NCBI GenBank assembly: GCA_020073705.1
Contig: JAIQES010000003.1
Span: 1-64,000, forward strand
Reading direction: 5' to 3'
Origin: Terriglobia bacterium
Lineage (GTDB): Bacteria; Acidobacteriota; Terriglobia; Acidiferrales; UBA7541
Length of the DNA: 64,000 nucleotides
The first letter of the stretch is position 1; the number at the start of each line of letters is the position of its first letter. A program made the position numbers and the translations under genes. The notes beneath the pieces were generated by a model, which worked only from the letters and a program-made list of their open reading frames with translations, searched no databases and was not told the origin of the DNA. Positions 1-64,000 of the stretch are shown here, piece by piece.

Positions 1-298
1 CAGCGGGTATCGCGAGGCAAATTCATTGTGCCCGTGCATAGCCGCGTTTGTCAACGCGACTGCAATTTCGCGGACGATCGCATTGTTTGGCTGCACGGCT
101 ATCCAGGCAAGTTCCGGGCAGGCTCCTCAATGGCTTCTGCAGGATTCTTGGCGAACCATCCCGTGGGACGACACATACACGCATGATGGCAACTTATCTA
201 CTCCGGTGGGAGGCCAGAGTGGGAGGCCAGGGTTGACCTTGCAGCTGTGCTTGGCATAAATTGTAGTGGATTAAATCTGTCTTTCCAGAAAGGTTCGA
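1..298. other. No secure gene; short tandem repeat
   Basis: The window opens in sequence without a convincing gene. The listed ORFs have no recognisable domain, and an open frame from base 1 that stops near base 186 could be the tail of an upstream gene but matches nothing I know. Around 207-232 the unit GTGGGAGGCCAG occurs twice in tandem. An AGAAAGG Shine-Dalgarno sequence for the next gene lies near 287. Confidence 0.4.
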
Positions 299-643
299 TT
301 GGGCGAAACATTTCAGTCCTACGGGCGCCGGAAGGGCGGGCGGGTACTTATGCGCGTTCCCGTGGAGGTGCGCGGCACCGCGCAGGATGGAAGTGTCCTC
401 GAAGAGAGCACGCACACCGGCGTGGTCGGCGCGCTCGGCGCGATGGTTCGAACCTCGCGCTTATTGCAAATGGGCACTGAGGTTGCGGTCACGAACCGGT
501 TTTCTCAGCAGACCGCGAAATTTCGCGTCGTGTGGGTGGGAGAACAGAACACCGACGGCCTCTGGGAAATCGGCATCGAATCACTCTTGCCCCTGGAGGA
601 CTTCTGGGGAGTGCGCTTCCCCCCGAAGTCCGATCAACCTTGA
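299..643 (+). CDS. PilZ-like domain protein
   Basis: This 114-residue protein has the size and pattern of a stand-alone PilZ domain: an N-terminal RRKGGR segment, then a beta-rich body with alternating hydrophobic strands and a conserved-looking RVVWVGE strand near residues 75-81. PilZ domains bind cyclic di-GMP and control motility, secretion or exopolysaccharide. The arginines near the N-terminus are in the place expected for c-di-GMP contact, but the classic D/NxSxxG motif is not clear, so ligand binding is uncertain. The start is TTG preceded by AGAAAGG. It is probably cytoplasmic. The neighbouring small membrane protein is on the same strand but has its own promoter. Confidence 0.6.
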   Translation: MGETFQSYGRRKGGRVLMRVPVEVRGTAQDGSVLEESTHTGVVGALGAMVRTSRLLQMGTEVAVTNRFSQQTAKFRVVWVGEQNTDGLWEIGIESLLPLEDFWGVRFPPKSDQP

Positions 644-669
644 GGCTTGCGCTCTGCTGCCCCTATCGG

Positions 670-678
670 TGATATAAT
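670..678 (+). promoter_or_regulatory. Extended -10 promoter for the small membrane protein
   Basis: The sequence TGATATAAT is a perfect extended -10 element (TGn plus TATAAT). No good -35 lies at 17 bases, as is usual for extended -10 promoters. It would give a leader of roughly 80 nt before the ATG at 763. Confidence 0.55.
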
Positions 679-762
679 CCAGCCGAGTTCCGTGCCGTAC
701 TAGAGCGGCACTACGAATCTACTGCTTTCCACGCAAGTGCCGTTCTCGCAGGGAGGCAAGCC

Positions 763-1050
763 ATGGAACAATCCCAGTCAATAATGCTCCTTTCGTTACT
801 CATGGTCTCTTGGGGTGTCGTCACGGCTGTTCTGGTTGTCCTGGTGATTTACCGCGCAACGCTGTCGACGAAGGAAGATGACCAGATCTTTCTGGACCCT
901 TCCGAACAGCACCATTACCAGGAGCAGCAGGCGCTCATCGCCAAGATGTCGCGCTTGACAGGACCGATCATCGGGCTCGCGGTGGTATCGGGTGTGCTTC
1001 TGCTGAGCAGCGCCGGCGTTTGGATCTATCGAGGCTTCAAGAACTTCTAG
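763..1050 (+). CDS. Small two-helix membrane protein
   Basis: This 95-residue protein has two hydrophobic helices, roughly residues 7-29 and 67-89. A polar, charged central stretch with glutamates and a HHYQEQQ motif separates them. The arrangement suggests an integral inner-membrane hairpin with a soluble loop. I do not recognise a family. The ATG is preceded by GGGAGG at suitable spacing and a near-perfect promoter lies upstream, so the gene is very likely real. The stop overlaps by four bases the end of the convergent SnoaL-like gene, so the two 3' ends meet with no room for a bidirectional terminator. Confidence 0.6.
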   Translation: MEQSQSIMLLSLLMVSWGVVTAVLVVLVIYRATLSTKEDDQIFLDPSEQHHYQEQQALIAKMSRLTGPIIGLAVVSGVLLLSSAGVWIYRGFKNF

Positions 1051-1652
1051 GGCTGGCGGGGCTGTGCAGGTTCCACAGGGGGAGCCGGGCTCCTCGGCTC
1101 GGTGGCGGAAACGACCGACGAGTGGTTGAGGACGATCACCCAACGGTCTCCCTGTTTGTTCAGGACAAGAGTGGTGTGCCCGCGGAATTCGACAACTTTG
1201 CCCTCCGCGATTGCGGCGTAATAGAATTGATAGGTAGCCCACGCGGAATTGCCGTTCACTTTTATATACGTATTGGAGCGGTCCATGCGGCCGCCGGTGA
1301 CCTGCGCCCGCTGTGCCTGATATGCCTTCACATAGTTGTCCCAGCCAATGACGGGCGGCTCCCAGGCGCCGCTCACGACCAACATATCATCGGCGCAGTA
1401 CTTGTGCATGGAATCGACATCTCCAACTTGCCAGTAACCCAGATACTCGCCAACGGTCCGATCAATCACTTGCGAGTCGGGCGCGAGCAGCAGCTTGCCA
1501 GCAGCTGATAAGGACGAATCCGCCGTCGCCGGCACATTTTTCTTCTTCTTATTTTTTTGCGCCGCAGCTGGCGCAGCAGCGGCCAGCAGAAGCAGCGTCA
1601 GCACAACGCATGCTCCGCCCTTCCAGGCAAGTTTCATCACAAACTCTTTCAT
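1047..1652 (-). CDS. Secreted SnoaL-like/DUF4440 (NTF2-fold) protein
   Basis: After a signal peptide (hydrophobic core LTLLLLAAAAPAAA followed by AQ) and a lysine-rich linker, the protein has an NTF2-like fold pattern: an N-terminal helix, a 'W..GDVDSMHKYCADDMLVV' type strand-helix segment and a C-terminal sheet ending in RWVIVLNHSS. That matches the DUF4440/SnoaL-like families, many of which are small-molecule isomerases or have no known activity. The tail is proline-rich. I set the start at the ATG at 1652 because GGGGGAAAG lies directly upstream; the longer ORF-track start has no SD. A second ATG at 1637 is possible. It is probably periplasmic or exported. Confidence 0.6.
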   Translation of the reverse strand: MKEFVMKLAWKGGACVVLTLLLLAAAAPAAAQKNKKKKNVPATADSSLSAAGKLLLAPDSQVIDRTVGEYLGYWQVGDVDSMHKYCADDMLVVSGAWEPPVIGWDNYVKAYQAQRAQVTGGRMDRSNTYIKVNGNSAWATYQFYYAAIAEGKVVEFRGHTTLVLNKQGDRWVIVLNHSSVVSATEPRSPAPPVEPAQPRQP

Positions 1653-1778
1653 GACTTTCCCCCAAGGGGGAAGATAGCACGAACAATTTTCTTGGAGGCA
1701 TGAATTGGTGGCGCGCGTGTCGTGCCAGTGCACGTGGGACTTCGCTTACCGTAAAGTTTATTCCTTCAAACCATGCGC

Positions 1779-4301
1779 TTACTTCGCCTTGTTGCGCGAC
1801 TGGCTGAGCAGATTCACGAACAGGCGGAAGGCGCCGGCGTTGCCTTCGGGCAACTGCCGCGAGAAGGAAAGTCCGGTATAGATGTAAGTGCCCTTGCCGA
1901 TGTGAACCCAGAGCAGGCCGCCGGTCAGATCTTTTTCTCCGGGATCGTGCATCGAGAGAACGGTGTGATACTGCGGGTCCCACTTGTCCCAGAAATAAAG
2001 TCCGCGCTCCTGCACCCCGCCGTCGAAATCGTGCGCGTCAATTTTGTTTGGAAAATTCAGTAGCGGGCTCGCGGGATCGGTGAACGTCACCGCTGAGTTT
2101 TCGTCGGTGATGCGCGGACCTGTGCCCATGGTCGCCGGAAACGGAGCGGGCTTGAGCGCATCCCAGATGGGTGGGCGCTGGTCCAGCACGACGAGCGTGC
2201 CGCCGGCCGCCGCGTAGTCGAGCAGGCGGCGGTTCGATGAGACGACGTCGGAGCGCAACTCATAGGCGCGCAGGCCGAGCACGATCGCATCGAAACGGCC
2301 GAGGTCGCCGAACGCCAGCGCGTTCGCCTCGAGCATCTCGACTTCGACGCCCAGGCGGCGTAGCGAATCCGGGACGGCGTCATTGTCGGCGGCGATGTAG
2401 CCGACGCGGAGATGGTCCGGAACGGCGATGGTAAACGCGTGCACGGGCACCCTGGCAGACACACTCCACAGGTAGGTTGGGAGCGAAGGCAGCGGCTCGA
2501 GCGATGTTTCGAATGTTTCCGCGCCACGCTTCGCGAATGCCTTCAGCTCGTAATTGCCTGCGGCGATCTTCGCGGGCGGCGTAACTACTAGGTGGACGAG
2601 GCGGTCGCCCGCGCCGGAGAACTCAACGACCGCGGGCTCCGGCGCCTTCCAGCCGGATGGGACTTCCACTCCGACCGCGACCTTCGATGGCGTCTGCGCA
2701 AACGAGCGCACGCGCACGAAGATTCCGAACTGCTTCGGCTGGCGCGTTTCGACAACCACGTATTGTTCGGGGGCCGGAGTGAGCGCGACTGGGGGAACCA
2801 AGCGCAGCGGGTAGGTCAGCACGGCGGTTGTCGTGGCCTGACGGCTCTCGACCGGCGCGCTGAAATCAAATGCATAGCCTTCCACCTCGACGTGCGTGCT
2901 CACGCTGACTAGCGGCGGCGGGAACGGGTAGATGAAGTCGCCGGGAGTGTGCGGCGTCTGCGCCCCCGCGGGAACCGCGACGCTGAAATTGGTCGAGCCG
3001 TCTTTCTCTTCCTGCTCCGTGATGCTCCATCCGGACGGAAGCGTTAAACCGGGCTTCGAGAAAGTGGCGGGTGCGTCAGTCCGGTGGGCCACTACGACGC
3101 GCACATGGAAGCCTTCTCCGGCGACGAGTTCGCTGCGGTCGGAATTCGAAACGATTTTGATCGCCGCGGCATCGGAGAGCGCGTGGTTGATTCGTTCGCG
3201 AACCTCTTCGAGTTCCCACAGCGCGCTGGCCGCGCGCGAATCCTGCGAGCGCTTCACCTGGTCTTCGAGCGTAGCTATCTGTTTGCCCGCCTCCCCGATG
3301 GAGCGAACGGTGCCGGGCCAGTTGAGTTTCTCTGCCGCCATGCGGGCCTGCTCCAAATCGTGATCGGCGGCAGCGAGCGGTTCCTCGGCTGGCACTGGAA
3401 TCGAGCTCGCCAGGGACGTGATCGGCTGCGCGAAATCCGCCGGAGAGGGCGGGCCGCCGGTCGTGCGCTTCAGGCCATACGGGCGCCTGATAAACGGCGA
3501 ATTCAGGAACGGCGTAACGCCCTGCGAGCGGTGATGCAGGTAGCCTTCGATGGAAATATCACGATAGCTGCGTCCCCAGATCGGAGAAATGTCGTCAGCG
3601 GGCACCAACCACGCGCCTGTGAAGTCCACTTTCTCCTCTTGTCCCAGTGCGCGGACCGGATCGAGCACCGTCTCGACGCGCCACGGTTTCAACCCTTCGG
3701 CGATCTGATCGGGATATTTGCTGGGATCGGCGGCCGCCTCGACCGCTTTCGGCGTCTGATAGCCTGAATCTTGATGATGGCCGTGGCCGGTCTTTTGGCC
3801 GCCCCAGCCGTTGATAACAATGTTCGGGCGCACGGTGCGAATGACGCGAACCATGTCTTCCAGCTCGACGCCGTGCCACTTCTCGAGGGTCTCCTCGAGA
3901 GTTTTAGAAAATCCAAAATCGACCACGCGGGTGAAATACAGATGCGGTCCCTCGACATTCATTGCGGCGGAAAGCTCCGCGCTGCGCAGGATGCCGAGTT
4001 GCTTGCCTTGCTCAGGGCCGATGGCGTTCTGGCCGCCTTCTCCGCGCGTCAGCGTGAGCAGCGTGGTGTCGGTGCCCAGGCCATGCGCGAGATATGTGAG
4101 CAGCGTGGAGGCCTCATCATCGGGATGGGCCACGATGAACACTACGCGCGTCACCACGCGCGCCTGCTGTATCGCTTCGAGGGTGTCCGCAACGGACTGG
4201 CCTCGCCCCGGCGCCGGAGCTTCCTGCTGCGCCACGACGTGCGTAAAAACGGGCAGCGCCACCAGCATCGCAAGCGCCGCGAGTCTGAGCCAGCGCTTCA
4301 C
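1779..4301 (-). CDS. PIG-L family deacetylase with C-terminal extension, secreted
   Basis: The 840-residue product has a signal peptide, then a PIG-L/LmbE N-deacetylase domain. This contains the metal and catalytic motif AHPDDE near residue 55 and a histidine cluster GHGHHQD that supplies the other zinc ligand. Family members hydrolyse N-acetyl groups of GlcNAc-like substrates; the substrate here is unknown. The long C-terminal half carries beta-sandwich-like sequence and ends in a domain resembling a glutamine-amidotransferase-like fold (FDAIVLGLRAYE, GGTLVVLDQRPP), as in other large acidobacterial PIG-L proteins. The GTG start is chosen because it overlaps the stop of the upstream permease as GTGA and follows GGAGAGGCGGGA. 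It acts outside the cytoplasm, presumably on imported or cell-wall-derived sugars. Confidence 0.8.
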   Translation of the reverse strand: MKRWLRLAALAMLVALPVFTHVVAQQEAPAPGRGQSVADTLEAIQQARVVTRVVFIVAHPDDEASTLLTYLAHGLGTDTTLLTLTRGEGGQNAIGPEQGKQLGILRSAELSAAMNVEGPHLYFTRVVDFGFSKTLEETLEKWHGVELEDMVRVIRTVRPNIVINGWGGQKTGHGHHQDSGYQTPKAVEAAADPSKYPDQIAEGLKPWRVETVLDPVRALGQEEKVDFTGAWLVPADDISPIWGRSYRDISIEGYLHHRSQGVTPFLNSPFIRRPYGLKRTTGGPPSPADFAQPITSLASSIPVPAEEPLAAADHDLEQARMAAEKLNWPGTVRSIGEAGKQIATLEDQVKRSQDSRAASALWELEEVRERINHALSDAAAIKIVSNSDRSELVAGEGFHVRVVVAHRTDAPATFSKPGLTLPSGWSITEQEEKDGSTNFSVAVPAGAQTPHTPGDFIYPFPPPLVSVSTHVEVEGYAFDFSAPVESRQATTTAVLTYPLRLVPPVALTPAPEQYVVVETRQPKQFGIFVRVRSFAQTPSKVAVGVEVPSGWKAPEPAVVEFSGAGDRLVHLVVTPPAKIAAGNYELKAFAKRGAETFETSLEPLPSLPTYLWSVSARVPVHAFTIAVPDHLRVGYIAADNDAVPDSLRRLGVEVEMLEANALAFGDLGRFDAIVLGLRAYELRSDVVSSNRRLLDYAAAGGTLVVLDQRPPIWDALKPAPFPATMGTGPRITDENSAVTFTDPASPLLNFPNKIDAHDFDGGVQERGLYFWDKWDPQYHTVLSMHDPGEKDLTGGLLWVHIGKGTYIYTGLSFSRQLPEGNAGAFRLFVNLLSQSRNKAK

Positions 4302-5665
4302 CGTCCCGCCTCTCCGGCCGCGGCAAACGGCCACACGCGCCGGTACCGTGCCTGAATCATATAGGTGAGGATGCCCAGTGTGATCACTCCGATTCCTCCG
4401 AGTGCGAATTTCCATCCGGTGTAATAAAACAGCGCCGCCCAGCCCAGGATCGACAGCACGGCGGGCCACGGATAGAGCCACATCTTAAAGGGAAGCCGCT
4501 CGGGAGGCCAGCGGCGCCGCAAAATCATCACGCCCACCGCCTGACTGATGAACTGCACCAGCAGGCGAACGGCAATGATAGCTTTGATGACGCTGGAAAG
4601 CCTGAACAATACGCTGAAAGCCAGCGACGCCGCACCCAGAAAGAGCAGGGAGATGTGCGGGAAGTGTTTCGTAGGATGCACGCGGGCGAAGACCGGGAAA
4701 AAGTTGCCGTCCTCGGCCGCGGCGAAGGGGACGCGCGAATAGCTGAGCAGCGTCGTGAACAGCGAAGCGAACGCGATCCACAGAATCATGATGGTTGCAA
4801 ACGCCGCCGCGCGCGTTCCGTATAGCCGCTCGACGAACGTGCTCACGATGTATTGCGAATTCTGCGCCTCGCGCCACGGCACCACGCCGAGGATGCTCGT
4901 TTGCATAGCGAGATACAACACGGCGATCCCCGCGATCGACAGCAGGATCGCGCGCGGGATGTTCCGTTCCGGCTGGCGAATCTCCGCGCCCAGATTACAG
5001 ATATGGTAGTAGCCCAGGTACGTGTAAATCGTGTTGACGGTCGCTGAGCCAAGGCCCGCGAAGAAAACCCACGACCAATTCCAGGCGCCGGCGGGAAAAT
5101 CAAACGCCATTCGCGCGGAGAAGTGCGTCATCCCGCCCCAGATCATCCACAGTATCGTGCCGACTACGCCGATCCAGAGAAACTTCGAGATCAGGCCGAC
5201 CGCGGCGATCCTGCGGTAGAGAAGGGAGATCAGTACAACGACCAGCGCGGCGGAAACAGCCTTTTGTTGATAGACACCGAGCGGAACCAGATACGTGAGA
5301 TATTGCGAGAAACCGATCGCGCCCGAGGCCACCACGAGCGGCGCCTGAATCAGCGTCTGCCAGATGTACAGGAAGGACATCAATCGCCCGCCCCGCCCAG
5401 GACCATAAGCCTCGCGCAGAAATGCGTACGTGCCGCCGGCGCGCGGCATCGCTGCGCCCAGCTCGGCCCACACCAGGCCGTCCAGCAAGGAGAGCACGGC
5501 GCCCGCCACCCACGCCAGCAAACACTGCGGCCCGCCCATCGCCTGAATCACCAGCGGGATCACGATGAACGGCCCGATGCCCACCATCGCGTTCATGTTC
5601 AGCGCGACGGCCTCCGTGAGGCCGAGGCCGCGCTCGAGCTTTTCCGATGGCAGAGGTATGGACAT
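4298..5665 (-). CDS. APC family amino acid/polyamine permease
   Basis: This 455-residue polytopic protein has about twelve hydrophobic helices. The first membrane segment carries the glycine-rich VGIGPFIVIPL signature of amino acid-polyamine-organocation transporters, and a PRAGGTYAF motif follows helix 2. APC proteins import amino acids or amines by proton or substrate exchange at the inner membrane; substrate specificity cannot be read from the sequence. The gene is the first of a two-gene unit: its TGA overlaps the GTG of the PIG-L deacetylase, so they are probably translated together. The coupling suggests uptake of an amino compound produced outside the cell by the deacetylase, which is inference. 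Confidence 0.85.
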   Translation of the reverse strand: MSIPLPSEKLERGLGLTEAVALNMNAMVGIGPFIVIPLVIQAMGGPQCLLAWVAGAVLSLLDGLVWAELGAAMPRAGGTYAFLREAYGPGRGGRLMSFLYIWQTLIQAPLVVASGAIGFSQYLTYLVPLGVYQQKAVSAALVVVLISLLYRRIAAVGLISKFLWIGVVGTILWMIWGGMTHFSARMAFDFPAGAWNWSWVFFAGLGSATVNTIYTYLGYYHICNLGAEIRQPERNIPRAILLSIAGIAVLYLAMQTSILGVVPWREAQNSQYIVSTFVERLYGTRAAAFATIMILWIAFASLFTTLLSYSRVPFAAAEDGNFFPVFARVHPTKHFPHISLLFLGAASLAFSVLFRLSSVIKAIIAVRLLVQFISQAVGVMILRRRWPPERLPFKMWLYPWPAVLSILGWAALFYYTGWKFALGGIGVITLGILTYMIQARYRRVWPFAAAGEAGR

Positions 5666-5839
5666 AGACGGCCAAAAGCGGCCAAAGCATATCAGATGCG
5701 TGCGGCGGGCTAAAACTACGAATGATGTGGGCTTCCGCGCGTCCCCGTGTTTGCGTTAGAATGTTTCGCGATATACGTAACCGGCGCGTGGGTATTCAGC
5801 CGCAATACATCGCTGAGAAGAAATACCAAGAATAGCCCT

Positions 5840-6802
5840 GTGCGTATCCCGATCCTCCACTTCCGTGTCCTGCTTTTCCTGGCGGCTGCCGTATTGCTCG
5901 CGCCGGCAGGGGCGCAGGCGTGGCAACTGAATATTCCACCGGATGCCATTGAAGAGATGCGCCTGATGTATTCGGGTAAAATGGATCAGGCCATCCTGTT
6001 GGCCCGCAAGCTCGAAGCCGACCATCCGGAGCACCCGTTGGGCTATCTGCTGGAAGCCGACGCACTCTGGTGGAAAATCTACTGCACATCGGCCGAGCGG
6101 AAATACAACACCGTGGATGCCTGGAACCATGTGCGCGGCCCGGAAGACGACACATATCTCGCGCTGGCCGACAAGGTGGCGCAGCTGGCCGAGGCGGCCA
6201 TCGCCAAATCGGACACTGCCGAGATGGAGTTGTACGCCGGGATGGGCTACGCGCTGCGCGCGCGGTTGCTGGGCCTGCGTTACGAGAAGAGATCCACGGC
6301 TCGGGCGGGCGTCGAGGCGCGCAGGCACTTGCTGCTCTGCCTCGAACTCGACCCCAACATGGCGGATGCCTATACGGGCCTGGGGCTTTACAACTATTAC
6401 GTGGACACGCTTTCGGCGATCGCAAAAGTGCTGCGCTTTTTTATGGGCATCCCCGGCGGTAACAAAGGTGTGGGACTGCATCAACTGGAGATGGCGTCCG
6501 CGAAGGGCGAGCTGTCTCAGACCGAGGCGCGCTTTTACATGGCGAAGAACCTGCGCAATTACGACCGCGACTACGCGCGCGCCGCCCAGACCGCTGCACC
6601 GCTTACGTCCGAGTTCCCGGAAAATCCTCTGTTCCTATTGCTGGCCGGCGACATTGCGGCAAAACTCAGCCATAACGACGAGGCGGCGGCGCGTTTTCGC
6701 GCTGCCGCGGCGGTCCCCGTGCAGGACCACGCCTGCGCAGGGCAAGTGCAGAAACTTTCCCGCGAGGCTCTGGCCGCGCTCAGCGCACCTCAGAAGAACT
6801 GA
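5840..6802 (+). CDS. Exported TPR-like repeat protein
   Basis: The protein has a signal peptide (FRVLLFLAAAVLLAPAGAQA) and then about 280 residues of alpha-helical repeats resembling degenerate tetratricopeptide units, for example ADAYTGLGLYNYYVD and ENPLFLLLAGDIAAKL. TPR arrays mediate protein contacts, so a scaffold role in the periplasm or at the outer membrane is likely. A hydrophobic stretch with IPGGNKG lies in the middle and is not a normal TPR. I chose the GTG at 5840 because it puts the signal peptide at the N-terminus; the ORF-track GTG at 5747 would add 31 residues lacking signal-peptide character. No strong SD is visible for either, so the start is uncertain. It is divergent from the permease. 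Confidence 0.6.
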   Translation: MRIPILHFRVLLFLAAAVLLAPAGAQAWQLNIPPDAIEEMRLMYSGKMDQAILLARKLEADHPEHPLGYLLEADALWWKIYCTSAERKYNTVDAWNHVRGPEDDTYLALADKVAQLAEAAIAKSDTAEMELYAGMGYALRARLLGLRYEKRSTARAGVEARRHLLLCLELDPNMADAYTGLGLYNYYVDTLSAIAKVLRFFMGIPGGNKGVGLHQLEMASAKGELSQTEARFYMAKNLRNYDRDYARAAQTAAPLTSEFPENPLFLLLAGDIAAKLSHNDEAAARFRAAAAVPVQDHACAGQVQKLSREALAALSAPQKN

Positions 6803-7061
6803 GAGCTCCATCCGGCAAACAGTCCTTGCCGGGCAACGGCTCGGCGCAGACCGTGCATCTCACGAGGCCGGCTGTAGTGTAGGCTATAGGGTGGTGTGAG
6901 TTGACTTAGGCGGGCTCTGGTGGTATCAGAATCAGGCTGGCCTGGCGGGGGTTTTTCCCAATCACTGGATCATCGCTGGTTTCCTCGGCACCTGGATTGT
7001 TCTCGCAGGATTTTCGCCGGTCGGCGTCTCGCACGGATCGATTGGGGAGGAGCGTGTTCGG
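6803..7061. other. Intergenic region without an evident gene
   Basis: These 259 bases lie between the TPR and IPT-domain genes. The ORF that runs through here (6920-7519) overlaps the IPT gene and has no domain character. I see no clear terminator hairpin. Confidence 0.4.
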
Positions 7062-8375
7062 ATGTATTCGCGCAGGTGGCTAATCGCGGTGCTGGCGGTG
7101 TGGGGACTGGCGGCAGGGTGCTCCCAGTTCAACACGAACCTGACGCCCCAGACGTCCTCCGCGACGCTGAGGTTTGTGAGCCCTGGCTCAGCGACGGTTG
7201 GCGGACCGGCGTTTACACTCACCGCCAACGGCAGCGGTTTCGTCACTGGCGCAATCATCTTGTGGAATGGAACTCAGCTCCCAACCGTTCTTGTGAGCAG
7301 CATCCAGCTGACGGCGACCGTTCCCGCCTCCAGTATCGCCACCGCCGGGTCGGCACAGGTGGCTGTCCAGATTCCCGGCTCGGCCGTTTCAGCCACTTCG
7401 AACGTATACGCTACGAATACGACCGAAGTGTCAAACGTTGTTCTTTTCTCGATCAATCCTCCGGCACCTTCGCCTCCGACCATCACGCAGCTTTCCCCTT
7501 CGAACATTGGCGCGGGTAGTGTGGCGTTCACGCTCACGGTGACGGGTACGAACTTCATCACTGGAGCAAACGGTTCGGTCATTTACTGGAACGGTGTGCC
7601 TGTAACGCCTACGACGGTGACGAACACGACGACAGCAAGCGCACAAATTCCGGCTAGCGATGTGGCATCGGTGGGAATAGCATTGGTTTCGGTCTCTAAT
7701 GCAGCATCCGGCGGAACCAGTTCAAGCGCAATTACATTTACAATCACCTCGAACAGTCCCACGCTTACTCCCAACGCCCGATCCGCCTCCACTGCGTCCG
7801 GACCTCAACAATCTTCACCAGGAGTGACCGCTGACCGGCGCTTCCTCGTCTTCGCCATGGCCTCGACGGATGGCATAACCGAGAGGCCCGAAACAATACA
7901 GAATGTCTTTGTGCGCGACACATGCGCGGGCGCTCCGGCAAGTTGCATGCCGTCAACGTCGCTGGAATCCGTGGGAACCGACGGCCACCCGGGGGATGAC
8001 GACAGTACTTCTCCGTCGATCAGCGCCGACGGACGCTACGTCGCGTTCGTTTCCTCGGCAACAAACTTGGTGGATGGTGATATGAATGGCGTCTCAGATG
8101 TCTTTGTGCGTGACACGTGCGTCGGCGCTCCGTCCGGCTGCACGCCTTCGACACAACGTGTTTCCGTCGCTTCCGATGGAACGCAAGCCAACGACGCGAG
8201 CCAATCGGCCTCGATCAGCGCTACTGGGCGCTACATCACGTTCCGCTCGCTGGCGACAAATCTCGATCCGGCTTCCTCCTCCACTAACTCTTCCAACATT
8301 TTCCTGCGGGACACCTGCGCGGGTGCCTCGTCCGGTTGCACGCCGTCGACACAGCTCCTGAACCTGCAAAATTGA
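7062..8375 (+). CDS. IPT/TIG-domain lipoprotein with truncated propeller-like repeats
   Basis: The 437-residue product starts with a lipoprotein-type signal (WGLAAGCS), then two IPT/TIG-like immunoglobulin folds (about residues 40-130 and 145-235; both carry the LTxxGxxFxTGA pattern). The C-terminal half has repeats of about 65 residues containing SISADGRYVAFVS and NVFVRDTC, similar to TolB/WD40-like beta-propeller blades. Cysteine pairs recur in each repeat (DTCxGAxxxC). The third blade stops abruptly after a few residues (LLNLQN) instead of continuing as in the earlier copies, and a REP-like element starts ten bases after the stop. The gene may therefore have lost its 3' end. It is likely a cell-surface or periplasmic lipoprotein of unknown role. 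Confidence 0.7.
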   Translation: MYSRRWLIAVLAVWGLAAGCSQFNTNLTPQTSSATLRFVSPGSATVGGPAFTLTANGSGFVTGAIILWNGTQLPTVLVSSIQLTATVPASSIATAGSAQVAVQIPGSAVSATSNVYATNTTEVSNVVLFSINPPAPSPPTITQLSPSNIGAGSVAFTLTVTGTNFITGANGSVIYWNGVPVTPTTVTNTTTASAQIPASDVASVGIALVSVSNAASGGTSSSAITFTITSNSPTLTPNARSASTASGPQQSSPGVTADRRFLVFAMASTDGITERPETIQNVFVRDTCAGAPASCMPSTSLESVGTDGHPGDDDSTSPSISADGRYVAFVSSATNLVDGDMNGVSDVFVRDTCVGAPSGCTPSTQRVSVASDGTQANDASQSASISATGRYITFRSLATNLDPASSSTNSSNIFLRDTCAGASSGCTPSTQLLNLQN

Positions 8376-8384
8376 GCGGCATTG

Positions 8385-8452
8385 TGTAGCGCTCGCCTTC
8401 AAGCGAGCCTCTGACCAACTTCAGGATGCTGGCCTGAAGGCCGGGCGCTACA
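8385..8452. repeat. REP-like compound palindrome
   Basis: Outer arms TGTAGCGC (8385-8392) and GCGCTACA (8445-8452) are perfect inverted copies. They enclose two inner hairpins, GCTCGC/GCGAGC and GGCCT/AGGCC, the second within CTGGCCTGAAGGCCGG. The 'cttcaa' and 'cctgaagg' cores resemble the other palindromic repeats in this window. The element may also end transcription from the preceding gene. Confidence 0.7.
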
Positions 8453-8489
8453 AGAGAAACCACCGCGAAGCACAAGTCCGATAGGACAA

Positions 8490-9572
8490 TTAGTCCGGCA
8501 GAAGAAATAACCGATCTGGAGCGAATTCCACCTGCCAGGGTTGCGGCAGCGTGTGGAAGGCTTCCCATTCCTGCTTGAAAATTTCCGCTTGAACGTGAAA
8601 ATCAGCGGGACTTGCAGGCGGGCCGCCGATTCGAAGATCCAGCGTGACGCGGAAGGGCGTCTCGGTCATCGCGGCAAGCCAGCAGGGGAACACGTTCTCG
8701 CGGCCTTCCGCTGCGGTCCCGTCCGCTGCGCGAACATGAATGTGGTGCGCGCGAATCGCGATGTGCTCGGGTGGCGCGGCGAGCGCTTGCGTCACGCGGA
8801 GCGTAACGCCCCAATCATGCGCTTGAACAAGTCCGCCAGTGGCGCGGCGCGCGCGCGAAAAATTCTTGCATCCGGTCAGCCGCGCGACTTCAAGTGTCGG
8901 TGGGTGGCGGAAGATTTCTTCCTTGGGACCTCGCGCCGCCACGCCTCCCCGCGCCAGCACCACGATCTCCCCGCAAACGCGGTAGGCCTCCTCGAGATTA
9001 TGGCTGACAAAAAGCGTCGATCCTCGATAGCTGCCCAGTGTTTCACGGAGCTGGCGTTCGAGTGCGTTGCGCAGGTGCGTGTCGAGCGCGGAGAAAGGCT
9101 CATCGAGCAGCAAACCTGCCGGCTCAACCGCCAGGGCCCGCGCCAACGCCACCCGCTGTTGTTCGCCGCCCGAAAGCGAGCGGGGATATCGGCTCGCGAG
9201 ACCGTCCAGGTGCGCAGCGGCGAGCTGCTGCTGGACGCGGCGAGCGCGCTCACGCTCCGGCAGGCGGCGCAACCCAAACGCAATATTTCCCGCGACGGTC
9301 AGGTGTGGAAACAGCGCGTAGTGCTGGAACAGCAAACCGATGTGGCGCGCGCGCGCAGGCACGTCGATTCTGCGCGCGGAATCGAACAGCACGCGTTCGT
9401 GGAGCACGATGCGCCCGCGATCTGGCGTTTCAAGCCCGGCGATCGCGCGCAGCGTCATGCTTTTGCCCGAGCCGGAAGGACCGAGCAGGCCCAGCGGCAT
9501 ACCATCTGCCGTGAATTCAACGGCGAGCCGGAAACCGGACAGTTGTTTTTCGATCGTAACTTCGAGCGACAT
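8490..9572 (-). CDS. modC: Molybdate ABC transporter ATP-binding protein ModC
   Basis: This 360-residue ABC ATPase has Walker A GPSGSGKS, the signature LSGGEQQRVALARAL, Walker B LLLDEPFSALD and the switch histidine in LFVSHN. The C-terminal 130 residues fit a regulatory TOBE/Mop-type molybdate-binding domain. The protein energises molybdate import at the cytoplasmic face of the ModB channel. It is the last gene of the regulator-modA-modB-modC unit; only about 24 bases separate it from modB. Identity as ModC rather than another sugar or sulfate ATPase rests on the neighbouring modA and modB and on the TOBE tail. Confidence 0.88.
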   Translation of the reverse strand: MSLEVTIEKQLSGFRLAVEFTADGMPLGLLGPSGSGKSMTLRAIAGLETPDRGRIVLHERVLFDSARRIDVPARARHIGLLFQHYALFPHLTVAGNIAFGLRRLPERERARRVQQQLAAAHLDGLASRYPRSLSGGEQQRVALARALAVEPAGLLLDEPFSALDTHLRNALERQLRETLGSYRGSTLFVSHNLEEAYRVCGEIVVLARGGVAARGPKEEIFRHPPTLEVARLTGCKNFSRARRATGGLVQAHDWGVTLRVTQALAAPPEHIAIRAHHIHVRAADGTAAEGRENVFPCWLAAMTETPFRVTLDLRIGGPPASPADFHVQAEIFKQEWEAFHTLPQPWQVEFAPDRLFLLPD

Positions 9573-9596
9573 GATTTCTTTCCGGTCTGCTCCCTG

Positions 9597-10271
9597 CTAC
9601 CGCCTCCGCCAGAGGCTCAACGCTGTGCGATTCGTCCCGTAAATAACGGATAGAACCAGGAAAGAGAACACCAGCAATGCCAGCGCGGTCCGATTCGCCA
9701 CGTCGTAATTGGCGGCCTGAACCTGGTCGTAGATGTCAATGGAAACCGTCCGCGTCACGCCGGGAATGTTTCCGCCGACCATCAGCACGACGCCGAACTC
9801 GCCGATTGTGTGCGCGAAGCTGAGCACCGTGCCGGTGATCGCGCCGGCCGCGGAGAGCGGCAGGATCACTCGAAAAAATGTCCCCAGCCGCGAAGTCCCC
9901 AGCATCCACGAAGCCTCAATCAACCTTCGGTCGACACTTTCAAATCCAGCCGAAAATGGCTGCACCGCGAACGGCAAACTATAGAGCACGGAGGCGACCA
10001 GCAAGCCCCCGAACGTGAAAGGCAGCGTGTGGCCGAACCATGACTGCCACAGCTTCCCGGGAAGGTTTTGCGGACCAAGGCCCACGAGAATGTAGTAGCC
10101 GAGCACCGTGGGAGGCAAAACTATCGGCAGCGCGACGATCGCCTCGACCAGAAATTTCCACCGCCACCGCGAAAACGTAATCCAGTACGCGATGGGCATA
10201 CCGGCGATGAGGAGAATTCCCGCAACGCATGTCGCCAGCCTCAACGAAAGCGCAATCGCCTGCCAATTCAA
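9597..10271 (-). CDS. modB: Molybdate ABC transporter permease ModB
   Basis: The 224-residue inner-membrane protein has five or six hydrophobic helices and the EAA-type cytoplasmic loop (EASWMLGTSRLGTFFRVILP) that docks with the ATPase. LPIVLPPTVLGYYILVGLG is characteristic of ModB/CysT-type permeases. The start is TTG, overlapping the modA stop as TTGA, which indicates translational coupling. It forms the molybdate channel together with ModA and ModC. Confidence 0.9.
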   Translation of the reverse strand: MNWQAIALSLRLATCVAGILLIAGMPIAYWITFSRWRWKFLVEAIVALPIVLPPTVLGYYILVGLGPQNLPGKLWQSWFGHTLPFTFGGLLVASVLYSLPFAVQPFSAGFESVDRRLIEASWMLGTSRLGTFFRVILPLSAAGAITGTVLSFAHTIGEFGVVLMVGGNIPGVTRTVSIDIYDQVQAANYDVANRTALALLVFSFLVLSVIYGTNRTALSLWRRR

Positions 10272-11152
10272 GGCTTCACCTTGCCAGGCAGCACGAATCC
10301 ATATCGTTCCAGCAACGCAGCCATTGCGGGAGTTTTTACGTATTCGAGGAACGCACGCGCGCCTTGTGGATTTTGGGATGCGCGGATCAGCACGACACCC
10401 TGCTGGATGGGTGTGTACAAATCTTCCGGAATGCGCCAGAAGCGGCCTTTTTCCTTCAGCTCCGGCGATAGGGCCAGGGAAAGCGCAAGGATTCCGGCGT
10501 CCGCGTTCCCGGACTCGACAAACTCCGCCGCCTGCGAAATATTCTCGCCGAGCACGAGGCGGGCCTTGATCGCGTCATAGACTCCCGCTTTCTGCAATGC
10601 CTGCTCGGCGGCACGCCCATAGGGCGCGTGCTGGGGATTCGCGATAGCTACTTTATGGACGGAAGAATCGCGCAAAACCGCAACCCCCCTGCCGATATCC
10701 AGGCGGGAGTCATTCCGTACCCAAAGCACAATCTTTCCGACGGCGTAGAGATATGTGCTTCCTGTCACGGCCAGGCCCTCAGTTTCGAGCTTCCTTGGAT
10801 ATTCGATGTCCGCAGAAAAAAATACGTCAAAGGGTGCGCCATTTTCGATCTGCGAAAGAAAATTCCCGGAGGACCCCGTGCTCACCCGAAGGATGCAGCC
10901 GGTCGCTTTCTCGAAATTCGCGACGATTTCATTCATCGCATACATCAGGTCCGCAGCAGCTGCGATCGTGACGACGCCGCATGGCTTCTGTGCCGCTTCT
11001 GACGCAAGGTTGTGATACGCCATCGTACCTGCAGGGGCGGCAAGAAGCACCGCCAGCGCAAGCGCGATACCTGTGGCCACGAGCGCGGGTCTGAAGAGCG
11101 ATACAGCCAACGTCTTGTGAATAGGTTCCACGTTCCCGCCGCCCGAGTTCAA
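10268..11152 (-). CDS. modA: Molybdate-binding periplasmic protein ModA
   Basis: The protein has an N-terminal hydrophobic export segment, then a periplasmic binding protein with the ModA motifs AAADLMYAMNEI, STGSSGNFLSQIENGAPFDV and FFSADIEYP; the serine-rich loop binds the oxyanion. It delivers molybdate (or tungstate) to ModBC. The TTG start at 11152 overlaps the regulator stop (TTGA), the same coupling used between modA and modB. A GTG at 11131, behind a GGGCGGCGGGA stretch, is an alternative. The N-terminal region before the signal core is longer than usual, which favours the GTG slightly. Confidence 0.88.
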   Translation of the reverse strand: MNSGGGNVEPIHKTLAVSLFRPALVATGIALALAVLLAAPAGTMAYHNLASEAAQKPCGVVTIAAAADLMYAMNEIVANFEKATGCILRVSTGSSGNFLSQIENGAPFDVFFSADIEYPRKLETEGLAVTGSTYLYAVGKIVLWVRNDSRLDIGRGVAVLRDSSVHKVAIANPQHAPYGRAAEQALQKAGVYDAIKARLVLGENISQAAEFVESGNADAGILALSLALSPELKEKGRFWRIPEDLYTPIQQGVVLIRASQNPQGARAFLEYVKTPAMAALLERYGFVLPGKVKP

Positions 11153-11559
11153 ACGCGTACAATCATGACTTCGGTGGACTTGATGAGGGCCGCTGCGGTC
11201 TGGCCCTTTTCCAGGCGCATTTCGCGCGCGGCATCGGCCGTAATGATCGAGGAAATGCGCTGTCCCCCGATCGAAAGTTTCACCTGGGCCAGCAATCCGC
11301 TGTAGCGCACCTCGACGATCCGGCCGACCAGTTGATTTCGTCCGCTGATGCGTCGAAAGCCGCGGCGCCCGGCCAGCACGTCTTTTTCCTCTGTGCGCGG
11401 TAGAAACCGCTCGATTTCCGACGCGGGAATGCGGTGGTGGCCTCCGGCCGTTTGGATACTGCGCAGCTTACGCTTGTAGATCCACTGCTTGAGCGTGGGA
11501 TAGCTGATCCCCAGAGCCCGCGCGGCATCACGGGGATTGAGCAGTTCGTCGGTGCGCAT
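11149..11559 (-). CDS. HTH (MerR/excisionase-like) plus Mop-domain molybdate regulator
   Basis: The N-terminal 55 residues form a helix-turn-helix of the MerR/excisionase type (LLNPRDAARALGISYPTLKQ, then GGHHRIP and a glutamate-led helix). The C-terminal 65 residues fit a single Mop/TOBE domain (NQLVGRIVEVRYSGLLAQVK, then KSTEVMIVRV) that binds molybdate. It is therefore a one-component molybdate sensor that plays the part of ModE but with a different DNA-binding domain. I place the start at ATG 11559, five bases after GGAGG; the ORF-track ATG at 11580 lies inside the upstream dyad and has no SD. It heads the modABC operon and probably autoregulates through the two dyads upstream. Confidence 0.78.
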   Translation of the reverse strand: MRTDELLNPRDAARALGISYPTLKQWIYKRKLRSIQTAGGHHRIPASEIERFLPRTEEKDVLAGRRGFRRISGRNQLVGRIVEVRYSGLLAQVKLSIGGQRISSIITADAAREMRLEKGQTAAALIKSTEVMIVRV

Positions 11560-11572
11560 GGGGACCTCCACA

Positions 11573-11603
11573 AAATCCATTTATATGCGATTAAAATGGA
11601 TTT
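11573..11603 (-). promoter_or_regulatory. Perfect dyad upstream of the molybdate regulator (putative operator)
   Basis: Arms AAATCCATTT (11573-11582) and AAATGGATTT (11594-11603) are perfect inverted copies separated by eleven bases. The centre-to-centre distance of about two helical turns suits a dimeric regulator. It overlaps the sequence just before the regulator ATG and is the natural candidate for autoregulation of the mod operon. Confidence 0.6.
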
Positions 11604-11612
11604 GTCAATGCG

Positions 11613-11629
11613 GATTAATACGATTAATC
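11613..11629 (-). promoter_or_regulatory. Second dyad, GATTAAT-ACG-ATTAATC
   Basis: GATTAAT (11613-11619) and ATTAATC (11623-11629) form a perfect palindrome with a three-base centre, ten bases upstream of the first dyad. The sequence differs from the first dyad, so it may be a site for another regulator, or the AT-rich core may be part of the promoter. Confidence 0.5.
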
Positions 11630-11690
11630 TTGTGGGCGGTTATGCGGGTCTCTATCCCTGGAGGAAATGTCTCCTGATCAGGTCTTCGCT

Positions 11691-13556
11691 CTAGTCTTCT
11701 GGCGCAAACGCCAAAAGTACGTTCCCAGGCATGCCGCCATTTCGAGGGTAGCCGGAATTTACGAAGATCATGCCGCCAACGATTACCGGTCCAGCTCCGT
11801 CGAGCGAACCTCCCTTGGCTTGAACGCCATTTACGGTGGCGTACTCCTTGGCAGTATCGAAGTCCCAAACAACTTGACCGTCTTCCGTGGCAAACGCACG
11901 CATATGTCCATCGAGCGAACCAGAGAACACGACGCCGGGGATCAAGCTGAGCGCGGCCGACTGGCCCGGGCTGCAACCGGGTCGCGGCGGATCACACGGA
12001 TGACTCGGCGCGAACCAGGCTTTTTCGCCGTCTTCGAGGTGCAACGCCGTGAGGCCGCCACCCTGCGCCGGATCGAAGGTAGCTCCACCAACGGGCCCAG
12101 CAGTATTCATTACCCCAGACACGTCAGAGACGGCCGCGTAAACTTTTTGCTCGTCGCTGGCCATGCCCCACTGAACGCCTCCGTTCAAACCGCCTTTCCC
12201 CACGCGAGTTTGCCAAAGGATTTTGCCTTTTTTGTCTGGGTCGAGAGCATACACAACACCAGATTTCTGCCCGGCAACAAGGATTTCCCGGCCGCTCGGG
12301 GAGTGGACCAATAGAGCCGATGATCCAAAATCGTAATCCGGCCCATTTTCTGGCGGGCAATTGGCACCTTTGCTGCGGCAGGCGGACGTATACGCGTCGT
12401 TTGCCGTCACCTGCTGCGACCAGACGATTCGTCCCGTCTTCATATCGAGTGCCATGACGGCATCACTCGTCGTGGTTGCGGGCGAGGAATAATTGTCCCC
12501 TGTCGTCACATACAGGAGTCCGCGTTTCGCATCGATCGTCGGAGCGGACCATACGGGAGCGCCGGAAGGTCCCCACTGAAGGGCTCCCGCGCTATTCGAC
12601 CCAGTTTTCTTGGGTGGATCTACCATGTAAGACTTCCAAACAACGGAGCCGTCGCTGACGCGAAGTGCAGTTAAGCTGCCTCGAAAGGTACAGCAAGGGT
12701 ACTGGGGATCAACCGAGCGAGACTCTTCCCAAGAGGCGGCCGGAACGAATACGACCCCATTCTGGGCCACAGGGGAACCAGTCAGCCGGGCAGCTTCGTG
12801 TTCTTCCACTCTGCGTTTCCAAAGCTGTTTTCCCGTTTTTGCGTCGAGTGAGTAGACCCACCCAGTTAGGTCGCCGAACACCAGCGAGTAAAGAGAACCA
12901 TTTCGAACGGGCAGGAGAGCGGCACGTACCGGTCCGTTCGCCTGAAACATCCAATGCAGGCAACCCGTCTTGGCGTCCAAGGCCTGAACCGCGCCCCCTG
13001 CGCTGCCTACGAAGAGCGTTCCGTTCACAACAGTTGGTGCGGCGAAGGCGGTGACGTCGCCCGGGAAACCAAGCGCCCATTTCAACTTGAGGTGCCGGAC
13101 CTGTCCCATGGTGAGCCCAGCCTGCTCGGCCGGCTGGTACCGCGTGTTCAATGATGAAGGGCTCCAGCCACTCCAACTTTCCGTCGCTGGACCTGACATT
13201 GGACGAATGCCTGCTGAACAGAAAGTGCTGGCGGGAGGCGGGGCATCTCCACCTTTAGTCCCTAGAAAGCTGGCCACAGCCTCACGCTCGTCGCGTTTCA
13301 TCGGATAGGCCACGCCCATCATCAACCCGAAGTCCAAGGTCCTCAGGATGCGCGCCGCTGACATTTTCTGCAGCATATCTCGTGACAGAGCCTGGGAACT
13401 CGTTTGGTCATGGCACGTCGCGCAACGCTTCTGATAAACCTCCGCTCCGGAGACCGGGGCAGCGTTCTGGGCTGAGGCCGCCGGGATCGCGCAAATGAAC
13501 AAGACGTAGACCGCTATCCGGGACAACAGGCTGGCGGAAGTCCATGCGTGTCTCAT
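11691..13556 (-). CDS. Exported cytochrome c / PQQ-type beta-propeller dehydrogenase
   Basis: The 621-residue protein has a signal peptide (ending AASAQ) and a cytochrome c domain with a CATCH haem-binding motif at residues 45-49. The rest is a PQQ-binding-like propeller with repeated blades such as LKLKWALGFPGD, GTLFVGSAGGAVQALDAKTG and GRIVWSQQV. The order cytochrome-then-propeller matches quinohaemoprotein, polyvinyl-alcohol-dehydrogenase-like enzymes, which oxidise alcohols in the periplasm and pass electrons to the haem. The substrate cannot be deduced. The gene stands alone between the mod operon and lipA. Confidence 0.8.
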   Translation of the reverse strand: MRHAWTSASLLSRIAVYVLFICAIPAASAQNAAPVSGAEVYQKRCATCHDQTSSQALSRDMLQKMSAARILRTLDFGLMMGVAYPMKRDEREAVASFLGTKGGDAPPPASTFCSAGIRPMSGPATESWSGWSPSSLNTRYQPAEQAGLTMGQVRHLKLKWALGFPGDVTAFAAPTVVNGTLFVGSAGGAVQALDAKTGCLHWMFQANGPVRAALLPVRNGSLYSLVFGDLTGWVYSLDAKTGKQLWKRRVEEHEAARLTGSPVAQNGVVFVPAASWEESRSVDPQYPCCTFRGSLTALRVSDGSVVWKSYMVDPPKKTGSNSAGALQWGPSGAPVWSAPTIDAKRGLLYVTTGDNYSSPATTTSDAVMALDMKTGRIVWSQQVTANDAYTSACRSKGANCPPENGPDYDFGSSALLVHSPSGREILVAGQKSGVVYALDPDKKGKILWQTRVGKGGLNGGVQWGMASDEQKVYAAVSDVSGVMNTAGPVGGATFDPAQGGGLTALHLEDGEKAWFAPSHPCDPPRPGCSPGQSAALSLIPGVVFSGSLDGHMRAFATEDGQVVWDFDTAKEYATVNGVQAKGGSLDGAGPVIVGGMIFVNSGYPRNGGMPGNVLLAFAPED

Positions 13557-13642
13557 CTAATTTATTCCCTCGCGGTTTCTAATCGTGTGAATTCTTACGC
13601 TCCCATTGCCGGTCGCGACGGCCGAACTACGCACCATTTGTA

Positions 13643-14575
13643 TTAAACGTGAGTGGCGGCTTCCTGCTCAAATGCATGGTACGAGGAACGCACCAGCGGG
13701 CCCGATTCGATGTGGGCAAAACCCATCTGCCCGCCGAGCCGCTTGTATTCGGCAAATTCGTCGGGATGGACAAATCGCACCACGGGCAAATGCTCACGCG
13801 TGGGCTGCAGATACTGTCCTAGCGTAAGGATGTTGGTGCCCTGCGCGGCGAGATCCTGCATTGCTCCGAGCACTTCCTCGCGCGTTTCGCCCAGACCCAG
13901 CATCAATCCCGTCTTCGTGGCCATGCGCGGCGCTAGGAATTTCGCGCGGCGCAGAAGTTCGAGCGAGCGCTCGTAAATTGCGCCCTTGCGCACCACGCGA
14001 TAAAGCCGCGGAACGGTTTCCGTGTTGTGGCTGAGCACGTCCGGCCGTGCGCCAATCACCGTCTCGAGGGCCTGCCAGTCTCCGCGAAAATCAGGGATCA
14101 GCACTTCGATCTTACAGTCCGGGACCCGTCCGCGAATTTCGGCAATCGTGCGCGCGAAAATCGCCGCGCCACCATCGGGTTGATCGTCGCGGTTGACGGA
14201 AGTGACCACCGCGTAGCGCAGGCCCATGCGCTCAACCGCCTCGGCCACGCGCTCCGGCTCTTGCTCATCGGGAGGCGCGGCCGGCTTGCCCGAAGGCACC
14301 GCGCAGAAACCGCACGCGCGCGTGCAGATATTGCCCAGAATCATGAACGTCGCCGTGCGATGTTCCCAGCATTCACCCATGTTGGGACAGCGCGCGCTTT
14401 CGCACACGGTATTAAGACCCAGCGTGCGCATGATGCGCTTCACATCCTGGTAGTCGGGCCCGTTGAAGAATTTGACGCGCAGCCATTCCGGCCGACGATG
14501 TCCGGTTGGATCGGGTGAAACTTCAGAAGCAGGAACTGGCGCGGGACTCGAAAAAATATGGAATGGTGAGGCCAT
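13643..14575 (-). CDS. lipA: Lipoyl synthase LipA
   Basis: The 310-residue radical SAM enzyme has both iron-sulfur motifs: the auxiliary cluster CESARCPNMGEC (Cys58, 63, 69) and the SAM-cluster motif CTRACGFC (Cys84, 88, 91), plus the C-terminal VRSSYHA serine ligand. It inserts two sulfur atoms into octanoyl groups bound to E2 subunits or GcvH to make lipoate. Length and motif order are normal. No lipB is next to it; the divergent neighbour is lpxC, with 256 bases between the two starts. Confidence 0.95.
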   Translation of the reverse strand: MASPFHIFSSPAPVPASEVSPDPTGHRRPEWLRVKFFNGPDYQDVKRIMRTLGLNTVCESARCPNMGECWEHRTATFMILGNICTRACGFCAVPSGKPAAPPDEQEPERVAEAVERMGLRYAVVTSVNRDDQPDGGAAIFARTIAEIRGRVPDCKIEVLIPDFRGDWQALETVIGARPDVLSHNTETVPRLYRVVRKGAIYERSLELLRRAKFLAPRMATKTGLMLGLGETREEVLGAMQDLAAQGTNILTLGQYLQPTREHLPVVRFVHPDEFAEYKRLGGQMGFAHIESGPLVRSSYHAFEQEAATHV

Positions 14576-14814
14576 TGGTCACAATCTCAGTCTGCCATTC
14601 TAAGCGCACAGACGAAGGGACACAAGCGCCGCCTAGCGATGGGCTTATGTGGACTTCTTGGGTCAGAGCATTCTACTTTCGAAGTAAGCGACTGATGCAA
14701 TTCCACCACGCCAAATACTCTGTTTTGTGTCTTTTTCGCCACATGAATCTTACGAATTGGTCACAACTAATTGATTTTATTGAGGTAATCAAAGTACACG
14801 GAGGCCCGTCAAAT

Positions 14815-14822
14815 GCTAGAAT
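14815..14822 (+). promoter_or_regulatory. Extended -10 immediately upstream of lpxC
   Basis: TGCTAGAAT (extended -10; TAGAAT at 14817-14822) lies ten bases before the lpxC ATG. Transcription would start at about 14828-14830, leaving almost no leader. No SD is found at normal spacing before the ATG. Confidence 0.45.
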
Positions 14823-14831
14823 ATTACGCTC

Positions 14832-15731
14832 ATGACGTACGAGACCACGATCAAGAGGTCTGTCGCCACCAAAGGAGTGGGGCTGCACACGGCCGTGAAA
14901 TCTCATCTGCGGCTGGTGCCTGCGCCAGCCAATACGGGAATCGTCTTTCGGCGCGTGGATCTGGATAATTTTGAGATCGAAGCGCACGTACGCAATGTCG
15001 CCCGGGTCAGCTACGCGACCAGCTTGATGAAAAAAGGCGTGCTGCTCTCCACCACCGAGCACGTGCTCGCGGCTCTGTATTCCTGCGGCGTGGACAATGT
15101 GTACATCGAGCTGGATGCGCTCGAATTGCCGATTCTGGATGGCTCGTCTCAACCGTTCATCGCGATGCTCGAGCAAGCCGGGATTCGCCGCTTGCGAAAG
15201 CGGCGGCGCTACCTGAAGGTCGTGAAACCTCTGGAATTTTCCGAAGGCAGCCGGCGCATCGGGATTTATCCCGCCGATGATTTCCAGGTTCGATGTTTTG
15301 TGGATTATGCGCACCCGGCCGTGGGGTCACAGGAAGTCAAGATAAGCGTGGGGCGCGAATCATTCAGCCGGATGCTGGCGCCTGCGCGGACGTTCGGCTT
15401 CGTGCAGGACTTCGATGGTATGAGGCGGATGGGCCTGATCCGTGGCGGCTCGCTCGACAACGCCATCGTCCTCAACGAAAGTGGCGTGATGAATGGTCCG
15501 CTGCGCTTCCCGGACGAATTCGGACGGCATAAGGCGCTTGATCTAATCGGGGACTTGGCGCTGGTGGGACGCCCGCTTCTGGCGCGCGTCGAAGCCCACA
15601 AGGCCGGGCACGCGCTGCACACGCAACTGGTCACGCGCCTTCTGGCCGATTCCTCGCTTTGGACCGAGACATTCGAAGAAGCTCCCTCCGAGCGTCGCCA
15701 ACTCCGCGCGGAGGCTGTAGTTTCCGCTTGA
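14832..15731 (+). CDS. lpxC: UDP-3-O-acyl-N-acetylglucosamine deacetylase LpxC
   Basis: LpxC removes the acetyl group from UDP-3-O-acyl-GlcNAc, the committed step of lipid A synthesis, in the cytoplasm. The 299 residues contain the zinc and catalytic elements TTEHVLAAL (Glu77, His78), RHKALDLIGDLAL (His and Asp) and HKAGHALH (catalytic His). KGVGLHTA near the N-terminus is typical. Its presence shows that the cell makes lipid A. The ATG has no SD, and a -10-like TGCTAGAAT lies ten bases upstream, so the message may be leaderless. glmU follows 113 bases downstream on the same strand. Confidence 0.96.
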   Translation: MTYETTIKRSVATKGVGLHTAVKSHLRLVPAPANTGIVFRRVDLDNFEIEAHVRNVARVSYATSLMKKGVLLSTTEHVLAALYSCGVDNVYIELDALELPILDGSSQPFIAMLEQAGIRRLRKRRRYLKVVKPLEFSEGSRRIGIYPADDFQVRCFVDYAHPAVGSQEVKISVGRESFSRMLAPARTFGFVQDFDGMRRMGLIRGGSLDNAIVLNESGVMNGPLRFPDEFGRHKALDLIGDLALVGRPLLARVEAHKAGHALHTQLVTRLLADSSLWTETFEEAPSERRQLRAEAVVSA

Positions 15732-15844
15732 AATTAGCGGCGCGGCTGCGCCAGCCCCTTGTGTTCCTTCCATAAGTATTCGATTCGCACCGCTCCGGGC
15801 GGCGCTTGATTGTCAAATGGGCGTGAACCGCTGACAATACTGGT

Positions 15845-17338
15845 ATGGCAACCACCGATTTTGTAATCGTCATATTGGCCGCAGGCAAGGGCATGCGGCT
15901 CAAGTCCGCGCTGGCGAAAGTGCTGCACCGCGCCGGGGGGCGCTCGCTGGTCGAGCACGTGGTGCGCGCGTGCCTGCCGCTCAAAGCGCGGGAGATTGTC
16001 GCGGTTGTGGGCCATCAGGCCGAGGACGTAACCGCCGCGGTTGCGCCCCTCGGCGTGCGAACTGCGTTGCAGCAACCGCAGCGCGGGACGGGCCACGCGA
16101 TGCTCGTGGCACGGCGCGCGATCCCTTCCCGCGCGAAGTTTGCGATCCTGCTGCCGGGCGATGCGCCGTTGATCCGCGCGGAAACTCTCGCGGCCCTGGC
16201 GCGCGCGCACCGCGAAACCGGCGCCGCCGCAACGATTCTTTCAGCCGAAATCGAGAATCCCGCGGGCTACGGGCGCATCGTGCGGCGCGACGACGGTTCC
16301 GTGGCCGCCATTGTCGAGAACTCGGCGCTTTCTGACGATCAGCGCGCGATCCGCGAGATTAATTCCAGCATCTACTGCTTCACGCTTGCAAAATTGTGGC
16401 CGTGTCTCGAATCGCTGCGGCCGCGGAACGTGCACAAGGAACTTTATCTGACCGACGCCATCGCCACATTGCGGCAGAAGGGCGAGAACGTGCAGGCCGT
16501 TCTCGCTGGCGACCCGGACGAAGTTCTCGGGTGCAACACGCGCGCCGATCTGGCCGCGGTGGATGCCGTGTTCCGCCGGCGCAAGCGCGCCGCCATAATG
16601 GACGCGGGCGTGACGGTGGAGATGCCGGAAAGCGTGTTGATCGATCCCGAAGTCACCGTCGGCGCGGACACCCGCATCGAGCCATGCGTGCAACTGCTTG
16701 GCAAGACACGCGTCGGCGCAGGCTGCACGATTGGCACCGGCAGCGTGCTCGCCGACACCGTGCTCGAAGACAACGTGCTCGTCAAGCCGTACTCGATGGT
16801 GACCTCGAGCCACTTGTCCCGCGGCGCACAGGTCGGTCCGTTCGCGCGACTTCGCCCTGGCGCGCGCCTGGAAGAAAACGCTCGCGTGGGAAATTTCGTT
16901 GAAATGAAGAAGAGTGTGCTGGGCGAAGGCGCCAAGGCCATGCACCTCACCTATCTCGGCGACGCGCGCATCGGCAGCGGCACCAACATCGGCGCGGGCA
17001 CCATCACCTGCAACTACGACGGCGTGCATAAGTATCCCACGACCATCGGCAAGCGGGTCTTCATCGGCAGCGATACGGCGCTGGTCGCGCCGGTGCGCGT
17101 GGGCGATGGCGCCTATATTGGCGCAGGCTCGGTCATTACCAAGAACGTGCCCGCCGACGCGTTGGGTGTCGCCCGCGGACATCAGGTGAACAAGCTCGGC
17201 TGGGCCGCGGCTCGCCGACGCGAAATGGCCGCAGCGGCAAAACCCGCGAAATCGCGACCGCGCAAGAAATCAAAGCGCCGGGCAACAGTTCGAGTGGCAC
17301 ACCGCGGCAAGCCCCGCAAGCCTTCGCACCGCAGGTAG
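15845..17338 (+). CDS. glmU: Bifunctional UDP-GlcNAc pyrophosphorylase / GlcN-1-P acetyltransferase GlmU
   Basis: The N-terminal half is a nucleotidyltransferase with LAAGKGMRLKSALAKVL and the QRGTGHA motif. The C-terminal half is a left-handed beta-helix acetyltransferase with RLRPGARL, GNFVEMKKS and GTITCNYDG. It makes UDP-GlcNAc, the precursor of both peptidoglycan and lipid A, which fits its place behind lpxC. At 497 residues it is about 40 longer than usual; the extra is a lysine/arginine-rich C-terminal tail (SRPRKKSKRRATVRVAHRGK) that is not part of the enzyme fold and might bind nucleic acid or membrane. Confidence 0.96.
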   Translation: MATTDFVIVILAAGKGMRLKSALAKVLHRAGGRSLVEHVVRACLPLKAREIVAVVGHQAEDVTAAVAPLGVRTALQQPQRGTGHAMLVARRAIPSRAKFAILLPGDAPLIRAETLAALARAHRETGAAATILSAEIENPAGYGRIVRRDDGSVAAIVENSALSDDQRAIREINSSIYCFTLAKLWPCLESLRPRNVHKELYLTDAIATLRQKGENVQAVLAGDPDEVLGCNTRADLAAVDAVFRRRKRAAIMDAGVTVEMPESVLIDPEVTVGADTRIEPCVQLLGKTRVGAGCTIGTGSVLADTVLEDNVLVKPYSMVTSSHLSRGAQVGPFARLRPGARLEENARVGNFVEMKKSVLGEGAKAMHLTYLGDARIGSGTNIGAGTITCNYDGVHKYPTTIGKRVFIGSDTALVAPVRVGDGAYIGAGSVITKNVPADALGVARGHQVNKLGWAAARRREMAAAAKPAKSRPRKKSKRRATVRVAHRGKPRKPSHRR

Positions 17339-17505
17339 TCTTTCCATTTAGCATGCAGGTGGTGGGGAAGTTTCCGAGAATCCGACGCCCAGGGCCACAT
17401 TTCGAAGACCCGATTTCTCGGGACTCGGCCCAAGTCTTGGGTATAAGCTTATGTTCGCTGGGCTTGCTGACACGAGCCAGCCACACTGTCCTGGAGAGGA
17501 TGATA

Positions 17506-18093
17506 ATGAAGAAAGTTCTCCTTGTTGTACTACTTGGAACTTGGCTGGTGATTCCTGCCGCGGCACAGACGGGCCAGCAGACCAGCCCCAAAGATCCCAT
17601 GGCCACTTGGCTTCGGAACGCGTACAGCACCAATCGGAACTATATCAGGAGGTCCGCCGAGAAAGTTCCGGAAGAACTTTATGGCTTACGCCCCGGCCCG
17701 CAGGTGGAAGTGAGGACTTTCGGGCAGATCCTCGGGCACCTTGCTAACTTCAATTATCTTTGGTGCTCTCAGGCCAAGGGTGAAAAAAATCCCAACCAGG
17801 GAAACGATTTCGAGAAGCTTACCTCAAAGGCGGCTCTGGTTCGGGCGCTGAGTGACGCTTTCACTTACTGTGACAGTGCCTATACCGCGTTAACCGATGC
17901 TTCGGGGGTGGAGATCATCAGCGTCACCCAGGAGAACGGCCGGCAGGCCCAGGTCCCCCGCATGAGCTTGCTGGTCTTGAACTACGGGCACAACAACGAG
18001 CACTACGGGAACCTGGTCACGTACATGCGGATCAAAAGCATCGTGCCAGCGTCTTCCGAGCCGCGCCCACAACAGCCCCAAACACAACCCTGA
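17506..18093 (+). CDS. Secreted DinB-like four-helix protein
   Basis: The 195-residue product begins with a signal peptide ([18 protein letters not shown]), then a DinB/YfiT-type helical bundle: [21 protein letters not shown] with the first metal histidine, and a later [16 protein letters not shown] segment with two further histidines at the spacing of the DinB metal triad. DinB-fold proteins are often thiol-dependent transferases in the cytoplasm; an exported one is a subfamily common in Acidobacteriota, function unknown. I chose ATG 17506, six bases after GGAGAGG; the ORF-track start is far upstream without support. Confidence 0.75.
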
Positions 18094-18121
18094 AGCGACG
18101 CAATAGTGACACTCTATGGCC

Positions 18122-18140
18122 AGGGCCCCCATTGGGCCCT
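18122..18140. terminator. Inverted repeat after the DinB-like gene
   Basis: AGGGCCC (18122-18128) and GGGCCCT (18134-18140) form a perfect seven-pair stem with a CCATT loop, 28 bases after the stop codon. No T-tract follows, so it may be a weak terminator or a small REP unit rather than a classic intrinsic terminator. Confidence 0.45.
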
Positions 18141-18222
18141 AGGATGGTGCCCGATAAACGCGCTTCTCGGATGCTGACCAACCATCGAGCATTCGGACAG
18201 ACACGGGTGGGTGTTCCACCTG

Positions 18223-18231
18223 TGCTAAAAT
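18223..18231 (+). promoter_or_regulatory. Extended -10 promoter for purQ
   Basis: TGCTAAAAT is an extended -10 with TAAAAT at 18226-18231. The start of transcription would fall near 18238, just before the GGGGAGA SD of purQ. Confidence 0.5.
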
Positions 18232-18257
18232 GTCTGGATGCGGGGAGATCAGGCGCA

Positions 18258-18968
18258 ATGAAATTTGGTGTGGTTGTGTTTCCAGGCTCGAACTGCGACC
18301 ACGACGCTTACTATGCCCTCGGCCAGGTGCTCCACCAGCCGGTCGAATTTCTCTGGCATCAATCCGAACAGGTCGCCGGCTTTGACGCCATCATTTTGCC
18401 CGGCGGATTTTCTTACGGAGACTACCTGCGCACCGGCGCGATTGCACGGTTTTCTCCGGTGATGCGCGCGGTGGAGCGGTTCGCTCGCGGCGGAGGGCTC
18501 GTCCTCGGCATCTGCAACGGTTTCCAGATTCTTTGCGAGGCGGGATTGCTGCCCGGCGCGCTGCGGCGCAACGCCGGATTACGGTTCATCTGCCGCCAGG
18601 TGCACATTCGCGTCGAGAATAACGGCACGCCATTCACGGCCGCGGCCAAGCCCGGACAGGTGCTGCAAATCCCGATTGCACACGCCGAAGGGAATTATTT
18701 CTGTGATGAGGCGGCGCTCACCGAGATGGAGCGCAACAGCCAGATTGTGTTCCGCTACACGACGCCCGATGGGCGCGAGGAAGCAGCGGCCAATCCGAAC
18801 GGCTCGCTCGCGAACATAGCGGGCATCTGCAATCGCGAGCGCAACGTGCTGGGCCTGATGCCGCACCCGGAGCGCGCGGTGGAAGCGGCGCTCGGCTCGT
18901 CGGACGGTTTGGTGATTTTTCGCTCGCTGATTGAATCACTCACGCGGCAGGCGACGGTTTCGGCATAG
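18258..18968 (+). CDS. purQ: Phosphoribosylformylglycinamidine synthase subunit PurQ
   Basis: PurQ is the glutaminase subunit of FGAM synthase and feeds ammonia to PurL. The 236 residues contain the class I amidotransferase features [13 protein letters not shown] (nucleophilic Cys within GICNG) and the C-terminal MPHPE (catalytic His and Glu), with [15 protein letters not shown] typical of PurQ. The start is ATG 18258 after GGGGAGA; the ORF-track start would add 42 unrelated residues. purL follows 103 bases downstream, with a small REP-like palindrome between them. No purS was seen. Confidence 0.96.
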
Positions 18969-19011
18969 GCAGATTTTGATCTCGCCGCGAATTGCATAGG
19001 TTTACGTGTCT

Positions 19012-19043
19012 TTGTAGGGGCACGGCAGGCCATGTCCCTACAA
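19012..19043. repeat. REP-like palindrome between purQ and purL
   Basis: TTGTAGGG (19012-19019) and CCCTACAA (19036-19043) are perfect inverted arms around an imperfect GC-rich core (GCACGGC..GGCCATG). It is in the leader of purL and could also fold in the mRNA between the two genes. Confidence 0.6.
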
Positions 19044-19071
19044 GCTAGACACCTCGGCCATACACGAAAAC

Positions 19072-21387
19072 ATGCTTGACACCGAAATCAGAGTCACACC
19101 GGAATTGGCGGCCGAGCACGGCCTTAGCGCCGAAGAATACGCGCGCATCCAGAAAATTCTTGGGCGCGAGCCGAACTTCACCGAGCTGGGCATCTTCAGT
19201 GTGATGTGGAGCGAGCACTGCTCCTACAAGTCGAGCAAGGTGCATCTGCGCCGGCTGCCGACGCGCGCGCCGCAGGTATTGCAGGGACCGGGCGAGAACG
19301 CGGGCGTGGTGGACATTGGCGACGGCCTGGCCGCCGCGTTCAAGATGGAGTCGCACAACCACCCGAGCTACGTCGAGCCATTCCAGGGCGCGGCGACCGG
19401 CGTGGGCGGCATCCTGCGCGACATTTTCACGATGGGCGCGCGGCCCATCGCCGTGCTGGATTCGCTGCGCTTCGGACCCATTTCTTCAGGGGCTAGAGCC
19501 CCTGAAGGGATCGATGAAGAAACCATCGCGCGCAATCGGCGCATTCTGGACGGCGTTGTCCGCGGCATCGCGCATTACGGCAACTGCTTCGGCGTGCCAA
19601 CGGTCGGCGGCGAAGTGCAATTCGAGCCGGGCTACTCGGCCAACCCGCTGGTGAATGTGCTGGCGCTTGGCATCGCCAAGAAAGAAGATCTGTTTTTCGC
19701 GAAGGCGCGGGGCGCCGGCAATCCGGTGATTTACGTTGGCGCAAAAACCGGCCGCGACGGCATCCACGGCGCGTCGCTGCTGGCTTCGGCCGAATTCAGC
19801 GAAGAATCGCAGCAGAAGCGGCCCAACGTGCAGGTGGGCGACCCATTCATGGAAAAGCTCCTGCTGGAAGCGTGCCTCGAAGCGATGCAGACCGGCGGGG
19901 TCGTTGCGATTCAGGACATGGGCGCGGCGGGACTCACCAGTTCTTCGTGCGAGATGGCGTCGCGCGGCGGCTTGGGCATTGAGATCGAACTTTCGCGCGT
20001 GCCGCAGCGCGAACCCGGCATGACACCCTACGAAATGATGCTGAGCGAGTCGCAGGAGCGCATGTTGCTGGTGGCCGAGCGCGGCCGCGAACAAGAAGTG
20101 CTCTCCGTATTCGCCAAGTGGGGCCTCGACGCGGTTGAAATCGGACGCGTCACCGAAGATGGTTTGGTGCGCGTGCTGCATCGCGGCCGCATCGCCGCGG
20201 AAATTCCCGCGCACGCACTGGCAGAGGAAGGGCCCGTGTACCAGCGGCCGCTTGCACCACCCGTGCCGGTTGCGAATCAGCGCCTGGTCGAATTCGGCGC
20301 CACGGGCGCGGACCTGACCGAAAACCTCCGCAGATTGCTTGCGGCTCCCGCGATTGCTTCGAAGCGCTGGATCTGGGAGCAGTACGATTACATGGTGCGC
20401 ACGAACACGCTCGAGCCGCCGGGCGCGGGCGATGCGGCAGTGGTGCGCGTGAAGGGCACGAAGCGCGCGCTGGCGCTCGCGAGCGACGGCAACGGCCGCT
20501 GGTGCCGGCTCGATCCTTTCATCGGCGCACAGCTTGCCGTGGCCGAGGCCGCGCGCAACGTCGCGTGCTCGGGCGCGAAGCCCTGGGCTGCGACCAATTG
20601 CCTCAATTTTGGCAATCCGGAAAAGCCGGAAGTGATGTGGCAGTTCAGCCGCGCCATCGACGGTATCGCCGCGGCATGCATGGCGCTGGAGATTCCGATC
20701 ACCGGCGGCAACGTGAGCTTCTACAACGAGACGCTCGGCCGCTCCATCGATCCGACGCCCGTCCTTGGCGTGCTCGGAATGATGGACGATGCTTCGCGCG
20801 CGCTGGGGATGGCGTTTCGCGCCGAAGGTGACGTGATCATCGTGCTCGACGGCCGCGCGGACACGGAAAGCACCCCTGGAAACGACGCACGCGAATTTTC
20901 TTCGTCGGAATACGCGCGCACGATTCACGGAATCGTTGGCGGCGCGCCGCCCGCGGTGGATCTCGCCGCTGAAAAACGGCTGATTGCGCTGCTAGTTGCG
21001 CTTGCAGGGGAAGGCGTGCTGCAGTCCGCGCACGACGTGAGCGACGGCGGTCTGGCCGTAACGCTTGCGGAATCTTGTTTCGCCAGCGACGGCCTTTCGG
21101 CGCGCGTCTCGCTCACGAGCCGGGAACCGGATGAGGCCGCGCTGTTTGGCGAGCGCGGCGCGCGCGCCGCCGTATCGGTTACTTCCGGAAAACTTGCCCG
21201 CGTGCTCTCGCTTGCGGCACAATATGAAGTGGCAGCGAGCGAAGCTGGCCGCGTCACCCGCGGCAAATTCTGCATCGAACTAAATGGCGGGACAGTTGTG
21301 AGCGTCGGCGTCCCCTCTCTCGCCGACGCCTGGTCTGGAGCTTTCGAACGACTCCTGAGCACCAAGGAGTTCCAAAAGGTGGGATGA
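19072..21387 (+). CDS. purL: Phosphoribosylformylglycinamidine synthase subunit PurL (small type)
   Basis: The 771-residue protein is the small-type FGAM synthase catalytic subunit, which works with PurQ and PurS. It has the ATP-grasp-like AIR-synthase fold seen twice, with [34 protein letters not shown] and PTVGGEV in the first half, and [26 protein letters not shown] and [12 protein letters not shown] in the second. Between SLRFGP and the RRILDGVV helix there is an unusual stretch encoded by a perfect palindrome of the local REP-like type; see the separate entry. The stop overlaps the purF start as ATGA, showing coupling. Confidence 0.96.
19484..19507. repeat. REP-like palindrome inside purL
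   Basis: CTTCAGGGGCT (19484-19494) and AGCCCCTGAAG (19497-19507) are perfect inverted arms with a two-base centre, in frame within purL and coding for a surface-loop-like segment (SSGARAPEG). The CTTCAGGGGCT core also occurs in the 59.2 kb repeat and, as CTCAGGGGCT, at 40.8 kb. Confidence 0.75.
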
Positions 21388-22910
21388 GCAGCCTGATCCA
21401 AATCGAAAATGACCGTTTTCACGACTACTGCGGCGTGTGCGGCGTCTTTGGCCACCCCGAAGCCGCAAAGCTGGCCTATCTGGGCCTCTATGCGCTGCAG
21501 CATCGCGGTCAGGAATCGGCCGGGATCGTCTCGAGCGACGGCTGCGACTTGCATCTCGAAAAGAGTATGGGGCTCGTGGCGGATATTTTCCGGCCCGAGG
21601 TGCTTGCGCGTCTTCCCGGCGACGCGGCGCTCGGCCACACGCGTTATTCGACCGCCGGCGACACTTCGCTGACGAACGCGCAGCCTATCGTCATCGACTG
21701 CAACAAGGGGAAGCTCGCGCTGGGGCACAACGGAAACCTGCCGAGCGCGGCGAAATGGCGCCGCACGCTCGAACATCGCGGATCGATTTTCCAGACGACG
21801 AGCGACACCGAAGTGATCGTGCACTTGGTGGCGCGCAGCCAGGCGCGGAATCTTTCCAGCGCACTTGCCGACGCCCTTAATCAGCTGGAAGGCGCGTATT
21901 CTCTACTCGTGCTAACACGCGATGAATTGTACGCGATGCGCGACCCGCGCGGTTTCCGCCCGCTCGCGCTCGGGAGGCTCGACGGCGCGTGGATTGTGGC
22001 GTCGGAAACCTGCGCGTTCGATCTAATCGGCGCCACATACATACGCGATGTCGAGCCGGGCGAAATGATTCGCATCACGCGCGCGGGGATGGAATCGCTG
22101 CGCTTTGCGGCGGAAAAGCCGCTGCAGCACTGCATTTTCGAGCACGTCTACTTCTCCCGGCCGGACAGTCTCGTCTTCGGTCGCGTGGTCGAGCAAAGCC
22201 GCGAGATGCTGGGGCGTTTGCTCGCGCGCGAGCATCCGGTCCCGGCCGATCTGGTCGTGCCGGTGCCTGATTCGGGTGTACCGGCGGCGATCGGCTACGC
22301 GCTGGAATCCGGCGTGCCTTTCCGCATGGGCTTGATCCGCAATCATTATGTCGGCCGCACGTTTATCGAGCCGCAGCAGGCCATTCGCGATTTCGGAGTG
22401 AAACTGAAACTCAATCCGGTGCGCGGGATGCTCAAAGGCAAGCGCGTGGTGCTGGTGGACGATTCCATTGTGCGCGGCACCACCAGCCGCAAGATCGTGC
22501 GCCTGGTGCGCGAGGCTGGCGCCACGGAAGTCCACATGCGCATCAGTTGCCCGCCGACAATTTCGCCGTGCTACTACGGCGTGGATACGCCGAATCGCGA
22601 GGAACTGATCGCGGCCGACGAATCCCGGAAACGCCCGCGGCTCACTGAGGCTGAAATGGAAGCGTTCGAAGGCAAGCTCGACCCGCGCCAGCGCACGGTT
22701 GAGGAAGTCCGCCGATATCTCGGCGCCGATTCTCTGGGCTACGTTTCACTCGAAAATTTGCGCCGCGCCGTCGAGGACACGCGCGGCACCTACTGCACGT
22801 CGTGCTACACAGGCGTTTACCCCGTGGACGGCGCGCAGGCGGAACTCGATCCCCGCACGGTCGTTCACGAAATCCCTTTGGTCACGAAAATTCAGGTGAT
22901 GCCTAAATGA
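21384..22910 (+). CDS. purF: Amidophosphoribosyltransferase PurF
   Basis: PurF makes phosphoribosylamine from PRPP and glutamine, the first step of purine synthesis. The N-terminal Ntn glutaminase domain has CGVCGVFGH, where Cys16 aligns with the mature N-terminal nucleophile after a 15-residue propeptide, and [11 protein letters not shown]. The phosphoribosyltransferase domain has the PRPP loop [14 protein letters not shown]. Cysteines near the C-terminus (TYCTSCYTG) suit the iron-sulfur type seen in Bacillus. The 508-residue length is normal. It overlaps purL by four bases and lepB by four bases (both ATGA). Confidence 0.96.
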
Positions 22911-23599
22911 ACGGTGAAAAAACAATCCAAGTCCTGGCGGCTGAACCGAAGCCCACCTTGGATAAGGTAATTCTGCGCGAGGCGTTGTCCTGGCTCTGGG
23001 TTATCCTCGCATTCCTATTCATCACGGGCACGATCGTGCAGGCACGTGTGATCCCCTCCGGCTCGATGGAGAAGACGCTGCTGGTCGGGGACCACTTGCT
23101 GATGAACCGCTTCGGCTATGACGCCGAAGTGCCGATGACGCAGCTTCACGTCCGCCTCTGGCGCGAGCCGCATCGCCAGCAGATTGTGGTCTTCCGCGCG
23201 CCGCTGCCTGGCAATCCCGACTACATTAAGCGCCTGATCGGGCTGCCCGGCGACCAACTCGAGATTCGGGAAGGCGTTGTGTACATCAACGCCAAGAAAC
23301 TCGATGAGCCGTACCGCGCTGCGCCCCCCAACCCGCTTGACAACTACGGCCCCGTGACGGTCCCCGCGGGAGAATTTTTTATGATGGGAGATAATCGCGA
23401 CGATTCCTATGACAGTCGTTACTGGGGCTTCGTGCCGGATGCAAACATTGTCGGCACGCCCATTTTGGTGTACATGTCCATTAACGCGCCGGGGGACGAC
23501 TGGGATCCAGGACATGTCCGCGACCGGATCTTCACGTACTTGAGCGTCCTGCTGCATCCGAGCATTGTTCGCTGGCGCCGCATCTTCAAAGTGTTCTAA
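22907..23599 (+). CDS. lepB: Signal peptidase I
   Basis: Signal peptidase I cleaves Sec and Tat signal peptides at the periplasmic face of the inner membrane. The 230 residues show one N-terminal transmembrane helix (SWLWVILAFLFITGTIV), the catalytic serine in IPSGSMEKTL, the lysine general base in YIKRLIGLPGD, and the GDNRDDSYDSRYWGFV box. There is one membrane helix rather than the two of E. coli LepB. The gene is fused into the purine operon by a four-base ATGA overlap with purF and lies 57 bases before purM. Confidence 0.93.
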   Translation: MNGEKTIQVLAAEPKPTLDKVILREALSWLWVILAFLFITGTIVQARVIPSGSMEKTLLVGDHLLMNRFGYDAEVPMTQLHVRLWREPHRQQIVVFRAPLPGNPDYIKRLIGLPGDQLEIREGVVYINAKKLDEPYRAAPPNPLDNYGPVTVPAGEFFMMGDNRDDSYDSRYWGFVPDANIVGTPILVYMSINAPGDDWDPGHVRDRIFTYLSVLLHPSIVRWRRIFKVF

Positions 23600-23656
23600 T
23601 CCAACGGGAGCACGCCGCACGGCTCCTCCCGCCACGGCAGAAAGAGTTCGTCATTC

Positions 23657-24700
23657 ATGGACTACGCTGAAGCCGGTGTGAACATTTCCCTCGCAGACCA
23701 GGCCAAGCAGCGCATCCGTCGCCTGGCTTCGCGCACCTTCACGCGCGGAGTGATCGGGGGCATCGGCTCGTTCGGAGGATTATTCGCACTCGATAAGAAA
23801 TGGCGCGAGCCAGTGCTGGTCTCGAGCGCCGACGGCGTGGGCACGAAACTGAAAATCGCCGTGGCCGCGGGAATCCACTCGACAGTCGGCGGCGACCTGG
23901 TGAATCACTGCGTCAACGACATTCTCACGCTCGGCGCCGAACCGCTGTTTTTCCTCGACTATCTGGCGATGGGCAAGATGGACCCGGACATCGTCGAAAA
24001 ACTGGTCGAGGGGATGTCGCGCGCCTGCCACTCCGCCGGGTGCGCGCTGATCGGCGGCGAAACGGCCGAGATGCCGGACTTCTACGCGCCGGGAGATTAT
24101 GATCTGGCGGGCTTCATTGTCGGCGTGCTGGAGCGGGCGAGTTTGAAGAAAACAAATGCGGTCAATCCGGGCGACTTGCTGCTCGCGCTGCCGTCGACCG
24201 GACTGCACACCAACGGCTATTCGCTCGCGCGCAAGCTCGTCTTCGAACAGGCGGGCCTGCAGCCAGATACCTACGTCGCCGAAATCAGCAACAAGATCGG
24301 CGCGGAGCTACTGCGCCCGCACCGGTGCTATTGGCCGATGCTGAAGACCACGGTCGCGCGCGGCTGGCTTTCGGCCATGGCGCATATCACTGGAGGAGGT
24401 ATCCCCGGAAACCTGCCACGCGTGCTGCCGCGCGGCGTGCAGGCGGTAATCGAGCTGGGCTCGTGGCCCGTGCCGCCGATCTTTTCCTACCTCGCCATGC
24501 TGGGCGAGCTCGAGCGTGACGAATTGCTGCGCACGTTCAACATGGGTGTGGGAATGATTCTCGTGCTGCCGCTGGAAAATCATCGCGCCGTGGAATCTGA
24601 ATTGAAGCGCCGCCGTGAGAAATTCTATCGGATCGGCCAGATCCGCCGCTGCGATCCGCGCAAGCCCCAGGTCGCGTTCACCGGCGAACTGCCGCTGTAG
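23657..24700 (+). CDS. purM: Phosphoribosylaminoimidazole synthetase PurM
   Basis: PurM (AIR synthetase) closes the imidazole ring of FGAM with ATP. The 347 residues include MDYAEAGVNI, FGGLFAL, SADGVGTKLKIA, GGETAEMP and ITGGGIPGNLPRVLP, all standard for the family. It follows lepB in the purine run. The next purine gene, purN, is separated by an antisense HHH-protein gene, so the operon may be split there. Confidence 0.96.
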   Translation: MDYAEAGVNISLADQAKQRIRRLASRTFTRGVIGGIGSFGGLFALDKKWREPVLVSSADGVGTKLKIAVAAGIHSTVGGDLVNHCVNDILTLGAEPLFFLDYLAMGKMDPDIVEKLVEGMSRACHSAGCALIGGETAEMPDFYAPGDYDLAGFIVGVLERASLKKTNAVNPGDLLLALPSTGLHTNGYSLARKLVFEQAGLQPDTYVAEISNKIGAELLRPHRCYWPMLKTTVARGWLSAMAHITGGGIPGNLPRVLPRGVQAVIELGSWPVPPIFSYLAMLGELERDELLRTFNMGVGMILVLPLENHRAVESELKRRREKFYRIGQIRRCDPRKPQVAFTGELPL

Positions 24701-24790
24701 CCGCCGTTCCGCGATCCGCAGAGAAGTATTGGCGCAAATCCTCTTGGTGATTCTTGTGATCGCGTCTTCCTGCTCGGATCGCCTGTGGGA

Positions 24791-25129
24791 CTACTTTCCC
24801 TGCCGCCGCTTTTCTCGCGCCAAGCGCTTCCGGCTCCAATACCACCACTGGCACTGTTCAGCAGGAAGCCGAGGATTCCGCGCCTGTGCCACCGCCGCGC
24901 TGAACGCATCCAGGACACAAACATTTTCTCTTTCGCCGATGAGGTGGCAGAGCTTCTCAAAGAGCCTTTCGGGATTTCGCCGCGCAAGAACTCCGACCGA
25001 ATGGATGCCCAGCGACTCGAATACGCGGACCGTGGCGGGACCAATGGAAATCAAGTCGAGAAGTGCCCGGCGATCTTTTCCCCTTGGTTTTATGTCCGCT
25101 CTCTTCATGGGCCGAGCATACCCGGCCAT
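24791..25129 (-). CDS. Helix-hairpin-helix protein (Cdd1/'pathogenicity locus'-like)
   Basis: The 112-residue protein has a helix-hairpin-helix core: LLDLISIGPATVRVFESLGI, then VGVLARRNPERLFEKL. This pattern is found in the Cdd1/'pathogenicity locus' family and in TfoX C-terminal domains, which probably bind DNA without sequence specificity. The tail is rich in arginine, lysine and tryptophan. It lies antisense between purM and purN. Starts at 25129 and 25108 are both possible; the first follows GAGGGAG closely. Confidence 0.65.
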   Translation of the reverse strand: MAGYARPMKRADIKPRGKDRRALLDLISIGPATVRVFESLGIHSVGVLARRNPERLFEKLCHLIGERENVCVLDAFSAAVAQARNPRLPAEQCQWWYWSRKRLAREKRRQGK

Positions 25130-25196
25130 GAACTCCCTCGCAATGCCCCGTTCGCCGGTTGGATGCGCCGCGCGATTGTGCTAACGTCTTTTGCTT

Positions 25197-25814
25197 ATGT
25201 CACATCGCATTGGCGTACTGCTGTCGGGGCGTGGGTCGAATTTTGAGGCGCTGGCCGACAGCATCGCCGCCGGGCGCATCCCCGGCGCTGAAATCGTCCT
25301 CGTCATCAGCAATCGCGAAGACGCGCTTGGTCTCCAGCGCGCCGCGGCGCGAAGAATTCCAGCTCGCGTGATATCGTCCAAGGGACTCCAGCGCGAAGCG
25401 TACGACAGGCTCGTCGTGTCAGAGTTGCAGCGGGCGCGCGTCGAGCTGGTGTGCCTGGCGGGCTTCATGCGCCTGTTGTCGCCGTACTTTGTCGCGTGTT
25501 TTCCGCAGCGTATTCTGAATATTCATCCGTCGCTGCTGCCCTCGTTTCCCGGCCTCGAGGCGCAACGCCAGGCGCTCGAATACGGCGTGAAGTTCAGCGG
25601 CTGCACCGTGCACCTGGTCGATGAGAATCTCGACGCCGGGCCGATCCTGGCGCAGGCCATCGTGCCCGTGCGCGACGATGACACCGACGAGACGCTTTCC
25701 GCGCGCATCCTAGCCGAGGAGCATCGCCTTTACACCGAAGCCGTGCGCCTGATCCTCTCGGGGCGATATCGCATCGTAGGCCGACGGGTGATCGCGCTCG
25801 CAAACGAATTATGA
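25197..25814 (+). CDS. purN: Phosphoribosylglycinamide formyltransferase PurN
   Basis: PurN transfers a formyl group from 10-formyl-tetrahydrofolate to GAR. The 205-residue protein has the phosphate loop [13 protein letters not shown], the catalytic [12 protein letters not shown] motif and a conserved [13 protein letters not shown] segment. I set the start at the ATG at 25197; the TTG at 25191 in the ORF track is less likely. No SD is visible. It overlaps tyrS by four bases (ATGA). Confidence 0.95.
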
Positions 25815-27046
25815 CGACGAAAAAACAATTTAAGCCCGTGGACGAGCAAATCGCCTATCTGCGCAGGGGCGCGGCGGAGATCATCCGAGAAGAAGATCTG
25901 CGCGCAAAGCTCGAAGCGTCGGCTAAGACCGGCAAGCCGCTGCGTGTAAAACTGGGCGTGGACCCGACGGCGCCCGACTTGCACCTGGGCCACACGGTCG
26001 TGCTGCGAAAGCTCAAACATTTTCAGAACCTGGGCCACACTGCAATTTTTCTGGTTGGAGATTTCACCGCGATGGTCGGCGATCCCACCGGCCAGTCCGA
26101 GACGCGCCCGCCGCTGACGCGCGAGCAAGTGGATGCCAACGCGAAGACCTACCTTGAACAGGTGTACAAAATTCTCAGCAGCGAAAATATTGAAGTCCGC
26201 TACAACAGCGAGTGGCTCGGAAAACTCACCGGGCATGACATGATTCGTCTGTGCGCGCACTATCGCCTGGCGCGCATGCTCGAACGCGAAGATTTCCGCT
26301 CACGCCTGGCGGGCAATCTGCCTATCGCCATCCACGAACTGCTCTACCCGCTGCTGCAAGCCTACGATTCGGTTGCGCTCCACGCCGACGTCGAGCTGGG
26401 CGCCACGGAACAAAAATTTAATTTGCTCGTGGGCCGCGACATCCAGCACGAGTACGGCCAGCCGTCGCAGGTGGCGCTGACCATGCCGATCCTGGTCGGC
26501 ACCGACGGAAAGCGGAAGATGTCAAAGTCCCTCGGCAACTACGTCGGCATCACCGAGCCGCCCTCGGAGATGTTCGGAAAACTAATGTCAATCCCCGACG
26601 AACTCATGTGGTCATACTGGGAGTTAGTCACGGACAAAGAGACATCTGGGGTTGAGGAGATTCGCAAGAGGGTCGCAGCAGGCAGCACACATCCGATGGA
26701 CGTGAAGATGTTGCTGGCGCTGGAAATCGTCGCGGGATTCCACGGCGCGGTCGCGGCGGAGAAAGCCGCTGGGGAATTTCAGCGTATTTTCCGTGACCGC
26801 GAAGCCCCCGAGGGGGCGCCCGTGCGCAAACTGGCGCGTGGGGAAGCCAAACGCCTCACAGCGCTGCTGGTCGAGCTGGAACTGGCGGCGTCACGAAGCG
26901 AGGCTGATCGTCTGCTGAAACAGGGCGGCGTGGAAATGGATGGCGAGCGCGTGTCTGACGTCAAGACAGAAGTGAACCTCGCACAGCCACGCCAATTTCT
27001 TCTCCGCGCCGGCAAAAAGAAATTCCTTCGCATCGTGGTGGAATAG
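25811..27046 (+). CDS. tyrS: Tyrosyl-tRNA synthetase
   Basis: This class I aminoacyl-tRNA synthetase charges tRNA-Tyr. It has the HIGH-type motif HLGH within [12 protein letters not shown], the KMSKS loop in [10 protein letters not shown] and a C-terminal S4-like RNA-binding domain ([19 protein letters not shown]). At 411 residues it fits the TyrZ-like bacterial group, and the N-terminal region resembles that type. It is translationally coupled to purN, so it is co-transcribed with purine synthesis. No T-box leader is seen. Confidence 0.93.
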
Positions 27047-27084
27047 ACCGCTTCTCGCATTCTCGGTCAATCCATTCGTAGTGT

Positions 27085-27187
27085 TGTCATTCCGAGGGCA
27101 GATTCTTGGCCCGAGGAATCCCTCTTTGTTTCATGCACAGGCATGAATCAAGAGAGATTCCTCGCCCGCAACGGGCTCGGAATGACA
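27085..27187. repeat. Long palindromic repeat after tyrS
   Basis: TGTCATTCCGAG (27085-27096) and CTCGGAATGACA (27176-27187) are perfect inverted arms. Inside, GAGGAATCCCTCTT and AAGAGAGATTCCTC pair with one mismatch, giving a long hairpin of about 100 bases. Similar 'TCATTCCGAG..GAGGAATC' elements are dispersed through many bacterial genomes. Lying between convergent genes, it may also end transcription. Confidence 0.75.
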
Positions 27188-27196
27188 CCCTGAACT

Positions 27197-28153
27197 TTAC
27201 ATCGCTTGTTGATCTTCTTCTCGCGACCGATACACTCGGCTGAAAATGGCCGCAGCGAGCGCCACCACGACAAACGCCATGACGCTGCCCTCAGGACCCA
27301 CCGTGCCGCCGGTGAGCCAGGCCGGGCCGTGGAACGAAGAGTTCAGCAGATGGCCTGACATCACGATGCCGCTGTTCGGCACGGAAAATAGAAATGTTTC
27401 GCCCCAATCAAACGAAGCGTGCAGCCCCACCGCAAACCACAGATTGCCGGTTCGCCGCAACGTCAGGCAGAAGAACATTGCGATCACAAACACGCTCAGC
27501 GCTCCCGTAACGTGCTCTCCGTTGTTAACCAGGTGAAAAGCGCCGAACGCTGCGGACAACACCGTGGCCGCGGGCCAAAACCCGATTCCCGAAGCCAGCG
27601 TGAATTGCGTATATCCGCGAAAAAGGAACTCCTCCAAGAACCCTACGCAGAGAAAAACCAAGCCCCATAGCGCCGCATAACGCCATAGCGCCGGCCCCCG
27701 GAGCGCCAGCTCCCCGAAGGAAAATCCTCCCAGCAACCGAATCAGGAGGATCGTCCCCGTGATCATCGCCAGTCCCCAGAGAGTGCCCTGCCAGAAACGC
27801 GCTCTGAAAGCGGACGCACCCGGCAAGCCATAGATTCCGAATGGCCGGCCTTCGAGAACCCCGATGATCGCCGCTGCTGCCAGCGTCGCGATCATCATGA
27901 CCGCTTCCTGGACCAGCAAGCCGGACGCGTTGATGTTTGTGCGGGTGACCTGCGGCAGATGCAATAGAATAGCAAGGACGGATTCCACAGCCGCGAACGC
28001 AAAAAAGACCACCAGGTAGATCACAAGCCGCCATCCGGCCCGCAGCTCACGTTCGTTCCAGAAGATGGCCTTGGGGCCATCGATATTGCCACCCGGCGGC
28101 GCCAGCAGAGAGCGCTTAGGTACGGGGCTTTCAGGATTTGGTCCGAACGTCAC
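27197..28153 (-). CDS. CPBP family intramembrane metalloprotease
   Basis: The 318-residue protein has about eight membrane helices and the three CPBP/Abi motifs: EEFLFRG (glutamate pair and arginine), FHLVNN (histidine) and HASFDW (histidine). These residues form the intramembrane active site of CAAX-prenyl-protease-2 relatives. Physiological substrates are unknown. The start is GTG at 28153 after a CCGGAG-like SD. It is the last of four minus-strand envelope genes, but the gaps of about 100 bases leave co-transcription open. Confidence 0.85.
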   Translation of the reverse strand: MTFGPNPESPVPKRSLLAPPGGNIDGPKAIFWNERELRAGWRLVIYLVVFFAFAAVESVLAILLHLPQVTRTNINASGLLVQEAVMMIATLAAAAIIGVLEGRPFGIYGLPGASAFRARFWQGTLWGLAMITGTILLIRLLGGFSFGELALRGPALWRYAALWGLVFLCVGFLEEFLFRGYTQFTLASGIGFWPAATVLSAAFGAFHLVNNGEHVTGALSVFVIAMFFCLTLRRTGNLWFAVGLHASFDWGETFLFSVPNSGIVMSGHLLNSSFHGPAWLTGGTVGPEGSVMAFVVVALAAAIFSRVYRSREEDQQAM

Positions 28154-28257
28154 ACGTTCACTCCGGCTTGCTGTGTTCAGCCAAGCGTTTCAGCCGCACG
28201 CAGCGCAAATACGATGGCGCGCAACCCTCGCGCGGGCGGATGAGGGGAAAAACCGCG

Positions 28258-28914
28258 TTAACGCCCTTCGCGCGAGCGGCCGTAGCCGCCAAAGTACCAG
28301 CGTGCTCCGATCGTCGTATAGAGTCCGTAGGGTCCGTTTGTGCCGAGGTCGGCTGGCCCGACGTTGTTGTTGTACCGGCCCAGCCAGTCCACTTGGTGCT
28401 GGGTCACGCGGAATTCAAAATTCTTGGGCAGCTCGATGCCGAGCCCGACCGCGCGCTCATACGCAATCGGCGCCATCGAAGCCGTGTACTTGAATTGCGG
28501 CACGTTATTGCCGAAGGAAAATGTGGGCGTGAAGAATAAGAACGCGTGCCGCGCGAACGTCTTTCCAAACGGCTGCACCTCGAGGTAACCGCTCCAGAGA
28601 TAGCGCGCGTAGGCATTGCAGGTGGAATTGGCGCCGCCGAAGTTCGATGCGGGCATTTGGCAACGGCCCAGGTCCGGTTCATTGTGAGACGGCGCGAAAG
28701 AGAAATCCACATAGCCGCGCAGCCAGTCGTGCGGGAAGAACGTGCGGCCCTGGGGGACGCCCCAGGAAGTGGGCCTTGGAGTTGGATCTGCCGCCGCAGA
28801 TGCCGTGGCCACCGTAGCGCTCCTCGTGACGTCCTGCGCCATGGCCGGTGCGCCCGCAATCGCCGGCAACGCGGACAGCAAAAACGCAACTTCTTTCATG
28901 CGGTTTTTCAACAC
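28258..28914 (-). CDS. Exported beta-rich protein, likely outer-membrane barrel
   Basis: After a signal peptide ending APAMA, the protein is rich in aromatic residues and alternating hydrophobic strands (GYVDFSFAPS, SGYLEVQPFG, HAFLFFTPTFSFG, ARWYFGGYG), which suggests a small outer-membrane beta-barrel of eight or so strands. One short cysteine pair (RCQMP..STCNAY) is present. I do not recognise a family. AAGGAG lies just before GTG and TTG codons at residues 6-7 of the ORF-track frame, so I place the start at 28914; ATG 28929 remains possible. It lies 37 bases downstream of the M48 peptidase gene. Confidence 0.55.
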   Translation of the reverse strand: MLKNRMKEVAFLLSALPAIAGAPAMAQDVTRSATVATASAAADPTPRPTSWGVPQGRTFFPHDWLRGYVDFSFAPSHNEPDLGRCQMPASNFGGANSTCNAYARYLWSGYLEVQPFGKTFARHAFLFFTPTFSFGNNVPQFKYTASMAPIAYERAVGLGIELPKNFEFRVTQHQVDWLGRYNNNVGPADLGTNGPYGLYTTIGARWYFGGYGRSREGR

Positions 28915-28951
28915 GGTTCTCCTTTTCATTTTCGGCCAGGCTGCGGCCGGC

Positions 28952-30328
28952 TCACTTCACAAATTCGGGCGCACGGCCCTCGGACCACGGGTCGTAAGTC
29001 TGGGCGAAGCGCATGCGTTCATCGAGCGGCGGATGATTGTAAAACCAGAATTTCACGGCCGTCGAGGGATTTGGCTCCTCAAGGTCCACTTCGCCGAGGA
29101 TCTGGAAGGCGTGCGCGGCCACCACTGGCGCGCCGGGCACCAAACCGTGAATCGCTTCGAGGCCGTACTGGTCAGCCTGATGTTCCAAGTGGCGGCTGTA
29201 AGCGTTCGAGATCGGCGTGAACAGGAAGCCGAAAACCGTAAGCAGCAGGATCAGCGCTGGAAGCGAAGCGAGATCGTCTGCGCCGCGGATGGCCCAGCTT
29301 TCGCCCCAGCGCGCGAGCATCCAGTGCACGCTGCGATAGGCGAGAAAGAGGAAGAACAAAAGCACGCCGCAAGAAAACAGAATGCCGTCGCGCACGTGGT
29401 CCAAAACGTAGTGGCCCATCTCATGGCTGAAGACGAAAAGGATTTCATCCTCCGTCATGCGCTGGATGGATGTGTCCCACACGACGACGCGCTTGGTCGC
29501 ACCGAGCCCGGAGACGTAGGCGTTCACCGCTTTCAATTTCGAGCTGGCATTCATCACGAACATGCGGCTCTGCGAAATTTCAAGGCCTGCGCGCCCGGCC
29601 ACGCGCTCGATTCGCTCGGCGAGGTGCGGCTGCGAATTCGCCAGCGGCGTGAACTTGAAAAAGAGCGGCTCGACAATCAGCGGTTCCGCCACCGCGCCCA
29701 AAATAATCAACGGCACCGCGACCAGCCAGAAATATAGCCACCATCGCCGCGGGCTCTTGCGGATCACCGCGTACAGAATCCAGATCACCAGCACGCCGAT
29801 CATCACTTCCACACCCTCGCCCTTGGTCCAGTCCACCAGCCACGAGGCCCAGCCCTGAATCGATTGCTGATATTTCAGAGCCAGCCAGTGGCTCCAGAGC
29901 GCGGTGGGAAGGCTCAGGATATCGATCGTAAGCAGGATCAGCGGCGCAACAATGATGGTCTGCACGAAGCTGTTGTCGCCCGCGCGCGCTGCCAAATCGC
30001 GAAATCTTGGAGCGATCCGAAGCTGCAACAAGAGGACCAAGAGGAGCAGGCCGTAGATGACATCGAGGAAATAGAGTTCGTGACGGGCCCGGGCGTAGGC
30101 TATGGCTTGCGCCGCCTGCGCGGGCGAAAGCGTGTAACCCTGGACTTGCACCGTTTGAGCGGGCGCCGGAGGCAAGGTCTTTGCCGGCTGGGCCGGCGTA
30201 GCAGCCTGCCCTGCTGGAATAGACGCCGGCTTCTGCGCATGGCTCGCTGGCGGAGTGGCCAAGACGGCTGCCAGCGCAAAAACGAATACAGCGAAGAATC
30301 CTGCGATTCGAATGCTTCGACGATTCAC
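28952..30328 (-). CDS. M48 family membrane zinc peptidase (Ste24-like)
   Basis: The 458-residue protein has an N-terminal signal-like helix, a proline/alanine-rich linker, several transmembrane helices and a C-terminal peptidase domain with the zinc motif SHEMGHYVLDH. The downstream glutamate ligand is in a later helix (HLEHQADQYGLEAIHG). Ste24/HtpX-type enzymes degrade or process membrane proteins. The GTG start is supported by GAGGGG eight bases upstream; the ORF-track start lies 41 codons earlier with no SD. It is in a minus-strand run of envelope genes. Confidence 0.88.
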   Translation of the reverse strand: MNRRSIRIAGFFAVFVFALAAVLATPPASHAQKPASIPAGQAATPAQPAKTLPPAPAQTVQVQGYTLSPAQAAQAIAYARARHELYFLDVIYGLLLLVLLLQLRIAPRFRDLAARAGDNSFVQTIIVAPLILLTIDILSLPTALWSHWLALKYQQSIQGWASWLVDWTKGEGVEVMIGVLVIWILYAVIRKSPRRWWLYFWLVAVPLIILGAVAEPLIVEPLFFKFTPLANSQPHLAERIERVAGRAGLEISQSRMFVMNASSKLKAVNAYVSGLGATKRVVVWDTSIQRMTEDEILFVFSHEMGHYVLDHVRDGILFSCGVLLFFLFLAYRSVHWMLARWGESWAIRGADDLASLPALILLLTVFGFLFTPISNAYSRHLEHQADQYGLEAIHGLVPGAPVVAAHAFQILGEVDLEEPNPSTAVKFWFYNHPPLDERMRFAQTYDPWSEGRAPEFVK

Positions 30329-30450
30329 TCGATATTCCCCTCGGCGGCACAGTGTCGGCAGAAATAACCCTGGTCTCCGCGCGCGGAGTATGATCCAACC
30401 GGCCACGCGCGCACAAGTGTAACGCCTCACATGGCTGCCGGGCCGCGGCA

Positions 30451-30948
30451 TTATTTTGCGTGTGGTGTCTTGAGCGCGTAGTTGCGGGCCGCGCCGCCGG
30501 CCGTCACGCCGATGTGAATGATGGAGGTCCAGTGCTCCAAGCGATGATGACCGGTGCGATGGAACAGGTACGAAACGCCAATGGATGCCGCCGTGGTGGC
30601 GGCTTCGATCCCGGCAAACAGCGGATGGTTGTCCACGACCGAGTTGGTCAGAAGGATTTCATTGAGGCCGCGGCGGCGGAGATTCAGCGTCGAGGCGTAA
30701 TCGAGGGCGCGCGACGCGCCCACACCCGCAAACAACAAATCATTGGTCCGATCCCAGAACCGGTGCGTGGTGCGCGGCGGATTTGCCCGCGGAGCTGCGG
30801 GTGAAACTTGAGACGAGGCCTGGACTTGCGATGTGGCTACCGGACTGTCCGGGTCAGTCCGTTCACCCGGCTGCTGCGCCCAGGCCACAGACACAGCGGC
30901 CAGCAGGAGAAACGCGGCGCGCAACGCGTGTAACATACTATTCTGCAT
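30451..30948 (-). CDS. Small exported protein of unknown function
   Basis: This 165-residue product has a signal peptide (ALRAAFLLLAAVSVAWAQ), a proline/serine-rich linker and a hydrophobic C-terminal half with two or three short helices (LFAGVGASRALDYAST, LFAGIEAATTAASIGVSYLF, IIHIGVTAGGAARNYAL). Conserved-looking HRTGHHRLEH could bind metal. I do not recognise a family. I chose ATG 30948 because it gives a standard signal peptide; the ORF-track start adds 53 unlikely residues. Confidence 0.5.
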   Translation of the reverse strand: MQNSMLHALRAAFLLLAAVSVAWAQQPGERTDPDSPVATSQVQASSQVSPAAPRANPPRTTHRFWDRTNDLLFAGVGASRALDYASTLNLRRRGLNEILLTNSVVDNHPLFAGIEAATTAASIGVSYLFHRTGHHRLEHWTSIIHIGVTAGGAARNYALKTPHAK

Positions 30949-31070
30949 CCGAAGAATGTCCTTCCTTATCCCGCTTTCGGAAGCGCCGATTGTGTGCGAA
31001 CCCCGCTGTGTTGTAAAGAGCGAGTGCCTTTCCTGCTGCAACCTGGCCACTAGGAATTGTATCTTTTTGC

Positions 31071-31099
31071 TTGACACCACAAGAGACTCGCCGCAGAAT
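31071..31099 (+). promoter_or_regulatory. Sigma-70-like promoter for the zinc-ribbon gene
   Basis: A perfect -35 TTGACA (31071-31076) is followed after 17 bases by CAGAAT (31094-31099), four of six matches to the -10 consensus. The leader to the GTG start would be about 75 nt. Confidence 0.55.
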
Positions 31100-31179
31100 T
31101 CCGGCAACTTTTTCGATGTTTTCCGGCCTGGGGTGCCGGGTCAGGAAAGATTGCGCATCGTTCCAGAGGGGGGAGAAAC

Positions 31180-31398
31180 GTGCAGTACTTGCCGGGATGG
31201 ACTGTGCAGTGTATTAATCCGGAATGCGAGGCCCGTGGCCACTGGCTGCGTGCCGGGGCCTCCGGGGCAGAACTCTGTAGCAACTGTAGCGCGCCGCTCC
31301 ACAATGTACCGCCGCCGCTGGGCCCTCGCCTGCGGCTGCGTCCCCGCTCGCTCGGCAGTTACCGCCCGCAGGGTCGTCCACCCGGGCGTCTGCGGTAG
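31180..31398 (+). CDS. Short zinc-ribbon-like protein
   Basis: The 72-residue product has two cysteine pairs, CINPEC and CSNC, in the layout of a small zinc ribbon, followed by a proline/arginine-rich basic tail. The GTG start is preceded by GAGGGGGGAGAAAC, a very strong SD, and by a good promoter, so expression is likely although no family is recognised. A role in binding nucleic acid is possible from the basic tail, as inference only. Confidence 0.55.
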   Translation: MQYLPGWTVQCINPECEARGHWLRAGASGAELCSNCSAPLHNVPPPLGPRLRLRPRSLGSYRPQGRPPGRLR

Positions 31399-31725
31399 CC
31401 GCCGCAATCGGGCCGTTCGGGTACCCTCGCCGTCCCGGTAGTTCGCCACCGCGAATTACCGGGACGCGTCCCCGCAAGCCCTGCCTGTATTCGGCTCCAC
31501 TCTCGGAGGATGGTATGTGCCGGAGCTACCGGGAACTGTCCGGATGGCCGGTGACACTCAGGAAGACAATCACGGCGCAAATGAAGATGCACATGGCTGT
31601 AATCACCGGTATCCCCGCGGGTTCCTGTTCGCTTCAACCACGCGATCATTCTGCAATTCGGACGCGTCCGCGTCTATGGGACAACCGTCACATTCGTAGC
31701 GGTACCCTCGTACTGTCCCGAACCG
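31399..31725. other. Intergenic region, no intact gene
   Basis: No ORF here has domain character or a convincing start. The stretch sits between the zinc-ribbon gene and a decayed carboxymuconolactone-decarboxylase fragment and may be decayed sequence from the same gene. Confidence 0.4.
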
Positions 31726-31896
31726 TTACACGCCGAGGTCGGGGATGTTTTCGAGGGCGTCGTTGAAACGGTTGTTGAAATTCGCCACGCAGATCACAAC
31801 TGTCAGCTCGATGATCTGTCCTTCGTCGTAGAACTTGTGCAATTCTTCGAGTTCGGCGGCGCGAATCGCCGCCTTTTCATCTCGTCGAACGACGGT
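31726..31896 (-). pseudogene. Carboxymuconolactone decarboxylase-family C-terminal remnant
   Basis: On the minus strand a 56-codon open stretch reads LEELHKFYDEGQIIEL, then TVVICVANFNNRFNDAL, and ends at TAA. This fits the C-terminal helices of AhpD/carboxymuconolactone decarboxylase-like proteins, where 'F(S/T)D.EI.ELT..I...N..NR' is typical. An in-frame TGA (31897-31899) precedes it, there is no start codon, and the N-terminal half with the CxxC or catalytic region is missing. It is too short for the ORF track. It is probably the 3' relic of a deleted gene. Confidence 0.6.
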
Positions 31897-31993
31897 TCAC
31901 CGTGAACGGTTGAACCGCGTGCGCCTGAGTGTTAGCCTATTTGTAGAATGCAACGGTCCAAGCCCTCCACGGAGGACCCTTCACTTGAAGGGT
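31893..31993. repeat. Cluster of perfect palindromes before the acyl-AMP ligase fusion gene
   Basis: Three perfect palindromes lie in 100 bases: CGGTTCA/TGAACCG enclosing GTTCACCGTGAAC (31893-31917), CCTCCACGGAGG (about 31964-31975), and ACCCTTCA/TGAAGGGT (31976-31993). The GTTCAC..GTGAAC motif recurs inverted inside the next gene at 32297-32309. Confidence 0.6.
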
Positions 31994-32029
31994 TCAGGGT
32001 AAACGTTCTCGGCTCGCCGTGAACCGACT

Positions 32030-34915
32030 ATGGCCTCTCCCGTACGACAATTCGATGCAGCCGCGGACGAAGAGCGTTTGCTCGACGTCGTGCGCGCCCT
32101 CATCTCCGAGCTTGGTCATCAACCTGCCCTAGCATCGGTTCGAGCGGCGGCGCACCTGGAGCGCGAATTGGGCCTTGGCAGCCTCGAGCGCGTCGAATTG
32201 CTGGTGCGCCTCGAGCAGGCTTTCGGCACACGTCTCGATGAACGCGTCCTGGCCGAAGCTAACACGGTGCAGGACTTGATCACAGCGCTCAGTGCCGTGA
32301 ACGGTTCACCGGGAACGGTCTCCGTGAACGGTCCACCCGCTACGGGGGCACTGCGCGGCGCCATCGCAACGCGCGCACCAAGAATGCTCTCCAGCGAAAT
32401 CGCGGAAGGACTTCCCACCGCGGAAACGTTCCAAGAGGTGCTGCGCCGGCGCGGGCGCGCCGACGCGGCGCAAACGCACTTGATTTTTTTCGAGGACGAA
32501 GCTGAAAGCCCATCCCTGACGTTCGGCGAGCTTCTTGCCGGAGCCGAGCGCGTCGCGGCGGACCTCGAACAGCGCGGAATTGGACGCGGCGACACCGTCG
32601 CCATCATGCTGCCGACGTCGCGTGAATTCTTTCTGATATTCGCGGGCACTTTGCTCGCCGGCGCAACGCCCGTGCCGATTTACCCGCCGTTTCGCGCCGA
32701 CCGCATCGAGGAGTATGCGGGACGGCAATCCGCGATCCTAACAAATGCGGGCGCGCGCTTACTGGTCACTTTCCGCGAAGCCGCGCGCGTGGCAAAGCTG
32801 CTCAAACCGCGCGTCCGCTCGCTCGAGGAAGTTGTCACCGCCACGGCATTGGTGGAATCACGCGCCGCCGCGCCGATCGGGCGGCAGTTGCACTCGCGCG
32901 GCGAGGACCTCGCCTTGCTGCAATACACCTCAGGCTCCACGGGCCATCCCAAAGGCGTCATGTTGACGCACGCAAACCTGCTGGCCAACGTCCGCGCGAT
33001 CGGCGAAGCGCTCGCCGTCCGCTCCGACGACGTTGGCGTAAGCTGGCTGCCGCTGTACCATGACATGGGCCTGATCGGAGCATGGTTCATGCCGCTCTAT
33101 TTCGGCCTGCCGGTTGTCATGCTCTCGCCGCTGGCGTTTCTTTCGCGGCCCGGACGCTGGCTCCGCGCGTTCGATCTCCACCGCGGCACGCTCGGCGCGG
33201 CGCCGAATTTCGCGTACGAGCTGGCCGTGGCCAAAATCTCCGACGCCGACCTCGAAGGACTCGACCTGAGCTCGTGGCGCGCAGCCCTGAATGGCGCCGA
33301 GCCGGTTCTCCCCGCGACGCTCGATCGTTTCGCCGAGCGCTTTGCGCGCTGTGGTTTCCGCCGCGAAGCGCTTCTGCCAGTCTACGGATTGGCAGAAGCG
33401 TCGGTCGCCGTGACGATCCCGCAACTTGGCCGCGGGCCGCGCGTGGACCGCGTCGAGCGCGACGCGTTTGAACGCGAAGGCCGAGCGGTTCCGGCAACAC
33501 CCCATGTGCCAGCTGATGATGCGGACGTGATCTCGTTTGTTTCGGTAGGACGCGCGATTCCACGGCACGAAGTGCGCATCGTGAATGACTTGGGCGGAGA
33601 CACCGGCGAGCGTGTGGAGGGGCAGCTCTGGTTTCGCGGGCCCTCGGCCACGCGCGGCTACTATCGGAACGATGCGGCCACCGCCGCTCTATTTCCCAAG
33701 GGCGCGGCTGAGGGCTGGATCAACTCCGGCGACCGTGCGTACCAGGCCGAAGGCGAAATCTACATCACCGGACGCGTAAAAGACATCATCATCCAGGCCG
33801 GGCGGAATCTCTACCCCCACGAAATCGAAGACGTCGTGGCGCAGGTGCCGGGCGTGCGCAAAGGCTGCGTCGTCGCGTTTGGCGCGGCCGATCGCACGAC
33901 GGGAACCGAGCGGCTGGTCGTCGTCGCCGAGACGCGCGAGCGCGATCAGGCGGCGCGAGAGCGCATCGCGCAGGCGATCACCGCCCAGATCTCGACTGCC
34001 CTGGGTTTGCCTCCCGATGTGGTCACGGTTGTCCCGCCAAACTCGATTCCGAAAACATCGAGTGGAAAACTTCAGCGGGACGCCACAAAGAAGCGGTTTC
34101 TCTCCGGTGAGCTTGGTTCGGCCGCCCCGCCAGCTTGGTTGCAGATTACGCGGCTTGCGGTGGCGTCAAGCGTCGGGCGGATTCGTCCCGCGCTGCGTCG
34201 CGCGGGAGAGATTGTGTATGGCTGCTATGCCGTCGCGCTGTTCGGCGTCTGGATAGTGCCGGCGTGGTTGCTCGTGCTGGTTGCACCTTCACGTCAAGCG
34301 GCAGCGCGTTTCACGACGGCGGCGCTGCAGGTATATCTGGCGTTGGCGGGATGGCGCGTGCGCATCGAGGGGCGCGAACACCTACAGGAACGCGTCCCGC
34401 GCATGTTTGTTTCGAATCACACCAGCTACGCGGACGTGCTCGTCCTGATGGCGGCGCTCGGCGTGGACTATCATTTCGTCGCCAAGAATGAAGTAGGGTC
34501 CATGCCGTTCGTTCGCACGTTTCTTCGCAAACTCGGCCACTTCGCATTTAATCGCGAAGATTCCCGCGCGCGCTTGCAGCAGGCAGACGAGATCGAACAG
34601 GCTCTGCAGGGCGGGGAATCCGTGTTCATCTTTCCCGAAGGGACGTTCACCGCGCAGGCCGGTGTGCGGCCGTTCCAACTCGGCGCATTCAAGGCGGCGA
34701 TCGCCGCGAAGCGGGCCGTCGTGCCGGTCGCGCTCAACGGAACCCGCCGCGTACTCCGCGACGGCACCTGGCTGCCGCGTCGCTCGCGCATCACGATCAC
34801 GATCTGCCCACCGATCTTTCCGCAGGCTGACGCGCCGGACTGGCACGAAATCGTGCGTGTGCGCGATGCCGCACGCGAGATGATTGCTCGTTACACGGAC
34901 GAACCTCTGCTCTAA
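32030..34915 (+). CDS. ACP / fatty acyl-AMP ligase / PlsC acyltransferase fusion
   Basis: The 961-residue protein has three parts. Residues 10-85 are an acyl carrier domain with the phosphopantetheine serine in LGLGSLERVELL. Residues 125-690 are an AMP-forming ligase of the FAAL/acyl-CoA synthetase type, with YTSGSTGHPKGVMLTH and the GRVKDIIIQAGRNLYPHEIE motif. After a hydrophobic segment (YAVALFGVWIVPAWLLVLVA), residues 755-955 are a PlsC-type glycerophosphate acyltransferase with NHTSYADVL and FPEGTF. The likely reaction chain is fatty acid activation, loading on the built-in ACP, and transfer to a membrane lipid acceptor. It resembles E. coli Aas in function but with reversed domain order and its own ACP. 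The linker after the ACP is encoded by a repetitive palindromic sequence. It starts at ATG 32030 with only a weak SD. Confidence 0.85.
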   Translation: MASPVRQFDAAADEERLLDVVRALISELGHQPALASVRAAAHLERELGLGSLERVELLVRLEQAFGTRLDERVLAEANTVQDLITALSAVNGSPGTVSVNGPPATGALRGAIATRAPRMLSSEIAEGLPTAETFQEVLRRRGRADAAQTHLIFFEDEAESPSLTFGELLAGAERVAADLEQRGIGRGDTVAIMLPTSREFFLIFAGTLLAGATPVPIYPPFRADRIEEYAGRQSAILTNAGARLLVTFREAARVAKLLKPRVRSLEEVVTATALVESRAAAPIGRQLHSRGEDLALLQYTSGSTGHPKGVMLTHANLLANVRAIGEALAVRSDDVGVSWLPLYHDMGLIGAWFMPLYFGLPVVMLSPLAFLSRPGRWLRAFDLHRGTLGAAPNFAYELAVAKISDADLEGLDLSSWRAALNGAEPVLPATLDRFAERFARCGFRREALLPVYGLAEASVAVTIPQLGRGPRVDRVERDAFEREGRAVPATPHVPADDADVISFVSVGRAIPRHEVRIVNDLGGDTGERVEGQLWFRGPSATRGYYRNDAATAALFPKGAAEGWINSGDRAYQAEGEIYITGRVKDIIIQAGRNLYPHEIEDVVAQVPGVRKGCVVAFGAADRTTGTERLVVVAETRERDQAARERIAQAITAQISTALGLPPDVVTVVPPNSIPKTSSGKLQRDATKKRFLSGELGSAAPPAWLQITRLAVASSVGRIRPALRRAGEIVYGCYAVALFGVWIVPAWLLVLVAPSRQAAARFTTAALQVYLALAGWRVRIEGREHLQERVPRMFVSNHTSYADVLVLMAALGVDYHFVAKNEVGSMPFVRTFLRKLGHFAFNREDSRARLQQADEIEQALQGGESVFIFPEGTFTAQAGVRPFQLGAFKAAIAAKRAVVPVALNGTRRVLRDGTWLPRRSRITITICPPIFPQADAPDWHEIVRVRDAAREMIARYTDEPLL
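32297..32309. repeat. GTGAAC-GTTCAC palindrome inside the fusion gene linker
   Basis: GTGAAC G GTTCAC (32297-32309) is followed within 35 bases by degenerate copies (GGGAACGGTCTCC, GTGAACGGTCCACC). They code for the flexible linker VNGSPGTVSVNGPP between the ACP and ligase domains and match the palindrome at 31895. Confidence 0.6.
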
Positions 34916-34986
34916 CTCCAGCATTTTCTGCGTGTAAGCACGCGATGAGACCGCCGACATGCGGCTCAGAACTCAATGTGCAAACC

Positions 34987-35017
34987 TGTTAAACAGTTGC
35001 CAACCTGCGGTTTAACA
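34987..35017. promoter_or_regulatory. Inverted repeat TGTTAAAC/GTTTAACA
   Basis: Two perfect eight-base arms lie 15 bases apart in the AT-richer gap between the fusion gene and the zinc-ribbon gene at 35138. With no T-tract it looks more like an operator than a terminator. Confidence 0.4.
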
Positions 35018-35137
35018 AATTCATTTCAATGGAGTTGTTCTATTTTTCGCCTTCCATGCACCAGTCGGGGGATTTCTTGCATCACATAATCTGGATAAGA
35101 ATGATGAGGCGCCTGTTGAAGGCGAGGTCTAATTACT

Positions 35138-35452
35138 ATGAGTCTCCATTCGAAAGAAACTGTTGGGGTTCGTTATACGGGTTGGGCCGCACTGAACCGT
35201 GATCCCCAGGAAGATATGCTCGAATACACCTGTCCGTACTGTGGGCAGCATGGCATGAAAGCGGCTCGGCGAACCCACGCCGACTATCACTTTACCGACG
35301 GATTCCTACAGGATCTGCAGGGTGAAATGGCGGCGTGCCGTTCCTGCCGGCATTCGTTGCGGATCGCTCCCGTCGTGATGTTGCACGACCAGGGCGAAAA
35401 ACGCCGCTTCAAAGCGGTGTTTTCCGCCGTCCTGGTTCCGTCCAAGAATTAA
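35138..35452 (+). CDS. Zinc-ribbon protein of unknown function
   Basis: The 104-residue protein carries two cysteine pairs, CPYC near residue 32 and CRSC near residue 68, with histidines between them (RRTHADYHF), suggesting one zinc site that joins two halves. The C-terminal part is beta-rich and has no known fold that I can name. The ATG follows a GAGGTC SD, and a strong intrinsic terminator lies 26 bases after the stop, so the gene is a complete single-gene transcription unit. Confidence 0.6.
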   Translation: MSLHSKETVGVRYTGWAALNRDPQEDMLEYTCPYCGQHGMKAARRTHADYHFTDGFLQDLQGEMAACRSCRHSLRIAPVVMLHDQGEKRRFKAVFSAVLVPSKN

Positions 35453-35478
35453 GTTCAACTCGCTCTTTCCTGAAACAA

Positions 35479-35515
35479 GACGGGCCGCCCTCGATGGGCG
35501 GCCCGTCTTCTTTTC
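35479..35515 (+). terminator. Strong intrinsic terminator
   Basis: GACGGGCCGCCC (35479-35490) and GGGCGGCCCGTC (35496-35507) form a perfect twelve-pair stem with a TCGAT loop, followed by TTCTTTTC. This is the clearest intrinsic terminator in the window. Confidence 0.9.
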
Positions 35516-35627
35516 TAGCCAGACTTTGAGCGAGGCCGGGTGCCTGCCGCATCAGCGGCGGTCGCCATCGCGTCAATGGCCGTAACCATTTGAAATAAAG
35601 TAGTTTAGCTAGAATCAACACGACTTG

Positions 35628-36476
35628 CTACTGCAGGAGTGCGTTCGGCTTCATATGGTGCAACTCGAGGCCATCCCGCACGTGCTGGAAGGCCTGGTCC
35701 ACGGTATCGGCGAATTCCAGCAGGCCGAATTCGTGCCGATTGATCGTCCCGCAGCGCAGCATGTGCTTCCAGTCGAGCACGCGGTCCCAATACTTGCGTC
35801 CATAAATCAAGATGAGGTTGCGCCGCTGAAGCTTGCCAGTTTGCATCAGGGTGAGCATTTCCCACAACTCGTCCATCGTGCCGAATCCGCCGGGAAAAAC
35901 GATGAGCGCCTTGGCCAGTTGCGCGAACCATAGCTTGCGCATGAAGAAATAATGGAACATGAAGCTCAGCTCGGGGCTGATGTAGTGATTGGCGCGCTGT
36001 TCGTGCGGCAACTGAATACTAAGGCCAATGGATTTTCCGCCCGCTTCGACGGCGCCGAGGTTGGCGGCCTCCATGATTCCTGGGCCGCCCCCCGAGCAGA
36101 TGACGAACCGCCGCGGATGGTCGCCGAGCGACATCGCCCAGGACGTGATCCGCCGCGCCAGCTCGCGCGCCTCCTCGTAGTAGCGGGACATCTCAAGCGC
36201 CGCTTTGGCATCGCGGAGGGCAGCCCGTTGTTCCAGTGTGCTGCGGCGGTTCCCTTCTTCCCGAATCTTCTGCAGATGCGCCAGCGCATGTTCGCGCGAG
36301 CAAATGCGCGCTGAACCGAACATCACAATCGTGTCGCCCACCTTCTCGCGCCGCAGCCGCTCAAGCGGTTCAATGTACTCTGTCATGATGCGCACTGGCC
36401 GTGCCGGAACACTCTCCATGAACACGTGATCGTGATACGGTGGAACGAGTTTCTTCTTTTGGCGTGTACGGCTCAT
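35628..36476 (-). CDS. LOG family (TIGR00730-like) nucleotide phosphoribohydrolase
   Basis: The 282-residue protein has the Rossmann-like 'lysine decarboxylase' fold of the LOG family: an SGGGPGIMEAAN-type motif at about residue 130, and PGGFGTMDELWEML at about 190. The arginine, Glu and Thr residues that cleave nucleoside 5'-monophosphates at the N-glycosidic bond are within these motifs. Family members release cytokinin bases or recycle nucleotides. It has a 60-residue N-terminal extension compared with short LOG proteins. The start follows GGAGGAGCC. It is divergent from the VWFA gene. Confidence 0.82.
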   Translation of the reverse strand: MSRTRQKKKLVPPYHDHVFMESVPARPVRIMTEYIEPLERLRREKVGDTIVMFGSARICSREHALAHLQKIREEGNRRSTLEQRAALRDAKAALEMSRYYEEARELARRITSWAMSLGDHPRRFVICSGGGPGIMEAANLGAVEAGGKSIGLSIQLPHEQRANHYISPELSFMFHYFFMRKLWFAQLAKALIVFPGGFGTMDELWEMLTLMQTGKLQRRNLILIYGRKYWDRVLDWKHMLRCGTINRHEFGLLEFADTVDQAFQHVRDGLELHHMKPNALLQ

Positions 36477-36664
36477 GGCTCCTCCACGGCTCGAGCGATG
36501 CGAACCGTCATTCTACGCAACCGCCAGGGGTAAACACCAGCAACACAGGCTGCCCCTGTGCGGTCTGTATACCGGCTTCTTTTAAGATGGATCGCCGATG
36601 GGCTATGCCGACGGCCTGCCAACCCGCAGGCGTAATTTCCCTTCCAATGCGGTAAACTGGGGCC

Positions 36665-37798
36665 ATGAGTTTGAGACGAGCCTTTGCTATCGGCCTTGCT
36701 CTAATCGCTGCGTGGCTTGTGTTCTCAACCGCGCCCGCCCGAGCACAGGGATCGCAGGGCCCCATCGCGCCCAAGCCTGGCGCGCCGGTACAAAAGGCGC
36801 CCGACAACGCGATTCGCGTAAGAGTCGCGCTGGTGAACGCGCCGGTCACCGTGCATGACGCCAAGGGCGAACTGGTCCTGGACCTCAAGAAAGAAAATCT
36901 CCATGTGTTCGACAACGGCGTCGAGCAGAACATCGAAACGTTCGACCTTGGCGGGGAGCCGCTCTCAGCCGTGTTGGTTTTTGAAACCAGTTCGCGCGTC
37001 GCCCCGTTGCTACCAGCCGTCCAGAAGTCCGCGATTGTGTTCACCCAAACGGTCATCGGCCCGTCGGGCGATGCCGCAGTCCTCGGCTACAACGATGACG
37101 TGGAACGCCTGCTGCCATTCACCGCGGACCACGACAAGATCGAGAAGACGATTGCGAACCTTAAGACTGGAACCAGTGGCACGCGCCTGTACGATGCGCT
37201 ATCGATGGCGGTGGGCCTGCTGCGTGACCGCCCACCCTCGCGACGGCGCATAATCATCGTCGTCGCCGAAGCGAGGGACGCCGGAAGCGAAGAAAAGCTC
37301 GGTGAGGTTCTCCGCGAGGCGCAGCTTTCAAACATCGTCATCTACACGGTCGGGCTTTCGACGGCGGCGGCCGCGTTGCGCGCCCCGCCTAAGCAATCGG
37401 GGCCAATCCAGGCGGCGCCGCCTGGCACATTCGGGCTCCCGCCAGTGCCCGGCACGGTACAGACGCCGACCACCGAGCAGCAGCGCACCGGCTACATCGA
37501 CGTGGACTTGCTGTCCCTGGCCGAGTGGGCCGTGGAGAATGCGAAAGCCGTCGTGAAGGACCGTCCGCTCGAGGTCGCCACGGTCGCCACCGGAGGGATG
37601 TACCAGTCCACGTTCCGCGACCGCTCGATCGAAGACGTCGTCGATGCGATTGGAGGAGAGCTCAACGCGCAGTACACGTTGAGCTATCGTCCCACCGGCT
37701 CCGAAGCCGCTGGGTATCATCAAATCAAAGTAACGGTGGATCGCCCAGACGTGAAGGTCCGCACCCGCCCCGGGTATTACATCGAGGCGAAAAACTAG
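36665..37798 (+). CDS. Exported VWFA-related protein (acidobacterial type)
   Basis: After a signal peptide ending ARAQ there is a proline-rich linker, then a beta segment typical of this family (RVALVNAPVTVHDAKGELV, LHVFDNGVEQ), and a von Willebrand A domain with SAVLVFETSS, where the MIDAS DxSxS motif is altered to ETSS. GTSGTRLYDAL supplies the second MIDAS threonine. A YTLSYRP-type C-terminal strand closes the domain. VWFA-related proteins of this sort are numerous in Acidobacteriota and are thought to act in adhesion or protein complexes at the cell surface; the exact role is unknown. Confidence 0.8.
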   Translation: MSLRRAFAIGLALIAAWLVFSTAPARAQGSQGPIAPKPGAPVQKAPDNAIRVRVALVNAPVTVHDAKGELVLDLKKENLHVFDNGVEQNIETFDLGGEPLSAVLVFETSSRVAPLLPAVQKSAIVFTQTVIGPSGDAAVLGYNDDVERLLPFTADHDKIEKTIANLKTGTSGTRLYDALSMAVGLLRDRPPSRRRIIIVVAEARDAGSEEKLGEVLREAQLSNIVIYTVGLSTAAAALRAPPKQSGPIQAAPPGTFGLPPVPGTVQTPTTEQQRTGYIDVDLLSLAEWAVENAKAVVKDRPLEVATVATGGMYQSTFRDRSIEDVVDAIGGELNAQYTLSYRPTGSEAAGYHQIKVTVDRPDVKVRTRPGYYIEAKN

Positions 37799-37886
37799 GG
37801 AAGTATCTCGAGAAGCTCCCGCAACTCCTCGGATAATTCAGGGAACGCCTCGGAAAAAAGCATCGAACACCTTCTCTGTTCTTCCT

Positions 37887-40427
<2,541 letters not shown>

Positions 40428-40547
40428 GGATTCCCCCTCAGTTCTTCTGTAGCGCCCGCCTCTTGTGGTGAGCGAATGCGAACCATCACGCGGGCATATT
40501 CTCAGATTAAAGCTGCCGTCCTGAAGAGCGTCGCTACACAACCGCTC

Positions 40548-40799
40548 TTAGGTCCGCCGCGCCGCCCGCTGCGCGACATAGTCTTTCACCGCATCGAAAG
40601 CGGCCGCCGCATTCAGAAACCGTTGCGGCCCGAAATACGCTTCGAGTTCCGCTATCAGCGCATCGCGTTCAGCTTCGCTCGAGCACTTGACGGCCACGCC
40701 GCGCTCATTATCCGGCGCTTTGGTCAGGGTCGCGCGAAATTCCGAGCACGACAATCCGCGCAATCCCGGCAGCGTCGTCCAGCTTAGTTGAAATTTCAT
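40548..40799 (-). CDS. Small hypothetical protein between gyrA and gyrB
   Basis: This ORF codes for about 83 residues, mostly predicted helix with a cysteine (GLSCSEF) and an EAERDALIAELEAYFG segment. The reading frame uses typical codons of its neighbours. No SD is obvious before ATG 40799 or GTG 40802, and I recognise no domain. It fills a place in the gyrB-gyrA interval between a compound repeat and gyrA. It could be a small real protein. Confidence 0.45.
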   Translation of the reverse strand: MKFQLSWTTLPGLRGLSCSEFRATLTKAPDNERGVAVKCSSEAERDALIAELEAYFGPQRFLNAAAAFDAVKDYVAQRAARRT

Positions 40800-40818
40800 C
40801 ACTTAAAATGCAAGCCGC

Positions 40819-40968
40819 TCAGGGGCTAAAGCCCCCCAAATTGCAGCCCTTGACGGCATGGCTAAAGCCATGCCCCAAGAGGCCTCGCCTCATTCGCACT
40901 CGGTTTGTGGGTCGCGGCTTCAGCCGCGACATTACGCCCGCCGCACGAAGGGGCTTTAGTCCCTGAAG
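40819..40968. repeat. Compound REP-like repeat between gyrB and gyrA
   Basis: Outer arms TCAGGGGCTAAAGCCCC (40819-40835) and GGGGCTTTAGTCCCTGA (40950-40966) pair with one mismatch. Between them are GGCATGGCTAAAGCCATGCC (40855-40874) and GTCGCGGCTTCAGCCGCGAC (40911-40930). The elements belong to the same family as those at 8.4, 19.5 and 59.2 kb. Confidence 0.8.
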
Positions 40969-40982
40969 TCATGGCGCGTGAT

Positions 40983-43907
<2,925 letters not shown>

Positions 43908-45020
43908 TCAGATTCGCATCGGCATGATGATGTAGCGGTAGCGGTAGGCCTCTTCAGCAAGGGGGCGCATTTGCCCCGCCGATTGTTCGTCCTTTAGTTC
44001 CAGGCTGATCGGGCCTTCGGCGGCGGCGGCAAGAAAATCCAGCATGTAATCCGCATTAAATCCGATGGCCAGCGGCTCGCCTTTGTATTCCTTTTCGAGC
44101 GTTTCTTTCGCTTCGCCATATTCCGGACTGGACGCGGAAATTTCGACGCCTTCCTGGGTGACGGAAAGTTTCACGGCGTGCGAGCGCTGGTCGGCTAGTT
44201 GCGCGACGCGCTTCACGGCGTCATTCAATTCGTTCCGTTCGATCACCACATGCTTGTTGTTGTCGCGCGGCAGGACGGCTTCGTAGTTGGGGAACTGGCC
44301 GGTGAGCATGCGCGAAATCAGCAGGCGCTCGCCGACACGGAAAAATAGATGGCTGTCATCGAGGGCGAATTCAATCTGGCCATCTTCTCCGGCCTCGCTC
44401 GCGAGACGCTGGATTTCGGTCAACGCTTTTTTCGGCACCAGAGGGCGCACTTCGCGTGTCAGCCCGGCGAATTTATGGTCGATTTCAGCCATGGCCAGAC
44501 GATGCCCATCGGTGGCGACCATGGTAATCGTGTCCGGCTTGAGCAGTAATAACGCGCCATTAAGAGTGTAGCGTGATTCTTCATTTGAAATCGCAAATGC
44601 GGTTTTCGCAATCAGCGATGACAGGATTTTCGCGGGAATCGTCACCAGCGGATGCGGAAACGCCGGAATCGCCGGGAAATTATCCTTGGACATCCCAACC
44701 ATTTTGTATGTCTTCCGGTCGGCGAGGATTTGCACCCAATGGTTTTCAAGTAGCTTGAAACGAATCTCGCCTTCGGGCAGCAAGCGCACCAATTCTAGGA
44801 GTTTTTTGGCGGGAATTGTTCCCGAACCCTCTTTCTTCACCTTTGCTTCACAGGAGGTGCGGATGGAGAGCTCGAGATCGGTAGCCGTCAGGGTCACCTG
44901 ATTGCCGGCGGCTTCGCACAGAATGTTGCCGAGAATTGGGATCGTCGTCTTTCGCTCAACAACACCCTGCGATAGACTCAACTCCTGGAGCAGGTCAAAC
45001 TTCTTAACGCTGAATTCCAT
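43908..45020 (-). CDS. dnaN: DNA polymerase III beta sliding clamp
   Basis: The 370-residue beta clamp has three similar domains; SGTIPAKKLLELVRLLPEG, ATDGHRLAMAEI and the C-terminal YIIMPMRI are characteristic. It encircles DNA and holds polymerase III and other partners by hydrophobic-pocket contacts. The ATG follows GGAGG. It lies downstream of dnaA with about 385 bases between, where several DnaA-box-like sites are found. Confidence 0.96.
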   Translation of the reverse strand: MEFSVKKFDLLQELSLSQGVVERKTTIPILGNILCEAAGNQVTLTATDLELSIRTSCEAKVKKEGSGTIPAKKLLELVRLLPEGEIRFKLLENHWVQILADRKTYKMVGMSKDNFPAIPAFPHPLVTIPAKILSSLIAKTAFAISNEESRYTLNGALLLLKPDTITMVATDGHRLAMAEIDHKFAGLTREVRPLVPKKALTEIQRLASEAGEDGQIEFALDDSHLFFRVGERLLISRMLTGQFPNYEAVLPRDNNKHVVIERNELNDAVKRVAQLADQRSHAVKLSVTQEGVEISASSPEYGEAKETLEKEYKGEPLAIGFNADYMLDFLAAAAEGPISLELKDEQSAGQMRPLAEEAYRYRYIIMPMRI

Positions 45021-45123
45021 TGCTGGATTTCCTCCGACGGAAGGCCTTCCGTCAACTGCGGCTACAGACCGCTACTTTACCCTGTTTTACTGTAGGTATA
45101 AAGACCGTAGTAGTAGCCGTAGC

Positions 45124-45306
45124 TGTGGAAATGAGGAAATCGCGCTCTGACGATGACGCGGAAGCAGTTGTGCTGTGCATGAATGAATCGCCGGGCTGAG
45201 GATTGCGAGTATAACTCCACCTAGAACGAGCCGGATATAACGCAGCGAGCAAAATAATTCACAGCCTACTCAGGAATTACACAGGATGAGCATGGTGTTT
45301 TACACA
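45124..45306. other. DnaA-box cluster between dnaA and dnaN
   Basis: TGTGGAAAT (45124-45132, minus-strand box ATTTCCACA), TAATTCACA (45255-45263), AATTACACA (45275-45283) and TTTTACACA (45298-45306) resemble the DnaA box TTATNCACA. The last three are on one strand at spacings of about 20 and 23 bases. The first is part of GCTGTGGAAAT, repeated exactly upstream of dnaA. Together with the upstream cluster this suggests a bipartite origin. Confidence 0.55.
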
Positions 45307-45405
45307 GTATTTTAATAGGGCAGGCAGGGACGACAAAGCAGAACGGCGGACGCAGAGACGGCGCTGCGCAACCAAAAAACCAAGGTACCGAGGAAGCGAC
45401 GCAAC

Positions 45406-46716
45406 CTACCCGAAAGAATCCATCAACTTGTTAATTGTACGGTTCAGGTCCTTGTCGCTCCGGCGCAGAGCGTCGATTTTATTGATCGAGTGCAGGACTG
45501 TGGTGTGGTGTTTGCCGCCGAACTGGCGCCCGATTTCCGGCAGCGATGCCGAGGTGAGCTGTTTGACCAGGTACATCGCAATTTGCCGCGGGAAGGCGAT
45601 GGCCTTCGTATTGGAGCGCACCTTCAGGTCTTGTTCGCGCAGGCCAAACTGTTCGCCGACTTTTTTCTGGATCAGGTCGATGGTGATGCGCTTTTCCTGT
45701 GTGGCAATGAGGTTGCGCAACACCTGCTGCGCGGTGACCAAGTTCAGCGCCGAGCCGGTGAGCGAAGCGTAGGCCACAAGGCGAGTCAAAGCGCCCTCGA
45801 GCTCCCGCACGTTCGACTTGATAGCGCGCGCGATATATTCGGCGACATCATCCGGAATCATGACGTGTTCCGTCTCCGCCTTTTTTTGCAGGATGGCAAT
45901 TTTTGTTTCCAGATCCGGAGGTTGAATGTCTGCGATCAATCCCCACTCGAATCGCGAGCGCAGGCGTTCTTCAATTGCCGAGATTTCCTTCGGCGGGCAA
46001 TCGGAGCTCACGATGATCTGGCGCTGCAAATCGTAGAGCGCGTTGAAGGTATGAAAGAACTCCTCCTGCGTCCGCTCCTTGCCCGCGATGAACTGGATGT
46101 CATCCACCAGCAGCACATCGACGGACCGGAACCGGTCACGGAAGCTGCTCATGCGGTCGAAGCGCAAGGAGTTGATCACTTCATTGGTGAACTTCTCCGC
46201 GCTGATGTAGGTGAGCCGCGCCGCCGGGTTGCGCTTCTTGATCAGGTGCCCGACCGCCTGCATCAGATGTGTCTTGCCCATACCCACGCCGCCGTACAAG
46301 AATAGCGGGTTGTAGGCTTTTGAGGGCTGCTCGGCAACGGCCTGGGCGGCAGCATGCGCGAATTGGTTCGATGCACCCACGACAAACGTTTCAAACATAT
46401 AGCGCGGGTTAAGCTGGTGATCGACGGAATCGAAGTCCAGGCGCGTCTGCTTAGCAGACGTTCCTGCCGGCAGGGGATCATTCTCGGTATAAAGAAACTC
46501 AAGATGCGTGTCGTTCATGCCGACTTCGACCAAAACCGCCTGCAACAACTCGCCGTAAGTTTCCGTGAGCCGCTTTCGAAATACGCGCGAAGGGACGCGA
46601 ACCACCAGCTTGCCGTTTTCCGCGCCTTCCTGGCGTGTGGGACGAAACCATGTAGAGAAGCTATGCGGATTAACCCGCCGCTCCATGTGCTGTAGAATTT
46701 TTTCCCAAGAATTCAT
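45406..46716 (-). CDS. dnaA: Chromosomal replication initiator DnaA
   Basis: DnaA recognises oriC boxes and opens the duplex. The 436 residues contain domain I (MNSWEKILQHM..), the AAA+ ATPase with Walker A GGVGMGKTH and Walker B LLVDDIQFI, the sensor arginine region SRFEWGLIADI, and the C-terminal DNA-binding signature GRQFGGKHHTTVLHSI. It lies 45-75 bases downstream of three TTTCCACA boxes, so autoregulation and origin function are expected. dnaN and gyrB follow on the same strand. Confidence 0.97.
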   Translation of the reverse strand: MNSWEKILQHMERRVNPHSFSTWFRPTRQEGAENGKLVVRVPSRVFRKRLTETYGELLQAVLVEVGMNDTHLEFLYTENDPLPAGTSAKQTRLDFDSVDHQLNPRYMFETFVVGASNQFAHAAAQAVAEQPSKAYNPLFLYGGVGMGKTHLMQAVGHLIKKRNPAARLTYISAEKFTNEVINSLRFDRMSSFRDRFRSVDVLLVDDIQFIAGKERTQEEFFHTFNALYDLQRQIIVSSDCPPKEISAIEERLRSRFEWGLIADIQPPDLETKIAILQKKAETEHVMIPDDVAEYIARAIKSNVRELEGALTRLVAYASLTGSALNLVTAQQVLRNLIATQEKRITIDLIQKKVGEQFGLREQDLKVRSNTKAIAFPRQIAMYLVKQLTSASLPEIGRQFGGKHHTTVLHSINKIDALRRSDKDLNRTINKLMDSFG

Positions 46717-46760
46717 GCCCTCAGAACCCTCAAATAGAGCGAAAAAGTCTCTCCATAACT

Positions 46761-47020
46761 ATTTCCACAGATGTGGAAAAGCTGTGGAAATACACATCCA
46801 GGGGACTGAACTACGGCTACATTCAGTTTCTGGTACAACCCCGTGATCTTCCCCTTTGTCTCCCACCTTCGTGTTCGCGTCACGGCGTTCACGGGGATGC
46901 TTACTGCCATACTGAACTCATCAGGATGGGATGGATTCTCGCCGAACGGGAGCTATGCGGCAAGGGAAAACTTCGCGCTGCCATACATTGGTCCCACAGA
47001 AGATTCACAGTTTTTCCACA
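46761..47020. other. oriC: Candidate oriC: DnaA boxes upstream of dnaA
   Basis: Boxes ATTTCCACA (46761-46769, plus), TGTGGAAAA (46772-46780, minus) and TGTGGAAAT (46783-46791, minus) are packed in 31 bases, and TTTTCCACA (47012-47020, plus) lies 220 bases further. Weaker TTCACA-like sites lie near 47005 and 47075. No gene is convincing in 46717-47182. This gene-free stretch next to dnaA is the best origin candidate in the window. Confidence 0.65.
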
Positions 47021-47182
47021 AGAGCTTATCTCACTAGAAACACACCACTTGCTTTGTCATTGGAGATTTTGCTGATGAATTCTGTGAATTTGGGCAAGGA
47101 TCAATGCCTCACTAAGGACACAAGCAATGATCGCCGTTATGGAACAGACACGCATAGCAATGTAACAGACCAGTAATATTCA

Positions 47183-47400
47183 CTAGGGGAGCTTATCCGG
47201 CCTGGGAAATTCGTAGATCCCCAGCGGGTCGGCGCCAATCAGCAGACGGTCTGGTTCCACGAGAATCGTCGAGACCTCGACCCGCGCGCCACCGGGCATG
47301 TAGGTTCGAATTGTTCCTGTGCGTGAGATGGCGCAGGAACAATCGAAGCCAGAGCTACAGCAAACAAAGTCGTAACATACAAGGAAATCGCGCGGTACAT
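47183..47400 (-). pseudogene. Frameshifted exported-protein remnant downstream of ymdB
   Basis: Starting at ATG 47400, twelve bases after the ymdB stop, the minus strand codes for a signal peptide (YVTTLFAVALASIVPAPSHA) and runs on to a stop at 47239, 53 codons in all. In another frame the sequence continues with a well-formed segment, MPGGARVEVSTILVE, then LLIGADPLGIYEFPRP, to a TAG at 47183. The two pieces look like the head and tail of one exported protein joined by deletion or frameshift. Inverted CAGGAACAAT copies (about 35 bases apart) lie at the junction. It is too short for the ORF track. Confidence 0.5.
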
Positions 47401-47412
47401 GATGGTTTTGCC

Positions 47413-48195
47413 TCAGTCGGCCCGGAAGCGGAGGCGTTCGATCCCACGAGCCCGGCCCGTTGTCTCGTCCACGTCGAGCAGGATCGTGTTCATCTGGACG
47501 TCGCCGGTTGCCACCTCAAAGCGCGCCGGCCGGCCGTCGAGAAACCGTCGCAGGATGGCGGCCTTGTCCATTCCAATGATGCCGTTATGCGGCCCGGTCA
47601 TGCCGGCATCGGTCTGAAACGCAGTTCCGCCAGGCAATATCTGCTCGTCAGCTGTGGCAACGTGCGTGTGCGTGCCGATCACGGCCGAGACGCGTCCGTC
47701 CAAATACCACCCCATGGCTTCCTTCTCACTGGTCGTTTCCGCGTGAAAGTCCACGAAGATGACGCGGACTTCTGCTGGGATGCGGGCAATCTCCTGATCG
47801 GCTGCCCGGAACGGACAATCACTCGCCGCCATGAACACGCGCCCCTGCAAGTTCAGGACGGCATAAGGCACGCCGTTGCGCGCCGTGCCCACGAAAAGCC
47901 CGCTGCCGGGGTTGATATTCGGAAAGTTCGCAGGTCGCAGCAGACGAGGCTGTAGCGGGATGTAATCAAGAATTTCCTTGCGGTCCCAGATGTGATTCCC
48001 GCCGGTCAGCACTTCCACTCCTGCCTCAAACAGTTCATCGGCCAGCCTGGGCGTGATGCCGAACCCCGAGGCGGCGTTTTCGCCGTTGGCAATCACAAGG
48101 TCGATCTGCCGCGTCTGGACGATGTCCGCCAGCAGGTCGGAAACAATCCGCCGGCCGAGCGAACCCACGATGTCGCCAATAAATAGAATTTTCAT
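47413..48195 (-). CDS. YmdB family metallophosphoesterase
   Basis: The 260-residue protein belongs to the YmdB/TIGR00282 calcineurin-like phosphoesterases: MKILFIGDIVGSLGRR (metal Asp), NGENAASGFGIT, GGNHIWDRKE, FVDFHAETTSEK and GTHTHVATAD supply the dinuclear metal site. YmdB hydrolyses 2',3'-cyclic nucleotides and in Bacillus regulates motility versus biofilm genes, often beside rny. Here rny is missing and a 6S RNA gene lies upstream. It begins after an AAGAGAAA SD. Confidence 0.92.
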   Translation of the reverse strand: MKILFIGDIVGSLGRRIVSDLLADIVQTRQIDLVIANGENAASGFGITPRLADELFEAGVEVLTGGNHIWDRKEILDYIPLQPRLLRPANFPNINPGSGLFVGTARNGVPYAVLNLQGRVFMAASDCPFRAADQEIARIPAEVRVIFVDFHAETTSEKEAMGWYLDGRVSAVIGTHTHVATADEQILPGGTAFQTDAGMTGPHNGIIGMDKAAILRRFLDGRPARFEVATGDVQMNTILLDVDETTGRARGIERLRFRAD

Positions 48196-48269
48196 TTTCT
48201 CTTTTCAGGGCGTGGCTGTCGTTCCGGCTCCCAGCTTGGCCGGAGAATCTCACAGAAATCGTTGGCGTC

Positions 48270-48297
48270 AAAAAAACGGAGCGGTCCACTTCGCCGT
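48270..48297 (-). terminator. Terminator of the 6S RNA
   Basis: TCCAC and GTGGA flank an eight-base loop, and CCGCTCCG then leads into seven Ts (48270-48276) on the minus strand. The stem is short, but the T-run marks the probable 3' end. Confidence 0.5.
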
Positions 48298-48478
48298 GTG
48301 GAGCTAGATCCTGAACCTCTGTGTAAAGTGGGTGCCCTGCGCCGTCCTTTAGGCTTTCCCACGGCGGACCGAAATCCGCTGCGGGACATGCACACCGGCC
48401 GTCTGACATAGGCTCCCGGAGATCCAGTATGGTTCAAAAGATCGTCGCGCCAACACCTGCGTTGCAGGCCAACTCCGC
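48277..48478 (-). ncRNA. ssrS: 6S RNA
   Basis: On the minus strand the central terminal-loop region carries GGTGTGCATG and GAAAGCCTAAAGGACGGCG, which match the conserved GGTGAGCATG and GAAGCCTTAAAAC segments of E. coli 6S RNA in order and position. The apical hairpin CCCGCAGCGGA/TCCGCCGTGGG lies between. GATC..TTGAACC near the 5' side pairs with GGTTCA.GATC near the 3' side, and CGGAG/CTCCG closes the ends, giving an RNA of about 200 nt, the usual size. It sits between zapA and ymdB, the same neighbourhood (zapA-ssrS) as in other bacteria. 6S RNA binds the sigma-70 RNA polymerase and mimics an open promoter. A T7 run follows at 48270-48276. Confidence 0.8.
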
Positions 48479-48483
48479 CTTTT

Positions 48484-48492
48484 ATTCTAGCA
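48484..48492 (-). promoter_or_regulatory. Extended -10 promoter of the 6S RNA gene
   Basis: TGCTAGAAT on the minus strand is the same extended -10 sequence as in front of lpxC. Its start of transcription would fall near 48478, matching the 5' end inferred from the closing stem. Confidence 0.55.
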
Positions 48493-48635
48493 AATCCGCC
48501 AGGTTGACGCCGTCGAGCTGTCCGCGGGCCGTTCCGCAAAGCAACAAACGATGCCGCAAAACAGCCAAACTTATGCGATGAGTCGGAATGAGCCGGGCCG
48601 AATTCAATATGAAAGTAAGCTCACTGGTTAGTGGC

Positions 48636-51371
48636 TCAGAAGTGGAACCCAAGCTCCGCCGTGAGCGTCCGCGGCGTGACGAAGTGGGTTCCGCTGAACG
48701 TGGACAGGAAGTTGTAAAGCGCGACTTTGTTGGTCAGGTTGATGACGGTGAGGCGGAGGCTCCACTTGTAACGGTCTTTGTGGAACAGGTTGTCATCTCC
48801 CAGGCTGACGTCAAACAAGTTCCGCGGAGCGATTCGCGATGGATTGCGGTCATTGTCCGCCGTCCCTAACCCGGCGTTCGTGATGCCGGGTATTTTGATG
48901 CGCGTAGACCCGTACTCGGATGCGGAACACGACGTAAACGCCGCGGTCAGGGTCGCCGCCACTCCGTTGCACGTGAGACCGGCCTGCGCCTGTTGATCCG
49001 CTGTCAGCCCACTGAGATCCACATACGGAACACCGCCGATTCGAAAGGAGGTCGCCTGGCAAATGCTGTTAGGATTCGCATCATTAAAGCAAGGCACGGC
49101 GCCAGCGACCAGACCGTTGTCGTACCGCCAATTGAACGCGATCCAGGGCCAGTTCTTGCTCGGCTGGTATTGAATGTGTGTCGTCTCTTGGAACTTCTGG
49201 TCATGGTCGATGCGGAAAACTCCGGCAGCCGTCAAATCTGTGCCTAGGCCGCCGACTTGCGGATTGAAGAAGCGAGCCGCGACGCTGCTGGCAGTGAAAA
49301 ATGCCGTCAGTCCGTGAAAGTTTGGAATACTTACGCGAAACGAAGGCCCGTGAATCTTGGAATTATGCCAGGCAATCGGGAAGAAAATGGGCGTATTCAA
49401 GAAGTCACTGAAGTCGTACCCGTTGTGCGTGTACTTCCACAAATAGTCGGCATCCACGACGAGGTACTTCCCGAACGCCTGCTGAAAGCCCGCGTGGAAT
49501 TCATTTCTCTGTCCCGGAAGGACCGGAGCCGTCGCGCCGAAAAGCGCTTCGGCGACGGAATTTCCGACGGTGCTGGCAAGAACCAGATTCTCGTTGAACG
49601 GGGTTTCCATCAAGCGCGCATAAGATACACGGAGAACGGAATTCGTCCGCTTGATGTTGTAAGCGATTCCCGCACGGGGTTCCGCCTGATTTGAGGTGAC
49701 TGAGAGACCACGATAGATATCACCGCGTATCCCCAGGTTGAACGACCAATTGCCCTCTGTGATCGTATCCTGGACGAAGAGGCCGAGTTCCTTGACATCT
49801 CCAGTACCGTGGAAATGGAACAACCCGTGTGTCCCGGTGCACGAAACGGTCGGCCTGGTCAGATCAAGACAGCCAAGGATGGGATCGAAAGCATTCACTG
49901 GGCTGGCAAAAGGCCCGACATTGGGATCTGTGCCATTGTTGGGAATCAACGATGCTGCGACACACCCGGATGGAGAGACGACATTCGTCTCGCCAGCGGG
50001 ACCATCCGTCCCGTCGGGATTGCTTCCCGGGGCAAGGCAGGGATCGTTGATCGTCGGGTCGGTGAGACCGACGGAAAAGTTCTCCGTCAAGAGCGTATGT
50101 TGAAATGTGCCCCCCAACTTAACGTTGTGAGCGCCCTTCACGTAGGAGATGTCGGCGTGGAGCCCGGCATTGGTAAGCATCCGCTGCTCGCTCGCGGATT
50201 CGGAGACGTCCGCAAGAGGATTGGCACTGGGGTAGTAATTAAAGTCATCGTGCCGCACGAACGCCCCGGCGGTAAGAAGCGTGGTCGAGTTGAAAAGATG
50301 GGTCCAGCTCGGAGCCACATTGAACGTCTTGATGAGCGCGCGCTGGTCCTGGCCTGAGGATAGCGCATCGAACGAATTCGGCTCCTGGAACCAGGAACGC
50401 GTGTAGCTGAAATTCAGGTGGATCGTGTCCGCTCCGGAGGGCTGAAGATCGAAACGGTCGAACCCGTTTTCTTCATTTCCTTTGTCGTGCACCACTTGGA
50501 ATTCCGGAGGATCGAGAAAGCGCCCGGTGTCCAATCCATTCGCGGAGATGAAGTTTCCCCACTTCGCGCCTCCGATGGCGAGGTTAGCGCCGGCGTTCAC
50601 CGAGCCAAACGAACCATACGACGTGGTCACGTTGCCGGTGGGCTGCGTTTGCCCAAGACCGGAACGCGTAGTGACCTTGATGACCAAACTGGTCTTATCG
50701 CCATATTCGGCGGGTGGCGCGCCGGAGATGACCTCCATCGACTGGATGGAATCCACCGGGAGCTGGTTGGAAAAAACTTTGCTTTGTTGATCGGTCATGG
50801 GTTGGCCGTCCACAGAGAAAGAATTCTCCGCGTGATCCCCCAGACCATGGAAGAGTCCGTTGGAGTCCGCCACGACTCCCGGCGACGCCAGCGTCACGAG
50901 CGAGCTGAGCGAAGAAGACTGGCTCTCCAGGGGCAGCTTGTCGAAAAGCTCACGGTCCACGTCGGTGTGAGGGGTCGACTCAGTTTCCACCAGATCGGAA
51001 CCGGTCGCCTCGACGGTGATGTTTTCCGTGGCCGTCCCGAGCTTCAGGCTGATTTCGAGCGTTGTAGGAACGGCCGAACGAACCTCCACGTCCTGCACAA
51101 AGGACGAGAATCCCTTTGCGGCCACTGTAAGGTGATAGGGATTGAACGGGATGTTCGTGAACCGGAAATCCCCCGCAGTCCCAGTCGTGGTCTCCCGGTG
51201 ATAGCCGCTTACCGGATCGGAGATATTGACCGGGGCATTGGCCACAGCGCCACTGGACGGATCTTTCACAACACCTTGGATGGTGCCGGAAGATTGCGCC
51301 CAGCCGGATGAAGCGCAGAAAAACAAGGCAAGGCCAAAAACGAAAAGCGTAATCTTCTTGCGGAAATTCAT
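48636..51371 (-). CDS. TonB-dependent receptor with carboxypeptidase-regulatory-like domain
   Basis: The 911-residue outer-membrane protein has a signal peptide (ending SSGWAQ), an Ig-like carboxypeptidase regulatory domain at about residues 28-115 (GTIQGVVKDPSSGAVANAPV), a TonB plug domain (about 125-240, with SVDGQPMTDQ and VEVISGAPPAEYG), and a 22-strand-type barrel. No TonB box is clear. Such Oar-like receptors are the common acidobacterial type; ligands are unknown. The ATG at 51371 gives an eight-base spacing from GAGGAG. It is inserted between zapA and the 6S RNA gene, with a small membrane protein upstream on the same strand. Confidence 0.85.
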   Translation of the reverse strand: MNFRKKITLFVFGLALFFCASSGWAQSSGTIQGVVKDPSSGAVANAPVNISDPVSGYHRETTTGTAGDFRFTNIPFNPYHLTVAAKGFSSFVQDVEVRSAVPTTLEISLKLGTATENITVEATGSDLVETESTPHTDVDRELFDKLPLESQSSSLSSLVTLASPGVVADSNGLFHGLGDHAENSFSVDGQPMTDQQSKVFSNQLPVDSIQSMEVISGAPPAEYGDKTSLVIKVTTRSGLGQTQPTGNVTTSYGSFGSVNAGANLAIGGAKWGNFISANGLDTGRFLDPPEFQVVHDKGNEENGFDRFDLQPSGADTIHLNFSYTRSWFQEPNSFDALSSGQDQRALIKTFNVAPSWTHLFNSTTLLTAGAFVRHDDFNYYPSANPLADVSESASEQRMLTNAGLHADISYVKGAHNVKLGGTFQHTLLTENFSVGLTDPTINDPCLAPGSNPDGTDGPAGETNVVSPSGCVAASLIPNNGTDPNVGPFASPVNAFDPILGCLDLTRPTVSCTGTHGLFHFHGTGDVKELGLFVQDTITEGNWSFNLGIRGDIYRGLSVTSNQAEPRAGIAYNIKRTNSVLRVSYARLMETPFNENLVLASTVGNSVAEALFGATAPVLPGQRNEFHAGFQQAFGKYLVVDADYLWKYTHNGYDFSDFLNTPIFFPIAWHNSKIHGPSFRVSIPNFHGLTAFFTASSVAARFFNPQVGGLGTDLTAAGVFRIDHDQKFQETTHIQYQPSKNWPWIAFNWRYDNGLVAGAVPCFNDANPNSICQATSFRIGGVPYVDLSGLTADQQAQAGLTCNGVAATLTAAFTSCSASEYGSTRIKIPGITNAGLGTADNDRNPSRIAPRNLFDVSLGDDNLFHKDRYKWSLRLTVINLTNKVALYNFLSTFSGTHFVTPRTLTAELGFHF

Positions 51372-51424
51372 TTGCATATCTCCTCTGTCCCCTATGGGGA
51401 ATGCGTAGTCGCAGCTGGCCAGGA

Positions 51425-51480
51425 GTTGGCGCCCAAGAAAATGGGCGGGTGCGCTGTTTCCATCCTTAGGGGTCAGCGCA
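51425..51480. promoter_or_regulatory. Hairpin between the small membrane protein and the receptor
   Basis: GGCGCCCA-AGAAAA-TGGGCGGG forms a stable hairpin in the 140-base gap before the receptor gene. There is no T-tract and I cannot match it to a known riboswitch, so it may be a processing or attenuation signal. Confidence 0.35.
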
Positions 51481-51512
51481 ACACTGGTTGAATCAGGGAG
51501 AGGTCTTGTTGT

Positions 51513-51797
51513 TTATGCAGCGGGCGGTGCGCGTGGGGTGGTTTGCGAAAAGACAGGACGCGTGGCCGGAACGGCATCTTCCGGCAGCGGCAGGGAAGCG
51601 ACCAGCAAGAGCACGGCGACGCACTGAGCGATTTCGGGCTGGACAGCCGTCTGGTGGCCGAGCTGGCAATACGGGCACTGGGCTTCGCTCGCTGAACTGG
51701 GGCTATGCCAGTGGCTGACGGCTGCCGTAGCAAACACCAGCAGCGCGGCCAGCGCCAGCGAAACTCCGAGTATGCGAATTATCTTCCGAACATTCAT
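51513..51797 (-). CDS. Small two-helix protein with His/Cys motif (DUF2946-like)
   Basis: The 94-residue protein has a hydrophobic N-terminal helix, a soluble loop with SHWHSPSSASEAQCPYCQLGHQ-type residues (histidines and a CPYC pair, metal-binding in look), and a second hydrophobic segment. Size and pattern resemble DUF2946 proteins, which lie beside TonB-dependent copper receptors in some Proteobacteria. Here a TonB-dependent receptor follows on the same strand, so a joint role in metal uptake is possible, but this is inference. ATG 51797 is chosen because it gives the membrane helix at the N-terminus. Confidence 0.5.
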   Translation of the reverse strand: MNVRKIIRILGVSLALAALLVFATAAVSHWHSPSSASEAQCPYCQLGHQTAVQPEIAQCVAVLLLVASLPLPEDAVPATRPVFSQTTPRAPPAA

Positions 51798-51910
51798 TCC
51801 GGTGAACTTGGCCCCGAACACAACAGCCGCATTATATGCTAACGTGATGTGAGACGTCCATAAAGGCGTTGCCCGTTTCGAGCCCCGAAATGGTAGCGTC
51901 TGCGCGGCAG

Positions 51911-52201
51911 CTAAGCGGTCTGCTTCAGGGCACGTTCCAGTACGGTCAGGCACTGCTCGGCACGCTCTCGCAACGTTTCATCTCGCTGGTCTTTTTCTTG
52001 TTGGAGCGTATGCAGTTCGTCGGCAATCGCCATGGCAGCGAGCACGGCCACCCTCACCGAGTCCACCGTATGGGTCGCTGCGGCTACCGCGCTCATCTTC
52101 TCGTCCACGTACCGCGCGAGTTTCTGGACATAGGTGTCGTCAAGATCTCCGCCCAACGTATAACTCTGACCATAGATTTCCACTTTCATGCGGTTCGACA
52201 T
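51911..52201 (-). CDS. zapA: Cell division protein ZapA
   Basis: ZapA crosslinks FtsZ filaments at the division septum. The 96 residues have the typical N-terminal VEIYGQSYTLGGD beta hairpin, then KLARYVDEKMSAV, the VAVLAAMAIADEL helix and a C-terminal coiled coil (LHTLQQEKDQRDETLRERAE). The start follows AGGAG with eight-base spacing. It belongs to the pheT-zapA-6S RNA order found in many bacteria; here the neighbours are separated by inserted genes. Confidence 0.9.
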   Translation of the reverse strand: MSNRMKVEIYGQSYTLGGDLDDTYVQKLARYVDEKMSAVAAATHTVDSVRVAVLAAMAIADELHTLQQEKDQRDETLRERAEQCLTVLERALKQTA

Positions 52202-52443
52202 GCAGTACGCTCCTGGCCGGACGCGCCTATTTTCTGCCGATCTGGTGCGTCTGGCAAGGTTTACGTTACTGCGCTATGAACCCGGACACTTCGCGCAAAC
52301 ACCACCTGTTCTTTGACGGGGGCAGGGAAATTGGGCGAGTCCCAGGATCCTGGAGGGCGGCCCACAGGCGCGGCTCAGTTCTCCTCACAGCTCGGGTTGC
52401 GATGGCCGTGGCTTCGCCCGCGCGGGTTACCCGCAGCCGTTCT

Positions 52444-53304
52444 CTAGCCCGGGGTTTTGAAGGCAATGTTGTGAACGAACGCCAAGCCGGTATTCAGGAT
52501 CGGGGTGGCCACGCCCGTAGAAACATCGAGCGCGTATATAGACGACGACGCCACAAAGTCGGAGACGTAAAAGTTCCCGTCGCTATCAATGGCGAGCCCC
52601 ATGACTCCCATCAGGGGGACCAGGGGGCCCCCCGATGCGCTGTGCACCAAGGCGACTACCTTCGTCGCAAGTCCGGAGGTTAGATCAATACTGAACAATG
52701 TGCTTGTGCTGTTGACCCCATACAGCGTCCCATTGGGCGCAAAGGCCAGGGCCATGAAAAATCCCGAAAATCCCGAAGGGTCTGAAGAGTCTTTGACCTC
52801 GGTGGATCCTATCGGCGAAGCGAAGCCAGTCTCCCGATTCACGGTATACAGGCTGTTGAAAGTATCTGGCTTCGTGGTGTCGGCCTGACCAACGGCATAG
52901 AGGGTTCCGTCCCGGGAGCAGGCCATGCCCATGATGCTCAATGCTTGGCCCCATGGTAATCCAACCAGCGTTGCCGCCCCTGCGCCCAGATTGAGAGTGG
53001 CCAGCTGCGCGGTGGTCGGGTCGAAAAAGTCGGTTATTGCGTATGGCACTCCGCCCGGCGGACAGAACGCCAATGCAGCCGAAAGGGGGTATCCGATCTT
53101 GCCGATGACTCTCACCCTGTTGGCTTCTAAGCTAAACGCTGCTAGCTGGCTGGCCGGGCTGAACGGGAGAGTGGCATAGAGTAGGCTCGGTTGCTCGGCC
53201 GATCTCACCGGGGTGAACACGAGCGAAAGCGACAGCAGCAAAGTAGTGCTGGCGAATGCGAACTTCGTCCTGGTTTTGAAATGTGGTCTCAGTGTCGTCT
53301 TCAT
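52444..53304 (-). CDS. Exported NHL/beta-propeller-like protein
   Basis: The 286-residue protein has a signal peptide (FASTTLLLSLSLVFTPVRSA) and then six propeller-like blades with repeats such as GTLYAVG, GTLYGVN and GNFYVSD, each following a hydrophobic strand. It resembles NHL or DUF4394-type propellers. It has no catalytic motif, so a binding role outside the cell is likely. The ATG at 53304 follows GGAGG. It is divergent from the sigma-factor/kinase unit and may be part of that module. Confidence 0.65.
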   Translation of the reverse strand: MKTTLRPHFKTRTKFAFASTTLLLSLSLVFTPVRSAEQPSLLYATLPFSPASQLAAFSLEANRVRVIGKIGYPLSAALAFCPPGGVPYAITDFFDPTTAQLATLNLGAGAATLVGLPWGQALSIMGMACSRDGTLYAVGQADTTKPDTFNSLYTVNRETGFASPIGSTEVKDSSDPSGFSGFFMALAFAPNGTLYGVNSTSTLFSIDLTSGLATKVVALVHSASGGPLVPLMGVMGLAIDSDGNFYVSDFVASSSIYALDVSTGVATPILNTGLAFVHNIAFKTPG

Positions 53305-53400
53305 GGTGGTCCTCCTGTCCTCACTAAGGAAGGCGGGAATTGAGGTCGAAAACTGGAACGCCATGAACAGAATTTGGGAACTTACTTATCAGCAGCCAGG

Positions 53401-53409
53401 TGTTATACT
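53401..53409 (+). promoter_or_regulatory. Extended -10 promoter of the sigma factor unit
   Basis: TGTTATACT is an extended -10 (TATACT at 53404-53409) about 50 bases before the ATG at 53457. No good -35 is visible at 17 bases. Confidence 0.5.
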
Positions 53410-53456
53410 CGGCTAACCTCGGGGCCCTTCAGAAAGCAGCGCGTAAGGATCAGGCG

Positions 53457-54047
53457 ATGGCGGCTCCCTCGGCCCAAGACGTCACCCGGCTCCTGCAGGC
53501 TTGGAGTCAAGGGAACGATGCGGCCCTGGAAGAACTCCTCCCACTCGTCCATCAGGAGTTGCGGCGTCTGGCTCGGCGGTACATGTTCGGAGAGCGTCCT
53601 GGCCATACGTTGCAAACGACGGCGCTGGTCAATGAAGCTTACTTGCGGCTGGTGAATTACCGGAACGTAAACTGGCAGAACCGGGCTCACTTCTTTGCCA
53701 TCTCCGCACAATTGATGCGACGGATTCTGGTGGATTACGCCCGTGCGCGCGGATACCAGAAGCGGGGAGGTGGCGTTACCAAGGTCACCCTCGATGAAGC
53801 GTTGATGCGGCCGCAAGAGAAGGGGCACGACCTTGTCGCGCTGGACGACGCGCTCAAAGCTCTGGCCGGAATCGATCCTCGGAAGAGTAAAGTGGTGGAG
53901 CTGCGCTTCTTCGGAGGGCTGAGCGTCGAGGAAACCGCTGAGGTGCTGAAAGTTTCTCCCGACACAGTTCTGCGCGATTGGAGGCTAGCGAAGGCTTGGC
54001 TGGCGCGGGACATGAGGAAAACTGGAGCAGGTGGAAATGACGCCTGA
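53457..54047 (+). CDS. ECF-like RNA polymerase sigma factor
   Basis: The 196-residue protein has sigma region 2 (LLPLVHQELRRLARRYMFGER, FFAISAQLMRRILVDYAR) and region 4 (VVELRFFGGLSVEETAEVLKVSPDTVLRDWRLAKAWL). This is the ECF subtype common in Acidobacteriota and Planctomycetes (Sigma70_ECF), which is often next to Ser/Thr kinases and has no anti-sigma factor. The likely signal is phosphorylation by the adjoining kinase. ATG 53457 follows AAGGA at seven bases. It overlaps the kinase start by eleven bases. Confidence 0.85.
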   Translation: MAAPSAQDVTRLLQAWSQGNDAALEELLPLVHQELRRLARRYMFGERPGHTLQTTALVNEAYLRLVNYRNVNWQNRAHFFAISAQLMRRILVDYARARGYQKRGGGVTKVTLDEALMRPQEKGHDLVALDDALKALAGIDPRKSKVVELRFFGGLSVEETAEVLKVSPDTVLRDWRLAKAWLARDMRKTGAGGNDA

Positions 54048-55308
54048 ACGCTGGAAGAAAGTCGAGCAGCTATATCACGCGGCGCTGGAACGCGAAGAAA
54101 GCCAGCGAGCGGCTTATCTGCACGAGGTCTGCGCGGGCGACAATGCATTGCAGCGGGAAGTGGAATCGCTGCTGGTGCAAGAGAGCCGAGCAGAACAATT
54201 TCTCGAAACACCTGCCTTGGATGTAGCGGCAAAAGTGCTGGCTGAACATCAAAGTCAATCCTCGCTGGTAGGGCAGCAACTCGGTTCGTACAAGATTGTT
54301 TCTTTGCTAGGCGCAGGCGGAATGGGAGAAGTGTATCAGGCGCAAGACAGTAAGCTGAGTCGCGACGTAGCCATCAAAGTTCTTCCGGCGGCCTTCGCGC
54401 ACGATGCTGAGCGGTTGGCTCGATTTCAGCGCGAAGCGCGAATGCTGGCCTCGTTGAACCATCCGAATATTGCAACGATTCACGGGCTCGAGCAGTCCGA
54501 CGGTGTGCACTATTTGGTGATGGAGTTGGTTCTCGGCCATACGCTGGCCGAGCACGTTAGTGCTGGAGCGTTAAAGATCGAGGAGGCGCTCAAGCTCGGC
54601 GGCCAGATCGCGGAAGCGCTGGAAGCGGCGCACGAAAAAGGAGTAATTCATCGGGACTTGAAGCCAGCCAACGTGAAGGTGACACCCGAGGGCAGAGTGA
54701 AGGTACTGGATTTTGGATTGGCGAAAGCCTTTGCTGGCGACGGCGGGATGGACCTTTCCAATGCGCCGACGCTCACCGCGATGGGTACCGAAGAAGGAAG
54801 GATTTTGGGGACGCCAGCGTACATGAGCCCGGAGCAGGCGCGCGGCAAACCGGTGGACAAGCGGACCGACATCTGGGCGTTCGGCTGTGTGCTTTACGAG
54901 ATGCTGACGGGAAAAGAGGCGTTTCGGGGAGAGACCGTATCCGACACGATTGCCGCCGTGCTGGAACGCGAGCCGGATTGGAAAGTCGTACCTACAGCAA
55001 CTCCGGCGAAGGTGCAAAACTTACTTCACCGATGTTTGGAGAAGAACGTAAATCGCCGCTTGCGCGACATCGGCGACGCCCGCATCGAATTGCTGGATGC
55101 ACTAGCCGTCACGACGCGCCAAGACGTTTCTCCCGAGAAGCAGTTTAAGATGACACGTCGTGCCGCAATCGGCTCTCTGGCCGGTGCTGCCGCAGGTGCG
55201 GCCGGTGTCGCAACGTCCGTCTGGTATCTCTGGCCAAGGCCTCCGAAGCCTGTGATGCGCCTGAACATGGACGTATCTCCAGCGCAGCAATTGGCGGGCT
55301 TCACTTGA
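54037..55308 (+). CDS. Ser/Thr protein kinase, N-terminal part of a split kinase-propeller gene
   Basis: The 423-residue product has an N-terminal helical region (ERWKKVEQLYHAALERE) and a complete Hanks-type kinase domain from about residue 80: glycine loop LGAGGMGEVYQ, VAIKVLP, HRDLKPANVKV, DFGLAKAF, GTPAYMSPEQA and DIWAFGCVLYEMLTG. A membrane helix (AAGAAGVATSVWYLWP) follows near residue 390. At residue 423 the frame ends at TGA (55306-55308), yet the same frame resumes at once with a TolB-like propeller. This looks like a single kinase-propeller gene cut by a nonsense codon. The kinase could still be active. ATG 54037 is chosen over the GTG at 54031. Confidence 0.85.
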   Translation: MTPERWKKVEQLYHAALEREESQRAAYLHEVCAGDNALQREVESLLVQESRAEQFLETPALDVAAKVLAEHQSQSSLVGQQLGSYKIVSLLGAGGMGEVYQAQDSKLSRDVAIKVLPAAFAHDAERLARFQREARMLASLNHPNIATIHGLEQSDGVHYLVMELVLGHTLAEHVSAGALKIEEALKLGGQIAEALEAAHEKGVIHRDLKPANVKVTPEGRVKVLDFGLAKAFAGDGGMDLSNAPTLTAMGTEEGRILGTPAYMSPEQARGKPVDKRTDIWAFGCVLYEMLTGKEAFRGETVSDTIAAVLEREPDWKVVPTATPAKVQNLLHRCLEKNVNRRLRDIGDARIELLDALAVTTRQDVSPEKQFKMTRRAAIGSLAGAAAGAAGVATSVWYLWPRPPKPVMRLNMDVSPAQQLAGFT

Positions 55309-55314
55309 CCCATT

Positions 55315-56922
55315 GTGTCCATTTCCCCGGAGGGGAAACACGTCGCATTTATAGGCACCCATGATGGCGTCCGACAGGTTTACGTGCGTGCGCTGGATAG
55401 TCCGGAGGCCATGCCGATGGCGGGCACCGAAGACGCCTACTGCACTCCCTTGTTCTCCCCGGACGGGCAATGGCTCGCGTTTTTCAGCACCGACGCGCAG
55501 GAACTCAAAAAGATTTCCATCCAGGGTGGCCCTCCGGCGACTCTGGTAAAGGCTAGGGGACTAAACGGGGCGACCTGGGGAAGCGACGACACTATCATCT
55601 ATGCCAGCCAGGTTAATACCGGCCTCCAAAGGGTTTCATCCGCTGGTGGAACGCCGGAGTGGATTACGCATGTAGACTCCACCAAGGGAGAAACCGCTCA
55701 TCGTTGGCCGGTTTTCTTGCCGGGAGGCAAGGCGTTTCTCTTCGCGATCGAGAAAGGTAGCAGCCCGGACGATGCGCAGATCGTGGTGCAACGGCTCGAT
55801 ACCGGGCAACGGCGGCCTCTGGTCCAAGGCGGCACCTTTCCTCAGTATGCGCCGGCAGGGTATCTGGTATATGTCCATCGGGGAACACTCCTGGCCGTTC
55901 CGTTTGATGTGGACCGATTACAGGTGAAGGGCCCAGCGGTTCCCGTTGCTGAAAATGTCCGGGAATCCGGTAATGGCGCGGCGCAATTCGGCCTTTCTCC
56001 TCAGGGGTCGCTGGTTTATGTTCCCGCTGCGCGCGGGGTTCAAGGGCCCCAACGCAAGCTGGTGTGGGTCAATCGCGATGGAACAGAGCAATCGTTGGCC
56101 GCACCTGAGCGCGTCTACTATGCACCGCGTCTTTCTCACGACGGCCGGCGGGTAGCCGTGACAATCGAAGAACCGGGAGGAGCTCAAATCTGGTTGTACG
56201 ATCTGTCGCGAGAGACATTGACCCGGTTTACGTTTGAGGGAAACAACAACGAATACCCAGCTTGGGCGCCGGATGGCAAGAGGATCGCGTTTCGTTCAGA
56301 TAAGGAAGGGCCGCTGAACCTTTTCTGGCAACGGGCCGACGGCAGTGGCGGGCTGGAGCGGTTGACCACCAGCGAGTACTCTCAAGCCCCGAGTTCCTGG
56401 TCCCCAGACGGGCAACTGCTGGCCTTCACCGAACTCAACCCCGCGATGGCGCGGGATATCTGGGTGCTGCGGCTCAGCGACCGCAGGCCGCAGCCTTTCT
56501 TCCGAAACGAAAGCGACCCACGCTTTTCTCCCGACGGGCGCTGGCTGGCCTATGTCTCGAATGAATCCGGCCGCTTGGAGATTTACGTCCAGCCCTTTCC
56601 GGGCCCGGGCGGGAAGTGGCAGATCTCGACTGAGGGTGGCTCCGAGCCGTTGTGGAACCCGAGCGGGCCGGAGCTGTTCTACCGCAGCGGCAACAACAAG
56701 ATGATGGCGGTGGAGGTCACCACGCAGCCGAGCTTTTCGGCGGGCACGCCGAAGATGCTTTTCGAGGGACAGTACTTGTCCACCGCAGGGCCATGGTTTT
56801 GTAATTACGATGTGTCCCCGGATGGTCAGCACTTTTTGATGATCAAAGAAAGCGAGCCGCAAATCAACGTCGTGCTGAACTGGTTTGAAGAGTTGAAGCG
56901 CCGCGTGCCCACAAAGCAGTGA
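55315..56922 (+). CDS. TolB/WD40-like propeller, C-terminal part of the split kinase gene
   Basis: The 535-residue frame continues from the kinase gene after one TGA, six bases before this GTG. It has TolB/PD40-type blades: ISPEGKHVAFIG, FSPDGQWLAFFS, APDGKRIAFRSDKEG, SPDGQLLAFTEL and FSPDGRWLAYVSNESG, each about 45-60 residues apart. In intact homologues the propeller lies outside the cytoplasm and senses a ligand for the kinase. Without readthrough or an independent start, this half has no signal peptide or membrane anchor, and its function would be lost. I place the start at GTG 55315 without SD support. Confidence 0.65.
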   Translation: MSISPEGKHVAFIGTHDGVRQVYVRALDSPEAMPMAGTEDAYCTPLFSPDGQWLAFFSTDAQELKKISIQGGPPATLVKARGLNGATWGSDDTIIYASQVNTGLQRVSSAGGTPEWITHVDSTKGETAHRWPVFLPGGKAFLFAIEKGSSPDDAQIVVQRLDTGQRRPLVQGGTFPQYAPAGYLVYVHRGTLLAVPFDVDRLQVKGPAVPVAENVRESGNGAAQFGLSPQGSLVYVPAARGVQGPQRKLVWVNRDGTEQSLAAPERVYYAPRLSHDGRRVAVTIEEPGGAQIWLYDLSRETLTRFTFEGNNNEYPAWAPDGKRIAFRSDKEGPLNLFWQRADGSGGLERLTTSEYSQAPSSWSPDGQLLAFTELNPAMARDIWVLRLSDRRPQPFFRNESDPRFSPDGRWLAYVSNESGRLEIYVQPFPGPGGKWQISTEGGSEPLWNPSGPELFYRSGNNKMMAVEVTTQPSFSAGTPKMLFEGQYLSTAGPWFCNYDVSPDGQHFLMIKESEPQINVVLNWFEELKRRVPTKQ

Positions 56923-56935
56923 CGAGCGAACGGAG

Positions 56936-57037
56936 ATGAATAATCGCTGGCAACAAATCGAGCAGCTTTATCACGCGGCGCTGGAACGCGAGGGGAACCA
57001 TCGTGCCGCGCTGATTGGCTGGAATAGACAGCGATGA
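56936..57037 (+). pseudogene. N-terminal remnant of a second Ser/Thr kinase
   Basis: After the propeller, ATG 56936 opens a 33-codon frame, NNRWQQIEQLYHAALEREG, which repeats the start of the kinase gene at 54037 (ERWKKVEQLYHAALEREES). It then breaks at a TGA, and traces of the following helix (SQRED) can be found in another frame. It appears to be the 5' relic of a duplicated kinase gene and is too short for the ORF track. Confidence 0.6.
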
Positions 57038-57097
57038 AATCGCAGCGGGAAGATCTCGGGGCAGTTTTATGGTTGACTGCCCAAGAGGTCATGAAAA

Positions 57098-59191
57098 TTA
57101 CGACGCGCGAAGGGAGGCTCCGAGCTTTTGTTCGAGCGCAGCGACGATGCGCGATGAGAAATCGGTCAGTTGCGATTCGGTGAGCGTGGCATGGCGGCTC
57201 TCGAAGGTCACGCGCACCAGAAGAGAAAATTTTCCTTCCGGCACGTGTTTTCCACGAAACAGGTCCACGGCCTCGATGGAGGAGACTTCGGCAATGCCGA
57301 GAGCGCGAATGGCCTCCACGACTCCGGCGAACGCGGTCCCCTCGCTGAGCAGGAGAGAAAAATCACGCTCGACCGCGGGGAAGCGGGAAAGCGGTTTGTA
57401 GCGCAATGCCGCGCGCGCCGCCCGGTAACCCGCGCAGAGGGGATCAAGTTCCAGTTCGGCAACGTATGCGTCCTGCCGCAGCTTGAACTGTTCGGCGGCG
57501 CGCCGCGCGAGTTGCCCGGCAAGACCGATCGGGCGTGAGGCCGCGCCCCCGGCGCCGAGTGAAATTGTTCCCGCGCGCGCTGGATGGAGCCATGCAGGCC
57601 CCCCCGCCTTCCACAGGATTCCGCCCGCCAGGTGTCCGATCTGGTCGAGGTCGCCCTTTAGGTCGGCGAACACAAATTCGCGCTCGCTTTCGGCCACACC
57701 CTTCTCCCTCGCGAGGCCCGTTGCGCCGAGCGTCAGCACAGGCGTCTCGACCGGCTCCGCGCCGCTCCACCGATACGTCTTTCCGAATTCGAAGAGGCGA
57801 ATATTGCGCTGCGCGTGATTCAGATTCCATTCCAGCGCCGCCGCCATGGTGACCACGCCGGTCGAGCGCATGACGGACGCGTCTTCCGCGAGCGGGTTCG
57901 CGATACGCGCAGGCGCGGCACTTTCCGCGCGGAAAATCGCGTCGCTCGGTTCGTCCACGATCGGAATCGTGATGATTTCCTGATAGCCCAGGCCGATCAG
58001 ACGCTCGCGCAGGCGGTCCTCGGCTTCGGTATATTCCAGGCGTGCCGCTGGCAGCTTCGCCGCCGGCAGCCGCGGCGGAAATTTGTCGACCCCGTAAAGC
58101 CGGGCGACCTCTTCAATCAAGTCGATCTCGCGCGCGACGTCACCACGCCACGACGGGCGGCGGCACGTCCATTTAGCCAAAAATGATCCCGAGCCGCCTC
58201 GCGCCGGGTCCATGCGCACGGGCGCAAAACCAAGAGTGGTGAGAATCGCTTCGATATCTCTTGTCGGGACGTCCGCGCCCATCACGCGCAGCAGTTCCTT
58301 GCGCGTCAACTCGATCGCGGGGGCCTCCGTGCGCCCGGGATAAATGTCGACTGCGCCCGCGAGCACTTCTCCGCCACCCACTTGCTGAATCAACTCCGCA
58401 CAGCGGCGTGAAGCGAGCTCCGCCATTTTCGGATCCGCGCCGCGCTCGAAACGCACTGAGGCTTCGGTGCGCAGGCCAAGCGCCTTCGCCGTGCGCCGAA
58501 TGGAAATCGGATCGAACCATGCCGCCTCGAGCAAAATATTTCGGCTCGTCGCGCGGATCTCGGTCTCGCCGCCCCCCATCACGCCGGCAAGCGCCACGGC
58601 GCGCGCCGCGTCGGCGATCACGCACATCTCGGCCGTAAGTGTGCGCTCGATACCGTCGAGCGTGCGCATCTTCTCGCCCGGCCGTGCCCGGCGCACGACG
58701 ATGCGCTGCTCGCTGAGCAAATCCAAGTCGAAAGCGTGGAGCGGATGCCCGAGTTCAAGCATGACGTAGTTCGTTGCGTCCACGACGTTGTTGATCGAGG
58801 TCTGCCCCAGTGCTTCGAGGCGCTGCCGCAGCCAGTCGGGCGAAGGCCCGACCTCGATGCCGCGTAGCACGCGCGCCGTGTAGCGGCCGCACAGTTCCGG
58901 GGACTTGATCTCCACACGCGTGGCGGCCGAGGCATATCCCGCCGTTTCGCGCGGGTAAGCCTCCACAGGCTTGAGCATCAGCCGGTACAGCGCCGCCACT
59001 TCGCGCGCGATTCCGTAGTGGCCCAAGCAGTCGGCGCGGTTCGAGGTCAGATCAATGTCGAGCAGCGGGCCCGCGGCGGTTTGCTCGAGCGCTTCGACCG
59101 CCGTCCCCGAAAGAGAAAGCCGCGTGCGCAGATCCTCGGGCGTGGCCTTCAGGTCCACGAACTCTTTGAGCCAGTTGTAGAGAACTTTCAT
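57098..59191 (-). CDS. pheT: Phenylalanyl-tRNA synthetase beta subunit
   Basis: PheT makes the alpha2-beta2 enzyme that charges tRNA-Phe with PheS. The 697 residues include the N-terminal MKVLYNWLKEFVDL, the B3/B4 editing region (LDIDLTSNRADCLGHYGIA, FDLDLLSEQRIVVRRA), B5 (LRVMGADVPTRDIEAILTTLGF) and the C-terminal FDX anticodon domain (SRFPAVERDFSLLLSE). The roughly 100-residue EMAP-II-like tRNA-binding domain normally inserted near residue 40 is absent: VEALEQTAAG runs straight into LDIDL. The start follows only a weak SD. pheS is upstream, separated by a REP-like repeat. Confidence 0.94.
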   Translation of the reverse strand: MKVLYNWLKEFVDLKATPEDLRTRLSLSGTAVEALEQTAAGPLLDIDLTSNRADCLGHYGIAREVAALYRLMLKPVEAYPRETAGYASAATRVEIKSPELCGRYTARVLRGIEVGPSPDWLRQRLEALGQTSINNVVDATNYVMLELGHPLHAFDLDLLSEQRIVVRRARPGEKMRTLDGIERTLTAEMCVIADAARAVALAGVMGGGETEIRATSRNILLEAAWFDPISIRRTAKALGLRTEASVRFERGADPKMAELASRRCAELIQQVGGGEVLAGAVDIYPGRTEAPAIELTRKELLRVMGADVPTRDIEAILTTLGFAPVRMDPARGGSGSFLAKWTCRRPSWRGDVAREIDLIEEVARLYGVDKFPPRLPAAKLPAARLEYTEAEDRLRERLIGLGYQEIITIPIVDEPSDAIFRAESAAPARIANPLAEDASVMRSTGVVTMAAALEWNLNHAQRNIRLFEFGKTYRWSGAEPVETPVLTLGATGLAREKGVAESEREFVFADLKGDLDQIGHLAGGILWKAGGPAWLHPARAGTISLGAGGAASRPIGLAGQLARRAAEQFKLRQDAYVAELELDPLCAGYRAARAALRYKPLSRFPAVERDFSLLLSEGTAFAGVVEAIRALGIAEVSSIEAVDLFRGKHVPEGKFSLLVRVTFESRHATLTESQLTDFSSRIVAALEQKLGASLRAS

Positions 59192-59250
59192 TTTTAGTGC
59201 TTTCGCACCGCGACCCGGCACCCTAAACAATCAAATGTCTGGCGATAAGT

Positions 59251-59383
59251 TTTGTGGGTCGGACCTTCAGGTCCGACGACAACCCATCATGGGGAGAGCG
59301 GCCTTTAGGCCCTGAAGCTTCAGGGGCTGAAGCCCAAGTCCCCTCTGCCTGCTGATGTCGCAGCTAAAGCTCCGACCCACAAA
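59251..59383. repeat. REP-like compound repeat between pheS and pheT
   Basis: TTTGTGGGTCGGA (59251-59263) and TCCGACCCACAAA (59371-59383) are perfect inverted arms. Within are GTCGGACCTTCAGGTCCGAC (59258-59277) and CCCTGAAGCTTCAGGG. It separates pheS from pheT, so the two synthetase genes may not form a tight operon. Confidence 0.8.
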
Positions 59384-59454
59384 CCTCCCAATATTTGACT
59401 TCTAACGCAATGGGTTAGGTGCCGCAACTGCCCGTTGCAGTCCGCCCCACCTTT

Positions 59455-60558
59455 CTATGCGAATTGTCGCAAGAACCGCACGTCGTTTTGAAAATAAAGC
59501 TGCAAATCGTTGACGTTATATTTGAGCTGTGTCAGCCGCTCGACGCCCAGACCGAATGCGAAGCCGGAAAGCCGCTTCGCGTCGTAATTCACAAAGCCGT
59601 AGACAGCCGGATCGACCATGCCCGCGCCGAACAGTTCGATCCAGCCCGACTGCTTGCACACCGAGCAGCCGGACCCGCCGCAGAACACGCACGTCGCGTC
59701 CACCTCGACCGAAGGCTCGGTGAATGGAAAATAGCTCGGGCGGAGGCGCGTCTTCACCTTGGGCCCAAAAAATTCGCGCACGAAATATTCGACCGTGCCC
59801 GCGAAGTCGCAGAAGGTGATGTCGATGTCGACGGCGAGGCCCTCGATCTGGTGAAACATGAAGCCGTGCGTCGCGTCGGGGTTGTCGCGGCGATAAACCT
59901 TGCCGGGCACAATGATGCGCACGGGCGGCTGCTGTTTTTCCATCATGCGCACCTGCATGGGCGAGGTGTGCGTGCGCAGAAGGCGCGCCCCGGCGCCCGG
60001 CGGTGTCGCGAGGTAGAAGGTGTCCATGCTGTCGCGCGCCGGATGGTGCTCGGGAATGTTGAGCGCCTCGAAGTTGTAGTAGGGGGTTTCCATCTCCGGC
60101 CCGGCGACTACCGTGTAGCCGAGCGATAGAAAAATCCGCTCGATTTCCTCGAAGGTCTGCCGCAGCGGATGCCGCGAGCCAAGCGGGCGGATCACGCCGG
60201 GTAGCGAGAAATCTTCACGCTCCCGCGCGAGCGCCGCTTGGTCAGCTGCGGCTTCGAGCTGGGCCTGCTGCCCGGCCAATACGGACTCGATGTGACCCTT
60301 CAGATCGTTGAGGGCTTGACCAACGACACGTTTGAGTTCGGGCGATGCGGGCTTGAGCCAGTTGTTCGTGATGCGCGTCAGCACGCCGGATTTGCGGCCG
60401 AGCCAAACGCCGCGCAATTCTTCCCATCGCCGCATGTCCGGCATGGCCGCAGCTTCTCGCGCGAATTGTTCCCGCACATCGTCGAATAAGCGCAGAACTG
60501 CGTCCGCGTCGGCGACGTCCAGGTCCGCCAGGGTTTTCGCTGTCGGGTCGTTCGCCAT
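59455..60558 (-). CDS. pheS: Phenylalanyl-tRNA synthetase alpha subunit
   Basis: The 367-residue class II catalytic subunit has motif 2 (VRIIVPGKVYRRDNPDATHGFMFHQIEG) and motif 3 (GFAFGLGVERLTQLKYNV) and the N-terminal coiled coil. A cysteine cluster CVFCGGSGCSVCKQSGW lies before motif 3 and probably binds zinc, as in other PheS proteins of this type. It lies 17 bases downstream of rplT, so it is likely co-transcribed with infC-rpmI-rplT. Confidence 0.95.
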   Translation of the reverse strand: MANDPTAKTLADLDVADADAVLRLFDDVREQFAREAAAMPDMRRWEELRGVWLGRKSGVLTRITNNWLKPASPELKRVVGQALNDLKGHIESVLAGQQAQLEAAADQAALAREREDFSLPGVIRPLGSRHPLRQTFEEIERIFLSLGYTVVAGPEMETPYYNFEALNIPEHHPARDSMDTFYLATPPGAGARLLRTHTSPMQVRMMEKQQPPVRIIVPGKVYRRDNPDATHGFMFHQIEGLAVDIDITFCDFAGTVEYFVREFFGPKVKTRLRPSYFPFTEPSVEVDATCVFCGGSGCSVCKQSGWIELFGAGMVDPAVYGFVNYDAKRLSGFAFGLGVERLTQLKYNVNDLQLYFQNDVRFLRQFA

Positions 60559-60575
60559 GGGACTGATGCCGAGCC

Positions 60576-60941
60576 TTACGCCTTTGCGCCCAACGAAGCT
60601 TTCGCTTGTTCGGCAAGCTGCGTGAATCCGCCCGCGTCCTTCACGGCGAGATCGGCCAGCATCTTGCGGTCGATCTCAATGCCAGCCGCCTTGAGCCCAT
60701 GCATTAACTGGCTGTAAGACATCCCGGCGTTGCGCGCGGCCGCACCGATGCGCTGGATCCACAACGTGCGGAATTGGCGCTTGCGGACGCGCCGATCGCG
60801 GAAAGAAAAGCGCTCCGCGCGATTCACCGCTTCCTGTGCGGACTGGTAGAGCTTGGATTTTGTGAGAAAAAATCCCTTTGTGCGCTTCAGAATCTTCTTG
60901 CGGCGCGCGCGGCGCTTAGTTCCGCGTTTGACTCGAGCCAT
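60576..60941 (-). CDS. rplT: 50S ribosomal protein L20
   Basis: L20 is needed for early 50S assembly and in many bacteria represses its own operon. The 121-residue basic protein starts [20 protein letters not shown] and contains [31 protein letters not shown], which are standard. ATG 60941 follows CAGGAG; the ORF-track start is 74 codons too early. Confidence 0.97.
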
Positions 60942-61184
60942 GGCGTTTTCTCCTGTGCGGAGACGCATCGTTTTCCGAAGCGCCGTTCCCGCGCACGGGA
61001 CCCGGCACACGATCAGAAAGCGACAGCGTCTCCACGGCGTGTTTAGAAGCTCAACGCGAAGTTTGCAAACAATGGAACCTTCGCACGAGCGATGCCCCGA
61101 CCAGAATCGGAGCGCTGGCCGGCAGGCCCGCCGTGGCGGGTTGCGCTCTGCCTGGCACAGCAAAAAGCAAAAAGAATAAATCTT

Positions 61185-61400
61185 CTAGCCGTACGGCAAC
61201 ATCTTGTGGACGTTCTTGGCGTCCGCGGCATGGACTTGCGTCATCTTCTTTAGCCGGCGCATCCTGTTGGCCTTCTTGGTGCCGAGCAAGTGCCGCTTGC
61301 CGGAATGCATTCGCAGGATTTTCCCGGTCGCCGTGATCTTGAAGCGCTTGGCGGCGCCGCGATGCGTTTTCAACTTGAGCTTCTTCACCTTTTTTCCCAC
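61185..61400 (-). CDS. rpmI: 50S ribosomal protein L35
   Basis: The 71-residue protein has the L35 pattern KLKTHRGAAKRFKITATGKI and KRHLLGTKKANRMRRL. It starts at GTG 61400 behind a GAGG SD. It lies between infC and rplT as usual; about 240 bases separate it from rplT, a larger gap than normal. Confidence 0.96.
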   Translation of the reverse strand: MGKKVKKLKLKTHRGAAKRFKITATGKILRMHSGKRHLLGTKKANRMRRLKKMTQVHAADAKNVHKMLPYG

Positions 61401-61433
61401 GAACGTTACCTCGATAAAATTCTTTCCGAAGCG

Positions 61434-62009
61434 TCAGGCTTGCCCCCCGGCGGGCGTTCCTGCCGGTTTGGCCGTGCCGCCCTTTTTCGGCGCCAGCAAG
61501 GCCATGAGGATGTTGGCTTCCATGCGCGGGCCGATCTCGACCAGCGCATGATCGGCGATTTCCTGCAACAGGCGATGCATTTTCGCGCGGCCCACTTCCT
61601 GATGGGCCATTTCGCGGCCGCGATGAAAGATCATCGCTTTGACCTTGTGGCCTTCGCCCAGAAACCGGATGATTTGGTTCTTGCGAACCTGGTAGTCGTG
61701 TTCCGCGGTGGCTGGCCGGAACTTGACTTCCTTGAGCTGCGAACCCTTCTGGTGCTTGCGCTGCTCGTGCGCTTTCTTGCTGGTCTGGTAGAGGTATTTG
61801 CCGAAGTCGGTGATCTTGCAAACCGGCGGATCGGCGGTCGGTGAGATTTCCACCAGGTCGAGCCCCCGCTCGCGGGCAAGTTTGATGGCCTCAAACGGCG
61901 GCATCACACCTAGCTGCCCACCATCTTCATCCACGACTCGAATTTCGCGCGCCCGGATGCGGTCATTCACCCGGGTGCGGTCAGCCTGCCGAAAACTCCG
62001 TTCAGCGAT
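61434..62009 (-). CDS. infC: Translation initiation factor IF-3 with ATC start
   Basis: IF-3 prevents premature 50S joining and checks the start codon. The 191-residue frame contains VNDRIRAREIRVVDEDGGQLGV, the linker and C-domain (KEVKFRPATAEHDYQVRKNQ, then GHKVKAMIFHRGREMAHQE). The conserved region begins right after an ATC codon at 62009 that stands six bases behind GGGAGGT, the best SD in this region; no ATG is nearby. The ORF-track start is a TTG 42 codons upstream inside the promoter. Non-AUG starts are usual for infC and underlie its autoregulation, because IF-3 rejects such codons. Confidence 0.93.
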   Translation of the reverse strand: MAERSFRQADRTRVNDRIRAREIRVVDEDGGQLGVMPPFEAIKLARERGLDLVEISPTADPPVCKITDFGKYLYQTSKKAHEQRKHQKGSQLKEVKFRPATAEHDYQVRKNQIIRFLGEGHKVKAMIFHRGREMAHQEVGRAKMHRLLQEIADHALVEIGPRMEANILMALLAPKKGGTAKPAGTPAGGQA

Positions 62010-62107
62010 AAACCCACCTCCCAAAATTGCGCTCGCCCGAAGGCGGCGCCGACATCCTACCCCATTCCCATCCGCTCCCTGCAAGCCTCCCGGAGGATGG
62101 TTTTCTG

Positions 62108-62135
62108 AGTATAGCACGGAGACGTTACCGGGCAA
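62108..62135 (-). promoter_or_regulatory. Promoter of the infC-rpmI-rplT-pheS block
   Basis: On the minus strand TTGCCC (62130-62135) and TATACT (62108-62113) are spaced by 16 bases. This is a plausible sigma-70 promoter with a leader of about 90 nt before the ATC start. Confidence 0.6.
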
Positions 62136-62277
62136 GAGTCCGGTCCTTCATTTTTTTCTCTGAGCCGGACACACCAAGAGTTGCGGAGTTCCAAGTTGCA
62201 GGATACGTACGCGCGGTGCAACTGTCTTCCCGTGCTCCCGGCCCGTGTGTTCTAATTCGTGGGCGAATCTTTCTGCC

Positions 62278-63804
62278 ATGTCCACGGCCGCAACGTCACC
62301 GGAACCCTCTTCGCGTATCAGCCGCCGCGCGGCCTCCCGCCCGGGCGCCGGGCGCTGCGCGATGGTTGTTTCGTTATTGCTGCTCCTGAACTTTCTGTAC
62401 TTTCTCTGTTCCACCGGCCGCGTGCGCACGATGGACGAGGTGTCGGCAGCTTTTCAAGTAGAAAGCCTGGCCCGGCATGGCACGGCCGCAATCCCTCAGG
62501 CCGTAAAAGCGCAATTGTTTTACGGCAGAATCGACCGTTTCGGCGATCCCGAATCGCCCTACCCGCCCGCCCAGTCCGTTGCCATGTTGCCGTGGTATGC
62601 CGCCGGACAGTTCGCCGCGCACCATTTTCCCGGGATTGCGAAGGGTGCGCGAGATATCGTGAGCGATTTTTTCTTGACCGGCGAGAGTGCGCTGTTCTCG
62701 GCGCTCGCTGCCGCGTTGGCGCTATTGATTTTTCTGCAACTCGGAATTGAGCCTAAGACATCGCTGGCTGCGGCGGCAATTCTCGCGCTTGCCACACCCC
62801 TGGCGGCATATTCTGGCTGGCTGTTCTCCGAGCCTCTTGCGGCGGCGCTTCTGCTGGGCGCCGCGACTGTGCTCTTCGCTCAGCCGCAGGAAGCATCCAT
62901 CACGGTGCCGCGCGCTCTCATCGCGGGAATGCTGCTCGGCGCGGCCATCTGGGTGAGGCCGACGCACGTGCTCGCCGTGCCTGTGTTTCTTGCTGCGGTC
63001 TTTGCGCGCCAGCGGAACAGAGGCTGGAGCGCCGCCGTTGCCATTGCAGCCGCCGCCGGAATTGCTGCAAGCATGATGCTGTGGCGCAACACGTACCTTT
63101 ACGGCAGCCCCTTTGTGTTCGGGTACCCATCCGCGACGGAAGGCGGAAAGGTCGTCAACACGTTCGAAACCCCGCTCGCCACCGGGCTGGCGGGATTCCT
63201 GCTTTCACCCGGAAAATCAATATTTCTGTTTTCGCCGCCGGTCTTGCTTGCTCTTATCGGTCTGCCGAGGCTGTGGCGCCGCGACCGCGGGCTGGCCGTG
63301 GTGGCTGCGGTCACGCCGCTTGTTTATCTGTTCTTTTACGCGACATACACGCAGTGGGAGGGCGGATATTGCTACGGGCCACGCTACCTTGTGCCGTCAC
63401 TTGCCCTGCTCGGATTGGGCGTCGGTCCGGCGCTTGAGACGGCCTCGCGCGGAGTGCGCCGCCTGGCGGCTGCCGTGTTCATCGCGGGATTCTTCGTGCA
63501 GGTTATCGGGGTGGCAACAAGTTTCCTCGAAGCCGCGGTGGCCGGTGGCTATTATGATGCGCAATATAACTACCGGATGAGCTATTCGCCGCTCTTCCTG
63601 CAAACTCGCCTGCTGCTGCATTACGCCTCGACGTCCACACCAGCGCCAATCGGCCGCGGCTTTGACAAGTGGTGGATTTTCCTGTCGCGGGCCGGTGTTT
63701 CAAACGCAACGCTCATCGTTATGGCGGGGTCTTTGCTGTTGTGCACCATAGCCTCGGCGTGGTGGTTGCGCCGGGCATTCTCGAAAGCCACGGCCGCCGC
63801 GTAA
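62278..63804 (+). CDS. Polytopic membrane protein, glycosyltransferase-like
   Basis: The 508-residue protein has about ten to twelve transmembrane helices after a basic N-terminus. The first extracytoplasmic loop has TMDEVSAAFQ and YPPAQSVAMLPWY, in the place where ArnT/PMT-type (GT-C fold) glycosyltransferases have catalytic acidic residues. Aromatic-rich YTQWEGGYCYGPRYL in a later loop is also typical of dolichyl- or undecaprenyl-linked sugar transferases. The substrate is unknown. I chose ATG 62278; the longer ORF-track start has no advantage. It is divergent from infC. Confidence 0.65.
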   Translation: MSTAATSPEPSSRISRRAASRPGAGRCAMVVSLLLLLNFLYFLCSTGRVRTMDEVSAAFQVESLARHGTAAIPQAVKAQLFYGRIDRFGDPESPYPPAQSVAMLPWYAAGQFAAHHFPGIAKGARDIVSDFFLTGESALFSALAAALALLIFLQLGIEPKTSLAAAAILALATPLAAYSGWLFSEPLAAALLLGAATVLFAQPQEASITVPRALIAGMLLGAAIWVRPTHVLAVPVFLAAVFARQRNRGWSAAVAIAAAAGIAASMMLWRNTYLYGSPFVFGYPSATEGGKVVNTFETPLATGLAGFLLSPGKSIFLFSPPVLLALIGLPRLWRRDRGLAVVAAVTPLVYLFFYATYTQWEGGYCYGPRYLVPSLALLGLGVGPALETASRGVRRLAAAVFIAGFFVQVIGVATSFLEAAVAGGYYDAQYNYRMSYSPLFLQTRLLLHYASTSTPAPIGRGFDKWWIFLSRAGVSNATLIVMAGSLLLCTIASAWWLRRAFSKATAAA

Positions 63805-63839
63805 TTGTTAATTATTCACTTCGTTCCTTAGCTGTCGCG

Positions 63840-63998
63840 TTAGGACTCAGATGTGGTGGGGTCGATCATGTGGCGGACTGCGGAGACGCGATTTGCCGGG
63901 AAGCCGCCCTGCCGGGCGTGCTCTCGAATCATTTCTTCATTTGGTGCGATATAAACGCAATAGATTTTGTCGTCAGTGACGTAGCTTTCCACCCACTG
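63840..63998 (-). CDS. DUF4242-like (SCO4226-type) protein, 3' end only
   Basis: A minus-strand frame enters from beyond the window end and stops at 63840. The 52 visible residues (SYVTDDKIYCVYIAPNEE, then GGFPANRVSAVRHMIDP) fit the C-terminal half of DUF4242 proteins, a ferredoxin-like family that includes the nickel-binding SCO4226. The ligand residues are not all visible. The ORF track does not list it because it is partial. Confidence 0.65.
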   Translation of the reverse strand, partial: QWVESYVTDDKIYCVYIAPNEEMIREHARQGGFPANRVSAVRHMIDPTTSES

Positions 63999-64000
63999 GA

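Follow-up and report, generated by a model that had tools for sequence, protein, structure and literature searches.

Aas of E. coli joins a transferase (residues 1-203) to a synthase (residues 204-719), has no ACP domain, and is paired with the MFS lysophospholipid flippase LplT (PMC11416262). Fatty acyl-AMP ligases (FAALs), which usually serve PKS/NRPS, are described in PMC8460268 (eLife 2021) as refusing CoA through W224, M231 and F279 of the E. coli enzyme (EcFAAL), prolines such as P226, and a FAAL-specific helix at 252-258; the same paper mentions FAAL-lysophospholipid acyltransferase fusions and ascribes them to PKS/NRPS-independent functions. In the MFS-PlsC-AMP proteins represented by models PRK08633 and PRK06814, PlsC and an acyl ligase share one chain and carry out acyl-ACP chemistry.

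The 64,000-nucleotide stretch of DNA analysed here (hereafter, the window) belongs to contig 13 of a draft genome of 3.79 Mb that is 97% complete, and encodes a 961-aa protein with the order ACP-FAAL-PlsC (Table 1). Like Aas, this protein would unite on one chain the making of acyl-ACP and a PlsC-family domain that acylates a lipid; unlike Aas, it has the reverse domain order, its own ACP and a FAAL-type ligase. The contrast drawn in an earlier note, in which Aas has the reversed order and a separate ACP, agrees with the published domain limits (PMC11416262). By analogy, the protein likely works in the manner of Aas, although it does not belong to the Aas enzymes. It resembles the fusions of PMC8460268 in joining a FAAL-like domain to a lysophospholipid acyltransferase, and the ACP, domain order, distribution, neighbours and domain losses described here go beyond the one-sentence mention in the text of that paper. 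Unlike PRK08633 and PRK06814 proteins, it has no MFS domain and a different order, and it scores 190 versus 1221 bits, far under the cut-off.

Domain architecture and ligase type

All three domains had been proposed to reside in one polypeptide, and this is borne out by the 961-aa frame, in which every Pfam match lies above its gathering score and the motifs are intact. The ligase part comprises an AMP-binding domain (148-545, 1.2e-69) and an AMP-binding C-terminal domain (591-683); the PF00550 domain holds a conserved serine, which would carry the phosphopantetheine arm, and the PF01553 domain holds both HX4D and FPEGT. We counted residue conservation over 119 aligned homologues, taking as denominators the sequences with a residue at the site. 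Ser51 is invariant (Table 1) and Lys680, in the PKTSSGK motif of the ligase part, is kept in 115/118 homologues, while in the PlsC domain His797 is found in 110/113, Asp802 in 112/112, Gly871 in 111/112 and Glu870 in 108/112, with Asp in its place in three more. The serine, HX4D and FPEGT, whose loss from close homologues the earlier note had named as evidence against its idea, are thus retained, and only a distant family (f6, below) is without the histidine. An AlphaFold2 model built from a 46-sequence alignment has a mean pLDDT of 87.3 and a pTM of 0.74. These comparisons indicate that the ACP-ligase-acyltransferase design is real, and it probably works.

Table 1. Coordinates of features in the window and, where a locus number is given, at other loci.
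Feature	Position	Strand	Basis
ACP-FAAL-PlsC three-domain protein, 961 aa	32030..34915	+	single ORF, ATG start, Pfam; orthologues begin at same Met
Acyl carrier domain, residues 22-87	32093..32290	+	PF00550 1.1e-8; PDB matches are acyl carrier proteins
Ser51, predicted 4'-phosphopantetheine site, LGLGSLE	32180..32182	+	109/109 homologues with a residue there
ACP/FAAL linker, residues 88-130	32291..32419	+	variable in length and sequence; pLDDT about 46-54 at 91-120
Fatty acyl-AMP ligase domain, residues 131-700	32420..34129	+	NF006624/PRK09192 424 bits, NF005850 442 bits; 3pbk, 3kxw, FadD32
Equivalent of FAAL-specific helix, CoA-rejecting, residues 367-372	33128..33145	+	model helix; aligned to EcFAAL 252-258
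Hydrophobic segment, residues 734-752, likely membrane anchor	34229..34285	+	Kyte-Doolittle 2.47 over 19 residues
PlsC/AGPAT-type acyltransferase domain, residues 776-902	34355..34735	+	PF01553 5.2e-31; 5kym 2.5e-14; TIGR00530 94.9 bits
HX4D catalytic motif, His797-Asp802, NHTSYAD	34418..34435	+	homologue alignment
FPEGT substrate-binding motif, residues 868-872	34631..34645	+	homologue alignment; FPEGTF is 868-873
Probable sigma-70-type promoter, TTGAAC-17-TAGCCT	31910..31938	+	read from the upstream sequences of same-genus orthologues
Palindrome GTTCACCGTGAAC, upstream	31895..31907	.	not conserved
Palindrome GTGAACGGTTCAC, linker coding sequence	32297..32309	.	not conserved
Whole PF11700 genes beside a homologue	L068:10799-12058, L093:6578-7798, L106:1-1161, L119:10824-12164, L121:2543-3799, L123:4318-5607, L137:10912-12294, L143:8766-10058		
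AMP-ACP-PlsC fusions, window's own genome	L060:4328-6928, L061:262-2742	-	

The top NCBIfam scores for the ligase domain are those of FAALs. Among solved structures, sequence and fold alike place it nearest to the olefin-synthase FAAL 7r7e, the E. coli FAAL 3pbk, the L. pneumophila FAAL 3kxw and FadD32, and Foldseek ranks the crystal structures of two of these FAALs, 7r7e and 3pbk, highest (TM-score on target 0.90-0.92). The overall fold is thus that of a FAAL, and through the region of the FAAL-specific insertion the chain is collinear with 3pbk, 3kxw and 7r7e. By sequence alignment, the CoA-rejecting features of EcFAAL map to W339, M346, F394, P341 and residues 367-373; W339, P341 and F394 are invariant (116/116 homologues), M346 is present in 112/116, and the AlphaFold2 model has a helix at 367-372, the position of the FAAL-specific helix. 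A blocked CoA pocket, a proline-lined tunnel and the FAAL-specific helix can all be recognised in this way. Because the CoA-rejecting residues are near-invariant and a helix is predicted at 367-372, the ligase domain is, on alignment evidence, a true FAAL and not of the CoA-ligase type. FAALs depend on a carrier-borne phosphopantetheine arm, and a carrier is present on the same chain.

Two further proteins encoded in the window's genome, L060 and L061 (827 and 867 aa), likewise carry ligase, ACP and PlsC on one chain. They differ from the ACP-FAAL-PlsC protein in their order, AMP-ACP-PlsC, and in their ligases, which score as fatty acid CoA-ligase type and are without the WLPxYHDM block of FAALs. 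Relatives of L060/L061 occur in 36 of 51 related genomes. Judged by these sequences, they seem to represent an independent assembly, so that the joining of a carrier to an acyltransferase seems to have happened on at least two occasions.

The solved structure nearest to the PlsC domain is PlsC 5kym from T. maritima (2.5e-14). The best model is the AGP acyltransferase TIGR00530, whose curated cut-off of 102.95 bits is not reached by the 94.9 bits observed; models of lyso-ornithine lipid O-acyltransferases score about 63-72 bits, and the Aas model PRK08043 only 29.6 bits. By these scores the domain is PlsC-like and not Aas-like, and they do not fix the acceptor, because the domain falls just under the TIGR00530 cut-off. 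The same chemistry might act on another acceptor, an amino-acid lysolipid or other hydroxy-lipid instead of a glycerophospholipid, given that a lyso-ornithine lipid model also matches (72 bits) and that no adjoining lipid gene fixes the acceptor; nevertheless, we consider this unlikely, as AGP acyltransferase is the best model and the ornithine N-acyltransferase family PF13444 was not found in this genome. On the latter ground, an ornithine-lipid pathway was dropped as a candidate. Four other PlsC domains are encoded in the same genome, one of them a 241-aa stand-alone protein with the best PF01553 score, so the 961-aa protein need not be the housekeeping LPAAT.

In the AlphaFold2 model, the segment 734-752 forms part of a long helix (702-750) that runs up to PlsC, and the hydrophobic segment before PlsC has a hydropathy above 1.6 in 105/113 homologues. 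This helix is likely a membrane anchor, which accords with the membrane tethering earlier proposed.

Distribution and genomic neighbourhood

A scan of GTDB genomes yielded at least 80 loci with the ACP-FAAL-PlsC architecture, spread over many phyla, across which the domain order is constant and the length about 930-1040 aa. Among the loci listed are members of the Acidobacteriota, alpha-, beta- and gammaproteobacteria, Desulfobacterota, Nitrospira, Entotheonella, Planctomycetota and Actinomycetota, the last including Mycobacterium innocens and Rhodococcus aetherivorans. The three-domain protein is encoded, and its domains co-inherited, in nearly all well-assembled genomes of the window's family; among 196 fairly complete Acidobacteriota genomes the distribution is patchy, with seven full-length cases beyond the window's, one further match that begins at model position 171, and other strong matches to the FAAL region only. 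The NCBI name for homologues is 'AMP-binding protein' (two annotated plasmid records), and our literature search for a characterised three-domain ACP-FAAL-PlsC enzyme found none. The expectation that the architecture would be unusual therefore does not hold: it is widespread, and already known in passing, through the fusions mentioned in PMC8460268, but unstudied. At L044/L055 (genome G021; L055:5875-8776, minus strand), the reading frame differs between FAAL and PlsC, which points to a frameshift or an assembly error, and this case was excluded from inferences.

The neighbours of the gene in the window encode a CAAX protease, an M48 peptidase, LOG-family and VWA proteins, and what we take from its sequence to be gyrA, with dnaN and dnaA farther along. 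No partner lipid gene adjoins the gene at this locus, just as had been remarked, and no transporter does; synteny in the window's family involves the gyrA, LOG and VWA genes, not lipid genes. Unlike Aas, the protein has no LplT beside it or fused to it at this locus.

As in the Aas-LplT pair, an MFS gene adjoins some homologues, although not the window's. A gene of family PF11700 (Atg22-like, UMF1-type MFS) lies next to the homologue at 9 of the 80 loci listed, as eight whole genes (Table 1) and one fragment (L100). The hosts are distant from one another (among them Desulfobulbales, Marinobacter, Malikia and an alphaproteobacterium), and four of the genes are on the same strand as the homologue at a gap of 0 to 71 bp. 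PF11700, with an overlapping MFS_1 match, is the commonest family among the 102 scanned neighbour proteins, with seven members; the next has three. None of the PF11700 neighbours matched the LplT model, and a PF11700 transporter is absent from the window's genome. By analogy with Aas-LplT, the pairing gives indirect support for a lysolipid role, PF11700 itself not being LplT. DUF302 genes, together with genes linked to stress or to ion transport (universal stress protein, mgtA), occur within a few kb of both plasmid-borne homologues, L147 and L148 (Paraburkholderia, Methylobacterium).

Upstream of the gene, TTGAAC-TAGCCT is kept in three same-genus orthologues at a spacing of 17-18 bp, and it is a plausible promoter on this conservation. 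The palindromes to which the earlier note drew attention, in front of the gene and in the linker, both exist, but a role for them is unsupported: neither occurs in the three same-genus orthologues (L016-L018), which excludes them from the conserved parts of the system. Only six GTTCACNGTGAAC sites, the type of the first palindrome, occur in the whole genome, and the palindromes were dropped as regulatory or mobile elements. On the minus strand of the intergenic region before the gene (31740-31890) is a short frame reading to AAELEELHKFYDEGQIIELTVVICVANFNNRFNDALENIPDLGV and a stop, perhaps the end of a decayed carboxymuconolactone-decarboxylase/AhpD-type gene.

Losses of single domains

In three species of genus g7 of the window's family (G011, G023 and G032; loci L049, L050 and L051) we found a 396-401-aa ACP-PlsC protein with nothing between the two domains. 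These genes are at the same locus, with LOG and VWA genes and then gyrA downstream, and the fourth sampled g7 species (G254; L149, the full-length same-genus comparison) has the full three-domain protein at the same place. In a PlsC tree the FAAL-less proteins nest within the three-domain clade (supports 0.993, 0.924 and 0.906). No FAAL was found elsewhere in the three genomes, the best ligase matches being 27-30% identical. In g7, dN/dS is 0.22-0.26 for the orphan ACP and 0.13-0.16 for PlsC, similar to three-domain relatives; the genomes are drafts (85-98% complete), and synonymous changes are near saturation in some pairs. On this evidence an in-frame deletion took out the FAAL, and purifying selection still acts on the ACP and PlsC. 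Because a selected ACP-PlsC is kept without FAAL, the ACP would appear to serve the PlsC domain, and another charging route is possible. Comparison of the sequences suggests that the ACP-PlsC pair is the core, with the FAAL as one means of loading it. The reverse case also occurs, a close FAAL standing alone in families f3/f4.

The earlier note had described the chain as self-contained. In principle it could activate a fatty acyl group, hold it and pass it on, but the description is to be qualified in view of the three g7 species that have ACP-PlsC and no FAAL. A stronger reading is that ACP-PlsC is normally charged by FAS intermediates or another acyl-ACP synthetase, with FAAL as an accessory salvage module. 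The same-locus ACP-PlsC genes in three of four sampled g7 species, their nesting in the PlsC tree and their low dN/dS all speak for it; however, nearly all other homologues retain the FAAL, which is their most conserved domain, and the draft state of the g7 genomes and partly saturated synonymous sites need to be borne in mind. We regard this reading as improbable.

A different loss is seen in the Acidobacteriota family f6, where Arg replaces the catalytic His of PlsC in all three sampled members (L052, 6290-9061; L053; L054). They are the only three exceptions at His797, and their ACP and FAAL are intact. The f6 PlsC domain is presumably dead, and because Arg stands for the catalytic His, lipid acyl transfer is unlikely to be the f6 function. 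Such a loss is what might be seen if the protein were a source of acyl-ACP in trans for a PKS-like or surface-lipid pathway, with PlsC acting only as a membrane tether, and FAALs do usually serve PKS/NRPS (PMC8460268). This reading is very unlikely, however, as the catalytic His is present in 110/113 homologues and the neighbours that were examined show no recurrent PKS/NRPS family.

Proposed function and its implications

We propose that the ACP-FAAL-PlsC protein is a membrane-associated, CoA-independent fatty-acid recycling acyltransferase, a reading which we hold, from sequence comparison, to be reasonably probable. The FAAL domain would convert free fatty acid and ATP into acyl-AMP; because its CoA pocket is blocked, the acyl group would be passed only to a phosphopantetheine arm, in the simplest case the one borne by Ser51 in the ACP of the same or a partner chain. 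The acyl-ACP would then hand the acyl group to the PlsC domain, which, at the inner membrane, would esterify it to a lysophospholipid or 1-acylglycerol-3-phosphate. A lysolipid acceptor, and a role in remodelling rather than de novo synthesis, would fit this scheme. Against it, cis loading by FAAL appears not to be indispensable, since three g7 species keep ACP-PlsC without FAAL; the His loss in f6, the lack of a PF11700 gene in this genome and the TIGR00530 score below cut-off also count against it.

A broader proposal is possible but on balance doubtful, namely that PlsC with a dedicated carrier constitutes a distinct enzyme class, its carrier being charged by the fused FAAL or, after FAAL loss, by the cell's acyl-ACP pool, and that with the adjacent Atg22/UMF1-type transporter it would form a CoA-independent system of lysolipid uptake and re-acylation that evolved separately from LplT-Aas.

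The FAAL loss in g7, the His loss in f6, the PF11700 adjacency, the non-conserved palindromes and the two FACL-type fusions are new here, and with the natural FAAL-less forms one could tell cleanly whether it is the tethered carrier that matters to the acyltransferase. If the inferred function is true, many bacteria, among them Acidobacteriota, Pseudomonadota, Desulfobacterota and some Actinomycetota and Planctomycetota, could put free fatty acids back into membrane lipids with no need for CoA and no competition for housekeeping ACP, by means of an enzyme that databases list only as 'AMP-binding protein'.
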